Shown here: positions 1-64,000 of the stretch, piece after piece
Layout of the letters: the number at the start of each line of letters is the position of its first letter
Numbering within the stretch: position 1 is the first letter of the stretch
Source: Silvibacterium dinghuense
GTDB lineage: Bacteria > Acidobacteriota > Terriglobia > Terriglobales > Acidobacteriaceae
Direction: 5' to 3'
NCBI RefSeq assembly: GCF_004123295.1
Contig: NZ_SDMK01000001.1
Location: forward strand, 1,364,001 to 1,428,000
DNA length: 64,000 nucleotides
Translations under genes and position numbers: made by a program
The notes under the pieces: model-generated
What the model saw: only the letters and a program-made list of their open reading frames with translations
Databases searched by the model: none
Told to the model about the DNA's origin: nothing

Positions 1-408
1 ATGATGGCCTCGAAGGTGCAAGTTCCCGCAAAACCGGAAATCAAGGGTTTTGTCTACTCCGCGCTCCTCGCGGGATGGCTGATCCCCGGCGCGGGCCACC
101 TGCTTGTCGGCAAGTGGGGACGCGCCCTGCTGCTCTTCGCCTCGATCACCGCCATGTTCTGGCTGGGCATCGCCATGCAGGGCAAGCTCTACCAGCCCAA
201 CACCGGCGACGTGCTCGACATGCTCGGCTTCGCGGGCGACCTCGGCAACGGTCTCTATTACATCCTCGGCCGCATCTTCGACCTCGGCCACAGTGCCGTG
301 CAGATCGCCACCGCCGACTACGGCACCAAGTTCGTCGTCGTCGCCGGCCTGCTGAACTTCATCTCCGCGGTCGACGCGCACAATCTGCGCATCGGGAGGA
401 AGCTCTAA
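1..408 (+). CDS. DUF6677-type small membrane protein (5' end at window edge)
   Basis: The frame begins with ATG ATG at the first base, so the true start may lie upstream. The 135 residues hold hydrophobic stretches near 18-33, 43-60 and 108-122, consistent with an integral membrane protein. The segment WLIPGAGHLLVGKWGRA is typical of the small acidobacterial DUF6677 family as I recall it. Function is unknown. Its stop codon overlaps the start of the next gene (TAATG), indicating translational coupling. Confidence 0.6.
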   Translation: MMASKVQVPAKPEIKGFVYSALLAGWLIPGAGHLLVGKWGRALLLFASITAMFWLGIAMQGKLYQPNTGDVLDMLGFAGDLGNGLYYILGRIFDLGHSAVQIATADYGTKFVVVAGLLNFISAVDAHNLRIGRKL

Positions 409-587
409 TGTTCGCCCCCTCGCACTTCACCGCGGTGCTGCTCTTCGCCACCTTCGCCTCCGTGGTCTTCGGTATCACGCAGCGCTCCACCCCGCGCGCC
501 ATGGTGCGCTACGGCCTCTTCTGCTGGGTCTGCTTCGTCGGAGTGGTCATCGCCGCCAGCTGGCTGATGTTTTTCATCCGCCGGTAA
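408..587 (+). CDS. 59-aa membrane protein coupled to the DUF6677 gene
   Basis: The start ATG at 408 shares its A with the TAA stop of the upstream gene, and GGAGGAAG lies just before it as ribosome-binding site. The product is almost entirely two hydrophobic helices (about 5-22 and 36-56) joined by a short Arg-containing loop and ending FFIRR. I do not recognise the family. Tight coupling suggests it works with the upstream membrane protein. A family F repeat starts right after its TAA. Confidence 0.6.
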   Translation: MFAPSHFTAVLLFATFASVVFGITQRSTPRAMVRYGLFCWVCFVGVVIAASWLMFFIRR

Positions 588-704
588 AACAGGGGATAGG
601 GTTTAGTTTTCCGGGTGCCCCCATCCAAGCTCCGCTTGAGTGGGAGGCACAACCCCTCACCCGGCCACGCCTTTCCTACACCCCACCCCCTATACCCTGT
701 CTTT
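588..704. repeat. Family F / B / F repeat mosaic
   Basis: A GGGGATAGGGT tract (family F) at 591-603 and its inverted partner at 676-704 bracket a family B hairpin at 612-650 (GGGTGCCCCC, CATCCAAGC facing GCTTGAGTG). The right F copy runs into the GNAT gene and encodes its last residues and stop codon. Confidence 0.7.
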
Positions 705-1682
705 CCGCTCCCACAGCATGGCATCGAACGTATGCATCGGACGGAAACCCGTCTGCTCATAGAGCGCAACCGCGCCGCGATTAGCCTTGGTCACGGTCAG
801 CGTCAGTGCCCGGAAGCCACGCTCCCGCACATTGGCCACGCAGGCATCGAGCAGCGCGCGCCCCAGTCCCAGCCCGCGCAGCGAGGGCGCCACGCACAGC
901 TGCGTCACATGCGCCACATCCTCCCGCACGCGGGAACAGAGCAGCAGGCCGGCCAGGTTATATCCGCCGCCATGTCCACCCGGATAGGTCAGTACCCGCG
1001 AAGCCTCGGCATCGAAGAAGCCGCAGCCCGGAAAGCGCACGATGTTATGCAGAAAGCGCAGTGACCCGGCCACCGTGCGGTACTGGTCATTGATATGGCT
1101 GTCCAGATGCCCGGAATATGCCTCCGAAATCAGGCGCGAGGCAGGGTGAAAATCCTCATCCCGCCACGGCCGCATGGCAATGCCGGCCGGAAATGCCTTG
1201 GGGCGTATCGGGTGCTTCTCTTCGAGGTCCAGCCGCAGAAAGAGCCGTTCCGCAATCTCGAAGCCCGTACGCTCGAAGACCTCCGAATGCGCACCATGAG
1301 GATGCAGCAATAGCTGCGACTCGATCCGGTCCACACCCGGCGAGTGCTCCAGCAGTTCGACCAGGCTTTCCAGCAGCCGGCTCTCGATCTCCTCACGGCT
1401 GGTCGCCGAACCCGGCGGTGGCGCCGCAAAGACATCGCCGATCACCGCCTTGTTCTCTTCATACACGCAGAAGACATAACCGGCGATGCGTCCGCCCTCG
1501 ATGGCCACATACCCGGGCAACACACGCGAATCCAGGTACTGCAGCAACAGGTTCGCAGACGCGCGGTAATCCCACTGCAGCCGCTCGCTCCACACGCGCG
1601 CCTCCGCATCCAGCAGCGGACGCAGGCTCGCTGCCGAAAAATGCCGGAGATCGAGAATCTCGAGATGCAGTGCTGGAGTCAT
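690..1682 (-). CDS. GNAT-family N-acetyltransferase
   Basis: A 330-residue protein with two GNAT-like halves. The C-terminal half (about 160-330) has the acetyl-CoA-binding motif A, QLCVAPSLRGLGLGRALLD, followed by the usual ALYEQTGF motif near the end. The N-terminal half (about 1-150) has a weaker GNAT-like pattern (GYVAIEGGRIAGYVFCVYEE). It should transfer an acetyl group from acetyl-CoA to an unknown amine. The last residues KDRV and the TAG stop come from a family F repeat. It starts 10 bp from a MITE, so its promoter lies in or beyond that element. Confidence 0.8.
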   Translation of the reverse strand: MTPALHLEILDLRHFSAASLRPLLDAEARVWSERLQWDYRASANLLLQYLDSRVLPGYVAIEGGRIAGYVFCVYEENKAVIGDVFAAPPPGSATSREEIESRLLESLVELLEHSPGVDRIESQLLLHPHGAHSEVFERTGFEIAERLFLRLDLEEKHPIRPKAFPAGIAMRPWRDEDFHPASRLISEAYSGHLDSHINDQYRTVAGSLRFLHNIVRFPGCGFFDAEASRVLTYPGGHGGGYNLAGLLLCSRVREDVAHVTQLCVAPSLRGLGLGRALLDACVANVRERGFRALTLTVTKANRGAVALYEQTGFRPMHTFDAMLWERKDRV

Positions 1683-1691
1683 GGCGTACTA

Positions 1692-1958
1692 GAGCCTGTT
1701 ATGAACTTTCCCGCGGCGGACGCTGGGAGCCAATTTTTACGAGATCGAGGAGCGAGTTGCGACGGATATTGGGCCATATCCTAGCAGCGAGCGACGAAGA
1801 GGTCGGGAAAATTAGCCCCAGCCCTTCGGGTTGCGGGGAAAATCGGCCCATACTTCGTTGTCGTCCTCGCCTTGGAATCGCCAATGTCTCCGTCCTCCGT
1901 CTCGTCTGGGCCGATTTTCCCGCGCAACGCCGCTTGCGCGAAAGTTCATAACAGGCTC
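1692..1958. mobile_element. 267-bp MITE with perfect 19-bp terminal inverted repeats
   Basis: Both ends carry GAGCCTGTTATGAACTTTC in perfect inversion (1692-1710 and 1940-1958). TA flanks each side (1690-1691 and 1959-1960) inside CTAG, consistent with a TA target duplication as in the IS427 group of the IS5 family (inference). No transposase frame is present, so the element is non-autonomous. Its interior has GGCCGATTTTCC-like inverted stretches. From 1961 to about 2170, before the end of the glycosyltransferase gene, I see no credible gene. Confidence 0.8.
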
Positions 1959-2170
1959 TAGATTGTGAAAGAGTATCTCGTCTTGATACACGAATCCGGC
2001 ACAGGCTTCGCTCGCCGTTACCAGTTCAGAACCGGCACATCCACATCGGAATCTAAAAAAATACAGAAATCACGGATCGTGCATGGCAGGCCCGGGGACA
2101 GAGGGCCACCCGCTCAAAATCAATTTTTGCACGAAACCGGCTCCGCGGCGGCGCTGGTGTCACGGTGTTT

Positions 2171-3916
2171 TTACTGTGCTGCGGATACCGAGTACACAAC
2201 CAGGTCCTGCGCAGGATAGGTAAAGAGCGGCTCGTACCTGCGCCCCTGCAGCAGCTTTTCGAGTCGCGGCGGGTGAGAGGCGCGCACCACCAGCAGATGT
2301 TGCCCCGCAGGCACCCCATCCGTGTCGTAGTTCACTACTCTGCTATTGCGGTAGAACGAGAGCCCGTACTCCACATCGCGCCGCACCTCGAAGACCGCCA
2401 CTGTCCCGCCCTCCGGCTGGATCTGCGCAAGAATCCGCGCCAGGGGCCGTGCGGAATAGGTCAGGTCGATCAGCGTGATATTCCGTTTGCTGTCCGCAAC
2501 CGCCTTGATGCCGAAGAAAGGCCCCACGCCGAAGAGGTACAGCAGCATGATCACCATCGGCACCATGGTCGCAATACGGAACCGCTTGAGCCCGAAGCGA
2601 TACACGGTGATCAGGATGAAGACCGCGGCCGCGAAAGCCGTCATCGCTCCGGCCACAATGGCGCTGACCGGCGGCATCTCTTCCGGATGCTGCAGATGCA
2701 GCGGCAGCAGCACCACAAACGCCGTGAGCACCCCCACCAGCAGCGCATGCAGCACCAGAATCCACGGCTTGAGGCCACGCTCACGCACACGGTTCAGATA
2801 ATCGCCGGTCAGGATGGTCAGAGGAGGAATCGAAGGAAGGATGTAGCCGGGAAGCTTCGACTGCGAGAAGGAAAAAAAGAAGATCGGGATCAGCGCCCAC
2901 AGCACCAGGAACTCGGGAAAGGCATCGCCGGCGCGGAAGCTGCCCATGTAGTGGCCCTTCACCCGTCGCGCCCGCCATTCCGCAATCGAGCCCCGAATGG
3001 CATCGATCAGCGCCGCAATCGCCGGAACTGCCCATGGCGTAATCGACAGCAGCAGGATCGGCAGGTAGTACCAGAAGTACTGCTGATGCTGATAGCGGTC
3101 GGTCGCGAAACGCTCCAGGTTGTGCTGCAGGAAGAAGGTTCGGAAGAAGCTCGGATTCCGCTTCTGCACCGCAATGAACCACGGCAGCACCATCGCCAGG
3201 TAGAGCACCACGCCCGGCCACCAGATCGTCCGTCGCAGGATCGACCACTCCCGCCGCAGCGCCGCAAACGCCACCAGGATCACCACCGCCAGGAACGGAG
3301 CCACCGGCCCCTTGGCCAGCGTCGCCGCGCCGACGAAGAAGTACAGGTCGAAGAGCCAGAACTTGCTGTCCGTCTCATACCACGCATACCAGCCCAGCAT
3401 GCCGATGCAGAACGGCGCGGCCAGCTGCATGTCGGTCGAAGCACCGCGGGCGAAGCTCAGGATGCCCGCGCACGATGCCGTGATCAGCGCCGCATCCAGC
3501 TGCCCGCCACGGCGGAAGCGCCGGATGTGCAGATAGATCAGCGTAACCAGGATGAAGGCAAAGCTCGCCGAAGGCAGACGCGCCGACCAGTCGTGCACGC
3601 CGAACTCGCGGAAGCTGAACATCGCCCGCCAGTAGTAGAGCGCCGGCTTCTCCAGCCACGGCTTGCCCCACAGGATCGGCGTGATGAAGTCATGCCGGGC
3701 CAGCATCTCGCGCGCAATCTGTGCATACCGCGGCTCGTCGGCGCCGACCAGCCCCAACCCATCGCCGCCGAAGACAGGCACCAGGCCGTAGAAGAGAAAG
3801 AACGAAGTCAGCACAAACAGCGTGCCGGCCTCGAGCACCGTCTTGAAAGACGGAAGATGTTGCCGGAAATCCCCCGGATTCTGCCTTAGAGCTCTAATTC
3901 TGGAAGAAATACCCAC
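2171..3916 (-). CDS. ArnT/PMT-like membrane glycosyltransferase (GT39/GT83 type)
   Basis: 581 residues with about a dozen hydrophobic segments. The first periplasmic loop has ADEPRYAQIAREML (Asp60-Glu61), the acidic-Arg-Tyr signature of ArnT and protein O-mannosyltransferase families, followed by WGKPWLEKPALYYW. Such enzymes use undecaprenyl- or dolichyl-phosphate sugars to glycosylate lipid A or proteins on the periplasmic side. The acceptor and sugar cannot be told from sequence. It is a single gene with no arn neighbours, so a lipid A role is not shown. The C-terminal soluble part (about 480-581) ends PAQDLVVYSVSAAQ. Confidence 0.85.
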   Translation of the reverse strand: MGISSRIRALRQNPGDFRQHLPSFKTVLEAGTLFVLTSFFLFYGLVPVFGGDGLGLVGADEPRYAQIAREMLARHDFITPILWGKPWLEKPALYYWRAMFSFREFGVHDWSARLPSASFAFILVTLIYLHIRRFRRGGQLDAALITASCAGILSFARGASTDMQLAAPFCIGMLGWYAWYETDSKFWLFDLYFFVGAATLAKGPVAPFLAVVILVAFAALRREWSILRRTIWWPGVVLYLAMVLPWFIAVQKRNPSFFRTFFLQHNLERFATDRYQHQQYFWYYLPILLLSITPWAVPAIAALIDAIRGSIAEWRARRVKGHYMGSFRAGDAFPEFLVLWALIPIFFFSFSQSKLPGYILPSIPPLTILTGDYLNRVRERGLKPWILVLHALLVGVLTAFVVLLPLHLQHPEEMPPVSAIVAGAMTAFAAAVFILITVYRFGLKRFRIATMVPMVIMLLYLFGVGPFFGIKAVADSKRNITLIDLTYSARPLARILAQIQPEGGTVAVFEVRRDVEYGLSFYRNSRVVNYDTDGVPAGQHLLVVRASHPPRLEKLLQGRRYEPLFTYPAQDLVVYSVSAAQ

Positions 3917-4278
3917 AGTCGTTTCTAGTCTCGCAGGGAACTCTCGCTAAGGCTAACAGATACAACGCAAACGGACGATAAAGGCTCAGGACGCGCCACC
4001 AGTCCACAGTTGCCAGTGAACAGTCCACAGTTGCCGGGAGCCCCACCCATGGCAAGCCGTTGGTCATGGATGGGGCTCCGAAGAACCCCAGATCGCGACC
4101 AAAGGGAGCGGAGGCCGGAGGCGATCCGCCCTGCGCGAAACAGCCGGGTGCCCCGTCCAAGCTCCGCTTGGGCGGGAAGGCACGAACCCCAGCAAACCCC
4201 AGCTCGCGACCAACGGAAGCGGGGACCGAAGGCAAATCGCCCTGCGCGAAGCAGCACTCGGCCGATCGAGAACGAGCC
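3917..4278. repeat. Intergenic repeat cluster (E, C, B, C)
   Basis: 362 bases without a gene. A family E palindrome lies at 4035-4080 (GGGAGCCCCACCCATG facing CATGGATGGGGCTCC). Family C copies are at 4092-4144 and 4203-4255 (TCGCGACC to GCGCGAA), with a family B hairpin at 4145-4185 between them. CCACAGTTGCCAG is partly duplicated at 4005-4035. Confidence 0.75.
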
Positions 4279-5265
4279 CTACACCCTATCCCCTACACCC
4301 TGCCTTTGTGCCCGGAGACGGCTTTGAAGACACGCGAGAATCTGCTCCTCGGCCACCGGCAGCGGCCCTGCGAGCGTGCAGCCGCTGGCATGGTGATGGC
4401 CGCCGCCGCCGAAGACCTCGGCTACGCTGGCCACATTCAGCACCCCTTTGCTGCGGATGGAGAGCCGCACCTTCCGATCCGGCAACTCGCGCAGGAAGAC
4501 GGCGATTTCCACGCCCGCAATCCCGATCGCGTAATTCACCAGCCCCTCGCAGTCTTCCTCGACGGCCTTGGTTCGCAGCATGTCTTCGTGGGTCACCCAC
4601 ATCCAGGCGATGTTGCCCTCGCGCCGCAGGTTGCAGAGCGCCGCGCCCAGCAGCAGCATCTTCGCTTCCGGATGCGCAAAGTACGTGTTCTGCGCAATCG
4701 TCATCGGATTCGCGCCAAGCCGCACCAGGTCTCCCGCCAGTTCGAAGGTATGCATGTCCGTACCCGCGTAACAGAACGAGCCGGTATCGGTCAGCACCGC
4801 CGTGTAGAGACAGGTCGCCATCTCCGGCGTCACGCGTGCCCCGGCTGCCAGCGCCAGGTCGTAGACCATCTCCGCCACCGCGCACGCCCGGTGATCGATC
4901 CAGTTCACATGCCCGAAGGCCCGGCCGCTCACATGATGGTCGATGTTGATCAGGAAGCGTCCTTCCAGTCCCTCGAGACGCGAGCGCTCGATCCCGTCAC
5001 ACTCCAGCAGGATCACCGCATCGTAGGGCCCATCGACCGTGCACATCTGCCGGATACGGGGCGCGCACGGCAGCCCGCGATAGATCAGCGGCACGCGGTC
5101 GCAGGAGACCATGTCCACCTGCTTGCCCATCTGCTCGAGCACCATGCCCATGGCCAGAATCGACCCGATCGCGTCGCCGTCGGGACGCGCGTGGGCCGAG
5201 ACCAGCAGCCGCTCGGACCGCTCGATCGCGCTCAATACCTCGTGGATGTTGTCGATTTTGTCCAT
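4279..5265 (-). CDS. nrnA: DHH-family phosphoesterase (oligoribonuclease NrnA-like)
   Basis: 328 residues with the DHH-DHHA1 architecture. The metal site motifs are AHARPDGDAIGS near residue 20, LECDGIERS near 90 and NIDHHVS near 110. The C-terminal DHHA1 motif GGGGHHHASG is near 290. Family members degrade nanoRNA and dephosphorylate pAp. The gene follows rbfA by 165 bp, the order seen in many nusA-infB operons. The last residues GVGDRV and the TAG stop are supplied by a family F repeat, so the extreme C-terminus is probably not ancestral. Confidence 0.88.
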   Translation of the reverse strand: MDKIDNIHEVLSAIERSERLLVSAHARPDGDAIGSILAMGMVLEQMGKQVDMVSCDRVPLIYRGLPCAPRIRQMCTVDGPYDAVILLECDGIERSRLEGLEGRFLINIDHHVSGRAFGHVNWIDHRACAVAEMVYDLALAAGARVTPEMATCLYTAVLTDTGSFCYAGTDMHTFELAGDLVRLGANPMTIAQNTYFAHPEAKMLLLGAALCNLRREGNIAWMWVTHEDMLRTKAVEEDCEGLVNYAIGIAGVEIAVFLRELPDRKVRLSIRSKGVLNVASVAEVFGGGGHHHASGCTLAGPLPVAEEQILACLQSRLRAQRQGVGDRV

Positions 5266-5321
5266 GGCAGCAGGGGTCTAGAGCCGGATTCCCACCAGTA
5301 TCCGCATATAACCTTCACAAA

Positions 5322-5413
5322 TCATTGCCACCCCGACCGGAGCGACCGTCCCACTTCTTGTCATTCCGACCGAAGAGAGCCGAAGGCGAGCGCAGTGGAG
5401 GAACCCGCGGTTT
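5322..5413. repeat. Family D repeat, one partial and one complete copy
   Basis: A truncated copy (ACCCCGACCGGAGCGACC) is followed by a full copy at 5360-5413 running GTCATTCCGACC to CCGCGGTTT. It lies between the rbfA stop and the nrnA start, inside what is otherwise a co-oriented gene pair. Confidence 0.75.
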
Positions 5414-5430
5414 CGCACCGGCTGGAGCCT

Positions 5431-5835
5431 CTAATGAGCCTCCGCCGTCTTTTTCTGCCGGCGCTTCTGCCGCTCCAGCAGCTCTTCCACCCGCGCCGTC
5501 ATCCGCTCCGAGCGGTCGATGTGGAACATCAGCTCCGGCACATGCCTTACACCCATCCGCTCCAGCAGCTCGTGGCGGATGTACCCCCGCGCCGCCATCA
5601 GACCTTCGATGGTGCCCTTCTCGCGTGCTTCGATGTCCTGTACTTCGCCCGCCGAGTCATCGACAGCCACATAGATCAGCGCCGACTTCCCGCCAGGGTT
5701 CAGCAGCACCTGCGTAACGTAAGCCGACGCAATGCGCGGATCGGAGAGCTCGCCCTCGATCATCGCGCCAATCTCTTCCCGCAGCGTCTCCGCCACGCGA
5801 TCCTGGTGATACTTTCGTGCCCGTTGTTCCGGCAT
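5431..5835 (-). CDS. rbfA: Ribosome-binding factor A
   Basis: 134 residues matching the single-KH-like RbfA family: N-terminal RARKYHQDRVAETLREEIG, then DPRIASAYVTQVLL, and C-terminal RHVPELMFHIDRSERM. RbfA binds the 30S subunit and is needed for late 16S rRNA maturation and cold adaptation. It usually follows infB and ylxP; here about 1.6 kb of foreign-looking genes separates it from ylxP. A GAGGTAACGAGAG tract precedes the ATG, and a good promoter lies just upstream. Confidence 0.92.
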   Translation of the reverse strand: MPEQRARKYHQDRVAETLREEIGAMIEGELSDPRIASAYVTQVLLNPGGKSALIYVAVDDSAGEVQDIEAREKGTIEGLMAARGYIRHELLERMGVRHVPELMFHIDRSERMTARVEELLERQKRRQKKTAEAH

Positions 5836-5861
5836 CTCTCGTTACCTCGAATAAACCTTTG

Positions 5862-5890
5862 AGGATATCAGAGAGGTAGATTTGGGCCAA
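5862..5890 (-). promoter_or_regulatory. Candidate promoter of rbfA-nrnA
   Basis: On the minus strand TTGGCC (5890-5885) and TATCCT (5867-5862) are separated by 17 bp, about 30 bp upstream of the rbfA start. It would let rbfA-nrnA be transcribed although the operon upstream is interrupted. Confidence 0.4.
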
Positions 5891-5914
5891 ACACGCCAGA
5901 GCAATGCGCCAGGT

Positions 5915-6184
5915 TCAATCTGAATTCAATGGAGAAATTGGATCGTCGACGAGATTACGATCCCCATCCATTCGGGCATAGCCTTCCGTCCAACTGTCTC
6001 TGTCCAGTGAATAAGGATGCACCTGAAAGCCTTGCACGTACTGCCTAAATCCGGGTTGCCCTTTGAGGCGTTCAATTGCAGCTCTAGCGTTGGCTTCGGA
6101 GCTGTACACACCAACCAAGAGCTCAGTATCCTCACCCTCATCCCAGAGCCTTACATACCAGAGTAGAAACACGACATCAACCAT
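5915..6184 (-). CDS. DUF7336-like small protein
   Basis: 89 residues from the ATG at 6184, chosen because AGGA lies 8 nt upstream; the frame stays open further upstream. The sequence VFLLWYVRLWDEGEDTELLVG, the YSSEANARAAIERLKG segment and the DSWTEGY end look like the DUF7336 domain, a short protein of unknown function. Codon choice is less GC-rich than in the rbfA and infB genes around it, so it may be acquired. It belongs to the block that splits the infB operon. Confidence 0.6.
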   Translation of the reverse strand: MVDVVFLLWYVRLWDEGEDTELLVGVYSSEANARAAIERLKGQPGFRQYVQGFQVHPYSLDRDSWTEGYARMDGDRNLVDDPISPLNSD

Positions 6185-6300
6185 GCCAGCCATCCTACTG
6201 CGTGGCGTCGGCGATGAACCAACCCATACCCGGGTGGCCCATTCAAGCCCGAAGCTGGCTTGAGTAGGACGGTACAAACTTTTCCCCAGCCATAACCTCT

Positions 6301-6345
6301 GTCATCCCGACCGGAGCGCAGCGAAGTGGAGGGACCTGCGGTTTT
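6301..6345 (+). repeat. Family D repeat, left arm of the GIY-YIG bracket
   Basis: Runs GTCATCCCGACCGGAG to ACCTGCGGTTTTT in the forward sense. It pairs with the inverted copy at 6709-6761; only the GIY-YIG gene lies between them. Confidence 0.8.
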
Positions 6346-6407
6346 TCCCTTGTCTACGTCACCACTGCAACTGACGTCCCGGCGTGCGCTCTTATAAAAG
6401 CAATCGC

Positions 6408-6710
6408 ATGGCTGTGGACCGGCACTACTTTGTCTATCTCATGGCGAGCCGTACGCACGTCCTCTATTGCGGTGTCACAGGCAATCTTGAGAGGAGAACC
6501 CATCAGCATCAACACCGCTCACTCGAAGGCCTCAGCTCTCACTATCCCTGCACGCGGCTCGTGTGGTTCGAAGGTTTCGACGATGTCCGCAGCGCTATAG
6601 GCCGCGAAAAGCAGATCAAGCGCTGGAGAAGAGAAAAGAAGCTGGCGCTTATCAGGAAGATGAATCCGTGCTGGGTCGATCTGAGTGAGGACTGGAGGCC
6701 TGAGAAATAA
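6408..6710 (+). CDS. Small GIY-YIG nuclease-domain protein
   Basis: 100 residues from ATG 6408; a GTG at 6384 is an alternative and neither has a clear ribosome-binding site. It is a stand-alone GIY-YIG domain. YFVYLMAS (7-14) gives the GIY position and LYCGVTGNLERR (19-30) the YIG position with the catalytic Arg. AIGREKQIKRW (63-73) carries the expected metal-binding Glu67. Such single-domain proteins resemble UvrC-type or YhbQ-type nucleases; their roles are mostly unknown. The TAA stop overlaps the terminus of the right family D repeat, and the left copy ends about 60 bp before the start, so the gene is tightly bracketed by inverted repeats. Confidence 0.85.
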   Translation: MAVDRHYFVYLMASRTHVLYCGVTGNLERRTHQHQHRSLEGLSSHYPCTRLVWFEGFDDVRSAIGREKQIKRWRREKKLALIRKMNPCWVDLSEDWRPEK

Positions 6711-6761
6711 CCGCAGGTTCCTCCACTGCGTTCGCCTTCGGCTCTCTCCGGTCGGAATGAC
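6709..6761 (-). repeat. Family D repeat, right arm of the GIY-YIG bracket
   Basis: Inverted copy, reading on the minus strand GTCATTCCGACCGGAG to ACCTGCGGTT. It overlaps the last bases of the GIY-YIG stop codon. Confidence 0.8.
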
Positions 6762-6836
6762 AGAGCTTACCGATGGTCCACCGCCCACCTCTCGCACTCC
6801 AAAACGTGGGACAATCCCCCGAGCAAGGAGGCCCGC

Positions 6837-7235
6837 ATGCCCCCATCCCAAACGAAGGCCAGCATCGACTCCATAGCCCCGTTCTTCATCGTGAGCGATG
6901 TCCCGCGCAGCCTCGCCTTCTACCACGACAGGCTCGGCTTCGAGACGCAGTTCCAGCAACCGGACGATGCCTCGTTCTTCGCCATCGTCGCCCGCGACAG
7001 CGTCATGCTCTTCCTGAAATCCGGCAACGCCGCGCCGCAACCAAACGCCACGCGCGATCCCGAGATGCGCTGGGACGCCTACTGTTTCACATCCGATCCC
7101 GACTCGCTCGCCGAAGAGTTCCTCGCATGCGGCGCGACCTTCAGCTCACCACTCAAAAACACCCACGACGGCCTGCGCGGCTTCGAGATCACCGATCCCG
7201 ACGGCTACGTCCTCTTCTTCGGCCGTCCGCATTAG
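6837..7235 (+). CDS. VOC-family (glyoxalase/bleomycin-resistance fold) protein
   Basis: 132 residues with the paired beta-alpha-beta-beta-beta pattern of the vicinal oxygen chelate superfamily. APFFIVSDVPRSLAFYHDRLGF opens the first module and FEITDPDGYVLFFGRP closes the second, with the usual Asp-Pro-Asp-Gly turn and late acidic or aromatic residues. The substrate is unknown. AGGAGG lies about 10 nt upstream of the ATG. Family D repeats flank it on both sides (6709-6761 inverted, 7254-7307 direct). Confidence 0.8.
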   Translation: MPPSQTKASIDSIAPFFIVSDVPRSLAFYHDRLGFETQFQQPDDASFFAIVARDSVMLFLKSGNAAPQPNATRDPEMRWDAYCFTSDPDSLAEEFLACGATFSSPLKNTHDGLRGFEITDPDGYVLFFGRPH

Positions 7236-7253
7236 CGAACCTTCTTAATAGAT

Positions 7254-7428
7254 GTCATCCCGACCGAAGCGAGCCAAAGGCTCGCGCAGCGGAGGAACCC
7301 GTAGTTTCTCCATCCGCGAGGATCCGGGTGCCTCACGTCTCGCTTTTGAGACGTGGGTTCGCAGGGTTTCCCATCAACCACAAAGGCTCGTACTTTCCCG
7401 CCCAAGCGGAGCCTGGACGGGGCACCCA
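7254..7428. repeat. Family D copy followed by an A-B two-hairpin unit
   Basis: A D copy spans 7254-7307. The A-B unit spans 7325-7428: hairpin A (CACGTCTC facing GAGACGTG), a spacer of about 30 bp, then hairpin B (CCGCCCAAGC facing GCCTGGACGG). GGGTGCC and its inverse GGGCACCC stand at the two ends. Confidence 0.75.
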
Positions 7429-7451
7429 GGTTTTCAGCTAAAAGCTAATGG

Positions 7452-7760
7452 CTAGCAGCTAGAGGCTGTTTCTAAAAACTCCCACCACGCATCCGCCACC
7501 GTTGCTCCAAGATCGTTCGCAATCCGGTTGACCGCCTGCTCCACCTGCTGCATCTGCCCGGCGAGGTAGTCCCGCGAGGCCGAAATCGCCGCCACGCCGA
7601 GCGTCGCCGACTGCCAGGTCACCGCTTCGTCCAGCTCCGCCACCGAGATATTGAAGCCATGCCCGAGCTTCTCCTTGAGGCTCCGCACCACCTGCCTCCG
7701 GTCCTTCAGCGACTGCGCATGCTCGATACGCAGCTCGATCGTCATCGCCGCCACAGCCAT
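7452..7760 (-). CDS. ylxP: DUF503 (YlxP-like) protein
   Basis: 102 residues. The conserved DUF503 core is visible: MTIELRIEHAQSLKDRRQVV, then SLKEKLGHGFNISVAELD and the downstream TLGVAAISAS strand. YlxP proteins are encoded between infB and rbfA in many bacteria and are linked to ribosome assembly, with no fixed biochemical role. Here it follows infB by about 190 bp across a terminator and repeats. The final residues ASSC and the TAG stop derive from a TCTAGCTGCTAG tract (family G). Confidence 0.82.
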   Translation of the reverse strand: MAVAAMTIELRIEHAQSLKDRRQVVRSLKEKLGHGFNISVAELDEAVTWQSATLGVAAISASRDYLAGQMQQVEQAVNRIANDLGATVADAWWEFLETASSC

Positions 7761-7791
7761 GCGCCCATGCTACCGCAGCGGCACATACGCA

Positions 7792-7880
7792 TCCCATGTC
7801 TCAGAAGCGAGACATGGGCACCCGGCAGTGAAGACGGAATCGGGTGCCCCGTCCAAGCTCTGCTTGGGCGGGCTGGCACG
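7792..7880. repeat. A and B hairpins in outward order
   Basis: A copy at 7792-7823 (CCCATGTCTC facing GAGACATGGG) and B copy at 7839-7880 (CCCGTCCAAGC facing GCTTGGGCGGG). They lie between the infB terminator and ylxP. Confidence 0.7.
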
Positions 7881-7901
7881 ATCTCTCCCCACGCAAAGGA
7901 C

Positions 7902-7928
7902 AAAGGCCCTCCCGAAGGGAGGGCCTTT
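7902..7928 (-). terminator. Terminator of infB
   Basis: A perfect 12-bp stem AAAGGCCCTCCC with a 3-nt loop lies 18 bp past the infB stop. Only a weak T-run follows on the minus strand. Confidence 0.7.
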
Positions 7929-7946
7929 GCTGAGTCGAAAGAAGGA

Positions 7947-11327
<3,381 letters not shown>

Positions 11328-11472
11328 CCGCCCCTTTGTCGCTTCCTCAAGCCCTTAGCCGTTCATAGCACCCTCATGGCTGCGGGATTTCACGCCTTCT
11401 TCTATTATTATGGCCCGAAAACGATGGCTTTCATCGCTCTTCTGGGCCGGGAATGCCGGGAAACGGCGCATG

Positions 11473-13113
<1,641 letters not shown>

Positions 13114-13213
13114 AGTCGTCTCTCAACTCTTCCTTCGGCCCCCGCTGACGGGATACATCAGCGGAGCCGTGTCTCAGGTCCGCAAGCGTTCACGGACAAA
13201 TGTCTCTGTCGGT

Positions 13214-13813
13214 CTAGAATTCCGGGATCAGCCGCGCCTTTTCGACGTTCGCCAGCGCGATCTCCAACGTTTCACCGGATGCCGTCTGCGCCTTCTTCGC
13301 CTTTCCCTTCGGCTTCAAGGCGCTCAAGTCCACTGTGATGCGCCCATCGGCCACGCCGGTCAGCCTACCCTGCCAGTGGCGGTTCCCATTCACCGGCTCA
13401 AAGGTCTGCAGCTTCACCAGGCTGCCCGCAAACCGCTCATAATCAACGGCCGATGACAGCTTCCGGTCCAGCCCCGGCGATGACACCTCGAGCGTGTACT
13501 CCGCACCCGGGATCAACTCTTCTACATCGAGAACCGTGCCGAAATCCCGGCTGAAAGCCGTGCAGTCGTCATGCGTGATGCCGGACAGGTGCTCGCGGTT
13601 GAAGCCTTCCGGACGAGCTACCTCGTCTCCATCGGACGGCGAAGCCTCCGCCGCGGCGAGCAGCCTGGCCCGTCCTTCGGCGTTCTTCTCAATAAAGATG
13701 CGTAGAGCGCGCTGTTTGCCCGCCCCCTGGTACTCCACTTCCACCACGTCAAGGCCATGTGAGGCCGCGACGCGCTGGGCAAGGGCACGAATCTGGTCAA
13801 GGTTCAGAGCCAT
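13214..13813 (-). CDS. rimP: Ribosome maturation factor RimP
   Basis: 199 residues from the ATG at 13813 (MALNLDQIRALAQRVAASHGLDVVEVEYQG), chosen by family alignment although the frame is open for 76 more codons. The N-terminal alpha/beta domain and the C-terminal Sm-like domain are present, with ITHDDCTAFSRDFGTVLD and YTLEVSSPGLDRKL as the family signature. About 30 extra residues sit between the two strands near 50-80. RimP is needed for 30S maturation and starts the nusA-infB operon as in many bacteria. Confidence 0.92.
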   Translation of the reverse strand: MALNLDQIRALAQRVAASHGLDVVEVEYQGAGKQRALRIFIEKNAEGRARLLAAAEASPSDGDEVARPEGFNREHLSGITHDDCTAFSRDFGTVLDVEELIPGAEYTLEVSSPGLDRKLSSAVDYERFAGSLVKLQTFEPVNGNRHWQGRLTGVADGRITVDLSALKPKGKAKKAQTASGETLEIALANVEKARLIPEF

Positions 13814-13943
13814 AACAATCTCTGCCGGCGAGGTTTGAGAGGAACTTTCGAGGCCAAAGAAAAAGTGGGCCATAAGCCCACTCATCTCTCCGAGCCCGCC
13901 GGGAACGCACGGCGCCACTACGGACAAACTCGTCTGCCAATTA

Positions 13944-13972
13944 AGCATACGCCCAACCCCGGCAAACTTCAA
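13944..13972 (-). promoter_or_regulatory. Candidate promoter of rimP-nusA-infB
   Basis: On the minus strand TTGAAG and TATGCT are 17 bp apart, about 130 bp before the rimP ATG. The divergent DinB-like gene starts about 55 bp on the other side. Confidence 0.5.
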
Positions 13973-14027
13973 TTCCGTTGCCGGCCGCGGCTTTCGTGTC
14001 ATACTGCCGCCAACACGTCCCGATCTC

Positions 14028-14579
14028 ATGACCGCCGCCAATCCCTACGCCAGCTACCTTCAGGACAAGGATCCGCTCCGTGTCCTCGCCGCCACCCCGC
14101 GCACGATCGAAGAGCTGACCGAGGAACTCGGCTCCGAACGTATGGACGAATCCCCCGCGCCCGGCAAATGGAGTCCCCGCGAGATCCTCTGCCACCTCGC
14201 CGATTGCGAAATCGCCTTTTCCTTCCGCCTGCGCCAGACCCTCGCCGAGGACAACCACGTCATCCAGCCCTTCGATCAGGAAAAATGGGCTGCGGCCTAC
14301 CCCGCCTACGAAGCCCATGACGCACTCGCGCTCTTCTGCGACACCCGCAAGTGGAACATGGCGCTCTTCCGCTCCCTCACCCCCGAGCAGAGGCAGCGCG
14401 CCGCCTCGCATCCCGAACGCGGCCCGCTTACTTTCTGGACCATCGTCGAAACCATGGCCGGCCACGATCTCAACCACCTCCAGCAGCTCCAGGCCATCGC
14501 CGCCAGCTTCGCGCCGGCCAATCACCCCGCCCCCGGAAACCATCCTCCTCACCGCGGATACGCGCAGACGGAAGACTGA
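14028..14579 (+). CDS. DinB-like four-helix protein (DinB_2)
   Basis: 183 residues with the DinB/YfiT pattern: GKWSPREILCHLADCEIAF in helix 2 and GHDLNHLQQLQAI near the end. These supply the three His residues that normally bind a metal. Family members include thiol S-transferases and damage-inducible proteins of unknown activity; no substrate can be assigned. It is divergent from the rimP operon and ends just before a family C repeat. Confidence 0.8.
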   Translation: MTAANPYASYLQDKDPLRVLAATPRTIEELTEELGSERMDESPAPGKWSPREILCHLADCEIAFSFRLRQTLAEDNHVIQPFDQEKWAAAYPAYEAHDALALFCDTRKWNMALFRSLTPEQRQRAASHPERGPLTFWTIVETMAGHDLNHLQQLQAIAASFAPANHPAPGNHPPHRGYAQTED

Positions 14580-14604
14580 CCCACAGTACACCCCTCATCT
14601 CCCT

Positions 14605-14689
14605 CATCGCGACCATCGGGAGCGGAGGCCGAAGGCGAAGCGCACTGCGCGAAGCAGCCGAAGGCAAAGTGCACTGCGCGAAGCAGCGG
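14605..14689. repeat. Family C repeat with an internal tandem duplication
   Basis: The 3' part of the unit (CGAAGGC, CACTGCGCGAAGCAGC) occurs twice in tandem, so this copy is about 30 bp longer than others. It lies directly upstream of the S9 peptidase. Confidence 0.7.
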
Positions 14690-14717
14690 CCAGTCCGCAG
14701 TGGTTATACTCGGCACC

Positions 14718-16811
14718 ATGCCACGCTCAGCACGCCTGCTTTCCCTGCTCGGAACTGCCACGCTTGCGCTCTCTGCCTTCGCCCAAAGCACAACGCCGGC
14801 CGCTCCACACGCCGTCACCCTCGACGACCTCTTCCGCTTCCACGACGTCGCCAACCCCGAGATCTCGCCCGACGCGCAATGGGTGCTCTACACCGTCGCC
14901 CACACCGACGAAACCGCCGACAAGCGCCTCACCGACCTCTACATCACCCGCTACGACGGATCGGAGACCCTGCGCCTCACCTATAGTGTCGACAACTCGC
15001 CCAGCCAGCCGCGCTGGAGCCCCGACGGCAAGTACATCTCCTTTGAGACGGATCGCCCGGGCAAGGCCAAGGGCACGCAGGTGTGGGTGCTCGACCGCCG
15101 CGGCGGCGAAGCCCGCCAGCTCACCGACATAAAAGGTCATCTCGGAGGCTACGCCTGGTCGCCGGATGGCAAAAAGCTGCTGCTCGCCATCACCGCCGAT
15201 GACGACAAGAAGGACGACAAGGACAAAAAAGACGAGAAACCCAAACCCATCGTCATCGACCGCTACCACTTCAAGCAGGATGTCGATGGCTACCTCAGCG
15301 ACAACAAGCACGAGCTGCTCTACCTCTGGGACGTAGACACCCACAAGCTCGAGAAGCTGACCAACGACGCCAATCACGACGAGAACGATCCCAAGTGGTC
15401 GCCCGACGGATCGAAGATCGCCTTCGTCAGCAACCATGACGCCGATCCCGACCGCACCACCAATTCCGATGTCTTCGTCGTCGACGCCAGGCCCAACTCC
15501 GCGCCAAAGAAGCTGACCACCTTCGACGGCCCAGACGGCGGCCGACTCGCATGGAGCCCGGACAGCAAGTGGATCGCCTACACGCAGGGTTCGGAACCGA
15601 AATTCGAAGAGTACAACCAGGACAACCTCGCCCTCGTTGCCGCCGACGGCACCGGCCAGCGGCTCGTCGCTCCGAAACTCGACCGCAGCATCAGGAACCC
15701 GGTTTTCTCCGCTGACGGCAAGTCCATCACCGTGCTCGTCGAAGACGACCGCAACGAATACCCCGCAGAGATCAGCCTCGCCGACGGCTCGGTAAAACGC
15801 CTGATACAGGAAGACGGCGTCGTCACCGCGTTCAACTCCGTTGCCGGGAAGGGTGCCGCGGCTGAAAAAATGGTGTTCATCCGCACCACGGACACCGCGC
15901 CCGGCGAGCTCTTCGCCTTCGACAATGGCCAGCTCCACGCACTCACCCACGAGAATGACGCCCTGCTCGCAGAGCTCAAACTGGGCAAGACCCTCGACCT
16001 CGAAGCGAAGTCGCCCGACGGCGCCACACCGCACGCCCTGCTCACGCTCCCGCCCGATGCCGTCTCCGGCAAAAAGTATCCGATGCTGTTACGGATTCAC
16101 GGCGGACCCAACGGCCAGGATGCGCACGCCTTCAACCTTGAGCGCCAGCTCTTCGCCGCGCGCGGCTACGCCGTGCTCAACGTGAACTATCGCGGCAGCT
16201 CGGGCCGTGGCAAAGCATGGCAGGAGTCGATCTTCGCCGACTGGGGTCATCACGAAGTGACCGACCTGCTCGCCTCAGTCGACGAGGCGGTGAAGGAAGG
16301 CTATGCCGATCCCGATCACCTCGGCGTAGGCGGCTGGAGCTACGGCGGCATCCTCACCGACTACACTATCGCCTCGACCACGCGCTTCAAGGCGGCCATC
16401 AGCGGCGCAGGCATGGGCAATCCCATCGGCCTCTACGGCATCGATGAATATGTGCACCAATACAACACCGAGCTGCTGCCGCCGTGGAAGGCGCAGGAGA
16501 CCTACATCAAGCTCGCCTACCCGCTCTACCACGCCGACAGAATCAGGACGCCCACGCTCTACATGGGCGGCGACAAGGACATGAACGTGCCCCTCAACGG
16601 CGGCGAGCAGATGTACCAGGCCCTCCGCACGCTCGAGGTGCCAAGCGAACTCGTCATCTACCCGGGGCAGTTCCACGGCTTCACCAAGCCCAGCTTCATC
16701 AAGGACCGCTACCAGCGCTATTTCGCCTGGTACGACAAGTGGATCCTGGGCAAGATCGATGCCACGCCGACATCCACGCCTGCAAAAGACGCCGCAAAAC
16801 CCGCGGAATAG
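14718..16811 (+). CDS. Exported S9-family peptidase (prolyl oligopeptidase/acylaminoacyl-peptidase type)
   Basis: 697 residues from ATG 14718, which gives a clean signal peptide (MPRSARLLSLLGTATLALSAFAQ). WD40-like beta-propeller blades cover about 40-420 with repeated WSPDGK motifs. The alpha/beta hydrolase domain follows with nucleophile Ser541 (GGWSYGG), Asp621 (GGDKDMNVP) and His653 (GQFHGF). It should cleave short peptides in the periplasm. A run of Asp and Lys near 160-175 is unusual. The TATACT box at 14705-14710 lies only 7 nt before the ATG. Confidence 0.9.
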   Translation: MPRSARLLSLLGTATLALSAFAQSTTPAAPHAVTLDDLFRFHDVANPEISPDAQWVLYTVAHTDETADKRLTDLYITRYDGSETLRLTYSVDNSPSQPRWSPDGKYISFETDRPGKAKGTQVWVLDRRGGEARQLTDIKGHLGGYAWSPDGKKLLLAITADDDKKDDKDKKDEKPKPIVIDRYHFKQDVDGYLSDNKHELLYLWDVDTHKLEKLTNDANHDENDPKWSPDGSKIAFVSNHDADPDRTTNSDVFVVDARPNSAPKKLTTFDGPDGGRLAWSPDSKWIAYTQGSEPKFEEYNQDNLALVAADGTGQRLVAPKLDRSIRNPVFSADGKSITVLVEDDRNEYPAEISLADGSVKRLIQEDGVVTAFNSVAGKGAAAEKMVFIRTTDTAPGELFAFDNGQLHALTHENDALLAELKLGKTLDLEAKSPDGATPHALLTLPPDAVSGKKYPMLLRIHGGPNGQDAHAFNLERQLFAARGYAVLNVNYRGSSGRGKAWQESIFADWGHHEVTDLLASVDEAVKEGYADPDHLGVGGWSYGGILTDYTIASTTRFKAAISGAGMGNPIGLYGIDEYVHQYNTELLPPWKAQETYIKLAYPLYHADRIRTPTLYMGGDKDMNVPLNGGEQMYQALRTLEVPSELVIYPGQFHGFTKPSFIKDRYQRYFAWYDKWILGKIDATPTSTPAKDAAKPAE

Positions 16812-16817
16812 CACAAA

Positions 16818-16852
16818 CCGGGTGCCCCATGTCTCGATGTTGAGACATGGGA
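16818..16852 (+). repeat. Family A hairpin, left of the Cys-rich small gene
   Basis: GGGTGCCCCATGTCTC facing GAGACATGGG. A second copy in the same orientation lies at 17131-17173. Confidence 0.75.
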
Positions 16853-16895
16853 GCGCACAGAACTATTCTTCGGCACATAAAGAGGAAATCGACGC

Positions 16896-17126
16896 ATGAG
16901 CATAGCAACCGACAAGGTAAAGAAACGTTGCGAAGCTGGCCTCTGTGGCGCCTGCGGCAAAAACCCTTGCGAATGCCTGCGTGGCAGGCGCAAGTCGAGA
17001 TGGCGAACCAAACTGACACCCGACCTCAGTAGAAAGAGAAGTGGACCAGTCAGGAAAAGGGCAAGAAGCATCGCAGAATTTCGCGAATGGATATTGAAGA
17101 ACTTCGAAGCTTGGACTTCAAAATAG
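16896..17126 (+). CDS. 76-aa Cys-rich basic protein of unknown function
   Basis: AGAGGAAA lies 7 nt before the ATG. The N-terminal third has five cysteines in RCEAGLCGACGKNPCECLRG (residues 11-30), spaced like a small metal-binding knuckle. A very basic middle (RGRRKSRWR, RKRSGPVRKRARS) follows, then an amphipathic end, EFREWILKNFEAW. I do not recognise it. Codon usage is weakly biased for this genome, so it could be acquired. It is bounded on both sides by family A hairpins in direct orientation. Confidence 0.5.
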   Translation: MSIATDKVKKRCEAGLCGACGKNPCECLRGRRKSRWRTKLTPDLSRKRSGPVRKRARSIAEFREWILKNFEAWTSK

Positions 17127-17130
17127 CTCC

Positions 17131-17173
17131 CCGGGTGCCCCACGTCTCGATTTTGAGACGTGGGTTCGCAGGA
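17131..17173 (+). repeat. Family A hairpin, right of the Cys-rich small gene
   Basis: GGGTGCCCCACGTCTC facing GAGACGTGGG, followed by TTCGCAGGATG as in the other complete A copies. Starts 5 bp after the small gene's stop codon. Confidence 0.75.
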
Positions 17174-17276
17174 TGCCGAAGGCGAAGGCCAGTCCAATCC
17201 CAGCCATAGTCCCCACCTATCCCAAGCTGGCCCCCACGCGATGAACGCGATAGGCTGAAACGTTAGCCATACTCGC

Positions 17277-18404
17277 ATGACGAACCCGAACGATATCCCC
17301 GCCGCACTCGCCGCCAACGACATGAACAGCGCCACCAGCCTCATCACCGGAGGCACGCGCTTCGTCCGCGCCTGCCTGCGTCAGCCTGTCGACCGCACGC
17401 CGGTCTGGTTCCTGCGCCAGGCGGGCCGCTACATGGCCGAGTATCAGGCCGTGCGCCGCCATCACTCGCTGCTCGAGATCTGCAAGCAGCCCGCGCTCGC
17501 GGCCGAGGTCACCATCACCGCCGCCGAAAAGCTCGACGTGGACGCGGCCATCATCTTCGCCGACCTGCTGCTGCCCTTCGAGTGCATGGGCCTGCCCTTC
17601 GAGTTCCAAGCCGGCGAGGGCCCGGTGGTGCATCATCCTGTCCGCACCGAGGAAGACATCGCGCGCCTGCGCACCGACCGCGCCTCCGAGCTCGACTACG
17701 TGGCCAAGGCCATCGAGAAGGTGGTCGCGCACTTCAAGGACCGGCTCGGCATCATCGGCTTCTGCGGCGCGCCCTTCACCCTCGCCAGCTACATGATCGA
17801 GGGCGGCAGCTCGCGCAATTACATCCACACCAAGACGCTGATGTACCGCCATCCCGACGCCTGGCGCTGCCTGCTCGACAAGCTCAACACCGTGCTGGTG
17901 CAGTACGCCCAGCAGCAGGTCGAAGCCGGAGCCGACGTCCTCCAGGTCTTCGATAGCTGGGCCGGCGCGCTCTCCGTCGAGGACTATCGCGACTTCGTGC
18001 TGCCCGCGACCACCACATTGATTCGCCAGATCCAGGCCCTCGGGGTGCCCGTCATCTACTTCGGCGTCGATACTGCCTCGCTGCTGCCCGCCATGCGCGA
18101 GACCGGCGCCGATGTCCTCGGACTCGACTGGCGTACGCCGCTCGCGCAGGCCTGGCACGGCCTCGATTACGCGGTCGCGGTGCAGGGCAATCTCGACCCC
18201 ATCACGCTCTTCGCCGAGCCCGAGTTGATTCGTAACCGTGTCCGTAACATTCTCGACCAGGCCGACGGACGTCCGGGCCATATCTTCAACCTGGGCCACG
18301 GCATCGTGCCCAATACGCCGGTCGAAAACGTGCAGCACGTCGTGAAATTCGTCCGCGAATATCACGACGAGAAGGCTTCGAGAGGAGTGGCGTCGCATGG
18401 CTGA
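17277..18404 (+). CDS. hemE: Uroporphyrinogen decarboxylase
   Basis: 375 residues. PVWFLRQAGRY (42-52) is the family signature and IIFADLLLP holds the catalytic Asp96; GFCGAPFTLASYMIEGG is the second conserved block. The enzyme removes four carboxyl groups from uroporphyrinogen III to give coproporphyrinogen III. It is the first gene of hemE-hemH-hemG and overlaps hemH by 8 bp. CATACT at 17268-17273 stands only 3 nt before the ATG, so the message may have almost no leader. Confidence 0.96.
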   Translation: MTNPNDIPAALAANDMNSATSLITGGTRFVRACLRQPVDRTPVWFLRQAGRYMAEYQAVRRHHSLLEICKQPALAAEVTITAAEKLDVDAAIIFADLLLPFECMGLPFEFQAGEGPVVHHPVRTEEDIARLRTDRASELDYVAKAIEKVVAHFKDRLGIIGFCGAPFTLASYMIEGGSSRNYIHTKTLMYRHPDAWRCLLDKLNTVLVQYAQQQVEAGADVLQVFDSWAGALSVEDYRDFVLPATTTLIRQIQALGVPVIYFGVDTASLLPAMRETGADVLGLDWRTPLAQAWHGLDYAVAVQGNLDPITLFAEPELIRNRVRNILDQADGRPGHIFNLGHGIVPNTPVENVQHVVKFVREYHDEKASRGVASHG

Positions 18405-19365
18405 GAAGACAGCCATCCTCCTGCTTGCGCACGGCACACCGGACTCGCTCGACGAGATCCCCGCGTATCTCGCGAACATCACCGGCGGGCGTCCCATGCC
18501 GGACCATGTGATCGAGGAGATCCGCCATCGCTACTCGCTTATCGAACCAAGCCCGCTCACGCGCATCACCATGGAGCAGGGCCGCCTGCTTAGCAAAGAA
18601 CTCGGGATGCCTGTCTATGTGGGCATGCGCAACTGGAAGCCCTACATCGCCGACGTGGTCGCACAGATGAAGGCCGACGGCATCACACGCATCGCCGCCA
18701 TCTGCCTCGCGCCGCAGAACTCGCGCACCAGCGTCGGACTCTACCGCAAGGCGCTCTATGCCGCAGCCGGCGATCTTACGGTCGAATTTACAGCCGGCTG
18801 GGCCGAGCATCCGCTGCTCGCCCAAGCCTTCGCCGAGCGCCTCGCCGCTGTGCTCGCTCCCTTCGAAGCCGAAGCCGGGCACCGCATCCCTGAAAATCGC
18901 ATCCCGGTCGTCTTTACCGCGCACTCCGTGCCGCTGCGCACCGTGCAGGCGACCAGCGAAGATGGAGCTTCGCCCGATCCTTACGCGGACGAAGCGAAGG
19001 CCACGGCGCGGCTCACTGCCGAGGCCGCCGGTCTCGCACCGGAGCAATGGACCTTCGCCTTCCAGAGCCAGGGCATGTCGGGAGGGCCATGGATCGGGCC
19101 CACCGTGGAAGAAACGCTCGACGCACTCCATCAGCAAGGCGCAAAAGGGGTCGTTATCGCCCCTATCGGCTTCCTCTGCGACCACGTCGAAATCCTCTAC
19201 GACATCGACATCGCCTTCAAGGAGCATGCCGCAAAGCTTGGCATCGAGCTGCGCCGCCCCGTATCGCTGAACGAGTCCGCCACGCTCACCGTCGCGCTCG
19301 CCGACGTAGCTCGCGCCGCCCTAACAGCGCTCGACGCACGCAAAAACGAAGCAACATCCGCATGA
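18397..19365 (+). CDS. hemH: Ferrochelatase (haem synthase or coproporphyrin type)
   Basis: 322 residues. ILLLAHGTPDSLDEIPAYL opens the chelatase fold, VVFTAHSVPLRT holds the conserved metal-site His and PIGFLCDHVEILYDID holds the second-site residues. It inserts Fe(II) into a porphyrin at the membrane. GAGAGGAG precedes the ATG inside hemE. The order hemE-hemH-hemG resembles Bacillus, where the substrate is coproporphyrin III; sequence reading cannot decide between the two substrates. Confidence 0.93.
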   Translation: MAEKTAILLLAHGTPDSLDEIPAYLANITGGRPMPDHVIEEIRHRYSLIEPSPLTRITMEQGRLLSKELGMPVYVGMRNWKPYIADVVAQMKADGITRIAAICLAPQNSRTSVGLYRKALYAAAGDLTVEFTAGWAEHPLLAQAFAERLAAVLAPFEAEAGHRIPENRIPVVFTAHSVPLRTVQATSEDGASPDPYADEAKATARLTAEAAGLAPEQWTFAFQSQGMSGGPWIGPTVEETLDALHQQGAKGVVIAPIGFLCDHVEILYDIDIAFKEHAAKLGIELRRPVSLNESATLTVALADVARAALTALDARKNEATSA

Positions 19366-20798
19366 AGCGTATTGCTGTCATCGGCGGAGGCATGAGCGGC
19401 ACCGCCGCCGCCTATCAACTCGCTCGCGAGGGCGCCCAGGATGGCAACGTCGCGTTCACGCTCTACGAGGCATCTTCCCGCCTCGGCGGCATTGTCGAGA
19501 CGGCGCGTGTCGAGACCGCCGATGGCCGCTGGATCATCGAATGCGGCCCTGACGCCTGGGTCACCGAGAAGCCCTGGGCTCGCGAGCTGGCCGTCGAACT
19601 CGGCCTCGAAAGCGAAATCCTGCCCTCGAACGATGCAAAGAGGCAGACCTATCTCCTGCGTAGCGATCAACTCGTGCTCATGCCCAAAGACATGAGGATG
19701 ATGGTGCCCACCACATGGGAGCCGATCGAATCCTCGCCGCTCTTTTCCGATGAAGCCCGCGCCGCCTACCGCCGAGAGGCTGAATCCGCCGCAAAACTTA
19801 CAGCGTTAGCCTTGAAGGACGGCGAGGACGAGTCGGTCGCCAGCTTCGTCCGCCGCCACTTCGGCGACGAGGTCACCCGCACCCTCGCCGGGCCGCTGCT
19901 GGCCGGCATCTTCGGCGGCGATGTCGAGATGCTGAGCGTTCGCGCCGTCATGCCCGCCTTCGTCAAGATGGAGCGCGAGCACGGCAGCCTCATCGCCGCG
20001 CTTCAATCCCGCAAGCCATCCGGCGGCCCGGCACCGGCTGTCTTCACCACACTCGCCAGCGGACTGCAGACTCTCGTCGACCGCATGCAGGCCGCCATCC
20101 CGGCTGAGGCCATCCGCCTTGAAACGCCGGTTACCGGGCTCACCCGTAAAGGGTCTAAATGGCACATTACTCTCTTTTCGAAAGTTACTCTCCAAACAGA
20201 CCATATCCCCCAAAACGAAAGTTTTGACGAGGTGATCCTCGCCACCCCGGCACATGTCACCCGCGCGTTGCTCGCTCCCGTCCACGCAGATTTCGGCCGC
20301 CTCCTCGACATGGAAGCCAGTTCGGCCATCATCGTCGCCCTCGGCTTCGCGCCAAAAGACACCCGCAACCTCCAGATTCCTGAAGGCTTCGGCTACCTCA
20401 CCTTCCAACCCGGTCCCGAAGACCTGATGGCCTGCACCTTCGCCGACCAGAAATACCTGGGCCGCGTGCCCGCGGGCGCCGTCCTGCTCCGCGCCTTCTT
20501 CGGCGGCGAGGCCGGTCTGCGCCTCATGAGTGAGTCCGACGAAGCGCTCATCGCCCGCGCTCTCCGCCAGCTTTCGGCCGCGCTCGGACCGCTGCCCGCG
20601 CCCGCGCTCCGCCTTGTTCGCCGCGCCCCGCGCTCGCTGCCGCAATACGCTGTCGGTCATCCCGCAAGAATGGAAGAGCTTGCCGCTCTCACCGCGCAGT
20701 TCCCCGGCCTGCACCTGGTCGGCAATGCCTATCACGGCGTCGGCCTGCCCGATATGGTCCGCCAGGGCCGCGAGGCCGCCCGCAAAGCCACTTCCTGA
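19362..20798 (+). CDS. hemG: Protoporphyrinogen/coproporphyrinogen oxidase (HemY/CgoX type)
   Basis: 478 residues starting at the ATG that overlaps the hemH stop (ATGA). The FAD-binding dinucleotide fold is IAVIGGGMSGTAAAYQLA at the N-terminus. LGGIVETARV, the ECGPDAWVTEKPW block and the C-terminal VGNAYHGVGLPDMVRQGREA match the oxygen-dependent FAD oxidase family (called hemY in Bacillus). It oxidises the porphyrinogen to the porphyrin used by HemH. It is translationally coupled to hemH. Confidence 0.92.
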   Translation: MKRIAVIGGGMSGTAAAYQLAREGAQDGNVAFTLYEASSRLGGIVETARVETADGRWIIECGPDAWVTEKPWARELAVELGLESEILPSNDAKRQTYLLRSDQLVLMPKDMRMMVPTTWEPIESSPLFSDEARAAYRREAESAAKLTALALKDGEDESVASFVRRHFGDEVTRTLAGPLLAGIFGGDVEMLSVRAVMPAFVKMEREHGSLIAALQSRKPSGGPAPAVFTTLASGLQTLVDRMQAAIPAEAIRLETPVTGLTRKGSKWHITLFSKVTLQTDHIPQNESFDEVILATPAHVTRALLAPVHADFGRLLDMEASSAIIVALGFAPKDTRNLQIPEGFGYLTFQPGPEDLMACTFADQKYLGRVPAGAVLLRAFFGGEAGLRLMSESDEALIARALRQLSAALGPLPAPALRLVRRAPRSLPQYAVGHPARMEELAALTAQFPGLHLVGNAYHGVGLPDMVRQGREAARKATS

Positions 20799-20830
20799 GA
20801 CCTCCTCCGCTCACCGGCATCTAACCCTGC

Positions 20831-21706
20831 ATGGCCACCAAAGCATTGCAAGCAGCCGCGAGCGGAACGTTCTCACTCGGCGGAGATCTCACCATCCACC
20901 GTCTCGGCTTCGGGGCCATGCGCATCACCGGCGAAGGCATCTGGGGTGAGCCCAAAGATCCGGAAACCGCAAAGAAAGTCCTGCGCCGCGCCGTCGAACT
21001 GGGCGTCAACTTCATCGACACTGCCGATGCCTACGGCCCGGAAGTGAGCGAGCGCCTCATCGCCGAAGCACTCTACCCTTATCCGAAAGACCTGGTCATT
21101 GCCACCAAGGGCGGCCTTACCCGCCAGGGGCCGAACAAGTGGCTCCCCGTCGGCCGGCCCGAATACCTCCAGCAGTGTGTCGAAATGAGCCTGCGCCGCC
21201 TGAAGGTCGAGCGTATCGATCTCTGGCAGCTGCACCGCATCGATGCCAAAGTGCCGGTCGAGGAGTCGCTTGGCGTCATCAAGGAGCTGCAGAAACAGGG
21301 CAAGATCCGCCACGTCGGCCTCTCCGAGGTGAACGCCGCGGAGATCGAGCAGGCGCAGAAGGTGCTGCCCATCGTCTCCGTGCAGAACCAGTACAACCTC
21401 GGAGACCGCCGGCACGAGCAGGTCGTCGCATACGCCACGAAGCACAAGCTCGGCTTCATCCCCTGGTTCCCAGTCGCTGCCGGCCAGCTCGCACGCGCGG
21501 GCGGACCGCTCGACTCGGCCGCCAGGCGCCATGGCGTCACCGTCGCCCAGCTCTCGCTCGCGTGGCTGCTCCATCACTCGCCCGTAATGCTGCCCATCCC
21601 CGGCACCTCGTCGGTCTCGCACCTTGAGGAGAACGTCGCCTCAGCCGATGTGCAGCTTTCGGCCGAGGAGTGGAAGGCGATCGAGGAAGACGCGGCCAAG
21701 CAGTAA
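20831..21706 (+). CDS. Aldo/keto reductase
   Basis: 291 residues forming a TIM-barrel AKR. The tetrad is Asp63 and Tyr68 (FIDTADAYG), Lys93 (VIATKGG) and His135 (LWQLHRID). The NADPH-binding end is [16 protein letters not shown]. It would reduce an aldehyde or ketone with NADPH; the substrate is unknown. It follows hemG by 32 bp in the same direction and may be co-transcribed, although a haem role is not implied. Confidence 0.9.
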
Positions 21707-21725
21707 GAGCACATTCGCAGAAGCC

Positions 21726-21820
21726 CGGGTGCCCCACGTCTCGCACCTGAGACGTGGGTTCGCAGGATGAGCCTCGTACTTCCCCACACAAGCCAACACC
21801 AGGCTTGTATGGGCCACCTG
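21726..21820. repeat. A-B' two-hairpin unit
   Basis: Hairpin A (CCCACGTCTC facing GAGACGTGGG) is followed by a B variant in which AAGCC faces GGCTT around AACACCA. The same variant recurs at 55211-55250. Confidence 0.7.
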
Positions 21821-21838
21821 CTCTTCATTCACAAAACA

Positions 21839-21894
21839 CTGTCATCTCGACCGCAGCGAGGCGGCTTCATCGTCTCGCGCAGTTGGGATGACAG
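21839..21894. repeat. Compact family D inverted pair
   Basis: CTGTCATCTCGACCGC faces GTTGGGATGACAG across about 25 bp; the arms are the GTCAT ends of two D copies, with most of the bodies lost. Confidence 0.65.
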
Positions 21895-21909
21895 TGCATT
21901 GGAAATGGA

Positions 21910-21936
21910 AAAGGGCAGCCTCACCGGCTGCCCTTT
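21910..21936 (-). terminator. Terminator of trpG, possibly bidirectional
   Basis: An 11-bp stem AAAGGGCAGCC with loop TCACC lies 20 bp after the trpG stop. It could also stop transcription from the reductase gene. Confidence 0.65.
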
Positions 21937-21955
21937 GTTCTGCTCTAAACCTGCC

Positions 21956-22519
<564 letters not shown>

Positions 22520-22558
22520 CGGACTACTACAAGTGTAGCGCTTCATCGGAACTGAGGA

Positions 22559-22933
22559 TCAGGCAGCCTTCTCCGCTCGCCACATGAGCACGCCCAGCAG
22601 GATCGCCACGAGGAACAGCGCAGGCACATCCGCCATCAGGTGGCTGGTCTCCATCGGGTCTCTGATAGCCTGCTCGGCCATGATGGCTCCGTGCACCACG
22701 CTGGACCACACCGTGAACCAGATGAGGCTGCGATGCGCCTGCGGATTGCGCGACGCCACCAGCAGGAACACGCCAAGAGTAGCGTAAACACCAATGATCA
22801 TCATGAGATAGTGAGAATGGCCATACCCCCACTGCCAGCCAGACGGCCAGACAATACCCAGCAGGTAGATGCCGAAGATAAAAATCAGCCCGACAACGAT
22901 CAAAGCAACGCGAAGCAAGCGGTCCGCATTCAT
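22559..22933 (-). CDS. Four-helix membrane protein, DUF6632-like
   Basis: 124 residues with hydrophobic segments at about 8-28, 40-60, 70-88 and 102-120. WPSGWQWGYGHSHYLMMIIGVYATLG and the conserved His-rich loop match the DUF6632 family as I remember it; no function is known. It lies 39 bp upstream of trpG on the same strand and could share its transcript. Confidence 0.6.
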   Translation of the reverse strand: MNADRLLRVALIVVGLIFIFGIYLLGIVWPSGWQWGYGHSHYLMMIIGVYATLGVFLLVASRNPQAHRSLIWFTVWSSVVHGAIMAEQAIRDPMETSHLMADVPALFLVAILLGVLMWRAEKAA

Positions 22934-23060
22934 CTCATCCCTCCCCGGTTTGTTCCCCCGAATGGCGATCCAAATTACGTTTCGAACCCGGGAACTGTCC
23001 AGGCCTTTCCCTCACATGCTGGCGGCTCCATAGAGGAGCATCGGCAACCAATGCTTATTC

Positions 23061-23145
23061 CCGACCAGCGGGAGCCGAAGGCGAAAGGCGCAGTGGCCGA
23101 AGGTGAAAGGCATGGACGGCCAGCTCCATCCCGCGCGCAGTAGCT
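23061..23145. repeat. Family C repeat, long variant
   Basis: CCCGACCAGCGGGAGCCGAA through GGACGGCCAG to GCGCGCAGTAG. The tail resembles a tRNA D-arm by chance. It lies in the 296-bp gap between the DUF6632 gene and the secreted protein. Confidence 0.6.
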
Positions 23146-23229
23146 CAGTGGTATGCTGTTGCGCAATCGGGTTTGTCTCGTGACTCGAGATCGTCTTAAA
23201 GCAAGAAGACAGGGTTCGGGAGGTTCGCC

Positions 23230-23856
23230 ATGAAGCTTTCCGCGGTCGTTCTTCTCCTCAGCGCCGGAGCTATCGCCTCCGCGCAGACGGCAACCGGGAC
23301 GCAGCCCGCGTTTCCCGCGCCGCCCGTCGCCCTCGGCACACCTTCGCAGCAGGCATCGGAGGCCACCACAGAGCGCCTGCGCAAACAGGCCCAGGTTCAG
23401 GTTGAGTCGATGTTGCATGAGCTCGATCGGCAGGCCGCCGAACACCCCAGCTGCCCCGTTCTGCTCACCAGCGCCGAGTTCGAGCCCTATGCGATGCCTG
23501 TCGGCTCGACCGGACAAGGTCCCGGCCATTTCAATCTTCGCTACCAGAACCACAGTGGCAAATCGATCGCCTCTCTGAAGCTCAGCGTTCAGCTGCTGGT
23601 GAAGCGGAGTGTTTACGATCTGCAGGCTTACCCGCTGAGCCTGACGCTCAGCGCCGAGAGCGGCAGCAGCGGCGAACTGGACCAGCTCAGCCGCCTTGCG
23701 CTGCCCACCGGTCTCCACCCCACAACAATCCGTAACGTCGCGCTCATCGAGGTTACCTACAGCGACGGATCGACCTGGACATCGGCCCCATCCCTCGATG
23801 GAACACCGGCCTGCAGCCTGCAACCGAGCCCAATGCGTGAGGTGGCCGCGCGATAA
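23230..23856 (+). CDS. Secreted protein of unknown function
   Basis: 208 residues with a clear signal peptide (MKLSAVVLLLSAGAIASAQ). The mature part has a short Pro/Ala/Gln linker, then a predicted beta-rich domain (FNLRYQNHSGKSIASLKLSVQLLVKRS) with a possible disulphide near CPVLL. No family recognised. It stands alone on the plus strand between trpG and trpE; GGGAGG lies about 5 nt before the ATG. Confidence 0.65.
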   Translation: MKLSAVVLLLSAGAIASAQTATGTQPAFPAPPVALGTPSQQASEATTERLRKQAQVQVESMLHELDRQAAEHPSCPVLLTSAEFEPYAMPVGSTGQGPGHFNLRYQNHSGKSIASLKLSVQLLVKRSVYDLQAYPLSLTLSAESGSSGELDQLSRLALPTGLHPTTIRNVALIEVTYSDGSTWTSAPSLDGTPACSLQPSPMREVAAR

Positions 23857-23887
23857 GAGCAATTTCCGGGCCACCCGAAAACCTCAA

Positions 23888-24119
23888 TCGCGACCGACGG
23901 GAGCGAAAGGCGAACCGCCCGGGTGGCTAGGCGGCATCCACAATATAAATAACCAGGCTGAAAATAAACGACTGATATTACGAATTGTCATTCCGACCGG
24001 AGAGAGCCGTAAGGCGAACGTAGCGGAGGAACCTGCAGTTCTCTCGGGCCCAGGCAGAACTGCAGGTTTCTCCGCTACGCAGGACGATAAAAACCGTCCT
24101 GCTCCGGTCGAAATGACAA
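23888..24119. repeat. Family C fragment plus long family D inverted pair
   Basis: A C copy covers 23888-23928. At 23985-24119 two D copies face each other: GTCATTCCGACCGGAG and GGAGGAACCTGCAGTTCT on the left, their near-perfect complements on the right, with about 15 bp between. The pair could form a hairpin of over 50 bp. Confidence 0.8.
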
Positions 24120-24148
24120 CCCTTTTCGTTGCTATATCTGGATACGCT

Positions 24149-25639
24149 CTAACCCCGCGCCCTTTCGATGGCGCGTACCACGGCGCGCGCCTTGTTCACG
24201 CTCTCTTCGAATTCCTTCTCCGGCACCGAGTCGGCAACAATACCCGCTCCCGCCTGGATGTGTCCCTGCCTGCCGCGCATCAGCAGCGTGCGAATGGCGA
24301 TGCACGAGGTCAGGTTTCCGGAGAAATCCGCATAGAGCACGCTGCCGCCGTAGATGCCGCGCCGCGTCGGCTCCAGCTCCTCGATAATCTCCATGGCGCG
24401 AATCTTCGGCGCGCCGCTCAGCGTGCCCGCCGGGAAGCAGGCGCGGAAGGCGTCCACCGCGGACATGCCCGCGCGCAGCTTGCCCTCGATCGCGCTCACC
24501 AGGTGCATCACGTGCGAGTAGCGCTCGACGAACATCAGGTCGGTCACCTTCACCGATCCGAATTCACTCACCCGGCCCACGTCGTTGCGGCCCAGGTCAA
24601 CGAGCATCACGTGCTCGGAGCGCTCCTTCTCATCGGCCAGCAGCTCGCCCTCGATGCGCACATCTTCTTCCGGGGATGACCCGCGCGGACGCGTGCCGGC
24701 GATAGGACGGTAATCCACGCGATCGCCCTGCACCCGCACCAGCAGCTCAGGCGACGAGCCGACAATGTGCGTGTCCGCCTCTTTGTTCACGCCGAAGCGC
24801 AGGAAATACAGGTAGGGCGAGGGATTCACGATGCGCAGCGAGCGATAGACCTGGAAGGGATCGACGCCCGGTTCCACATCGAAGCGCTGCGAGAGCACCA
24901 CCTGGAAGATGTCGCCCGCCGCGATGTACTCCTTCGCCTTATCGACCGCCTTCAGGAAGTCCTTCTTCTTCGTTTTGTACTCGATCTTCAGCTTGCCCGA
25001 GGGCTTCTTTGCCTTGAGATTCGGCAGAGGACGCGCCAGCCGCTTGGCCAGCCGGTTCAGCCGCTTCAGCGCGTCTTCATACGCGGCCTGCGGCTTCTGC
25101 TTGCGCACGTCGGCGGTCACAATCAGCAGGATCTCGCGGCGCACGTGGTCGAAGGCCAGCACCTCGTCGAAGAACATGAGCGAGGCATCCGGCATGCCGA
25201 GATCGTCCTTCGCCTTTTCCGGCAGCTCCTCGATCTGCCGCACCACGTCATACGAAAAGAAGCCGACCGCGCCGGCGGTAAACGGCGGCAGCCCGGCGAG
25301 CTTCGCGGGCGTGTGGCCTTCCAGCTCCTGCTTCCAGAGCGAGAAGATATCGCCCTCGACCTTGCGCGTCTTGCCCTTCTCGGTGACCTCGACATGCGTG
25401 CCGCGCGAGACCAGCTTGCGGTACGGCCGGATGCCGATGAAGGTGTAGCGGCCCACGTTCTCGCCGCCCTCGACGGATTCGAGGATGAAGCACTCCGGCT
25501 CATCGGCCGCCAGGCGCAGAAAGGCCGAGACCGGCGTTTCCAGGTCGGCGGTGAGCGTGCGATAGAGCGGCACCAGGGTATGCGTTTTGGCAAGACGAAG
25601 GAATTCGGCGCGGGCGGGCAGGGCGGTCACGTCAGGCAT
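24149..25639 (-). CDS. trpE: Anthranilate synthase component I
   Basis: 496 residues from ATG 25639 (MPDVTALPARAEFLRLAK), where similarity to the family begins; a second ATG at 25651 is possible. The N-terminal LES element (CFILESVEGGENVGRYTFIG) binds the tryptophan inhibitor in TrpE proteins. The chorismate-binding domain has YRPIAGTRPRG, LVDLGRNDVGRV, FPAGTLSGAPKIRAM and the late GAGIVADS motif. It converts chorismate and ammonia to anthranilate. Confidence 0.93.
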   Translation of the reverse strand: MPDVTALPARAEFLRLAKTHTLVPLYRTLTADLETPVSAFLRLAADEPECFILESVEGGENVGRYTFIGIRPYRKLVSRGTHVEVTEKGKTRKVEGDIFSLWKQELEGHTPAKLAGLPPFTAGAVGFFSYDVVRQIEELPEKAKDDLGMPDASLMFFDEVLAFDHVRREILLIVTADVRKQKPQAAYEDALKRLNRLAKRLARPLPNLKAKKPSGKLKIEYKTKKKDFLKAVDKAKEYIAAGDIFQVVLSQRFDVEPGVDPFQVYRSLRIVNPSPYLYFLRFGVNKEADTHIVGSSPELLVRVQGDRVDYRPIAGTRPRGSSPEEDVRIEGELLADEKERSEHVMLVDLGRNDVGRVSEFGSVKVTDLMFVERYSHVMHLVSAIEGKLRAGMSAVDAFRACFPAGTLSGAPKIRAMEIIEELEPTRRGIYGGSVLYADFSGNLTSCIAIRTLLMRGRQGHIQAGAGIVADSVPEKEFEESVNKARAVVRAIERARG

Positions 25640-25663
25640 GGCTATAAGCATGGTAACTGCTAC

Positions 25664-25768
25664 GCGCAGGGCGGACCGCCTTCGGCCCCTGCTCCCGCTG
25701 GTCGCGAGCCGGGATCCCGGGAGCCCCACCCATGACACGCCGTCGGTCATGGGTGGGGCTCCGAAGAA
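25664..25768. repeat. Family C copy (inverted) next to a family E palindrome
   Basis: C lies at 25664-25708 (CTCCCGCTGGTCGCGA end) and E at 25719-25768 (GGGAGCCCCACCCATGAC facing GTCATGGGTGGGGCTCC). This E copy is very close to the one at 4035-4080. They sit in the 5' region of trpE. Confidence 0.75.
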
Positions 25769-25931
25769 TCTTTAAGTAAGCCGAACTGGGTACCCCGCAT
25801 CTCGATCAGCACGAGATGTAGAGCAGTCGTACAGAGCTATACTTCCGCAAGATGACGCTCTGCCCGTTGAAAAAGAGACCGCAGGCATCCGACGCAAACT
25901 ACATTCCATCGTTGAGCCTCAGCGGAGAAGG

Positions 25932-26858
25932 ATGTGTAGATTGAGCATGCGAGTAAGTTGTCCTGTCAGAAAAGTATGGCTATGGATGGGCGCGTTCATC
26001 TTGTTCCCGGGAGCGCTCCTCATAGCACAGAGCGGTTCGGGCGACACCACAAGTGCAGACCAGGCCGGACCGGCCTTTGAGGTGGCTACGATCCGCCAGG
26101 CGAATCGTGGGGACGGCCGCCACTGGTTCGGCACGAAACTGGATAACTCCGATCGCTTCCAGACTTCGGCCATGTCCTTGACCGGGCTGGTGTATGAGGC
26201 CTACATGATTCCGCCCGCGCAGAATAAGGTGGAGATCGATCACGGGGTTCCGGACTGGGTCAACTCGGTGGAATACGACATTACGGCAAAAATCGAAAAC
26301 TCGTACATGAAGGACTGGGACAGGCTCTCCTATGAGCAACGGATGAACGTGATCCGGCCGATGCTGCAGGCACTTCTGGCCGAGCGCTTTCATCTCAGGC
26401 TCCGCACGGAAGACCGTATGACCCCGGTTTATGTATTAGTACAGGCCAAGGGCGGAGCACATGTAAAAGAAGTTTCAGCTCCCGAGCCAGTGAAGGGCGA
26501 TGAAGAAGAAGCTCAGAAGCGCTGGGCCGATGAACACCCGAATGGCGTCTATCCCGGGGTGATCATGTGTACGGGCGAAAAATGCATCGCACATGCAGTG
26601 AAGATCAGCACCTCTATCGGGCAAATCTCGGCCAACGCGCACTCGGACCGCATGGTCATCGATGAGACAGGGTTGAAGGGCTACTATGACTTCTCGATTC
26701 CCTATCCTGACAAGGCAGACGAGTTTCCCATGCACACTGTAGAAGAGGCGCTAGGAATGAAGTTCGAGTCGCGTTCCGTGCCCATCCAGACTTACGTGAT
26801 TGTTTCGGCAGAGAAACCGGCCATGGATGGGGTGGACAATCCGCCACCCACCCGCTAA
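25932..26858 (+). CDS. TIGR03435 family protein (acidobacterial, function unknown)
   Basis: 308 residues. An N-terminal hydrophobic segment (VWLWMGAFILFPGALLIAQ) should export it. The family pattern is clear: FEVATIRQ near the mature start, LLAERFHLRLRTEDRMTPVYVLV in the middle, VIDETGLKGYYDFSIPY and the EEALGMKFESRSVPIQTYVI end. The family is expanded in soil Acidobacteria and its function is unknown. It forms a single-gene unit. AGCGGAGAAGGATG leads into the start. Confidence 0.85.
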   Translation: MCRLSMRVSCPVRKVWLWMGAFILFPGALLIAQSGSGDTTSADQAGPAFEVATIRQANRGDGRHWFGTKLDNSDRFQTSAMSLTGLVYEAYMIPPAQNKVEIDHGVPDWVNSVEYDITAKIENSYMKDWDRLSYEQRMNVIRPMLQALLAERFHLRLRTEDRMTPVYVLVQAKGGAHVKEVSAPEPVKGDEEEAQKRWADEHPNGVYPGVIMCTGEKCIAHAVKISTSIGQISANAHSDRMVIDETGLKGYYDFSIPYPDKADEFPMHTVEEALGMKFESRSVPIQTYVIVSAEKPAMDGVDNPPPTR

Positions 26859-26897
26859 CAGCCTTTACGGACTCACCGTCACCAGCAGAGTTGCCAC

Positions 26898-27011
26898 CCC
26901 GGGTGCCCCACGTCTCGCTTCTGAGACGTGGGAGGGATCGAATACCGGACTTGGAAGTCAGCGAAAGAAGCCCATGCCCTCCCGCCCAAGCGGAGCTTGG
27001 ACGGGCACCCG
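26898..27011. repeat. Complete A-B two-hairpin unit
   Basis: GGGTGCCCC at the left end and GGGCACCC at the right end enclose hairpin A, a spacer of about 40 bp and hairpin B (CCGCCCAAGC facing GCTTGGACGG). The clearest example of the unit in the window. Confidence 0.8.
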
Positions 27012-27040
27012 TTTTGTCTCCTCTCCATAAATCTCCAATC

Positions 27041-27135
27041 GCGACCAGCGGGAGCAGGGGCCGCAGGCGATCCGCCCCACGCGCAGTGGCGGGAGCGGGT
27101 GCCGAAGGCAAAAGGCCTAGATGGCCAGTCCTACG
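27041..27135. repeat. Family C repeat, long variant
   Basis: TCGCGACCAGCGGGAGC to CACGCGCAG, continuing through a second GGGAGCGGGTGCCGAAGG module to GATGGCCAGTCC. Occupies the gap before the gdhA promoter. Confidence 0.65.
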
Positions 27136-27179
27136 ACTTTCGCATCATCCTCGCTACCCCTTTTGGCTTACGCAAAGTC

Positions 27180-27209
27180 TTGCCGCTGGCCAAATTGGGA
27201 GCCTATACT
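27180..27209 (+). promoter_or_regulatory. Candidate gdhA promoter
   Basis: TTGCCG and TATACT with 18 bp between. Transcription would begin near 27217, leaving a 5' leader of about 208 nt. Confidence 0.45.
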
Positions 27210-27341
27210 CGGTGAGTTTGGCCGAATCCTGGATTTTTCTGGAGTGGTCAGGCACGCGCCGTTACGCTGGAGCAGGCGTCTATCTCTGGTGAGCGGCTTG
27301 TTTCCGGGCGCTGTTCTGCCGGCAACGGCGGCAGTGCAAGA

Positions 27342-27407
27342 TCGGTCCTGAACTCCGGCCAGCACGATCTGCCGGCAGGTCCGGGTTAAGGCTCCTGAAC
27401 CGGAGCC
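27342..27407 (+). promoter_or_regulatory. Candidate structured leader of gdhA
   Basis: The segment holds TCGGTCC, then GGCC, then TTAAGGCTCCTGAACCGG with a GGCTCC/GGAGCC stem closing on the loop TGAACC. The same ordered elements recur upstream of rpmF (59905-59949). GGAG of the ribosome-binding site follows directly. Identity is unknown. Confidence 0.4.
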
Positions 27408-27424
27408 AAGGAGTAGCAATCGTT

Positions 27425-28690
27425 ATGGCAACCATCTCGCTCGAGCAGGAAATCAACCCCTGGGAAGCACAAGCTGCTCGATTTGACTTCGCAGCACGCA
27501 AGCTCAACCTCGACGAAGGACTCTGGCGCGTCCTCCGCTATCCCTCGCGTGAAATCATCGTCCACTTTCCCGTCGCCATGGATGACGGCCGCATTGAAAT
27601 GTTCACCGGCTTCCGCGTCCTCCATTCGCAGGCCCGCGGGCCGGGCAAGGGCGGCATCCGCTACGCGCCGGACGTTTCCCTCGACGAGGTGCGCGCGCTC
27701 GCCAGCTGGATGACGTGGAAGTGCGCTGTGGTCAACATCCCCTTCGGCGGAGCCAAGGGCGGCGTAATCTGCGATCCGCGCAAGATGTCCCAGGGCGAGC
27801 TGGAGCGCATGACGCGCCGCTACACCGCCGAGATCATCGAATTCATCGGGCCGGAAAAGGACGTTCCCGCGCCGGACATGAACACCAACGAGCAGACGAT
27901 GGCCTGGATCATGGACACCTACTCCATGCACATGCGCCAGACCGTCACCAGCGTGGTCACCGGCAAGCCCCTGAACATCGGCGGCTCGCGCGGACGCCGC
28001 GAGGCCACCGGCCGCGGCATCAGCGTCGCCTGCGACGAGGCGCTCAAGCATCTCCACATCCAGCGCGACGGATGCCGGGTCATCATCCAGGGCTTCGGCA
28101 ACGTAGGCTCGAACGCGGCCCGGCTCATGCAGGACAAGGGCTACAAGATCATCGGCATCGCCGAGTATGACGGCGGACTCTACAACCCCAATGGCATCGA
28201 TGTCTGCGCGCTCAGCGACTACCGCCAGCGCAACGGCTCGGTGCTCGGCTTCAAGGGCGCCGAGGCCTACGACTCGAACGACCTGATCACCGCCGAATGC
28301 GACATCCTCGTACCCGCGGCCACCGAGAACGTCATCACCAGCCGCAACGCCGAGCAGATCCGCGCACGCATTGTCTGCGAAGGCGCCAACGGCCCCACCA
28401 CCGCGGTTGCCGACGAGATTCTCGCCGACAAGCGCATCTTCGTCATCCCGGACATCCTCGCGAATGCGGGCGGCGTCACCGCCTCCTACTTCGAGTGGGT
28501 CCAGGATCGCCAGGGCTACTTCTGGAAGGAAGCCGACGTCAACCAGCGGCTGGAGAGCATCCTCACCGAGAGCTTCGATGATGTGGTCCGTTACTCCGAG
28601 GCGCATGACGTCAACAACCGCATCGCTGCCTACATGCTGGCCATCGACCGCGTCGCCTTCACCATCAAGCAGCGCGGCATCTACGCCTAA
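27425..28690 (+). CDS. gdhA: Glutamate dehydrogenase (Glu/Leu/Phe/Val family)
   Basis: 421 residues. The N-terminal dimerisation domain has [18 protein letters not shown] and [16 protein letters not shown] with the catalytic Lys; [16 protein letters not shown] follows. The C-terminal Rossmann domain begins [16 protein letters not shown]. It interconverts glutamate and 2-oxoglutarate with ammonia; cofactor preference is not evident. AAGGAG lies 10 nt before the ATG. It is monocistronic, with its own promoter, long leader and terminator. Confidence 0.94.
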
Positions 28691-28702
28691 GCAGCTCCGA
28701 TG

Positions 28703-28740
28703 CACGCAAAAAGGACGGCCTTGGCCGTCCTTTTTGCGTG
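28703..28740 (+). terminator. Terminator of gdhA
   Basis: A long stem (CACGCAAAAAGGACGGCC and its complement) with a T-run inside the right arm, 13 bp after the stop. Strong and nearly symmetrical, so it may act both ways. Confidence 0.85.
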
Positions 28741-29020
28741 GAGGCACCATGTCCGCGCGGCTGAAGTCATGCCCCGATACTTTCCTTCCTATGGCTCGAA
28801 CCCGATACAGACCAGAGCCATCGAGTGCAGAAAAAAGGCGCCTGCATCACCTCAAAATGCGAGCACAGGCAAGCCCTTTTCGGGATGATCGGCTTCTTTC
28901 CGCAACGCACCTCTGATCGCGGCTCGCGGCGGGTTTTGCACAGCCTTCGAAGCGCTTTCCCGCGCTGAATTTCTCCCCGCCTGCGATGTAACTCCCTGCA
29001 TCTTCGGAGCTTCCGGTCTA

Positions 29021-29050
29021 TTGACAAGCAAAAAAGCTGGCGAGAATAAT
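29021..29050 (+). promoter_or_regulatory. Promoter of the TonB-receptor gene
   Basis: TTGACA (perfect) and AATAAT are 18 bp apart, about 125 bp before the ATG. Just downstream lies CGTTTGTGGAAACG, an interrupted palindrome that could be a repressor site. The rest of 28741-29175 (435 bp) shows no convincing gene. Confidence 0.6.
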
Positions 29051-29175
29051 GCGTACGTTTGTGGAAACGATACCGCTAACGTAACGAAACCATTTTGCAC
29101 GACCGATTGCACTCCTGAGAGAACGCTCGAACCCTTCTCTCTTCCCCCACTGCACCCAGCTTTCGGAGGCAAGCG

Positions 29176-32100
29176 ATGCACACCCTATCCCATACAAAAT
29201 CCGGATCCCAACCTGCCCGCAGACGGAGAGTGCGCAGGCCCGGTATCCTTACCGCCCTTCACCCCTTACGCGTGTCCACCAGGATGGCTGCCCTCGCAGT
29301 CTTTCTGCTCGCTGCCATGCTCTGCAGCCTTTGCCCTGCTGCGCACGCACAGAACGTCACCTCTTCCATCTCCGGCACGGTGACCGATGCCTCCGGAGCC
29401 GTTATCCCGAACGCCACGGTCTCCGTCCAGAACACGGCCTCCGGACAGAAGTTCAACGCCACCACCGACACCCGCGGCGGCTATACCGTCACCAACATCC
29501 AGCCCGGAACCTACACGGTGGCGGCATCGGCGAAGGGCTTTCAGGGCGTTACCCAGAACAACGTCATCGTGGACGCCAACATCGGCCGGCAGGTGAACTT
29601 CTCGATGAACGTCGGCAACGTCAGCACCAGCGTTACCGTCGAGGCCAATGCCAACGCACTCCAGACCGAGTCCTCCGTCGTCGGCCAGGTGGTCACTAGC
29701 GAACAGGTCAAGAGCATCCAGCTCAACGGCCGCAACCCCATCTATCTCTCGCAGCTCGAGCCGGGCGTCACGCGCAATGCGCCGCTCTCCTCGTTCAATT
29801 TCGCTCCGGACTTCAGCGGCCCGCAGATCAGCGGCGCCCGCAATGACGAGATCACCGTCACCCTGGACGGCGCGCCCATGATCCGCACCCGCGGCAACGG
29901 CACCACCACCGGCGTTGCCGACGTGGACAGCGTGGCGCAGATGCAGATTCTTGCCACCAACTACCCCGCGGAATACGGCGGCACCTCGGGCGGCGTGCTG
30001 GCACAGGTTCCCCGCACCGGCACCAAGGACTTCCACGGTTCGGCCTACGAATACCTGCGCAACTCGTTCTTCGACGCCAACACCTGGGTCAACAAGCAGT
30101 CTTCGAATCCGGATATCGCCGACCATCCCACGCCCTTCCGCTTCAACCAGTTCGGATGGAATATCAACGGTCCGGTCGCAATCCCGAAGGTGGCCGAGGG
30201 CCTGCGCAACAAGCTCTTCTTCCTCGTCGGGCAGGAATTCCTGCGCTACCGCCAGTCACCGACCCAGACCGGTGTCGTGCCCACCACGCTCATGCGCACG
30301 GGCAACTTCAGCGAGCTGCTTTCGACCAACATCTTCATGAGCCCTGTGCAGCTGGTGAATCCGAGCACCGGCGCGGATTATCCCAACAACGTCATCTCGT
30401 CGGGCCTCAGCGCCAACGGCCTTGCCCTGCTCAATGCCTATCCGACACCGAATGTGAACGGGGCCAGCTACAACTGGGAAGACTCCGCGCCCTATCCGCA
30501 GAACCAGCGCAAAGACACTGTCACGCTGAACTACCTCATCTCGCAGAGCCAGCAGCTTCGCTTCTCGTTCCTGCACTACACCTTCTACCAGGACTCTCCC
30601 TTCTCGGGGAATTTCAACCGCACCCCGCAGGTCTGGAACTGGCCTGACGAAGTCGGCGTCCTCCATTACACCTGGACCATCAATCCGACGACGGTCAACG
30701 ACTTCACCGCGTCCGCCTCGGCAGACCACGTAACCATCACCATCGACCAGTCCAGCGGCCTCTACAACCGCACCAACTACGGGATCGACTTTCCCTACCT
30801 GTTCCCGGCGGCGGAGAAGCTGATCCCCAACAAGATCCCCACCATCGAGCCGCAGGACTTCACCACGCTCGACGGCGGCCCGTATCCGTCGCACTCCGGC
30901 GGCCCGGTCATTGCCTTTGCCGACAACCTCACCAAGATCATCGGCAGCCATACTCTCAACTTCGGCGGCGTATACCAGTACTCGGGCGAGAATGACTTCG
31001 ACCAGATCGACGTCAGCAGCTCCACGCCCGGCGCCACCAACAACCAGAATGGGCAGTTCATCTTCACCGCACTGCACAACAGCCAGCCCTCCACCGGCGC
31101 CGGCGTAGCCAACGCGGCCCTTGGCCTCTTCGACAGCTACGGCGAAATCGGCCAGAAATCCTACACCCTCTTCCGCACCAACACGGCGGAGTTCTTTGCC
31201 CAGGACACCTGGCATGCGACTCCGAAGACGGTCATCGAATATGGCGCCCGCTACAGCATCTTCCAGAACTACTACGCGGTATGGGGCAACCAGTCGATGT
31301 TCAATTCCAACTACTATGTCGCCGGCGACGCTCCGACCGTCGATCCAACCACCGGCATCGAGACCGGCGGCAACATCTATGACGGCGTCGTGATCCCCGG
31401 CAGCGGATTCCCAAGCTCAGCCAAGGGCCACGTCCCCTCCTCCATCCTCAACGGCCAGTACAACGGCCTCTTCCACGGTCTCAGCAGGACTTACTCACCG
31501 ACCGTCTGGTCCTATATCCAGCCGCGTATCGGCTTCACCACCCAGCTCACGCCGCTGACGGTCTTCCGCGCCGGCGGCGGCCGCTTCGTTCAGCGCCTCG
31601 GCGTGAACGACGACGTCCAGCTGGGCGGCAACGAACCCTTCCAGGCCTCTGAATCCGTGACCAACGGCCAGGTCGACGACCCGGGCGGCGTGGGAGCCAA
31701 CCAGTACCCGCTGCAGCTCTCCTCGCAGGCCTATAACCTGCCTGCTCCGGAGGCATGGTCCTGGAGCGCCACGGTCGAACAGGAAATTCCCAGGTTCGCC
31801 ACCTTCACCCTCTCCTACGTCGGCCGCAAGGGCATCCACCTGCAACAGCTTGAGAACGTGAACGAGCTGACGCCGGGGACGATCCAGGCCAATCCCGATG
31901 TCACGGCGCCGGATGCGCTGCGCCCCTACCAGGGCTTCGCCTCCATCGTCGAAACCTCGGATCGCGGCAGCTCCTCTTACAACGCCCTGCAGGCCAACCT
32001 CAAGCGTCGTCTCACCAAGAATGTCCTCTTCGGCGTCGCCTATACGTGGGCCAAGCTCCTCGACTTCGGCTCCAGCCGCGGCTACGAGCTGCCCAACATC

Positions 32101-32694
32101 CGCGACCGCAATATGAACTACGGCCCGGCCGATTTCGACATCCGCAATGTCCTGGTCGTCGATTACGTCTGGAACATGCCGTACTTCGACCACTCCTCGA
32201 ACTGGCTCCTGCGCAACGGCCTCAGCGACTGGCAGCTCTCCGGAGTGACCCAGGCCCAGACCGGCGTGCCGCTCACCTCGATCACCAACGGCGACGATTA
32301 TGCCGGCGTTGGCCCCGGCGCCGGCTCGCAGCTCTGGGTGCTGAACCGCAAGCCGATCGTCAACAAGAGGTTCGGTACCGGCGACTGGTTCGACCCTTCG
32401 GTCTTCCAGGCCCCTGCCGACGGCACCTTCTCACCGCGCGGCACCCGCAATGCGATCTACGGCCCAGGTTTCCAGAGCTGGAACATCGCACTGCAGAAGC
32501 CGTTCCACATCATCCCCGGCCACGACAATCACGAACTGACCTTCCGTGCCGAGGCCTTCAACTTCACCAACCACCCCAACTGGGATACCCCGAACGAAAC
32601 TCCCGGCAGCGGCACCTTCGGCGAAGTCACCACCAAGGGCCAGACCTACTCTTCGGACCGCGAAATGCAGTTCAGCCTGCGCTACGCCTTCTAA
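29176..32694 (+). CDS. Oar-like TonB-dependent outer-membrane receptor
   Basis: 1172 residues. GGAGG lies 7 nt before the ATG. A long N-terminus (1-40, Arg-rich) leads into a signal peptide ending PAAHAQ near 58. A carboxypeptidase-regulatory-like beta-sandwich follows (about 62-145, SISGTVTDASGAVIPNATVS). A plug-like region (about 150-290, with VTLDGAPMIRT and YPAEYGGTSGG) precedes a large beta-barrel ending with aromatic FSLRYAF. Such proteins are numerous in Acidobacteria and are thought to import oligosaccharides or peptides. No substrate-specific neighbours are present. Confidence 0.92.
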   Translation: MHTLSHTKSGSQPARRRRVRRPGILTALHPLRVSTRMAALAVFLLAAMLCSLCPAAHAQNVTSSISGTVTDASGAVIPNATVSVQNTASGQKFNATTDTRGGYTVTNIQPGTYTVAASAKGFQGVTQNNVIVDANIGRQVNFSMNVGNVSTSVTVEANANALQTESSVVGQVVTSEQVKSIQLNGRNPIYLSQLEPGVTRNAPLSSFNFAPDFSGPQISGARNDEITVTLDGAPMIRTRGNGTTTGVADVDSVAQMQILATNYPAEYGGTSGGVLAQVPRTGTKDFHGSAYEYLRNSFFDANTWVNKQSSNPDIADHPTPFRFNQFGWNINGPVAIPKVAEGLRNKLFFLVGQEFLRYRQSPTQTGVVPTTLMRTGNFSELLSTNIFMSPVQLVNPSTGADYPNNVISSGLSANGLALLNAYPTPNVNGASYNWEDSAPYPQNQRKDTVTLNYLISQSQQLRFSFLHYTFYQDSPFSGNFNRTPQVWNWPDEVGVLHYTWTINPTTVNDFTASASADHVTITIDQSSGLYNRTNYGIDFPYLFPAAEKLIPNKIPTIEPQDFTTLDGGPYPSHSGGPVIAFADNLTKIIGSHTLNFGGVYQYSGENDFDQIDVSSSTPGATNNQNGQFIFTALHNSQPSTGAGVANAALGLFDSYGEIGQKSYTLFRTNTAEFFAQDTWHATPKTVIEYGARYSIFQNYYAVWGNQSMFNSNYYVAGDAPTVDPTTGIETGGNIYDGVVIPGSGFPSSAKGHVPSSILNGQYNGLFHGLSRTYSPTVWSYIQPRIGFTTQLTPLTVFRAGGGRFVQRLGVNDDVQLGGNEPFQASESVTNGQVDDPGGVGANQYPLQLSSQAYNLPAPEAWSWSATVEQEIPRFATFTLSYVGRKGIHLQQLENVNELTPGTIQANPDVTAPDALRPYQGFASIVETSDRGSSSYNALQANLKRRLTKNVLFGVAYTWAKLLDFGSSRGYELPNIRDRNMNYGPADFDIRNVLVVDYVWNMPYFDHSSNWLLRNGLSDWQLSGVTQAQTGVPLTSITNGDDYAGVGPGAGSQLWVLNRKPIVNKRFGTGDWFDPSVFQAPADGTFSPRGTRNAIYGPGFQSWNIALQKPFHIIPGHDNHELTFRAEAFNFTNHPNWDTPNETPGSGTFGEVTTKGQTYSSDREMQFSLRYAF

Positions 32695-32735
32695 GGAGGA
32701 ATCCGGGCAACCATGTCCTCTCCACGTAAGTACAA

Positions 32736-32762
32736 GTGGCCTTTTCCTACGGAAAAGGCCAC
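32736..32762 (+). terminator. Hairpin after the TonB receptor
   Basis: A 12-bp stem GTGGCCTTTTCC with loop TAC about 40 bp after the stop; no T-run follows. Possibly an RNA 3'-end stabiliser. Confidence 0.5.
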
Positions 32763-32825
32763 GGAGAGATCATGGCTTCGGAGGAGGCCTTATCCGAATT
32801 CCGCTCTCACCCCCCAACGCAACCG

Positions 32826-32859
32826 CGCCGGCAGCAGAAGATGCTGCCGGCGTTTTTTT
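32826..32859 (+). terminator. Rho-independent terminator of the TonB receptor
   Basis: An 11-bp stem CGCCGGCAGCA with loop GAAGA followed by seven T. The remaining bases to pgsA (33009) hold only its leader. Confidence 0.85.
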
Positions 32860-33009
32860 ATTACCCTGCAATACGCCGTTTTCTCTGCCGTTTGAGTGCG
32901 TCAACACCGGTCTTCGCACCACTGGTGCATAATGGCCTTAAGACCCCTGCGGTCAGCACATCCGGGGCGCTGACCGAGCTGCTGACATGACCGGGGACCG
33001 AGCTGAGCT

Positions 33010-33675
33010 GTGAATCTCCCCAACTCCATCACGATGAGCCGCATTGTCGCGGTTCCGCTGCTGATCTGGATGCTCTCTCCGCACTTCCACGGCGTGGCAG
33101 GCTGGTATGGGAGCGCGGAGATCATTACCTCGCTCGCCTTCATCCTCATCTCGATCTCGGACGGCGTCGATGGCTATCTCGCCCGCCGCCGCGGCCAGAT
33201 CACGACCATGGGGATGCTCCTCGATCCGCTGGCTGACAAGCTGCTGATCGCCTCCGCCTACATTGCACTGGTCCAGTACAACCCGCACGTCGTCAAGCCG
33301 TGGATCGCCGTCGTCGTCATCGGCAGGGAGTTCCTGGTCACGGGCCTGCGATCGATCGCCTCAAGCGAAGGCTTCACCATCTCCGCCAGCGACCTGGGCA
33401 AGCTCAAGACGGTCATCCAGATTGTGTCGGTGGTGGCCGCCGTGCTCGATCATGGCTGGCACGAATGGCACTTCGGCTGGTTTGTCATGCCGGTCGACCT
33501 GATCGCCGTCGTCGGCATCTACTTTATGACCGCCGTGTCGATCATCTCCGCGGTCGACTACTTTGTGGCTTTCTGGCGCAGGATCGAAAAGGCTTCGACC
33601 AGCAGCCGCTCCCGTGAAAATGAGTTCGTGCTCACCCGCGGCAAGAAAGACCTGCCCGCCAAGAACGTCTCGTAG
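33010..33675 (+). CDS. pgsA: CDP-diacylglycerol-glycerol-3-phosphate 3-phosphatidyltransferase
   Basis: 221 residues with a GTG start (MNLPNSITMSRI matches the family start better than the ATG eight codons later). The CDP-alcohol phosphatidyltransferase motif D51-x2-D54-G-x2-A-R-x8-G68-x3-D72-x3-D76 is complete. Several transmembrane helices are visible. It makes phosphatidylglycerol phosphate, the committed step to phosphatidylglycerol and cardiolipin. The hydrophilic tail (190-221, Ser/Arg/Lys-rich) is longer than usual. Confidence 0.92.
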   Translation: MNLPNSITMSRIVAVPLLIWMLSPHFHGVAGWYGSAEIITSLAFILISISDGVDGYLARRRGQITTMGMLLDPLADKLLIASAYIALVQYNPHVVKPWIAVVVIGREFLVTGLRSIASSEGFTISASDLGKLKTVIQIVSVVAAVLDHGWHEWHFGWFVMPVDLIAVVGIYFMTAVSIISAVDYFVAFWRRIEKASTSSRSRENEFVLTRGKKDLPAKNVS

Positions 33676-33897
33676 GGACTGGCCGTCCAGGCCTTTCGCC
33701 TTCGGCACCCGCTCCCGCTGGTCGCGACCCTCATCAGCTTCCCCACAGAGGAGCTCGCCCCCTCACACCCAGGCGGAACCTGGATGGGGCGCCCTGGTGC
33801 TTTCCTATCTTGAGAAAAACCCAGCGTCGCGACCAGAGGAAGCGCCGTGCGAAGCCCAAGGCCCGGGACGGCCAGTCTCGCCCTGCACGCAGCAGCC
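33676..33897. repeat. Repeat cluster C (inverted), B-like, C
   Basis: A long-variant C copy in inverted sense lies at 33676-33727 and abuts the pgsA stop. A degenerate B hairpin is at 33759-33796 and a direct long C copy at 33830-33897. The rest of the 395-bp gap up to 34070 holds no gene apart from the terminator below. Confidence 0.7.
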
Positions 33898-34017
33898 GCA
33901 CTTTCGTCAGAGAAATTGCAGGCTCACTGCGTCTTTTCCCCTGTGTACCTTCGTCTTTGTGAGTGAGGCGTTCGGGGGACTCTTGCTGAGACTCGACCCG
34001 AGTGTTCCTCCTGATGG

Positions 34018-34053
34018 AAAGCCCCGGTGGTTCGTGGGTCCACCGGGGCTTTT
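34018..34053 (-). terminator. Terminator of the GvpL/F gene
   Basis: A stem AGCCCCGGTGG closing on about 9 nt, followed by TTTT on the plus side. It lies 18 bp beyond the stop of the minus-strand gene; a role for plus-strand transcripts is equally possible. Confidence 0.55.
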
Positions 34054-34070
34054 CTCGTGCTCCAAAGACT

Positions 34071-34835
34071 TCAGGCACTGGCCGGATGTGCATGGGAATG
34101 CGCGTTGCTACGCGTCAGCCGATGCACGAAGTGGTACGGCGGCCATGGTCCCGAGAGCTGCATCTGGCAGTCCTTCATCGCCTGGCTCGCACTGGAATAC
34201 TTGTTCTGGTACCGCTCAATGCACTTGTGATCGATCAGGTGCGCGATATCCAGAAGCATCTTGCCCGATTCGGTCCGCTTGCAGGTGACCTCTTCGGCCA
34301 GCGGTGCGAACATCCGGTGCATCTGCACTGAGATGGCCCGCGCCTTGGTCTGACGCTCACGCTGCAGCGTCGCTGTCTCCCGCAGATTGCTCAGGTACTC
34401 GCGGCCGGTATTGGGCACCGCAGTCGCGGCATAGCGGTGAATCTGTTCCCGGCAACAATCGTCGAGAGTCACCTTCAGGTGCATCTCGGCCTTGCCGCGG
34501 AGCCGTTCAATATTCGTCACAAACTGGCGCTGATTTGAGCGGATCGAACGCCGCAGCGAATCATCGTCGGTAAACACCGTGCCAAAACGGAACGGCAATA
34601 CGGTCGAGACTTTAAAGCAGTCGGCGATCACGCGAGCGTGGTCGACTGCCGATTTCTGGTTGAAACTCTCCTGCGGAGAATATTCGCTGACGATGACTGC
34701 AAGATCACTGGCTGGATAAAGAAAAACCTGATTTCCCTGAATCCCCGCAACCGATTCCAAAGGAATGGGTTTACGGTGACGGAGAAGTTCAGGAAAGGCT
34801 TGTTTCTCGGTTATGCAGTAGGCGTACCATGCCAT
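34071..34835 (-). CDS. Solitary GvpL/GvpF-family gas-vesicle-type protein
   Basis: 254 residues matching the GvpL/F family: opening MAWYAYCITEKQ, central VLPFRFGTVFTDDDSLRRSI, LRGKAEMHLKVTLD, and the closing LSGPWPPYHFV. GvpL/F proteins are minor gas-vesicle components that nucleate or cap GvpA assembly. No gvpA, gvpN or other gvp gene is present in the window, so a buoyancy role is not supported. The tail is His/Ala-rich. It appears monocistronic. Confidence 0.88.
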   Translation of the reverse strand: MAWYAYCITEKQAFPELLRHRKPIPLESVAGIQGNQVFLYPASDLAVIVSEYSPQESFNQKSAVDHARVIADCFKVSTVLPFRFGTVFTDDDSLRRSIRSNQRQFVTNIERLRGKAEMHLKVTLDDCCREQIHRYAATAVPNTGREYLSNLRETATLQRERQTKARAISVQMHRMFAPLAEEVTCKRTESGKMLLDIAHLIDHKCIERYQNKYSSASQAMKDCQMQLSGPWPPYHFVHRLTRSNAHSHAHPASA

Positions 34836-35127
34836 AGAGAATCACTCCATTGCGGACCCGTGAGGGGTTGGCGTGCGGCGTTGCGGGGATGTCCTGCATG
34901 GGTATCTTTCGAATCGGGCTGGGATTCCGTCCGGAATTGCCCCAAGCTGGACGTATGCTAGTCCCGCCTGTCCACAACTGGCAATGAAAACCTTGCGATA
35001 CACGCAGAAGGTGAGCAAACCAAAGGCATTTTTCTTTTTAAAAGATCAAAATGCCTGTTGATTCCCTCAACGGAACGGAAGAAAACCGACATTCGTTTCC
35101 GTTCTCTTCAAAATCCCGAGGAAAGCG

Positions 35128-35790
35128 CTACCCCTGGGACGCTGGGTCGTGCAGCTTTGCCAGAAGCAGCCCCACCATCAGAATCAGGATCACCAGCAGC
35201 ACCGCCAGGGCGGCGCCGACGGTGCGCACCAGGCTCCCCAGCGACTTTACATCCTCTACCAGCTCCGAATGCTCGAGATTGGTCTTCTCTGCCGCTTCCC
35301 GCAGCCGGGAAACCTGATCTTCCAGCCGCTGAATCTCGACCGCCTGGCTCTGCAATGTGAGCCGCAGATCCCGCTGCCCGGACTGCAATCCTGTCACACC
35401 CTCGCGCAGCTCCCGTGTTGCCGCCAGATTCTGCTGCTGGTTCTGCTGGCCATGTCCCATGCCGAGCAGCTCGAGCAGGGGCAGGAACCGGGCATCGAGC
35501 AGCGGCGCCAGCCGGGTCAGGAATGGAACGATCGCCTTCAACTGGGTAAGGGCCCGGGCCAGCGCATGCGGGTCCTGAGACGCCTCTGCCTCACGGGACT
35601 CCTCGATGGCCAGATGCGGATCGAGCCGGCCTTCCAGCAGGTCGTCACCGGCGCCCCGCTTCCCGGACGAGGGATCGTCCGACGCCAGCTCGATCAGCCG
35701 GTCCACAGCCGTTTCCCGGGCCGTTTCCTTCGGGTTGCGCGATGCCGTGCCGCGGCTGCGACCCAGCTTGGACATCAGTTCGTCAATCAT
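35128..35790 (-). CDS. Coiled-coil protein with C-terminal membrane anchor
   Basis: 220 residues. The N-terminal half is charged (MIDELMSKLGRSRGTASRNP). About 120-185 forms a heptad-like coiled coil (LQSQAVEIQRLEDQVSRLREAAEK). Residues about 192-212 are a strong transmembrane helix (AALAVLLVILILMVGLLLAK) with a short outside tail. The family is unknown. It lies 43 bp upstream of aroDE on the opposite side of the shared direction, so it could end the same transcript. Confidence 0.6.
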   Translation of the reverse strand: MIDELMSKLGRSRGTASRNPKETARETAVDRLIELASDDPSSGKRGAGDDLLEGRLDPHLAIEESREAEASQDPHALARALTQLKAIVPFLTRLAPLLDARFLPLLELLGMGHGQQNQQQNLAATRELREGVTGLQSGQRDLRLTLQSQAVEIQRLEDQVSRLREAAEKTNLEHSELVEDVKSLGSLVRTVGAALAVLLVILILMVGLLLAKLHDPASQG

Positions 35791-35833
35791 CAGGGGGAGC
35801 GGCTCCTGTCACCACTATAGGCTGCTACAGCTC

Positions 35834-37528
35834 CTACTTCTTTGCCGGAGCCTCTGCCGCCTTGGATGCTTCCGCCTGCTGGCGCAGCGCATGCACCACC
35901 ACCCGCAGCATCTCTTCCTCGGGAGCCGGCTTGCCGGTCCAGATTTCGAACTGCCGCGCGCCCTGGTGCACAAACATCTCCACGCCTGTGATCACGGGCA
36001 GCCCTTTTTCGCGCGCCATCCGGATCAGCGGCGTGTCGATGGGGTTGTAGACCAGGTCGAAGACCAGCCTGGTGTTCAGCTCATCGGCATTGAGCACGCT
36101 TGCCGGTTTCACCCCGTGCATGCCCGAGGGCGTGGCGTTGATGATGACATCGAAGGCGGTTTTAGCCAGCAGCTCGCGCTTGAAGGTCTTCGCCTTGGCC
36201 TGGCGCGCCAGCTTCTGCGCCGCCTCCGGCGTGCGGTTCAGGATATAAACGTCGGCGCCCTTGTCCTTGAGGCCGAAGACCGCTGCCCGCGCCGCGCCAC
36301 CCGCGCCCAGCACCAGCACCTTTGCGCCCTTCAGCTGCAGACGGCGTTCGAGCGGCCGGACAATTGCCGCCACATCTGTATTGAAGCCATAGAGCTTGCC
36401 GTCCTGGGAGCGCACGACCGTATTACAGGCGCCGATCTTCTCGGAGAGGGGGTCGGTCCGCTCCAGGTGCGGCAGGATCTCTTCCTTGAGCGGCATGGTT
36501 ACCGCGAGGCCGCTGATCGGCACCTCGCGCACCAGCGTCAGCAGGTCGGTCAGCTTGGTCGTCTGCAGCGGCAGGAAGACCGCATTCACGGTTTCACGCC
36601 GGAAGGCGGTGTTCTGCATCAGCGGCGAGAGCGAGTGCTTGATGGGGTTGCCGACCACGCCGTAGACCTTGGTCGCCGCATCGATCTGGTCGACACGGAA
36701 GACATCCTCCAGCGTCCGCGCGGCGATCTGCCCCGGTCCGGTCTCCTCGCCCACCGTCGCCGCGGCAAAGGTGAAGACAGAGCCGGCGCGCAGTCCCAAT
36801 ACCCGGCTGATGAGCCCCTGATCGCCCATGCAGATGCCCACGACGCTGGCCAGATCCCGTACCCGCTCGAGAAAGCGCATCATGGCCACGTTGTCGGCCA
36901 GGTGCTTCGCCGTCGAAACCACCTTGATGAACTCCGGCTCGAAGGGCCGGATGCGCTCGAAGACCTTGTCCAGATCCTTCGTGGTGTGGAAGTCGTGGTA
37001 GCTGATCAGCAGCGCCGCGCCCCGGCTGCGCAGCTTATCGATCTGCGCGTGCTTGATGGCTTCGGCCGTCTCGATCTCGAGATCCACGAGATGACAGCCT
37101 GCCTCGGCGGCCTTTTCCAGCACCTCCAGCTCGGATGCCATGCTGCCCTTGAACTTGCCGCCGCCCTCGACGCGCCGGCAGGTGGCTACCGCGGTCACAT
37201 CGCCGCGCTCACAGAGAAACGTCTGGAGCTTTGGGAGCGCGAGCAGCGGCTTCGGCAGGTAATCCAGCCGGAACTCCAGGAAATGGTTCTCCCGCGCGGC
37301 TTCTTCCGCCTTCGCAAGCATCTCTTCCGGCGTGGAACCGATGATGGCCACGCAGATGCGGCCAATGCGCGACCGTAAGATCGCCGGCGACATCGGAATA
37401 CGTTCGGGGGCGGGCGCCGGGGCGGGTACAGACTTCGCGGCGGGCACAGCTTTCGCCGGGGCCGCAGCCTTCGCGGCGGGCACGGCCTTCTTCGGCGCTT
37501 TCGGCGTAGCTTTCTTGGGTGCTTTCAT
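35834..37528 (-). CDS. aroDE: Bifunctional 3-dehydroquinate dehydratase / shikimate dehydrogenase
   Basis: 564 residues. A Lys/Ala/Pro-rich extension (1-45) precedes a type I dehydroquinase domain (about 55-275) with FLEFRLDYL, the catalytic His in SYHDF and the Schiff-base Lys in FIKVVSTA. The C-terminal shikimate dehydrogenase domain (about 288-550) has GNPIKHSLSPLMQN, catalytic Lys in VTMPLKEE, Asp in GFNTD and the NADP loop VLGAGGAARA. Together they turn dehydroquinate into shikimate. The fusion order is that of plants and chlamydiae. An alternative ATG at 37393 would remove the basic extension. Confidence 0.92.
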   Translation of the reverse strand: MKAPKKATPKAPKKAVPAAKAAAPAKAVPAAKSVPAPAPAPERIPMSPAILRSRIGRICVAIIGSTPEEMLAKAEEAARENHFLEFRLDYLPKPLLALPKLQTFLCERGDVTAVATCRRVEGGGKFKGSMASELEVLEKAAEAGCHLVDLEIETAEAIKHAQIDKLRSRGAALLISYHDFHTTKDLDKVFERIRPFEPEFIKVVSTAKHLADNVAMMRFLERVRDLASVVGICMGDQGLISRVLGLRAGSVFTFAAATVGEETGPGQIAARTLEDVFRVDQIDAATKVYGVVGNPIKHSLSPLMQNTAFRRETVNAVFLPLQTTKLTDLLTLVREVPISGLAVTMPLKEEILPHLERTDPLSEKIGACNTVVRSQDGKLYGFNTDVAAIVRPLERRLQLKGAKVLVLGAGGAARAAVFGLKDKGADVYILNRTPEAAQKLARQAKAKTFKRELLAKTAFDVIINATPSGMHGVKPASVLNADELNTRLVFDLVYNPIDTPLIRMAREKGLPVITGVEMFVHQGARQFEIWTGKPAPEEEMLRVVVHALRQQAEASKAAEAPAKK

Positions 37529-37597
37529 GGTCGCAATTGCGGCATCTTAACGGCTGCGCTCCACGGATGCAACCACCTGCATGCAAATACTTTCTCC

Positions 37598-37657
37598 CTG
37601 CTGCGCGGGACTGGCCGTCCGGGCCTTTCGCTTCGCGTGGCGCTCCCGCTGGTCGCG
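37598..37657. repeat. Family C repeat, long variant, inverted
   Basis: CTGCGCGGGACTGGCCGTCC to CTCCCGCTGGTCGCGG. Lies in the gap upstream of aroDE. Confidence 0.7.
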
Positions 37658-37744
37658 GACGGTGACCCTCTCAAACCGGGATGACAACTTTCCTGGCTGC
37701 CATGCATTGGCTTGTTGCTCTATGGGGATACGACCAAGGCGATC

Positions 37745-38482
37745 TCACGGCTCCATCAGGTAAACTTCCATCACTCGAATTCTGGACCCATTCAGCCGCG
37801 TCTTCAGCCTTTGAATGGCTTCATCCTCGGCTTGCTTGGCGAGAGCATTCCGCTGGATAGCATCCGTTTGGGAATTCGGAACTTCCTTCCCTTCAGCCGT
37901 CGCATTTGAATCAACGGCCTTCTCCTGCTCCCGGATAGGCTTCGCCTGGCTGGCGCGAATATCTTTGGATAGGGACGGATTATTACCAGAGTGATTCCGG
38001 ATAACAACAAAGACTGTGTAGTCGATCTGTGCTGGAGTTACCCACTCGCTACGCGGAATGCCTGGAATCATGGCTAGAGCTTCGCGCAGCGTGGGACGGA
38101 CTTGATACCTGGGATTCAGATCCGGTTCAGGGATGACCTGAGGAAGCGCATCGATCACCTTCACACTTGCTTCGGAGGAATCGTTGAAATAGAGAGGCAC
38201 ACCGGCCGAGGAATAGATGTCGAGGGTCGGGAAATATAACCTGTAGTTCAGGCTGATCCTCTTGTCATTCTGAAATGCCCCTCTCGTAACAACCGGAGTT
38301 GCCAGGTCAGGATGTTTCTTCTCCCATGGGAACAGGAGACGTGCAAATTCATGCAGTGAAATATTTGCACTTATAAATTTCGGGTTTTCTGCAGCCTGGA
38401 ATGTGGACTGAGCAAAAATCTGCTTCGCAGGGAGCAGCAGAAGAGCGAAGAACAGGATTTTTCGCCGACGAAGAAGCCGCAT
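37745..38482 (-). CDS. Secreted protein of unknown function
   Basis: 245 residues from ATG 38482, preferred over the frame's first ATG because AAGAGG lies 7 nt upstream and a signal peptide follows at once (MRLLRRRKILFFALLLLPAKQIFAQ). The mature part has no motif I recognise; about 185-235 is charged and helical. It is noticeably richer in A and T than its neighbours, which suggests recent acquisition. A long repeat cluster lies on its 5' side. Confidence 0.6.
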   Translation of the reverse strand: MRLLRRRKILFFALLLLPAKQIFAQSTFQAAENPKFISANISLHEFARLLFPWEKKHPDLATPVVTRGAFQNDKRISLNYRLYFPTLDIYSSAGVPLYFNDSSEASVKVIDALPQVIPEPDLNPRYQVRPTLREALAMIPGIPRSEWVTPAQIDYTVFVVIRNHSGNNPSLSKDIRASQAKPIREQEKAVDSNATAEGKEVPNSQTDAIQRNALAKQAEDEAIQRLKTRLNGSRIRVMEVYLMEP

Positions 38483-38643
38483 TCTGTTTTCCTCTTGCAA
38501 GCTCATCCAGAGCCCTTGTCACTGTACACGAGGCATTCTCCCCTCCGGCAGGCACAGTACGGTCAGCTGCCCGCGGAGCCGGTAGGGGGAATCGCCTCCG
38601 CGCCCTTTGGCCGCGAAGCTGGGCTCGGACCAGAGCGCCATAC

Positions 38644-39007
38644 CAGGGTGTCCCATATCTCATGCTTTTCGAGATGCGGGTGTGCAGGCCTATGCAAAAT
38701 CTTCTGGATTCGTACCCTCCCCCAACGGAGCTTGGATGGGCACCCAGCTTGTTGCTCTAGCGGAGTGAAGGAACCTGCAGTTCTTCGCTGATACAGGCGA
38801 ACCGCGGGTTCCTCCACTGCGCTTCTCCACCCCAGCGCGCCAACATCAGGCGCGCCGGGGACCCCGGTTCGCTCCGGTCGGAATGACAACGTGAGAAGGA
38901 GGCTTCGGTCGGGATGACAATTTGCGTAATGGCTCAACGGGGATACGACCTGGCTCGCGACCAGCGGGAGCGGAGGCCGATGGCGTATCGCCCTGCGCGC
39001 AGCAGCC
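38644..39007. repeat. Dense repeat cluster A-B, D pair, D end, C
   Basis: An A-B unit lies at 38644-38747. A D inverted pair at 38754-38890 has a truncated left arm and a right arm split by a GCGCGCC-type hairpin (38827-38862). An extra D end (CTTCGGTCGGGATGACA) is at 38901-38921 and a C copy at 38954-39007. Together with 38483-38643, where I see nothing, this fills 567 bp without a gene. Confidence 0.7.
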
Positions 39008-39049
39008 TGCGGTAACCTTTGGGCAGGCAGCAAGGACGGATAAAACGAC

Positions 39050-41083
39050 GTGACCGAAACGACTCTCTCCCCTCATCCCTGGAATCTTGAGACCCGCGCT
39101 GACGGGTCGGCCTCACCGGAAGCGCTCGAAGCCTGGGTGCAGGCCCGGCTTGTCCGGCATCGCGACGCCATTGCGCGGCTGCTTGCCGTTCCGGGGCCGC
39201 GCACCGTCGAAAACACGCTGCGCCCCTATGACGACGCCGTTGCCGAGCTCTCGGCCACAGCCACACAGACCGGCCTGCTCGACAGCGTCCACCCGCAAAA
39301 GGAGATTCGGGACAAGGCGCAGGCCCTGGCCCAGGTCATTTCCCAGGCCGGCGTCGAACTGGGACTGAACCAGGCCGTCTACCAGGCGCTGAACGAGATC
39401 GATTCCGAAAGCACGGATGCGGCCACGCAGCACTATCTGAAGCGCACGCTGCTCCAGTACCGCCTGGCTGGTGTGGATAAGGACGAGGCCACCCGCACTC
39501 GCCTGCGCGAGCTGCAGGACAAGGCGACCGTCCTCGCCCTCACTTTCGGCCGTAATGTTCAGGAGAACGTCAACACCGTCGTCGTGGAGGACGCGGCCGA
39601 GCTGGACGGTCTGCCTGCCGATTACCTTGCCGCGCATCCGGCCGGCGAAGACGGCAAGATCACCCTCACCACCGATTATCCCGACTACCTGCCGGTGATG
39701 ACATTTGCAAAGTCGGCCAAACTGCGCCGCAGCATGTACCTGGCCTTCAATACCCGCGCCTTTCCGCAGAATCGCGAAGTGCTGCTCGACCTGCTGAAGA
39801 TCCGCAAAGAGATTGCCGGGCTGCTGGGCTTCAAAACCTGGGCCGACCTGGCCACTGCCGACCAGATGATGGGCTCGGCCGAGAACATGCGCCAGTTCCT
39901 TGAAGAGCTCGACACGGCCAGCCGCGCCGGAGCCGAGAAGGAATTTGCCATGATCGCGGAGTTCGCCCGCGTCGAGCAGAAGCTCGAGTCGAACGATGCT
40001 GAGATCGATGCCGCGAGCCGTGGCTACTGGCTGGAGCAGTATCGCCGCGCGGCCTTCGAGTTCGACTCGCAGTCCGTCCGTCCTTATTTCCCCTACGACC
40101 GTGTCGAGCAAGGCGTGCTTTCGACCGCCGCGCGGCTCTTCCAGGTCGAGTTCCGACCCGTGGCCGATGCCCCGGTCTGGCATCCGGACGTCGTCACCTA
40201 TGACGTGTATGACCGGGATACGCAGATCGGCCGCTTCTATCTCGACATGCACCCGCGCGAGGGCAAGGACAAGTGGTTCTCCGCGCATCCTCTGATCCCC
40301 GGCATTGTCGATCATCCCGATGGCCGCCAGATTCCCGAGGCCGCGCTGATCTGCAACTTCCCCGGCGGGCCGTCCTCGGCAAAGACCGGCGACCCGGGGC
40401 TCATGCAGCACTCCGACGTGGTGACGTATTTCCATGAGTTCGGCCACCTGATGCACGCGCTGCTCGGCGGGCACCAGAGCTGGGCCGGGCTGAGCGGCAT
40501 CGCCACCGAGGGCGACTTCGTCGAGGTGCCTTCACAGATGCTCGAGGAGTTCTTCCGCGATCCGCGCCTGCTGGCTACCTTTGCGCTGCACTATGAGACG
40601 GATGAGCCCATCCCTGCCGAGCTGGTGCTGCGCATGAACCGCGCCGGAGCCTTCGGCCGCGCTGACTGGGTGCGCACGCAGCTCTTCTATACGACCTATT
40701 CGCTCGAAACGCACGCGCTCGATCCGGAAACGCTCGATCTCGACCACCTGCTGCACTCGCTCTATGCGCGCTTCCTGCCGTATGTGTGGATCGATGGCAA
40801 CCGCATGTACGCGAGCTTTACGCACCTGGTCGGCTACTCGTCGAACTACTACACCTATCTCTATGACAAGGTGATCGCGCTCGACTTCTTCGCGCAGTTC
40901 GCGCGGACCAACCTGCTCGACGACCCGATTGCGATGAAGTATCGCCGGACGGTACTCGAGCCCGGCGGCTCGATGCCGGGGGAGGATATTGTGCTGCGCT
41001 TCCTCGGCCGCAGGCAGTCGGCGGATGCGTTCGTGCACTGGGTCGGCGAGGAGTTTCAGGCTGCCGCTACGGTGTACGAATAA
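39050..41083 (+). CDS. M3-family zinc oligopeptidase
   Basis: 677 residues from GTG 39050, with AAGGAC upstream. The catalytic zinc motif is HEFGH (His462-Glu463-His466, in TYFHEFGHLMH), with the third ligand expected in GLSGIATEGDFVEVPSQMLEEF about 25 residues on. The N-terminal half is the usual helical region of thimet/OpdA-type enzymes. No signal peptide is visible, so it probably acts in the cytoplasm on short peptides, such as cleaved signal peptides. Monocistronic. Confidence 0.9.
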   Translation: MTETTLSPHPWNLETRADGSASPEALEAWVQARLVRHRDAIARLLAVPGPRTVENTLRPYDDAVAELSATATQTGLLDSVHPQKEIRDKAQALAQVISQAGVELGLNQAVYQALNEIDSESTDAATQHYLKRTLLQYRLAGVDKDEATRTRLRELQDKATVLALTFGRNVQENVNTVVVEDAAELDGLPADYLAAHPAGEDGKITLTTDYPDYLPVMTFAKSAKLRRSMYLAFNTRAFPQNREVLLDLLKIRKEIAGLLGFKTWADLATADQMMGSAENMRQFLEELDTASRAGAEKEFAMIAEFARVEQKLESNDAEIDAASRGYWLEQYRRAAFEFDSQSVRPYFPYDRVEQGVLSTAARLFQVEFRPVADAPVWHPDVVTYDVYDRDTQIGRFYLDMHPREGKDKWFSAHPLIPGIVDHPDGRQIPEAALICNFPGGPSSAKTGDPGLMQHSDVVTYFHEFGHLMHALLGGHQSWAGLSGIATEGDFVEVPSQMLEEFFRDPRLLATFALHYETDEPIPAELVLRMNRAGAFGRADWVRTQLFYTTYSLETHALDPETLDLDHLLHSLYARFLPYVWIDGNRMYASFTHLVGYSSNYYTYLYDKVIALDFFAQFARTNLLDDPIAMKYRRTVLEPGGSMPGEDIVLRFLGRRQSADAFVHWVGEEFQAAATVYE

Positions 41084-41110
41084 GCGTTGCGCCATGCGCT
41101 TCGCTCACTC

Positions 41111-41292
41111 TGTCATCCCGAGCGAGCGGAGCGAGTCGAGGAACCTGCGGTTAAGCTTCAGATACTGGAGATATTCCGACGCGTAGAACAGCAGGTCCCT
41201 CCACTGCGCGAGTCGAAAAGGCGTCTCGCGCCGGCCGGGATGACAATATTTTTGTGTAAGACGAGAAGACTGCCTCACTTCGGTTGGGATGA
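41111..41292. repeat. Family D inverted pair plus an extra D end
   Basis: The left arm is 41111-41152 (GTCATCCCGAGCGAGCGGAG to ACCTGCGGTT), the right arm 41190-41247, with a spacer of about 37 bp. A further GTTGGGATGACA end lies near 41270-41292. Confidence 0.75.
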
Positions 41293-41357
41293 CAGGCTTT
41301 CGGTATCGGACCCACAGCCGCACACGGCTCACACACCTCTGACAGGAGAGACCAGCG

Positions 41358-42170
41358 ATGACAGCATCCGCAATCCTCAGCAAGACGTATAAGGGCAAAT
41401 GGGCGCTGGTTACCGGCGCGAGCGCGGGCATTGGCGTAGCTTTGGCCGAGGATCTGGCCGCGGCCGGCGCGAACCTTGTGCTCACGGCACGCCGCGTCGA
41501 TCGCCTTGAAGCCCTGGCCCAGCGTCTGCAGGAACAGCACGGCATCCAGACCCGCGTGATCCCCGCCGATCTTGCCGACCCGGCGGCGCCGCAACAGCTC
41601 TACGAGGCGACCGAGGGCCAGGGACTGGAGATCGACCTGCTCATCAACAATGCAGGCTTCGGCTACCTCGGCGAATTCCTCCGCTCCGACCTCGCCTTCC
41701 AGCGCACGATGGTCGATGTGAACTGCGCTGCCGTCGTCGACCTCACGCACCGCTATCTGCCCGGCATGGTGAAGCGCCGCCGGGGCGACATCCTCATTCT
41801 TGCCTCGACTGCCGCATATCAGCCGGTCGCCTACATGGCCACGTATGCGGCCACGAAGGTCTTCGACCGCTACTTTGCCGAAGCCCTCGCCGAAGAAGTG
41901 GGACGTTACGGCGTGCGCGTCAGCGCGCTGTGCCCTGGTCCCACGGAATCCGAGTTCGGCCAGGTCGCCGGCTCACGCAAGGAAGAGAAGCGCAAGTACC
42001 AGCCCGCCGCCGAAGTGGCTCGCCTGGGCCTCGAAGGCCTGGTGCAAGGCAAGACCTGGGTCATCCCCTACTCCGGTGGTCGCATTCAGGTCTTCGCGCA
42101 GCGCTTCGTGCCGCGCCGCATCATCACCAAGGCCGCAGAGAAGATGTTCCGACCGGACACCGTGAAATAG
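41358..42170 (+). CDS. Short-chain dehydrogenase/reductase
   Basis: 270 residues of the classical SDR family. The cofactor motif is TGASAGIG (about 19-26), with LTARR downstream favouring NADP. NNAG is at about 97-100 and the catalytic Tyr-Lys pair is in ATYAATKVF (near 157-161). The substrate is unknown. AGGAGAG lies about 8 nt before the ATG. Monocistronic between repeats. Confidence 0.88.
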   Translation: MTASAILSKTYKGKWALVTGASAGIGVALAEDLAAAGANLVLTARRVDRLEALAQRLQEQHGIQTRVIPADLADPAAPQQLYEATEGQGLEIDLLINNAGFGYLGEFLRSDLAFQRTMVDVNCAAVVDLTHRYLPGMVKRRRGDILILASTAAYQPVAYMATYAATKVFDRYFAEALAEEVGRYGVRVSALCPGPTESEFGQVAGSRKEEKRKYQPAAEVARLGLEGLVQGKTWVIPYSGGRIQVFAQRFVPRRIITKAAEKMFRPDTVK

Positions 42171-42171
42171 C

Positions 42172-42536
42172 TGCTGCGCGCAGGCTGGGACTGGCCGTCC
42201 AGGCCTTTCGCCTTCAGCCTCCGCTCCCGCTGGTCGCGCTCCGACGAGCTCAGGACTCGGACAGGAGTATCAAGGATAGGGATGCCCGTCCAAGCTCCGC
42301 CTGGGTAGGAAGGCAGATTTCTATTCCCCAGTCACTGGGCTTGCGAGAGACATCCTCGTGCAGGAACAGGAAACGTATCAGGGCACGGCTTCAGCCGTGC
42401 CGAAACAAGTCTCGCGATGGGAGCCGATCGGGCTCGTCGCTTCCCCAACCGCCCGCAGTTTTCCTTATCCCCTGCTGCTATCTCGCGACCGGAGTGAGCG
42501 GAGGCCAAAGGCGAGCCGCCCTGCGCGCAGCAGTCC
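42172..42536. repeat. Repeat cluster C (inverted), B, C
   Basis: Long C at 42172-42239, B at 42280-42316 and a direct C at 42483-42536. The last copy overlaps the 3' end of the PL5 gene and encodes its final 15 or so residues. Nothing else is seen in 42171-42477. Confidence 0.75.
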
Positions 42537-44229
42537 AGTAGGTCTGGTTGGCCCACAGGATGTGCCGGCCGTCCGGCGTCACTACGCCTGCGATCTGCCG
42601 TCCGCTCCAGTCTGTGTCCAGCGATCCGTCAGCGTGCAGTTCGCCGGTTGCGTCGCCAAACTTTCCGCAGGCCATGGTAAGCCGCATGCCGTGCTGCTTC
42701 ACATCGCAGGGCTGCGAGAAATCGACATTGCCATACCATGCGCCGCTGAGCGAGAGCGGCTGCTTCGCAGGATGGATCGCCGAGCAGCGCTCCCAGAAGG
42801 TTCCGTTCGACCAATCGATCTGCGTGCCGCTTTTGTCGAGCGCGCCAGTCACAGAGAGCCATCCGGGGGCGACGATCTCCGCCGCCTTGTCCTTCTCCGT
42901 CTGGAGCACACGCGCCTGCGAGCTGTCGCCGTGATCGGTGGTTGCGATCAGCCCGTCTGCGCTGCGGGCAATCGTGTCATGACTGGCCGGATCGCCCATC
43001 GTGCACCAGTCACCGGCGATTGCCGATTCCGCTGCCCGGTTTTCCGGGAAGACCCGCGCATACTCTGCGGCTACATCATGTTTCAGCTGCGCCTCGAAGG
43101 CGGCGTCTTCCGCTGAGAGCGCAGGCCGCGGCAGCACCGGCTCGGGCGGCGCACCACCCCACTGCCAGAAGTTCACCCACGGCGCGGCGGCGATCTTTTC
43201 TGCGAGATTGAGACTCTTCGCCGCATACGGGAAACGCGCCGCATACGGCACGGCCCAGCCGATCTCAAGCCCCGAGGCAGGAGGCTTATAGTCCTGCGCC
43301 ACACCTACGGCCTTTACGATGCGCTCCGGGGCCTCTATGGCCGCGACATCGAAGCGAACCAGCCGGTGAAGCGCGCCGTTTCTCTCGGCATAGAGGTCGA
43401 TTCCATTCGCCTCTCCGAACTCCGCCAGCATCACCAGCGGTCCCAGAGCGTAGAGCTGGTAGTGGAGCGCGCGTCCGGCGCGGTTCATCTCCGCCATCAG
43501 GGAGCCGTCGCCACGAATGGCTTCCACGCCATGCCGGTAGGCATTCATGCCCCATAGGAAGCCGGCCTTGTGATTGCCCACTATGCCCTGCGCGCAGAGC
43601 GAGAGCCCTGCCCAGTAGAGATGATTGTTATAGGCATCGCTGCCCGGATGCGTGAGCTGCTGATCGAAATATACCTCGACCGGCACGGCCAGACGGGCCA
43701 TCCACGCCGCAATCTCGGCATCCTCACCTGCTGTGCCTACGCCGGTGTTGCGCACCTTCAGGTACGCGATGGCCACGCCGCTCAGCAACCAGTTCTGGTC
43801 GTAGATACCCTGCCGGTGCGGCATCTTCCCTGTCCACGCATCGGCTTTCGCCGCTGCTGTGAGCAGAGCATAGGTGCATTGCGCCGCCTGCCTGCTCCCA
43901 TGCGCCAGGTACGCATCCGCCGCGCGCACCGCATACTGCCCCAGGTGCGTGAGCGGTTCGTCCGCCTTCTCCTCCGCAACCTCTTTCACGGGATCGATGA
44001 TCGAGTAGTGCGAATCGATGTAGGCACTCTCTACCTCGGTCGTACGCGCAAAGGCCGGAATCGCCGGGCATGCATACGCCGCATCGGTCAGTGCAATCTG
44101 CCGATCGTCCCATGGAGATCGCAGCCGGGCCGCCTGCGCGGTGGCCGATCCTGACGCCATGACTCCCAGCAGCCCGGGCACCATGATTCCGAACATCAGC
44201 AGCCAATGCTTCCCTGCTCTTTTCTGCAC
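42478..44229 (-). CDS. Exported PL5-type alginate lyase-like protein
   Basis: 583 residues. A signal peptide (about 1-32) ends SGSATAQA. The alpha/alpha-barrel (about 60-350) carries NNHLYWAGLSLCAQGIV and the Arg/Tyr block NRAGRALHYQLYALGPL, matching the mannuronate lyase PL5 active-site motifs. A second beta-rich domain (about 400-565) is not usual in AlgL. The last residues (RRAARLWPPLTPVAR) and the stop are read out of a family C repeat. It is divergent from a GH3 gene, which suggests shared use in polysaccharide breakdown; the substrate is not certain. Confidence 0.78.
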   Translation of the reverse strand: MQKRAGKHWLLMFGIMVPGLLGVMASGSATAQAARLRSPWDDRQIALTDAAYACPAIPAFARTTEVESAYIDSHYSIIDPVKEVAEEKADEPLTHLGQYAVRAADAYLAHGSRQAAQCTYALLTAAAKADAWTGKMPHRQGIYDQNWLLSGVAIAYLKVRNTGVGTAGEDAEIAAWMARLAVPVEVYFDQQLTHPGSDAYNNHLYWAGLSLCAQGIVGNHKAGFLWGMNAYRHGVEAIRGDGSLMAEMNRAGRALHYQLYALGPLVMLAEFGEANGIDLYAERNGALHRLVRFDVAAIEAPERIVKAVGVAQDYKPPASGLEIGWAVPYAARFPYAAKSLNLAEKIAAAPWVNFWQWGGAPPEPVLPRPALSAEDAAFEAQLKHDVAAEYARVFPENRAAESAIAGDWCTMGDPASHDTIARSADGLIATTDHGDSSQARVLQTEKDKAAEIVAPGWLSVTGALDKSGTQIDWSNGTFWERCSAIHPAKQPLSLSGAWYGNVDFSQPCDVKQHGMRLTMACGKFGDATGELHADGSLDTDWSGRQIAGVVTPDGRHILWANQTYWTAARRAARLWPPLTPVAR

Positions 44230-44296
44230 GCCTCAAGCCCTCCGGCGGGATAGAGCGGTTGCAGAGTTGCTGTATCCCGAAGCCGATGTGCACCAG

Positions 44297-44380
44297 TGGC
44301 GTTTTCTCTGAAAAACGCCACCCTGCACGATGCAGGAAAGGACAAGGAGACTCTGGAACCGCTCTAATCATACAGAGCGG
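44297..44380. promoter_or_regulatory. Palindromes in the PL5-GH3 divergent region
   Basis: GGCGTTTTCTCTGAAAAACGCC is a near-perfect inverted repeat at 44297-44318 (arms GGCGTTTT). CCGCTCT faces AGAGCGG at 44359-44380. AGAGCGG occurs once more at 44252. Candidate regulator sites for the divergent genes within the 321-bp gap. Confidence 0.35.
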
Positions 44381-44428
44381 CACGATCGCGTTCATGCCTC
44401 CTTCCGCATATACGCCATCTCCAGTAGT

Positions 44429-44438
44429 CAAACGTTTG
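44429..44438. promoter_or_regulatory. LacI-type operator palindrome
   Basis: CAAACGTTTG is a perfect 10-bp palindrome ending 4 bp before the -35 box of the GH3 promoter, the position and form expected for a LacI-family regulator of sugar genes. Confidence 0.5.
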
Positions 44439-44441
44439 CCC

Positions 44442-44471
44442 TTGACGTTCCTGTTGCGGGGCCGGTACGAT
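44442..44471 (+). promoter_or_regulatory. Promoter of the GH3 gene
   Basis: TTGACG and TACGAT with an 18-bp spacer, about 80 bp before the ATG. Confidence 0.6.
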
Positions 44472-44550
44472 GAGCCGCAAAGTGCCGGGCAGACTGTACT
44501 GATAGCAGTCACAGCCCGGTCATGTTTTTGAGCTTTGCTTCAGGAGAGCC

Positions 44551-46815
44551 ATGAAATTCTTTTCGCTGTTCCGGCCGCTGTCCGCGGCCATGTTGTTGCC
44601 CTGCCTTTGCGCCGGTTCTTTCCTCGCTGCGCAGGCGCAGGAGGCGTCCCAGACCACACAGGTGCATCATCCCTGGGATGACCGCGCTCTCTCTCCTGAC
44701 GAACGTGCCGATCTGGTTCTTAAAGAGATGACGCTCGACGAAAAGATTCTCCTCGTCCACGGGCAGGGCTGGGGCGTGCTTCGTCCGCCGGACCCGGTCG
44801 CTCCCGGTTCGAACTTCGCCGCCGGCTACGTGGAAGGCATCGAGCGGCTCGGCATCCCGGGCGTGAACGAGGCCGACTCCGCCGTGGGCGCGCGCATGGC
44901 CGCCTACCAGGCCCGCTATGCCACGCTGCTGCCCTCGACGCTGGGCGCCGCGGCGAGCTGGGACATCGAAGGCGCGCAGCTTTACGGTGACGTCATTGGC
45001 CGCGAATTGCGCGCATGGGGCTCGAACATGTCCATCGGCGGCGGCGTGGACCTGATGCGCGAGCCGCGCAACGGCCGCAACTTCGAATATGCCGGCGAAG
45101 ACCCGCTGCTGGCCGGCACCATGACCGGCAACCTGATGAAGGGCCTGCAGGCCGAGCACATCATGGGAGACATCAAGCACTACGCCTTCAACGATCAGGA
45201 AACCGGCCGCAACGCGGTCAGCGCGAACATCGACCACAAGGCCGCAAGAGAGAGCGACCTGCTCGCCTTTCAGATCGCCATTGATATCGCGAAGCCCTCA
45301 GGCGTGATGTGCGGCTACAACCGCTTCGAAGAAACCTACGACTGCGAGAACGACTACCTGCTCAATCAGGTCCTCAAGAAAGATTTTGGGTTCAAGGGAT
45401 TCGTGCTCTCCGACTGGGGCGCGACACACAGCACGGTGAAGGCCGCGCTTGCCGGTCTCGACCAGGAAGAACCGGAAGATATCTTCTTCGGCGCTCCGCT
45501 CAAGAAGGCGGTAGAGGATGGACAGGTTCCCATGTCTCGCCTTAATGACATGGATCATCGCATCCTGCGCAGCATGTTCGCCGCCGGCGTCGTGGACTAT
45601 CCCGTGATGCCGCGCAATGTCGTCGATCCTTTCAAGGGCCGCGACGATGCGCAGCACATTGCCGAAGAGAGCATCGTGCTGCTGAAAAACAAGGACAGCA
45701 TTCTGCCGCTCGATCCGGCGCGCGTGCATTCGATTGCGATCATCGGCTCGCATGCGGACAAGGGCATCCTCTCCGGTGGCGGCTCGGCGCAGGTCGATGC
45801 ACCCGGCGGCAACGTCACCGATCCGCATCCGGGCGGCGCCAACTGGGGTGAGACGGTGTGGTTCCCGTCCTCGCCGCTTCGGTATATCCGCGAGCATGCG
45901 CCCACGGCAAAGGTCGAGTACAACTCCGGCGACGATGCCTCGTCAGCCGCAGCACTTGCGAAGTCTTCCGACGTCGCCATCGTCTTTGTGAATCAGCCCA
46001 TGTATGAGGGCCACGATGCGAAGACGCTCACGCTGCCTGACAACCAGGACGCACTGGTTTCGGCCGTGGCCGCGGCGAATCCACACACCATCGTCATCGC
46101 GGAGACCGGCGGTCCTGTGGCCATGCCGTGGAGCGATGAGGTTGCGGGTATCTTCGAAGCATGGTTCCCCGGCATCGGCGGCGGCGAGGCCATCGCCAAC
46201 CTGCTCTTCGGCACGGTGAACCCCAGCGCCAAGCTGCCCGCGTCGTTTGCCAAGCGTGACGCCGATCTGCCGCACCCCGAGATCGCGGGCATCAACCTCA
46301 AGGAAGAAGATCACTACGTCGAAACCAACGTCGGCGGCAAGCGCACGCGGCAGAACCAGCCACAGCTTCCCTTCTTCGACGTGAACTACACCGAGGGCGC
46401 GAAGGTGGGCTACAAGTGGTTCGAGTCGCAGCATATCGAACCGCTGTTCTGGTTCGGCTACGGCCTCAGCTACACGACGTACAGCTACTCCGGCCTGCAC
46501 GTAAGCCCGGACGGAGGCGAGGTCACGCTCACCGTGAAGAATACGGGTGAGCGCGCAGGCACGGAGATTGCCGAGGTCTACGCGAAGCTGCCCAAGGCCG
46601 CAGGCGAAGACTACAAGCGCCTCATCGCCTTCGATCGCGTGCCGCTCGCGCCCGGCGAGGAGAAGACGGTCACGCTGAAGGTCGATCCTAAGCTGCTGTC
46701 TGTCTTCAACACACAGAAGAATAACTTTGAGCTCGTCCCCGGCACATACACCATCCTCGCGGGACCGTCTGCGAACGAAACCCCGCTCAAGGCCGGCTTC
46801 ACGTACTCGCAGTAA
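44551..46815 (+). CDS. Exported GH3 beta-glucosidase-type glycoside hydrolase
   Basis: 754 residues with a signal peptide ending in AAQAQ (about residue 30). The N-terminal TIM-barrel (about 55-310) has the nucleophile Asp288 in GFVLSDWGATHS. The alpha/beta sandwich (about 345-570) and C-terminal fibronectin III-like domain (about 660-750, GTEIAEVYAKLPKAAGEDYKRL) complete the three-domain GH3 layout. It hydrolyses terminal beta-linked glucose or xylose from oligosaccharides in the periplasm or outside. CAGGAGAG precedes the ATG. Confidence 0.93.
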   Translation: MKFFSLFRPLSAAMLLPCLCAGSFLAAQAQEASQTTQVHHPWDDRALSPDERADLVLKEMTLDEKILLVHGQGWGVLRPPDPVAPGSNFAAGYVEGIERLGIPGVNEADSAVGARMAAYQARYATLLPSTLGAAASWDIEGAQLYGDVIGRELRAWGSNMSIGGGVDLMREPRNGRNFEYAGEDPLLAGTMTGNLMKGLQAEHIMGDIKHYAFNDQETGRNAVSANIDHKAARESDLLAFQIAIDIAKPSGVMCGYNRFEETYDCENDYLLNQVLKKDFGFKGFVLSDWGATHSTVKAALAGLDQEEPEDIFFGAPLKKAVEDGQVPMSRLNDMDHRILRSMFAAGVVDYPVMPRNVVDPFKGRDDAQHIAEESIVLLKNKDSILPLDPARVHSIAIIGSHADKGILSGGGSAQVDAPGGNVTDPHPGGANWGETVWFPSSPLRYIREHAPTAKVEYNSGDDASSAAALAKSSDVAIVFVNQPMYEGHDAKTLTLPDNQDALVSAVAAANPHTIVIAETGGPVAMPWSDEVAGIFEAWFPGIGGGEAIANLLFGTVNPSAKLPASFAKRDADLPHPEIAGINLKEEDHYVETNVGGKRTRQNQPQLPFFDVNYTEGAKVGYKWFESQHIEPLFWFGYGLSYTTYSYSGLHVSPDGGEVTLTVKNTGERAGTEIAEVYAKLPKAAGEDYKRLIAFDRVPLAPGEEKTVTLKVDPKLLSVFNTQKNNFELVPGTYTILAGPSANETPLKAGFTYSQ

Positions 46816-46832
46816 GCTGCATTACAAACATC

Positions 46833-46868
46833 AAACGGCGTTCCTCTTGCGAGGAGCGCCGTTTTTCT
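46833..46868 (+). terminator. Terminator of the GH3 gene
   Basis: Stem AAACGGCGTTCCTC with loop TTGC, followed by TTTTTCTTTG, 18 bp after the stop. Part of the T-run lies in the stem. Confidence 0.85.
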
Positions 46869-46900
46869 TTGTTTCATTCACTGGAGAGTACAGAGAGATT

Positions 46901-46937
46901 GGTGCCTCCCGTCAGGCGAAGCCTGAACGGAGCACCC
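46901..46937. repeat. Degenerate family B hairpin
   Basis: GGTGCCTCCCGTCAGGC faces GCCTGAACGGAGCACC. It abuts the stop codon of the RluA-like gene. Confidence 0.6.
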
Positions 46938-47849
46938 TCATCTCACCGCAGATGGCTCCTCCGATGAAAATCCAGGCGGCACGGCTGCCTCGAGATGGAC
47001 CTGTTCTCCGGTGATGGGGTGCTCGAAGCGCAGATACTGCGCGTGCAGGAGATAGCCTCCATCGCCGGGGAGGCCGGGGTTGGTTTCGAGCGGCTGGCCG
47101 GTTGCGCCGTAGAGCGGATCGCCGACCAGGGGATGGCCGATGGAGGCCAGATGAATCCTGATCTGGTGCGGGCGGCCTGAATACAGACTCACCTCGAAGG
47201 TCGTGGTGCGGGCGGTGCGGGCGATCACCTTTGCCAGCGACCTGGACGGCTTGCCATGGGGGCTGGCAGCCCATACAGAGCCGAGGCGCGGATGCGGCAC
47301 GAGGCCGATGGGCGTAAGGATTTCATAGACATCCTGCTGTGCCACATGCTGCGCCAGCGCCCGGTAGATTTTTTGTATTTTCGATGTGTTCCAGTTGGCC
47401 TCGAAATAGGAAGCCACCTGCGATGTCCTGGCGAAGAGCACGATGCCGCTGGTAGCCCGGCCCAGCCGGTGGACTGGGTTTGCACCGGGGCAATGCTTCT
47501 GCACCAGGCGCAGGAGAGTGTTCTCCATGAAGCCGCCGCCGGGCAGGGTGGGCAGCCCGCTCGGCTTGTTGACGGCCAACAGATGAGGGTCATCGAGCAG
47601 GACTTCAAAGTGCCGAGGAGCGTCGGGTTCGGTCCAGGGTGGCCGATTCCAAACAAGGGTCTGGCCTGCGGCGACAGATTCGCTTCCATCGGCGATGACG
47701 CCGTCGAGCATAACTTCGCCCTTGTTCAATGCCTGTTGCCAGGCTTGAGAACTGGAGTGGGAGTACAGACTTGCCAGGTGCGCGAGCAGGGTTTGCCCAT
47801 GGTGCTTGCTGCCGATGATGGAGGTGTAGGCATAGCCCCGGTTGAGCAT
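46938..47849 (-). CDS. RluA-family pseudouridine synthase-like protein with an altered catalytic motif
   Basis: 303 residues with an S4-like N-terminus (about 20-75) and the RluA catalytic fold. GRPHQIRIHLASIGHPLVGDPLYG near 215-240 is the strongly conserved late motif. The usual HRLD catalytic motif reads HRLG here: GGC at 47462-47460 encodes Gly130 where Asp is expected. All active pseudouridine synthases I know of depend on that Asp, so activity is doubtful unless another acid takes over. Monocistronic. Confidence 0.8.
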   Translation of the reverse strand: MLNRGYAYTSIIGSKHHGQTLLAHLASLYSHSSSQAWQQALNKGEVMLDGVIADGSESVAAGQTLVWNRPPWTEPDAPRHFEVLLDDPHLLAVNKPSGLPTLPGGGFMENTLLRLVQKHCPGANPVHRLGRATSGIVLFARTSQVASYFEANWNTSKIQKIYRALAQHVAQQDVYEILTPIGLVPHPRLGSVWAASPHGKPSRSLAKVIARTARTTTFEVSLYSGRPHQIRIHLASIGHPLVGDPLYGATGQPLETNPGLPGDGGYLLHAQYLRFEHPITGEQVHLEAAVPPGFSSEEPSAVR

Positions 47850-48047
47850 CTCGTTCGAGTGTAGGCCATGATCTCTATGGCAGCAGCGGCCTCGCAGCTG
47901 GGCAGCACCGGATTCAGGCAGCCGGATTCAGACGACAGGCGCGCCTGGGTGTATTGATCGAAAATCCGTAACTGCCCTCCTTCGGGAATAGGCCGCACGA
48001 AAATTTTCTTTCTCCTTGATTCCCTCTTGCGCTGGTCTTCGTCTTAT

Positions 48048-48066
48048 GTGTTACAGTGAGTAACAC
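48048..48066. promoter_or_regulatory. Palindromic operator of the blaI gene
   Basis: GTGTTACAGTGAGTAACAC is a 7-bp perfect inverted repeat around 5 bp, ending just before the ATG. A second GTAACGTTAC palindrome lies about 10 bp inside the gene. Both fit autorepression by a BlaI-type winged-helix dimer. Confidence 0.55.
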
Positions 48067-48067
48067 T

Positions 48068-48490
48068 ATGGCGAGTAACGTTACAGAGCATCGCGAAGAA
48101 TTCCACGATCCGGCCGAGCTCGGCGAGCTTGAGCGCTCTATTCTCCACATCGTCTGGCGGAGGGCCGAGGTCACAGCCGAGGATGTTCGCGCCTCGATGG
48201 AGGCCAACGACCGTCTCCTCAAGGATTCCACCATCCGTACCGTCCTTCGCCGTCTCGAGGAGAAGGGCTACCTCACCCATACCGTCGATCAGCGGACCTT
48301 CGTGTATCGCCCTGTCGAAGCCCGCCGCGTCGTCGCCGGCCGCGCCGTCAAACGCATCCTCGACTGGTTCTGTGACGGCTCGGTCGAAGATCTGCTCGTC
48401 GGCATGGTCGATTCCAAGGTGCTGGACCGCAAGCAGCTCCAGCGCCTCGCAGATCGTATTGCAGCGTCGAAGAAGGAGAAACAGTCATGA
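48068..48490 (+). CDS. BlaI/MecI/CopY-family transcriptional repressor
   Basis: 140 residues from the ATG at 48068; a GTG at 48056 would add four residues. The winged helix spans about 12-80, with LGELERSILHIVWRRAEVTAEDVR and STIRTVLRRLEEKGYLTHTVDQRTFVYRPV. The C-terminal dimer region carries the usual protease-sensitive helix. It overlaps the downstream M56 gene by 4 bp (ATGA), the standard repressor-sensor pairing. The regulated genes cannot be named; no beta-lactamase is nearby. Confidence 0.9.
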   Translation: MASNVTEHREEFHDPAELGELERSILHIVWRRAEVTAEDVRASMEANDRLLKDSTIRTVLRRLEEKGYLTHTVDQRTFVYRPVEARRVVAGRAVKRILDWFCDGSVEDLLVGMVDSKVLDRKQLQRLADRIAASKKEKQS

Positions 48491-50952
48491 TGTCTCCCTG
48501 GCAATCCCCGGCGGCCCAGCTTGTCGTGGAATCCGTCGTCCGCTCGCTGGCCATGGCCGCCGTCGTCTGGGCCGCCATCCATCTCTTCCGCCTGCGTAAT
48601 CTCCCGGCGCAGAAGCTCGCCTGGGCCATGGTGCTTGCGCTCAGCTGCGCGATGCCCGGCCTCATCCGCCTGGAAGCGGCGCATCCCGATGCGGTGCCTG
48701 TCGTTCGCTTCGCGCTGGCCTCCCGCGTCTTCTCCGGCATCGGCGCAGAGTACCAGCACTTCGCGCATCGCATTACCTCTCTACGCCACGTCGTCGAGGC
48801 GGCGAGCGCACCACAGACGGAAGCAGCCTCCGCAGTTCTGAGTCAGACACCGTCTGCATCCGGCGCCACGCCCTCCTCACCCTCCGAGAACAACAACTCT
48901 GCGGCTACGATCACGCAGAGCGCAGAGCGGAACCCCGAGCCGCAAAGTACGTCCGAGATACAGATCTCCAGACCGCAACCGTTTGAGGGGTCTCCCTCTG
49001 TCCTTCTCTCCGTCGAGCCGGCCCGGCCTGTATCGCGCTGGCATCTCGGCTCGCTCGTCCGCTCTCTCGTGCCCGCATATCTTTTCGTCAGCGCCGTGCT
49101 CCTGCTCCGCGTGCTGATCGGCGTTCTGCTGGCCGCGCGCCTCTGGAGCCAGGCAGAGCGTGCTTCCGCGATTCTCGATCCGTATGCCAGGATTCGCATC
49201 AGCTCACGCATCGAAAGCCCGGTCACCATCGGCTCGGGCATTCTTCTCCCTGCGAGCAGCACTTCGTGGAATCGCCGCCGGATGCAGATGGTCCTCGCCC
49301 ATGAGCGCGCGCACGTTCGCCAGGGCGATTTCTACCTCCAGCTCGCAGCCGCGCTCTATGCCGCGCTCACCTGGATCAGCCCGCTCGGATGGTTCCTCAA
49401 GCGCCGCCTGGCGGAACTTGGCGAAGCGGTGAGCGACCGCGCAGCGCTCGATGCAACGAACGCAGGCACAACCAGCACGGCGTCTTCCGCAGACTACGCC
49501 GAGCTGCTGCTCGAGTTCGCCTCCCTGCCCCGTCGCGGTTTCGCCGGCGTGGCGGCGGGAGTCGGCATGGCCCGGCCCAGCTCCGTGCAGGGACGCATCG
49601 AGCGCATTCTCAATCCCCACGCTTTCACCGCAGCCTTCACAGGAGGCCGCGTCTCAGCCGTAGCGGCCGCCATTGTCGTGCCCTGCGCCCTGCTGATCGC
49701 TGTCTCCGGCCGCCGCGTACACGCAGCCGAAACCCAGCAAACCACCACCCTCCCCCAGCCTGCGAGCGTGACCGCCGCGCCCGATCCGGCTCCGGCAGAC
49801 GAACCCGCTTCCGTGGCTACGTCTGTAACCGTGCAACCCAGGCCTGAGGCCACGCCTGCGCCGGCAGCCGTTTCCGCCACCGCCTCCCCGCAGGCAGCTC
49901 CAGCACCCGCTGCCGATCCGAAACCGACACCGTCCGTAAGCATCTCCGCGCTCTCCTCGGCGATCACCGGACTCTCACAGTCGCTCAACACCAGCGTAGT
50001 AGCACTCAGCAGTGAGCCTGCTCCGGTCTCGGGTCTCACGCGCTCGCTAGATGCGCAGTCTTCCAGCGCAACGAGTGCTACGAGTTCCTCCGCCACTGGC
50101 AGCTCTACCGGTACAGGCTCCGGAAGCGGACAAGGCCACTCCTCTTCCCAATCTGTCACCAACAGCGAAAGCCATACCTACTCGGTTGATTCCGACATCG
50201 ACGATGACGAAGAAGAGCATGACCACAACGGCCATTCTTCCGTAGGCGTCCTCGTGCTCAATGGCCCGAATAACTCCTTCGGCATCGTCCGCGGCGATGC
50301 CAAGGTGACCGGCAAAGGCGCCGAGGGCGCAGCCTTCGAAAAAGCCCGCGAACAGGCCAAGGGCGACATGATGTGGTTCGAACGCGACGGCAAGAGCTAC
50401 GTGATTACCGACCCGGCCACCATCGATGCAGGTATCCGCCAGTGGCGCAGCAGCCGCAGCGACCTCTACGACAACGGCGCCTATACGCTCATGCTGCCGA
50501 ATCTCGACCGGCAGCTTGTCGAGCTCAAGCCCATGAAGATCGATGTCAAGATTCCGCCGATGCCTCCGGTCGACATCCAGAAGCAGCTTGCCGATGCAGA
50601 GGCAGCGCTCAAGAAGCTGCAGGCCGAGTATCCGCAGGGTAAGGTCAGCGCGCTCACCCCCGAGCAGCAGGACGAGATGCGGCGCCAGATCTCCGAGGTC
50701 ATCCGCAATCTCTCCCAGCTTGAGATAAACGACCAGGTGATCCTCAGGCAGATGAAGGAAATTCACTTCGTCACCAACGACCAGATCCAGAAGCAGCTCG
50801 CCGACAACCGCCAGGCCATGGAAAAGGCTCGCGAAGAAGCCCGCGAATCCATGCGCAAGGCCCGCGAACAGGCCCGCATTGCATCTTCACAGCAGATGCA
50901 GGCCTTCTTCGACCAGGCTCTGCATGACGGCAAGGCTCAACCGGTGCAGTAA
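48487..50952 (+). CDS. M56-family (BlaR1-like) membrane metallopeptidase sensor
   Basis: 821 residues. Hydrophobic segments near 12-30, 40-58 and 190-215 frame a cytoplasmic loop with the zinc motif HERAH (His272-Glu273-His276 in VLAHERAHVRQ). A membrane segment near 395-420 leads to an extracytoplasmic part with a Pro/Ala-rich linker (about 430-500) and a Ser/Thr/Gly-rich stretch. A domain at about 570-650 and a charged coiled coil (about 700-810) follow. No penicillin-binding sensor domain is visible, so the signal is probably not a beta-lactam. It would cleave the BlaI partner when induced. Confidence 0.85.
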   Translation: MMSPWQSPAAQLVVESVVRSLAMAAVVWAAIHLFRLRNLPAQKLAWAMVLALSCAMPGLIRLEAAHPDAVPVVRFALASRVFSGIGAEYQHFAHRITSLRHVVEAASAPQTEAASAVLSQTPSASGATPSSPSENNNSAATITQSAERNPEPQSTSEIQISRPQPFEGSPSVLLSVEPARPVSRWHLGSLVRSLVPAYLFVSAVLLLRVLIGVLLAARLWSQAERASAILDPYARIRISSRIESPVTIGSGILLPASSTSWNRRRMQMVLAHERAHVRQGDFYLQLAAALYAALTWISPLGWFLKRRLAELGEAVSDRAALDATNAGTTSTASSADYAELLLEFASLPRRGFAGVAAGVGMARPSSVQGRIERILNPHAFTAAFTGGRVSAVAAAIVVPCALLIAVSGRRVHAAETQQTTTLPQPASVTAAPDPAPADEPASVATSVTVQPRPEATPAPAAVSATASPQAAPAPAADPKPTPSVSISALSSAITGLSQSLNTSVVALSSEPAPVSGLTRSLDAQSSSATSATSSSATGSSTGTGSGSGQGHSSSQSVTNSESHTYSVDSDIDDDEEEHDHNGHSSVGVLVLNGPNNSFGIVRGDAKVTGKGAEGAAFEKAREQAKGDMMWFERDGKSYVITDPATIDAGIRQWRSSRSDLYDNGAYTLMLPNLDRQLVELKPMKIDVKIPPMPPVDIQKQLADAEAALKKLQAEYPQGKVSALTPEQQDEMRRQISEVIRNLSQLEINDQVILRQMKEIHFVTNDQIQKQLADNRQAMEKAREEARESMRKAREQARIASSQQMQAFFDQALHDGKAQPVQ

Positions 50953-50970
50953 CTCAGGGCTCAGATAAAA

Positions 50971-51092
50971 ATCCCACGTCTCAATGGCGAGACGTGGGGC
51001 ACCCTGGGTTCTTCCCTCTTTCAAGAGAACAAAATCTCAATCGCGACCAAAGGGAGCGGGGGCCAAAGGCGATCCGCCCTGCGCGCAGCAGC
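50971..51092. repeat. Family A hairpin and family C copy
   Basis: A (inverted sense, ending GGGGCACCC) lies at 50971-51007 and C (TCGCGACCAAAGGGAGCG to GCGCGCAGCAG) at 51040-51092, between the M56 gene and the FecR-like gene. Confidence 0.75.
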
Positions 51093-51131
51093 AGGTGCAG
51101 ACTGCGGCATGCACGCGCTAATCTAGCCTTG

Positions 51132-52133
51132 ATGCTGCGGCCCTACCCCTTTTTCGCAATGCTCTCCGCTGTCGCGTTCGCACTCCCGGCAACAGCCCAG
51201 CAACCCACTGCTTCCGGCCCTATCGCTTCCGTACCGATCGAAGGCGTCGCCGTCTCCGGCTCGCTCTCGGTGGCCGACGGCAAGGCCAACATCGCCAATA
51301 ACGGCAGCATCACCGCCGGCGACAGCACCGCACACATCGCACTCACTCGTGGAGGCCAGCTCGCAGTCTGCGCCACGACGCAGGTTCACCTCTCTCGAGA
51401 CAGCTCCCTCTCGCAGGACCCGGCACAGGATTCCGCTCTGATGATCGCCCTGGACCGCGGCGCGCTCGAGACCGACTACGCGACAGGCAAATACTCTGAT
51501 GTGATTCTCACACCCGACCTGCGCATTCTCGTCTCCGGCCCCGGCCATGCCGACTTGAAGATCCGCCTCAACCGCCAGGGCGACACCTGCATCGACAATC
51601 ATGGGCCGAATCCGCCGTATGTCACGGTAACCAGCCAGTTCGAGGGCGGCGTCTATCGCATTCAGCCCAATCAGCGTGTCATGTTCCAGCACGGCAGCCT
51701 GCAGCAGGTGGTCGATAACGAGCCCGAACCCTGCGGCTGCCCCGCACCCGCGCTTTCTGTCGCCAGCACCGGTACCACCGGCGCCAATCCTGCGAAGCCC
51801 GGCCAGAAAGCAGGCATGCCGGTCGGAGGACCATCCTCCACGCCTGCAGATACCAGCTTCCCGCTCGCAGTGAGCGAAGGGCTGACGCCGCCTCCCGCGC
51901 CACCAACCCAGCCTGTCGTCCCGGCAGGCACGGCGCATGCCATGGTACAGGCGCCTATCGGCTACAACTCGGCAACCACGCCGAATCCGGCCGCGCCCGA
52001 TGCCGCAGGGCCACCACCTGCAGGAGCCGCAACTTCAGCCACACCCTCTGCCCGCGCAGAGCAGCCGCCGAAGCAGCAGGGAGGCTTCTTCCATGCCGTC
52101 GGCCATTTCTTTGCGAAGATGTTCGGACGGTAG
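51132..52133 (+). CDS. Secreted FecR-like protein
   Basis: 333 residues. A signal peptide covers about 1-22 (FFAMLSAVAFALPATAQ). The beta-rich middle (about 40-200) resembles FecR-like domains (LALTRGGQL-type strands, ALDRGALETDYATGKYSDVILTPDL). It is followed by a Pro/Ala-rich low-complexity tail ending in the aromatic GGFFHAVGHFFAKMFGR. The role is unknown. TAATCT stands 8 bp before the ATG. It converges with lepB, with only 6 bp between stop codons. Confidence 0.6.
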   Translation: MLRPYPFFAMLSAVAFALPATAQQPTASGPIASVPIEGVAVSGSLSVADGKANIANNGSITAGDSTAHIALTRGGQLAVCATTQVHLSRDSSLSQDPAQDSALMIALDRGALETDYATGKYSDVILTPDLRILVSGPGHADLKIRLNRQGDTCIDNHGPNPPYVTVTSQFEGGVYRIQPNQRVMFQHGSLQQVVDNEPEPCGCPAPALSVASTGTTGANPAKPGQKAGMPVGGPSSTPADTSFPLAVSEGLTPPPAPPTQPVVPAGTAHAMVQAPIGYNSATTPNPAAPDAAGPPPAGAATSATPSARAEQPPKQQGGFFHAVGHFFAKMFGR

Positions 52134-52139
52134 CAGTCT

Positions 52140-52886
52140 TCACACTACCCGGTGAAAGGTTCGCGACCAGCGCGTCTTCTGGAAGAAGGTCAGCGCCGTG
52201 TGAACCATATCCTGCAGCCGCGGACCGAGGCCGGTAATGTCCTCGTCCTGCTCGGGCATGTTGTAGGACCAGTACACGAACATCGGACGGCCAAGGATGT
52301 TCTCCTTCGGCACAAAGCCCCAATAGCGGCTGTCGAGGCTATCCGGGCGGTTATCGCCCATGGCAAAGTACTTGCCCGGAGGCACCACGAGATCTCCGTT
52401 GTCGATGTGAGACGGCAGTTCGGCTGCCCACTGATCGGTCACATCCATGCCTTCGGAAACGGGCACGCGGGGGAAATCGTCGCGATAGGGCAGGAAATAG
52501 TCGGCCTTCGCCGTGTAGGGCTCATTCTGCGGCTTGCCGTTCAGGTAGACGACACCGTTCTCCAAATGGATGTGATCGCCGGGGATGCCGACGACACGCT
52601 TCACCAGGGTCATATTCGTCTCATTCGGCTTGATGAACACGATGATGTCGCCGCGCCGAATGGAGCGGTAATGGACCAACGGCATCCACTTCGCCGGCTT
52701 GCCGAAGGTGATCCGATCGACGACGACATGATCCCCAATGAGGATGGTCTTCAGCATCGAGCCGGTCGGGATCATATAGTTCTGGAAGACAAACCCGAAG
52801 GCAAACAGCGCCAGCACAAACACCGCGCAATAGGAGGCGAAGCCCTCAAGCAGCGTCTCGCCGCCTTTTTCCTGTTCTGCTGTCAA
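52140..52886 (-). CDS. lepB: Signal peptidase I
   Basis: 248 residues, starting at a TTG at 52886 that has AGAGAGG 7 nt upstream; the frame is open further but the extra part is repeat-derived and unlike the family. One transmembrane anchor covers about 17-36. Catalytic Ser43 is in MIPTGSM and Lys96 in TLVKRVVGIPGD; GDNRPDSLDSRYWGFV is the late conserved box. It removes signal peptides on the outer face of the inner membrane. Only one anchor helix is present. Confidence 0.9.
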   Translation of the reverse strand: MTAEQEKGGETLLEGFASYCAVFVLALFAFGFVFQNYMIPTGSMLKTILIGDHVVVDRITFGKPAKWMPLVHYRSIRRGDIIVFIKPNETNMTLVKRVVGIPGDHIHLENGVVYLNGKPQNEPYTAKADYFLPYRDDFPRVPVSEGMDVTDQWAAELPSHIDNGDLVVPPGKYFAMGDNRPDSLDSRYWGFVPKENILGRPMFVYWSYNMPEQDEDITGLGPRLQDMVHTALTFFQKTRWSRTFHRVV

Positions 52887-53040
52887 ACAATCCTCTCTTC
52901 CTTGCTTCTTAGACGGTAGCGCATCCTGATTACCGCAGGGATGAAAGCCCACGCAAGGGTCGCGATTTTCATCAGGCCCGGCTAAAGCCTGGCCTGAGCC
53001 AAATGTCGATACGCCACCGTAAGGGATCGTATTGTCCCAG

Positions 53041-53113
53041 CTCGCGACCGACGGGAGCGGGTGCCAAAGGCGAAACACCTGGACGGCCAGTCCCGCCCTG
53101 CGCGGAGCAGCTG
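53041..53113. repeat. Family C repeat, long variant
   Basis: TCGCGACCGACGGGAGCGG through GGACGGCCAGTCCC to GCGGAGCAG. It lies upstream of efp and directly before a TAAAAT box. Confidence 0.7.
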
Positions 53114-53207
53114 CTAAAATATGGGACTGGAGCGTTTCGCGCGCGCCTCTGCCTCCTGCTGCGGCAGGCGGAGGCTTTATTTCCCAGGATTTTCAGGAGC
53201 TGATTTT

Positions 53208-53768
53208 ATGGCGATTCCCGCCACACAGATGCGTCCGGGCATGATTATCAAGCACAACAATGAGCTGCATGCCGTGTTCTCGGTCGAGCACCGCACGCCC
53301 GGCAACCTGCGCGCCTTCATCCAGGCCAAGCTGCGCAACCTGCGCACCGGCGCCATGTTCGAGCACCGCTTCCGCTCGCCCGACCCGATCGATCGTGTCA
53401 TCGTCGATGAGATCGACATGGAGTTCCTCTACAACGACGGCGACGACTACTACTTCATGGACACGACGAACTACGAGCAGACTCACCTAAAGCGCGACAC
53501 GCTGGGTGATGCCGTCGAATACCTGACGCCGAATCTACAGATCACCGTCTCGTTCTTCGACGGCGTGGCCGTCGGCATCGAGCTGCCGCAGGTGGTCGAG
53601 CTGACCGTGGTCGAAACGGAGCCGGGCCTGAAGTCGGCCACCGCTTCGTCGGTGACCAAGCCGGCCAAGATGGAAACCGGCCTCGTGGTGCAGGTGCCGC
53701 CCTTCATCAACGAAGGCGAGAAGATCCGCATCGACACCGCCGAAGGCGCGTACATGAGCCGCGCGTAA
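53208..53768 (+). CDS. efp: Elongation factor P with Asn at the tip position
   Basis: 186 residues from ATG 53208; AGGAG lies 9 nt upstream. The three OB-like domains are present: MAIPATQMRPGMIIKHNNELHAV, the central DYYFMDTTNYEQTHL, and the C-terminal VQVPPFINEGEKIRIDTAEGAYMSRA. It relieves ribosome stalling at polyproline. The domain I loop reads PGNLRAF, so Asn33 stands where E. coli has the modified Lys34 (PGKGQAF). Neither lysylation nor rhamnosylation can therefore apply. The infB product of this genome is Pro-rich. Confidence 0.94.
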   Translation: MAIPATQMRPGMIIKHNNELHAVFSVEHRTPGNLRAFIQAKLRNLRTGAMFEHRFRSPDPIDRVIVDEIDMEFLYNDGDDYYFMDTTNYEQTHLKRDTLGDAVEYLTPNLQITVSFFDGVAVGIELPQVVELTVVETEPGLKSATASSVTKPAKMETGLVVQVPPFINEGEKIRIDTAEGAYMSRA

Positions 53769-53788
53769 GAGCACGCGGAAAATCACAG

Positions 53789-53818
53789 ACGGCGCGGCTT
53801 CGGCTGCGCCGTTTTTTC
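53789..53818 (+). terminator. Terminator of efp
   Basis: Stem ACGGCGCGGC with loop TTCG followed by TTTTTT, 20 bp after the stop. Confidence 0.85.
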
Positions 53819-53857
53819 TTTGCCTAACGATCATTCGACCGTATTCTCGTCTGCAAG

Positions 53858-55204
53858 ATGCCCCAGCCCAGATTCCTGCTTCCTGCCCTTGCAGGCTTTC
53901 TTGCCTGTACGCTCTCCGCTTCCGCACAAACCACGGCGCAGAGTGTCGATGCCGACCTGCCCTCGCTGCTCTCGACCTACAAGGACATCCACAGCCATCC
54001 TGAGCTCTCGCATCACGAGGAGCGCACCTCGGCGCTGCTGAGCGGCGATCTGCGTAAGCTCGGTTATGACGTGACCGAGCGCGTCGGCAGGTACGAGGAC
54101 GGATCGCAGGCTTACGGCGTGGTCGCCATCCTTAAAAATGGCTCCGGGCCGCAATTGCTGGTACGCGCGGACATGGATGCTCTGCCGGTGGAAGAGAAAA
54201 CCGGCCTGCCTTACGCGAGCCACGTGCGCGGGATCAACGCGCAGGGCGCGGATGTGCCGGTGATGCACGCCTGCGGGCACGATATTCACGTCACCGTGCT
54301 GCTCGGCTTTGCGAAGCAGATGATCGAGCAGAAGAGCGCATGGCACGGCACGCTGATGCTCATCGGCCAGCCGTCAGAGGAGACCATCGACGGCGCGCGC
54401 GCCATGCTCGCCGACCATCTTTATGAGCGCTTCGGCAAGCCGGACTTCATCCTCTCCGAGCACGACGCCAGCGACTACCCGACCGGCTCCATTGCCATCA
54501 AGCCCGGGCCGCTGGCGGCAAGCTCGACCAGCATCGATGTGGTGATGCGCGGCAAGGGTGGCCACGGCGCCGCGCCCGAGCTGACGAAAGACCCCGTGCT
54601 GATGGCCGCCGAGTTCATCGTGCAGTTGCAGACCGTGGTCAGCCGGCAGATCGATCCGCAGCAGCCCGCGGTCATCACCGTCGGGCAGATCCACGGCGGC
54701 ACCAAGCGCAACATCATTCCCGATGAAGTGAGCATGGGCCTGACCATGCGCGCCTACGACGAAACCACGCGCCTGGCCATGATCGAAGACCTGAAGCGCA
54801 TCGCCAACGGCATCGCCATCGGCTACGGCGTGCCCGAGGACCGCATGCCCATCGTCACCGTGAGCCAGACCGAGATCACCCCGGCCACGCTCAACGATCC
54901 GGCGCTCGAGGCCCGACTGCATGCCTCGGCGGTTAAGGCGCTCGGCGCGGCGCATGTGCTCGATGCCTCAGCCTTCATGGGCTCGGAAGACGTCGGTGTC
55001 TTTCGCCTGAACAACACGATTCCCGGCGTCATGTTCGCGCTCGGCGCATCGGACCCGGACAAGCTCGCCGCCGCGCACAAGGCGGGAACCGAGCTGCCCG
55101 GCCCGCACTCGGCACTCTTCGCGCCCGTGCCCGAGCCGACCATCCGCACCGGCGTCACCGCGATGACGGCCATGGCGATTGGGCTTTTGCAGCCAAAGGC
55201 GTAA
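53858..55204 (+). CDS. Exported M20-family amidohydrolase (IAA-amino acid hydrolase type)
   Basis: 448 residues with a signal peptide (MPQPRFLLPALAGFLACTLSASAQ). Metal and catalytic sites are visible: LLVRADMDALPVEEKTG, HACGHDIH, GQPSEETIDGARAM and the late AFMGSEDVGVF. The dimerisation insert (about 205-320) includes GKGGHGAAP. Members hydrolyse N-acyl or peptide bonds of amino-acid conjugates. Location is inferred periplasmic. Monocistronic. Confidence 0.88.
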   Translation: MPQPRFLLPALAGFLACTLSASAQTTAQSVDADLPSLLSTYKDIHSHPELSHHEERTSALLSGDLRKLGYDVTERVGRYEDGSQAYGVVAILKNGSGPQLLVRADMDALPVEEKTGLPYASHVRGINAQGADVPVMHACGHDIHVTVLLGFAKQMIEQKSAWHGTLMLIGQPSEETIDGARAMLADHLYERFGKPDFILSEHDASDYPTGSIAIKPGPLAASSTSIDVVMRGKGGHGAAPELTKDPVLMAAEFIVQLQTVVSRQIDPQQPAVITVGQIHGGTKRNIIPDEVSMGLTMRAYDETTRLAMIEDLKRIANGIAIGYGVPEDRMPIVTVSQTEITPATLNDPALEARLHASAVKALGAAHVLDASAFMGSEDVGVFRLNNTIPGVMFALGASDPDKLAAAHKAGTELPGPHSALFAPVPEPTIRTGVTAMTAMAIGLLQPKA

Positions 55205-55210
55205 TGCAGC

Positions 55211-55448
55211 TCCCCCCACACAAGCCAACACCAGGCTTGTATGAGCCGCCCCAGCACAGCAGGCGTATCCCACGTCTCAACATCGAGACGTGGGGCACCC
55301 CGGTGATTTCTCCACAGGGATTGATTACCCTCCCGCCCAAGCGCAGCTTGGACGGGGCACCCCGTTTTTCTCTATTTGAAGGGACAAAAAATTCAGCTCG
55401 CGACCATAGGGAGCGGAGGCCGAAGGCCTTTCGCCCTGCGCGCAGCAG
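55211..55448. repeat. Repeat cluster B', A, B, C
   Basis: B' at 55211-55250, A at 55267-55301, B at 55331-55364 and C at 55397-55448. The A-B part is the same unit as at 26898 with hairpin A in the opposite sense. Confidence 0.75.
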
Positions 55449-55498
55449 CCAGTCCCTTGCTTCGGGCATGAGGATTTGAAACACTAAATCCGCATCGC

Positions 55499-55780
55499 AT
55501 GGTCCGTCATTATCTCGTCAAAGGACGCGTTCAGGGAGTCGGTTTCCGTTGGTTCGTCCACCGCGAAGCCGCCGAAATCGGCCTGCACGGCTGGGTCCGC
55601 AATACCGAGGACGGCCATGTGGAGGTCGTCGCCTCCGGCTCGGCGGAACAGCTCGCCGAACTGAACCAGGCCCTGCACAAAGGCTCGCGCGGCAGCCGCG
55701 TCGATGCCGTCATCGAACACGAACTGGCCGAGAGCGAAGCCGCTTCGCTCGGCCCCTTCCAGATTGAAGGCGCCTGGTAA
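55499..55780 (+). CDS. acyP: Acylphosphatase
   Basis: 93 residues, the full family length. [16 protein letters not shown] holds the phosphate-cradle with Arg17, and [13 protein letters not shown] holds the catalytic Asn35. It hydrolyses acyl phosphates such as acetyl or carbamoyl phosphate in the cytoplasm. It lies 49 bp upstream of apt in the same direction. Confidence 0.93.
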
Positions 55781-55829
55781 CCCGCGCCACACCTCGATTC
55801 AAGACCGATTCAAAGGAGCCATACCACCG

Positions 55830-56372
55830 ATGTCCCACCGGCCCATTGACTGCGAGCCCCTCAAGGACCTCGTCCGCACCGTGCCCGACTTCCCCAAGCC
55901 CGGCATCCTCTTTTACGACATCACGACCCTGCTCAAGGACAAGGCCGGCTTCGCCCAGATGATCGACGCCCTGGCCGCGCACTACATCGACAAGAACATC
56001 GATCTCGTCCTCGGCATCGAAGCGCGCGGCTTCATCTTCGGCCCTGCGCTCGCCTATCGCCTCAACGCCGGCTTCGTACCGGTGCGCAAACCGCGCAAGC
56101 TGCCCGCGCCGGTGGCGCGCGTGACCTATGACCTGGAATACGGCAGCGACACGCTCGAAATCCATGTCGATGCCATCGAGCCGGGCCAGAACGTGGTGAT
56201 CGTGGACGACCTGCTGGCCACCGGCGGCACCATGGAGGCCACGATCAAGCTCGTGCGCCAGCTCGGCGGACATATCGCCGGACTCGGCTTCGCCGTCGAG
56301 CTCGACTTCCTCAAGGGGCGCGAGAAGTTTCCCGACCTCGACGTCTACAGCCTGCTGCACTACAACGAGTAA
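55830..56372 (+). CDS. apt: Adenine phosphoribosyltransferase
   Basis: 180 residues from ATG 55830 with AAAGGAG 10 nt upstream. The sequence has [18 protein letters not shown], the adenine-binding [10 protein letters not shown] block and the PRPP loop [13 protein letters not shown]. It salvages adenine to AMP using PRPP. It follows acyP and ends at a strong terminator. Confidence 0.95.
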
Positions 56373-56412
56373 GGCACACCTGCGATACAAGATTTGTCAC
56401 TGTTACAGATAT

Positions 56413-56442
56413 AAAAGAGCGGCCCTTGCGGGCCGCTCTTTT
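56413..56442 (+). terminator. Terminator of apt
   Basis: A 13-bp stem AAAAGAGCGGCCC with loop TTGC; the right arm ends in TTTT and TGCTTTG follows. It probably also serves the facing Lmo0937-like gene. Confidence 0.85.
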
Positions 56443-56457
56443 GCTTTGCCGCTCAGA

Positions 56458-56604
56458 CTATGCCGAACGGCCGCGCAGGAAGTGGAAAATGATCGAGACC
56501 ACCGCCAGAATCAGCAGCAGGTGAATGAGAAATCCTGCGACATGGAACATCATGAAACCGCCAATCCAAAGCAGGACCAGCACCAACGCCAAAATCAGGA
56601 ACAT
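56458..56604 (-). CDS. Lmo0937-family (DUF5670-like) small membrane protein
   Basis: 48 residues from ATG 56604, chosen because AGAGGA lies 8 nt upstream and the family is about this long; the frame is open for 27 more codons. Two hydrophobic helices (LILALVLVLLWIGGF and FLIHLLLILAVVSIIFHFL) with HVAGFLIH between them match the family; it ends in RGRSA. Function unknown, often stress-linked. Confidence 0.75.
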   Translation of the reverse strand: MFLILALVLVLLWIGGFMMFHVAGFLIHLLLILAVVSIIFHFLRGRSA

Positions 56605-56801
56605 ATTCTTCGTCCTCTTTTCTCTGAGTTCGTCTTCACGAGGAGATAAGATGGAGCGCGCCGTCCCGGGGTTATCTTCGGCCATGGGTCTTTCCTGCAG
56701 AGCCCCTCGTCTTTCAGAAGTTCTGTACGACTCTGCTCCCAGGCTTCGACGGCTGCACGCTTCGCCCTATCGCCTGCGCCTGCCATGAAAGAGGGTTTCG
56801 C

Positions 56802-57797
56802 ATGTCGACTGCATTGCGTTCATTCTTCCTGCTGCTCACCGGGCTTCTGGCAACAGCCGCGGCTTCCGCTCAGGTCATGACCTCGCACAACTGGCAGCGC
56901 GCCCTCACCCAGGCCCGTAACCTGCTTCCAGACACATCGCTGGCAGGCGAACCCTATCATCTGCACTACGACCTGCACTTCCGCATCCCGCTCGACGGCC
57001 ATAGCAACCAGGAAGCCGACGCCACCTATGACGTTTACGTCGATCCGCACCGCTTTCGCCGCACCGATATGGCCTCCGGCAGCTTTCACATGACGGTCGT
57101 CGATGACCTGCAGCATCAAACCTCCTGGCACTCCATGACCGGAGACATGCCGCTCGGCCTCTACGACTTCGAAGACATTGTGCTCGAGCCACGGCCCGTA
57201 CTCTTCGCGCTCGAGCACAGCGCGACCCCGGCGCTGCTCCCCATGCACCGGCGGGTTCTCGAAGGCTCACTCTACGGCTGTGTGGATGACGGCGAAATGG
57301 CCATGCTGTGCTTCGATCCCTTCACGCACGTCTTTGCGCTCGGACAGATCCTGAACCAGACCTATGTCTACGCAGACTGGATTCCTCTGCGCAGCCACGC
57401 CATCCCTTCCCTCATCAGGATCTACGACGGCAAGACGCTCCTGCTCACGGCGAACGGCAAGATCGAAGTGTTTCACCGCTTTGCTCCGCTCTTCTTCACG
57501 CAGACCGCGCCCACCCCGCCTACGCCTATCGAGAACCGTCCCGTGGTCAGCTTTCCGCAGCTCAAGGCCACACCCTGGTATGGCAATGCATCCCTGCGCA
57601 TCACCGTGGATGAGGAAGGAAAGGTGAGCCATACCGAGCTTGTCGAGATCGACAACAACAAGATCAAGCACGCGGCGATGAACTTTATCCGCGATCTGCG
57701 CTTCCGCCCCGCGAGCGAAGCACCGGGCACGCCGGCGACTTTTACGACGCTGTTCTATCTCCGCTATCTGCCGCGGGCGAATCCTTCTCTTCGATGA
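56802..57797 (+). CDS. Secreted protein with a TonB C-terminal-like domain
   Basis: 331 residues with a signal peptide (MSTALRSFFLLLTGLLATAAASAQ). The middle is a beta-rich acidobacterial domain of unknown function (HLHYDLHFRIPLDGHSNQEAD, ATYDVYVDPHRFRRTD). The last 70 residues (ASLRITVDEEGKVSHTELVEI, then AAMNFIRDLRFRPA) look like the TonB C-terminal fold. It has no TonB-style membrane anchor, so an energy-transducing role is unproven. Its 3' end overlaps the next, opposite gene by 56 bp. Confidence 0.65.
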   Translation: MSTALRSFFLLLTGLLATAAASAQVMTSHNWQRALTQARNLLPDTSLAGEPYHLHYDLHFRIPLDGHSNQEADATYDVYVDPHRFRRTDMASGSFHMTVVDDLQHQTSWHSMTGDMPLGLYDFEDIVLEPRPVLFALEHSATPALLPMHRRVLEGSLYGCVDDGEMAMLCFDPFTHVFALGQILNQTYVYADWIPLRSHAIPSLIRIYDGKTLLLTANGKIEVFHRFAPLFFTQTAPTPPTPIENRPVVSFPQLKATPWYGNASLRITVDEEGKVSHTELVEIDNNKIKHAAMNFIRDLRFRPASEAPGTPATFTTLFYLRYLPRANPSLR

Positions 57798-58041
57798 CCA
57801 GCCGGTCCTCTGCGCCCAGGTATCCCTTGCCGCGGAAGCAGTCTTCCATCTCCGCCCGCAAGACATCGAGCGGCACGCGCAGCCCGGCCTCGAGCAGTCC
57901 ATGGCCTATCGGCAAAATGTCGTCGAAGACCGTGTGACCGGTCAGGTTCCGCAGGGCGAAACTGTCGAGCCAGGCCACCGGACAGGCATGCCGCTCTCCG
58001 GACGTACCTGCCCACTCAACGCGCAGCTTACGCACGAACAT
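57742..58041 (-). CDS. Small protein of unknown function
   Basis: 99 residues from the ATG at 58041, with GGAG 6 nt upstream. MFVRKLRVEWAGTSGERHAC begins the frame and LTGHTVFDDILPIGHGLLEAG follows. It is acidic overall with codon usage typical of the genome. No family recognised. The last 18 codons are antisense to the secreted gene. Confidence 0.5.
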   Translation of the reverse strand: MFVRKLRVEWAGTSGERHACPVAWLDSFALRNLTGHTVFDDILPIGHGLLEAGLRVPLDVLRAEMEDCFRGKGYLGAEDRLVIEEKDSPAADSGDRTAS

Positions 58042-58112
58042 GGATCTCTCCATCACGCTACAAAGCGCCGGCAGTTGGCAACCACTCGAAAAGGAAAAAG
58101 CTCTTTGTCTGC

Positions 58113-58508
58113 CTAAGGCAGCGGCTGCGCGTCGTCGGTCGGGATCAGCGCCGGCAGCCTGCTGGTATGCCCAGCCTCGTGCAGCACGGCGTCCAGATGC
58201 CCCAGCACCTCGTCCACCGTCATGGTGTACATCTCGCGGCCATTATCGTAGCCGGTCTCGATGGCCTGCTTCAGATAGCGGCCGGCGATCTGCACCGCCA
58301 GGGCGTCGGTAATCACCTTGCCCGTCCGCTTCTTCTGCTCCACCCACGCCGTGCACGGCATCGCCATCCACACGGAGCGACCGTTTACGTCGAAACGTAC
58401 ATCCACAGCATCGGCATGACGGGTGGCAATGGCCACCACGTTGGCCGTCCAGCGGCAATGCAGCGACTCGCCGCTCCACGTATCGGTCACCTGGAAGTCT
58501 TCGTACAT
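58113..58508 (-). CDS. Protein of unknown function
   Basis: 131 residues. The pattern is beta-strands with WTANVVAIATRHADAVDVRFDVNGRSVW, then a helical half (AVQIAGRYLKQAIETGYDNGREMYTMTVDEVLGHL). No signal peptide, no recognised motif. It sits 71 bp upstream of the previous small gene in the same direction, so the two may be one unit. Confidence 0.55.
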   Translation of the reverse strand: MYEDFQVTDTWSGESLHCRWTANVVAIATRHADAVDVRFDVNGRSVWMAMPCTAWVEQKKRTGKVITDALAVQIAGRYLKQAIETGYDNGREMYTMTVDEVLGHLDAVLHEAGHTSRLPALIPTDDAQPLP

Positions 58509-58742
58509 GACACCACCAGCCTAATGGCACCTGCTCCGGCCAGCAAGTCGTCTGCGCCTTTTCTCCGTTGAAATTTCTGCGCTCATCCCCGCCAGCATCG
58601 GGGTCCGCACCAAAACTCTCAACATTGCGTCATTTTCTCGAGGGAAAGAAACAAATTTTCTGCGCCTCCATGCGTCCAATTGTTGTCGTATGAGTAACCC
58701 CCACCCGGCTAGCCGGATTTTCCCTGTAAGGAGCCTCGTGCA

Positions 58743-59138
58743 GTGAACCACTCCGAACACACCCTGCCCAACAACCCGAACCGTCTTTACGAAGAGAAGC
58801 TGCAGCAGCAAAAGCGCACCCTCGAATCCAGCCTCCGCGCCACTGTCCGCCAGGGGCGCCAGAGCGGCGCCGAGGAGACTCTCGACCCAGCCGATCAGGC
58901 CGTCTTCTCCTACGAAAAGGAGCTGCTCTTCAGCCAGGGAGCCACCGGCCATGCGCAGCTCAATCTCATCCGCCAGGCCCTGCTCCGCATCGAGGACGGC
59001 TCCTTCGGGGAATGCCAGCACTGCGGCGAGCGCATCGGCTCCAAGCGCCTCGAAGCCGTTCCCTGGTCCCGTTTCTGCATCGGCTGCCAGGAGAGGGTAG
59101 AACGCGGCGAGCTGGACGACTCGGTCCAGGCGGCGTAA
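58743..59138 (+). CDS. TraR/DksA-type C4 zinc-finger protein
   Basis: 131 residues from a GTG with AAGGAG 9 nt upstream. A coiled-coil half (about 15-90) is followed by the zinc finger CQHCGERIGSKRLEAVPWSR and CIGC. DksA-like proteins enter the RNA-polymerase secondary channel and act with ppGpp. The tip residues of the coiled coil are not plainly those of E. coli DksA, so the exact role is open. Ends at a family F repeat. Confidence 0.85.
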   Translation: MNHSEHTLPNNPNRLYEEKLQQQKRTLESSLRATVRQGRQSGAEETLDPADQAVFSYEKELLFSQGATGHAQLNLIRQALLRIEDGSFGECQHCGERIGSKRLEAVPWSRFCIGCQERVERGELDDSVQAA

Positions 59139-59146
59139 GGGCAGGG

Positions 59147-59295
59147 TGTCAGGGGATAGGGTATGGGGCGTAGAAAAACCTTCCCAGGTTCAGAGGCGAT
59201 GGATGCCCCTCTGCATTCTGAGTACCCAAGTCGCAGAATCGAGACGTGGGGCACTCAGAGCTTTTCTATACCCCATACCCTATACCCTGAATTTG
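59147..59295. repeat. Family F bracket with a degraded A copy inside
   Basis: CAGGGGATAGGGTATGGGG at the left and CCCCATACCCTATACCCTG at the right are inverted; inside lies a partial A hairpin (GAGACGTGGGGCAC). It lies between the DksA-like gene and the DUF177 gene. Confidence 0.75.
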
Positions 59296-59348
59296 ACCCG
59301 CCGCCCCCTGAATCCTTACTCTCGGAAGAGAACTTCCAAAGGATTGCC

Positions 59349-59900
59349 ATGCAGATCACGGTGCTCGATCTCGAACGGGAGCCGCTCGAATTTAACCTTG
59401 CGCTACCCCCCGGCGCCATTCAGTACGGCGAGGAAGTGACCCAGACCGGCGATCTCGCCGTAAAAGGCCGCGCCGACCTTATTGAAGAGCATCGCGGCCC
59501 TCGCGACATCGTTTCCGACATCCGCCTTCGCGCCAGCTACAAGGGCGACGTGGAAATCTCCTGTGCCCGGTGCCTCGAGCCTGTGCCCCACGCCGTTTCG
59601 GGCGAGTTCGACCTGATCTTCCGGCCGCTTGGCGCAGACAAAGACGGCGGCGAGCATTCGATCTCGGCATCGGAGACGGAAATCGGTTATTATCAAGATG
59701 GCGGTCTTGCGCTGGAAGACGTGTTACGGGAGCAGGTGCTTCTCTCCCTCCCCGTTCGAACACTCTGCCGTGAAGACTGCAAAGGACTTTGCCCGCACTG
59801 CGGCCGAGATCTGAACTCCGAATCCTGCACCTGCGAAGCGGCTTCGTCCGATCCACGGTGGTCGGCGCTCTCAGACTTGCGCAGCCGGATCAAATCGTAG
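59349..59900 (+). CDS. yceD: DUF177 (YceD-like) protein
   Basis: 183 residues from ATG 59349; the frame extends upstream through a repeat but similarity begins here (MQITVLDLEREPLEFNLALP). The core SYKGDVEISCARCLEPV and the Cys-rich end (CREDCKGLCPHCGRDLNSESC) fit YceD, which is encoded before rpmF in many bacteria and is linked to 23S rRNA processing. Order DUF177-rpmF-plsX is conserved. Confidence 0.85.
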   Translation: MQITVLDLEREPLEFNLALPPGAIQYGEEVTQTGDLAVKGRADLIEEHRGPRDIVSDIRLRASYKGDVEISCARCLEPVPHAVSGEFDLIFRPLGADKDGGEHSISASETEIGYYQDGGLALEDVLREQVLLSLPVRTLCREDCKGLCPHCGRDLNSESCTCEAASSDPRWSALSDLRSRIKS

Positions 59901-59904
59901 TGTT

Positions 59905-59949
59905 TCGGTCCCTCAACCCGGCCGGCTGCCTTAAGGCGCCTGAACCGGC
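59905..59949 (+). promoter_or_regulatory. Leader element before rpmF, shared with gdhA
   Basis: TCGGTCC, CGGCC and TTAAGGCGCCTGAACCGG occur in the same order as in the gdhA leader, with a shorter middle part. A CGCC/GGCG stem closes on TGAACC here. Confidence 0.4.
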
Positions 59950-59975
59950 GAGGGATACCGCGAAAGGAATCTGCA

Positions 59976-60161
59976 ATGCCTAATCCAAAGCGGCGTCATT
60001 CCAAGGCCCGCACCGCCAAGCGTCGCGCCCATGATGCGCTGACCGCCACCGGCCTCTCCGAGTGCCCCAGCTGCCACGAGCGCAAGCTCCCTCATCGCGC
60101 CTGCCCCAAGTGCGGAACGTACAAGGGCCGTGATGTTCTGGAAGTCAAGGAAGCCAACTAA
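59976..60161 (+). CDS. rpmF: 50S ribosomal protein L32
   Basis: 61 residues, full length. MPNPKRRHSKARTAKRRAHD is the L32 start and CPSCHERKLPHRACPKCG is its four-Cys zinc ribbon. GAAAGGA lies 8 nt upstream. Followed by plsX after 9 bp. Confidence 0.96.
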   Translation: MPNPKRRHSKARTAKRRAHDALTATGLSECPSCHERKLPHRACPKCGTYKGRDVLEVKEAN

Positions 60162-60170
60162 CCCTACTCA

Positions 60171-61205
60171 ATGCTGATTGACATCGCTCTCGATGCCATG
60201 GGTTCGGATAAGTCTCCCGAGCCCGAACTCCGCGGAGCGATCCTCGCCTGCCGTCAGCTCCCCGTCCGGGTTCATCTCGTAGGGCCGCAGGAGTCTCTTC
60301 GCCGCGGCCTCCGGGATATCCTCGGGCGCGAACGCCTGCCCATTGAAATCGTCCATGCCAGCGAGCATATCGCCATGGACGAAAAGGCTGCGCACGCCGT
60401 CCGCGCCAAGAAGGACAGCTCGATGCGCGTCGGGCTGAAGCTGGTCCGCGAGAAAAAGGTCGCCGGCTTCTTCACCGCCGGCAATACGGGCGCTGCCATG
60501 GCCACGGCAAAGATGGTCCTCGGCGCGCTTCCGGGCGTCGACCGCCCGGCTCTTGCCATTGTGGTTCCGACGCTCTCCGGCAATCCTGCCATCCTGCTCG
60601 ACGTCGGCGCCAATGTCGACTGCAAGCCGCAGAATCTGGAGCAGTTCGCCGTTATGGGTGAGCTCTACGCGCGGAGTGTGCTCAAGATCAGCCGGCCCCG
60701 CGTCGGCGTGCTCTCAGTCGGCGAAGAGGAAGGCAAGGGCAACGACCTCACCCGCGAGGCCTACGCCCTCATCAAGCAGCTCCCCGTCAATTTCATCGGC
60801 AACGTCGAAGGCCGCGATATCTACAACGGCAACTGCGACGTGATTGTATGCGACGGCTTCGTCGGCAATGTGGCCCTCAAGACCTCCGAAGGTCTCACCC
60901 GGCTGGTCCGCGAGATGCTCAAGGCTTCGCTGACCACGACCGTGACCGCGCAGGTGGGCGCGCTGCTCTCGCGCAAGGCCTTCAACAACTTCAAACGTCG
61001 CCTCGACCCCTCGGAATACGGCGGAGCCCCGCTGCTCGGTGTCCGCGGCGTCTGCATCATCGGTCACGGCTCCTCGAACGACCGCGCCATCATGAACGGC
61101 ATCCGCGTCGCCGCGGAATTCGCGCAGGCCGGTATCAACGAGCGCATCGCGACCGAGTTCACCCAGAGCAATCCCGAAGAACAGCCCCCGGCCTCTAGCT
61201 TTTAG
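60171..61205 (+). CDS. plsX: Phosphate acyltransferase PlsX
   Basis: 344 residues. [17 protein letters not shown] begins the fold, [13 protein letters not shown] and [13 protein letters not shown] form the active-site region, [15 protein letters not shown] follows and [10 protein letters not shown] is near the end. It converts acyl-ACP to acyl phosphate, the first step toward phosphatidic acid with PlsY. It is in an operon with rpmF. The last residues ASSF and the TAG stop come from a TCTAGCTTTTAG tract like that at the end of ylxP. Confidence 0.94.
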
Positions 61206-61216
61206 CTCTTAGATGA

Positions 61217-61339
61217 GTTGCCAGTTTTCAGTCCCCACCTACTGAGGACTGACAACTGGCAACGACCTCCAGCTCTGGCACAGACCAGAAGCACCGAGAA
61301 TCAGGGTGCCCCGTCCAAGCTCCGCTTGGGCGGGAGGCA
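61217..61339. repeat. Inverted repeat and family B hairpin
   Basis: GTTGCCAGTTTTCAGTCC faces GGACTGACAACTGGCAAC at 61217-61263, which could terminate plsX. A B copy lies at 61303-61339. Confidence 0.65.
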
Positions 61340-61376
61340 AGCCCCCGCGCTCCCCCCGATCTTCCAACACCCTGCT

Positions 61377-62753
61377 TCAGCCCATCTCCCGCAGCAGCCT
61401 GCCGATCGGCTCGGAGCCGGGAAAACGCTCCATGCCGGAATCCAGAATCTTCCGGGCCTGATCGCGCCTGCCTATCCGCATAGAAAGTGCCGCGGCACGG
61501 GAGAACAACGGCTCGCTGGCAAAGTGCTGGAGCACCGCCTCGGCAGCCTCCGCTGCTTCCGCATCCCGGCCGGAGAGAACCAGCGCCCTGACCAGGCGCT
61601 CATGGCAGTCCAGATCGTCAGGCAGGGCTGCGAGGGCGCGCCGCAGCTTGCCGATGCCTGCCTCCTGCCGACCCGTCTTTACTTTTAGTCCGCCATCCTG
61701 CCGGGCCAGCCGGACCTCGATATACCCCAGCTTGCTCTCGATCCGCGCCTCACGGCCCGGCGCAACGCTCCCGGATCGCACCAGCCTGAGGGCAGCGGTA
61801 AACATGCGGCGGGCTTCCTTCAGCTTGCCCAGATCGTGAAGAGCATCGCCGGTAAACTCCGCCTTGTACGCGCCCTCGCTGCCCGTATCCGCAATATGGG
61901 AGATCACCGCGATGGCCTCCTCATATTGCTTCCGGTGCAGGAGGATCTTCGTCATGCTGATCCGCGCATCGGCATGAGAGGGCTGCAGCGCGAGCGCCTT
62001 CCCAAAGGCATAGAGAGCGCGGTCTTCATCCTGGAAGTGGAGCTGCTCGGTGGCGCCAAGCTGTACCCACAGGCCTACCCGCGATGGCTCCTCTTCGAGG
62101 GTCCGGCGCAACATGGAGCGGTAGTGACGGTGCTTTTCCAGGATGTCCTCACTCGTCTTCAGGTGCCCGAAGTGATGGATGACCCACGGCGTCGGGATCA
62201 GGGTGAGATTTGCGGCGGCAAGCTGGTGCTCCACGACCTCGTGAATCCGGCCCCGGAAAAAGATGCGGGGATCGCGCCGGAAGAGCCGGCACAGAGGGTT
62301 GTCGAAGCAGGATTTCGCGATTCCGTCCGCGCGCGGATGGCCGCCGGCGAACTCTCCCTCAAGTTCCCGGGTGGCCGTTCCCAGCACATACTGAAACCTG
62401 CCCTTCAGATAGTTCCGCTGGATGAGAGAGAAGCCGCCAACGGTCTCGGGAGAGCGCAGCAGGTCCGGAATCTGCCCCCGCGCCTCCCCGGAAAGCTCCT
62501 CGTCTGCGTCGAGCACCAGCACCCAATCCGTGGCGAGATGCTGGAGGCAGGCGTTCCGTGCCTCGGCAAAGTGCTGATTCCAGGAGATGGAGACGATCTT
62601 CGCCCCGAATTCGCGGGCAATCTCAAGGGTGCCGTCGGTCGAGCCGGTATCGGCGATCACGATCTCATCGACGAGAAAAGCCACGCTTTTGAGGCAATCC
62701 CGGAGGTCCTCTTCGGCGTTTTTGACGATCATCGACAGGCCGACTGTCGGCAT
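61377..62753 (-). CDS. Family 2 glycosyltransferase with C-terminal TPR repeats
   Basis: 458 residues from ATG 62753; GGAGGGG lies 5 nt upstream, better than the ATG 11 codons earlier. The GT-A domain (about 1-220) begins MPTVGLSMIVKNAEEDLRDC, with IADTGSTDGT and the metal motif DADEE (in VLVLDADEEL). About 235-455 holds tetratricopeptide-like helices. It resembles SunS/WcaA-like enzymes that add a sugar from a nucleotide donor to a lipid or protein. Donor and acceptor unknown. Confidence 0.85.
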   Translation of the reverse strand: MPTVGLSMIVKNAEEDLRDCLKSVAFLVDEIVIADTGSTDGTLEIAREFGAKIVSISWNQHFAEARNACLQHLATDWVLVLDADEELSGEARGQIPDLLRSPETVGGFSLIQRNYLKGRFQYVLGTATRELEGEFAGGHPRADGIAKSCFDNPLCRLFRRDPRIFFRGRIHEVVEHQLAAANLTLIPTPWVIHHFGHLKTSEDILEKHRHYRSMLRRTLEEEPSRVGLWVQLGATEQLHFQDEDRALYAFGKALALQPSHADARISMTKILLHRKQYEEAIAVISHIADTGSEGAYKAEFTGDALHDLGKLKEARRMFTAALRLVRSGSVAPGREARIESKLGYIEVRLARQDGGLKVKTGRQEAGIGKLRRALAALPDDLDCHERLVRALVLSGRDAEAAEAAEAVLQHFASEPLFSRAAALSMRIGRRDQARKILDSGMERFPGSEPIGRLLREMG

Positions 62754-62872
62754 TTCCCCTCCCGAAGGAAGGGCCAGCAGGTGCACGGCCAGAGAATCCG
62801 CGGGAAAATAAGGGACTTATCAGCCGACGGCGCACCCCATGGAAATTTCCCTCGATAGAAAGCATTCGTTCG

Positions 62873-62909
62873 TGCCTCCCGCCCAAGCAGAGCTTGGACG
62901 GGGCACCCG
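62873..62909. repeat. Family B hairpin
   Basis: GTGCCTCCCGCCCAAGC faces GCTTGGACGGGGCAC. In the 552-bp region 62754-63305 this, the terminator below and one doubtful small frame are all I see. Confidence 0.75.
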
Positions 62910-62947
62910 CTTCTCTCTACCTGTCCCCTGTTTTGAGCCGCAAACGC

Positions 62948-62978
62948 AGAAAAGCCACCGCTCAGCGGTGGCTTTTCT
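62948..62978. terminator. Symmetrical hairpin terminator
   Basis: AGAAAAGCCACCG faces CGGTGGCTTTTCT around CTCAG. It has A- and T-runs at both ends and could work on either strand; no gene on the plus strand ends nearby. Confidence 0.6.
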
Positions 62979-63150
62979 GAAATCTTAAGGGCCAGTCACT
63001 GGCCTCCCGAAAAATGCCGCGGGAGCCTATAGCTTCCTCTGGCTTTGCACCCGGCCCGGGCAGAACCTCTTTGGGTTGCTGCTCTCGCGGCCGGTGCGTA
63101 TCTTCTGGCTCCTGTTTTTTGTTTTCTGGAGCCTCGTACGTCGCTGGCAC
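62962..63150 (-). CDS. Doubtful 62-aa hydrophilic protein
   Basis: A GTG-started frame with a weak AGGTAA upstream. The product is Pro/Glu/Lys-rich (APENKKQEPEDTHRPREQQP). Its end overlaps the terminator hairpin, which argues against it. No family recognised. Confidence 0.2.
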   Translation of the reverse strand: MPATYEAPENKKQEPEDTHRPREQQPKEVLPGPGAKPEEAIGSRGIFREASDWPLRFQKSHR

Positions 63151-63305
63151 TTACCTATAAAGCAATCGGTGTGCCAATCTCACGACTCCATTAAATCAAC
63201 GATATAGCCTGCTCTCGCCCTACGATACTTCCACAATCTGGAATTCATCCCATTTCTGAAAAATGGAAAACCATAGGTTTCTTCCAATATCACCGGCGAT
63301 ATCGC

Positions 63306-64000
<695 letters not shown>

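Follow-up and report, generated by a model that had tools for sequence, protein, structure and literature searches.

A minimal GIY-YIG nuclease gene between inverted tagged hairpin repeats: a candidate partner for CGTC-tagged REPs in Silvibacterium dinghuense and other bacteria

Introduction

The closest described relatives of the locus reported here are the REP/RAYT systems (REPtrons, REPINs), in which one nuclease gene lies between inverted copies of a hairpin repeat that is tagged and dispersed. Our locus shares with them gene-less head-outward repeat pairs, repeat variants that match the enzyme and repeats that outlast the loss of the gene, a likeness seen at the level of sequence. In contrast, RAYT is an HUH/Y1 enzyme and its REPs are tagged with GTAG, whereas the gene described here encodes a GIY-YIG nuclease and its repeats carry a (C/T)GTC tag, which is TGTC in the S. 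dinghuense repeat (hereafter D).

A second group, the CGTC-tagged REPs, has been described as bearing a CGTC, TGTC or CCTC tag, a stem starting with AT, a CCA tail and a tendency to form head-head dimers, and its CGTC-1 type has been equated with the neisserial dRS3 (Di Nocera et al. 2013, PMC3733652). The same study checked transposase genes, reported that in many species no gene for a tyrosine transposase lies between CGTC repeats, and concluded that these REPs lack a dedicated transposase. The repeats studied here resemble CGTC-tagged REPs, including dRS3 and the rickettsial RPE-4 and RPE-6, in their unpaired CGTC/TGTC/CCTC tag, AT stem start, CCA-like tail and head-to-head dimers; the Azospirillum and Neisseria examples fit the description fully, whereas D, from an acidobacterium, departs from it in its greater length, its bulge and a first A that stands opposite C. 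Whereas the 2013 study left this group without a dedicated transposase, a gene partner is found here.

GIY-YIG nucleases are known in the service of mobile elements, namely in homing endonucleases such as I-TevI and in Penelope-like elements. Unlike these, the locus described here lacks an intron, a reverse transcriptase and any added DNA-binding module such as NUMOD, and its ends are tagged hairpins. We know of no GIY-YIG enzyme that acts as a transposase. The protein shares its minimal single-domain fold and the conserved Y, R and E catalytic positions with UPF0213/prokaryotic Slx1-like proteins (YhbQ, PDB 1zg2, 1ywl), for which we found no repeat association described. A 2006 study of the superfamily put the Slx1-like proteins of prokaryotes in one group, pointed to genes into which Slx1-like GIY-YIG domains had recently been inserted and raised the question whether further GIY-YIG proteins could be parasites (PMC1564403). 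No link of GIY-YIG to REP, REPIN, dRS3 or CGTC repeats was found in the literature searched, which reached subscription journals and preprints only in small part.

Results

The element and its dispersed repeats

The window, a 64,000-nucleotide stretch of S. dinghuense DNA, had been read in a first-pass annotation as containing a 100-residue GIY-YIG domain between two inverted D copies, the right copy overlapping the stop codon and nothing else lying inside. This reading was confirmed, and the parts are as follows.

6300..6345, + strand: left D repeat and outer end of the element, with tag TGTC, head ATCCCGACCG and tail GGAGGGACCTGCGG
6346..6407, + strand: leader from the left repeat to the start codon, recognisably similar in the other copies of the same genome
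6408..6710, + strand: stand-alone GIY-YIG nuclease gene, 100 aa, of the UPF0213/prokaryotic Slx1-like clade
6709..6762, - strand: right D repeat, inverted, with tag TGTC, ATTCCGACCG ... GGAGGAACC

The whole measures 463 bp (6300-6762). The D head TGTCATYYCGACCG is found at 6300 (+) and at 6749-6762 (-), and both copies have their heads (TGTCAT) outward while the tails, GGAGGGACCTGCGG and GGAGGAACCTGCGG, point inward. The reading frame runs from the ATG at 6408 to the stop at 6710, matches the Pfam GIY-YIG domain (E 3.9e-12) and shares two bases of its stop codon with the right D copy. On the left the element is neighboured by rbfA and a 120-aa ORF, and on the right by a glyoxalase-like gene, DUF503 and infB. 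Further D repeats are scattered over the window:

5359..5413, + strand: single gene-less dispersed D repeat, downstream of rbfA
7253..7308, + strand: single D repeat containing a strong inner hairpin
23986..24118: gene-less head-outward D pair (REPIN-like), folding into one long hairpin (z -10.8)
38765..38919: D repeat cluster, two heads in direct orientation plus tails
41111..41294: head-outward D pair with one further D-like head

The TGTC tag is conserved in 67 D heads; conservation begins at the tag and information falls outside it. The YYYC of the head and the GRRR of the tail co-vary, being fully complementary in 40 of 45 copies, a value reached by 0/20000 shuffles (mean 14.7, maximum 27). 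The two copies that bracket the gene use different yet matching stem letters (TCCC/GGGA and TTCC/GGAA). The repeat has a 4-bp compensating stem, then a bulge, plus an inner hairpin, and its first A stands opposite C. Minimum free energy folding finds two of the three folded D monomers not unusual, the stem being visible only through the compensatory changes. Judged by these changes, D is a tagged hairpin, a bulged and longer relative of the simple alphaproteobacterial type. Over 408 kb examined, opposed D neighbours less than 250 bp apart had their heads outward in 8 cases and the opposite way in none, next to 13 neighbours in the same orientation; head-outward pairs without a gene are common.

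Three copies in one genome

The 5.12-Mb genome holds 260 D heads, about one per 20 kb, against 0 matches to the reversed control pattern. Its four GIY-YIG matches are UvrC, with no D repeat at its locus, and three stand-alone genes of about 100 aa each. Each of the three stand-alone genes (the other two at C1:1323437 and C4:276783) lies between two D repeats with outward heads, in one and the same geometry and with outer ends about 460 bp apart. Their proteins are 72-85% identical among themselves, and the three loci are homologous along the unit, while the flanks beyond TGTCAT/ATGACA are unrelated. By this comparison they look like three copies of one discrete element, and the similarity of the leader in the other copies indicates that it belongs to the mobile unit.

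The only Y1 transposase of the genome (C1:2075683) has no D head within 1.5 kb and is flanked by unrelated TIRs containing GGGCACGGCTTCAGCCGTGCC; it was accordingly rejected as the mover of D in this genome. A second, HUH-type repeat system seems to coexist with the GIY-YIG system. One exact copy of the 21-mer GGGCACGGCTTCAGCCGTGCC lies in the window, at 42381-42401.

The nuclease

Residues Y20, T24, L51, E55, R66, E67, K68, W73, N86 and D91 are invariant in 74 homologues, and Y10, G22, R30 and H34 nearly so; the GIY-YIG catalytic Y, R and E positions are present in the window protein. Its structure model, which is of good confidence (pLDDT 87.6), has 1zg2 as the best fold match, and the nearest solved folds are UPF0213 proteins and Slx1. 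The protein consists of one 100-aa domain, with no separate DNA-binding domain or NUMOD. Slx1 is a structure-selective nuclease, and by analogy such selectivity would suit a hairpin substrate. The E. coli protein YhbQ, a wider relative within the same broad family, carries the annotation of a DNA damage response nuclease, and its gene has no flanking repeats; therefore, only part of the family is repeat-associated. Carriage of the gene by phages was also considered and rejected, since the window protein had no match among phage records.

Gene and repeats in related genomes

Members of the nuclease family were detected at E <= 0.001 in 30 of 61 genomes, of which 28 gave clear matches over the full length. 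Counts of D-like heads are 2-272 in genomes of the same family as S. dinghuense and 0-4, the background level, in genomes of the sister family, which have no clear member of the nuclease family. The presence of at least 10 heads is associated with presence of the gene (Fisher p 4e-7, uncorrected for phylogeny), a trend that weakens when only the own family is considered (p 0.013). The first-pass annotation had reasoned that D repeats equally abundant in genomes without the gene would speak against the link. This is not what we find, as abundance tracks the gene, but several gene-less genomes keep their repeats: near-complete genomes without the gene carry as many as 93 (G006) and 45 (G056) heads. 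In RAYT systems, repeats likewise occur without the gene.

In the relatives, D-like heads concentrate within about 300 bp of the nuclease gene. A de novo search identified strong inverted repeats (score >=20) at 21 of 30 own-family loci, including the three of S. dinghuense, and found them even at loci where the repeat sequence is a different one.

Recurrence across phyla

A sample of 80 loci was chosen by protein similarity alone, 75 of which had sufficient flank; it spans Acidobacteriota, Planctomycetota, Proteobacteria, Verrucomicrobiota, Chloroflexota, Bacteroidota, Patescibacteria, Clostridia, Bifidobacterium and others. Flanking inverted repeats scored at least 20 at 45 of the 75 loci and at least 25 at 36, as against 8 and 0 of 1905 control positions in the same loci. 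Control ORFs rarely have strong flanking repeats (5/374 overall, 2/118 isolated and 0/143 short ORFs). With no motif assumed, TGTCAT was the most enriched inverted-pair hexamer (39% vs 0.1% in controls). The remaining 30 of the 75 loci score below 20, so that some genes are decayed, have diverged arms or lie outside such elements. In the Bradyrhizobium family, the nuclease is present in 105 of 120 genomes, strong inverted repeats of several sequence types flank 25 of 26 loci, and GTCATTCCGGG is commoner in genomes with clear nuclease matches (median 29 vs 4). The gene itself is patchy, with 0-13 copies per genome. The proposal that homologues in other genomes also sit between inverted tagged repeats is thereby borne out in the own family, across phyla and in the Bradyrhizobium family, and there is hardly any doubt that the unit of gene and repeats exists and is widespread.

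The repeat at the flanks is the repeat dispersed in the same genome, and its type changes with the nuclease. GTCATTCCGGGGC is present in 26-258 copies in six alphaproteobacterial genomes whose genes carry it and in 0 copies in seven genomes with GTCATYCYGRGCG-type flanks; conversely, the GTCATYCYGRGCG-type pattern has 67-366 copies in five of its seven genomes and 11 and 2 in the other two. A planctomycete (G084) has one nuclease gene, whose flanks carry the alphaproteobacterial repeat, and only two exact copies of that repeat genome-wide, 566 bp apart, which is the distance expected between the two flanks of the gene. The two copies are most likely these flanks, which suggests arrival by transfer; a recent transfer is likely, the alternative being contamination of the assembly. 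Genomes with multiple genes have different repeat variants at different nuclease genes, and some copies are decayed. Nuclease similarity correlates with arm similarity (Mantel r 0.31, 0/2000), a correlation that would equally be expected if gene and repeats descend together as one unit.

Species already known for CGTC-tagged repeats fit the pattern. At the Neisseria gonorrhoeae homologue the repeat is dRS3, the Azospirillum lipoferum gene is flanked by CGTCATCCCCGCGAAGGCGGGGATCCA, a textbook CGTC-tagged REP, and the Sinorhizobium meliloti gene has CCTC-tagged repeats. Homologues in Shinella and in an Aeromonas caviae record are also repeat-flanked, and two Rhizobium plasmid homologues have no strong flanking repeat. 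The tag is unpaired in the folds of the Azospirillum, Neisseria and Bradyrhizobium repeats, and an 8-9 bp stem starting with complementary AT and closed by a loop of 4-5 is present at loci L165 and L166, the latter being that of A. lipoferum.

Alleles without the gene

In A. lipoferum (L166, 2504-2797) the element lies inside the suf operon, between sufB and sufC and along the direction of transcription; sufB and sufC are adjacent in four other Azospirillum species, with flanks 91-97% identical. At one site, some Sphingobium plasmids have the element and others do not; in two alleles lacking the nuclease gene (L209 and L211, at about 770-860) the site carries a palindrome of about 30 bp, which from its sequence looks like the two element arms fused after loss of everything between them. 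At the window site, DUF503 and rbfA lie close together, with no GIY-YIG gene between them, in most relatives examined, and the gap in S. dinghuense is about 1.6 kb (5836-7451) and contains the glyoxalase-like gene, the element and the 120-aa ORF. Empty sites at the gene level thus exist in Azospirillum and Sphingobium; at the window site, where the first-pass annotation had suggested looking for one, the insertion holds extra genes besides the element. Neither an exact junction nor a target duplication was resolved in the Azospirillum, Sphingobium or G000 versus G006 comparisons, the intergenic flanks being too diverged.

Discussion

We propose that the 463-bp segment at 6300-6762 is probably an autonomous REP-type mobile element and that the clade of its nuclease is the dedicated enzyme of (C/T)GTC-tagged REPs. 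The architecture, its recurrence, the match between flanking and dispersed repeats, the hairpin and the gene-level empty alleles are established by computation, and we infer binding, cleavage and movement by the GIY-YIG protein. That the nuclease acts on its own repeats seems to us quite probable. The idea of a RAYT-like logic with a GIY-YIG enzyme, put forward when the locus was first noticed, thus has good support as an association, in the form of recurrent inverted tagged flanks, and nicking and spreading would be the presumed activities of the protein.

According to our model, the two inverted tagged hairpin repeats enclose the gene of a minimal GIY-YIG nuclease, and these hairpins would be what the enzyme recognises and cuts. 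Most likely it binds the hairpin in its folded form, with the (C/T)GTC tag unpaired, in single-stranded or cruciform DNA, and it would cut beside the tag at both ends of the element; with the help of host replication or repair, the element might then be excised or copied and reinserted. The dispersed D repeats, whether solitary or paired with heads outward, would be non-autonomous offspring of the 463-bp element. The UPF0213/Slx1-like clade would be the missing enzyme of CGTC-tagged REPs, using the REP/RAYT logic with an unrelated nuclease, and might serve (C/T)GTC-tagged REPs, including dRS3, as the RAYT HUH transposase serves GTAG-tagged REPs.

What would this mean for bacterial repeats? Genomes of many phyla carry CGTC-tagged REPs, dRS3 or related repeats, each in tens to hundreds of copies, and these repeats now have one concrete small candidate enzyme whose candidate substrate is defined. 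We regard it as the strongest candidate so far for the mover that this widespread repeat family has been missing. If the model is correct, GIY-YIG joins the few nuclease folds known to power transposition in bacteria, the REP logic has evolved at least twice with unrelated enzymes, and many genes annotated merely as 'GIY-YIG nuclease family protein' are accounted for. We also lean towards a new class of prokaryotic mobile element, whose sole protein would be a minimal Slx1-like GIY-YIG nuclease, with (C/T)GTC-tagged hairpin ends, present in many phyla and lying behind one of the two REP superfamilies, dRS3 included. Taken one by one, the repeats, their logic and the fold of the protein are all known already, and a class of its own would be deserved if the enzyme were shown to move the repeats.

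Could the repeats have come first and spread otherwise, with the GIY-YIG gene as a homing-type parasite that uses paired repeats only as landing sites? Such a parasite would fit the tagged repeats of genomes without the gene, the frequent head-outward pairs with nothing between them and the recent insertions of Slx1-like domains into other genes (PMC1564403). Nevertheless, the gene seems to bring its own repeats, as in the planctomycete whose only two alphaproteobacterial-type copies are at its flanks, different repeat variants are found at several genes of one genome, and copies resemble one another in the leader that separates repeat and gene. Homing enzymes of the GIY-YIG superfamily typically have added DNA-binding modules, which are absent here. 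We therefore consider this explanation unlikely.

The kinship of the protein with UPF0213 and Slx1, and the annotation of the repeat-less YhbQ as a DNA damage response nuclease, also allow it to be a housekeeping structure-specific repair enzyme (Slx1/YhbQ-like) whose gene is accompanied by repeats that mark recombination-prone or permissive intergenic sites. Control ORFs of the same loci, isolated or short ones included, scarcely ever have such flanks, however; besides, patchy presence, variable copy number, decayed copies and an insertion within the suf operon are unlike a housekeeping gene, and make this role improbable.

REPs in general have been attributed to HUH enzymes and the genome does have a Y1 transposase, so D might be moved by a RAYT/TIRYT HUH transposase with the GIY-YIG gene as a passenger. 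The unrelated TIRs of that Y1 gene, its distance from any D head and the absence of tyrosine transposases flanked by CGTC repeats from many species (Di Nocera et al., PMC3733652) leave this very improbable. Finally, intergenic repeats could have gathered around a small gene by chance, which is conceivable given the frequency of D heads; the probability of this is negligible, since it is refuted by the position and ORF controls, by the bracketing of 3/3 genes in this genome and by recurrence in many phyla.

One further homologue, on a Planktothrix plasmid, has an MmeI-type restriction-modification gene on one side and the DISARM gene drmA on the other, and clusters of GTCATTCTGAG repeats flank it on either side.
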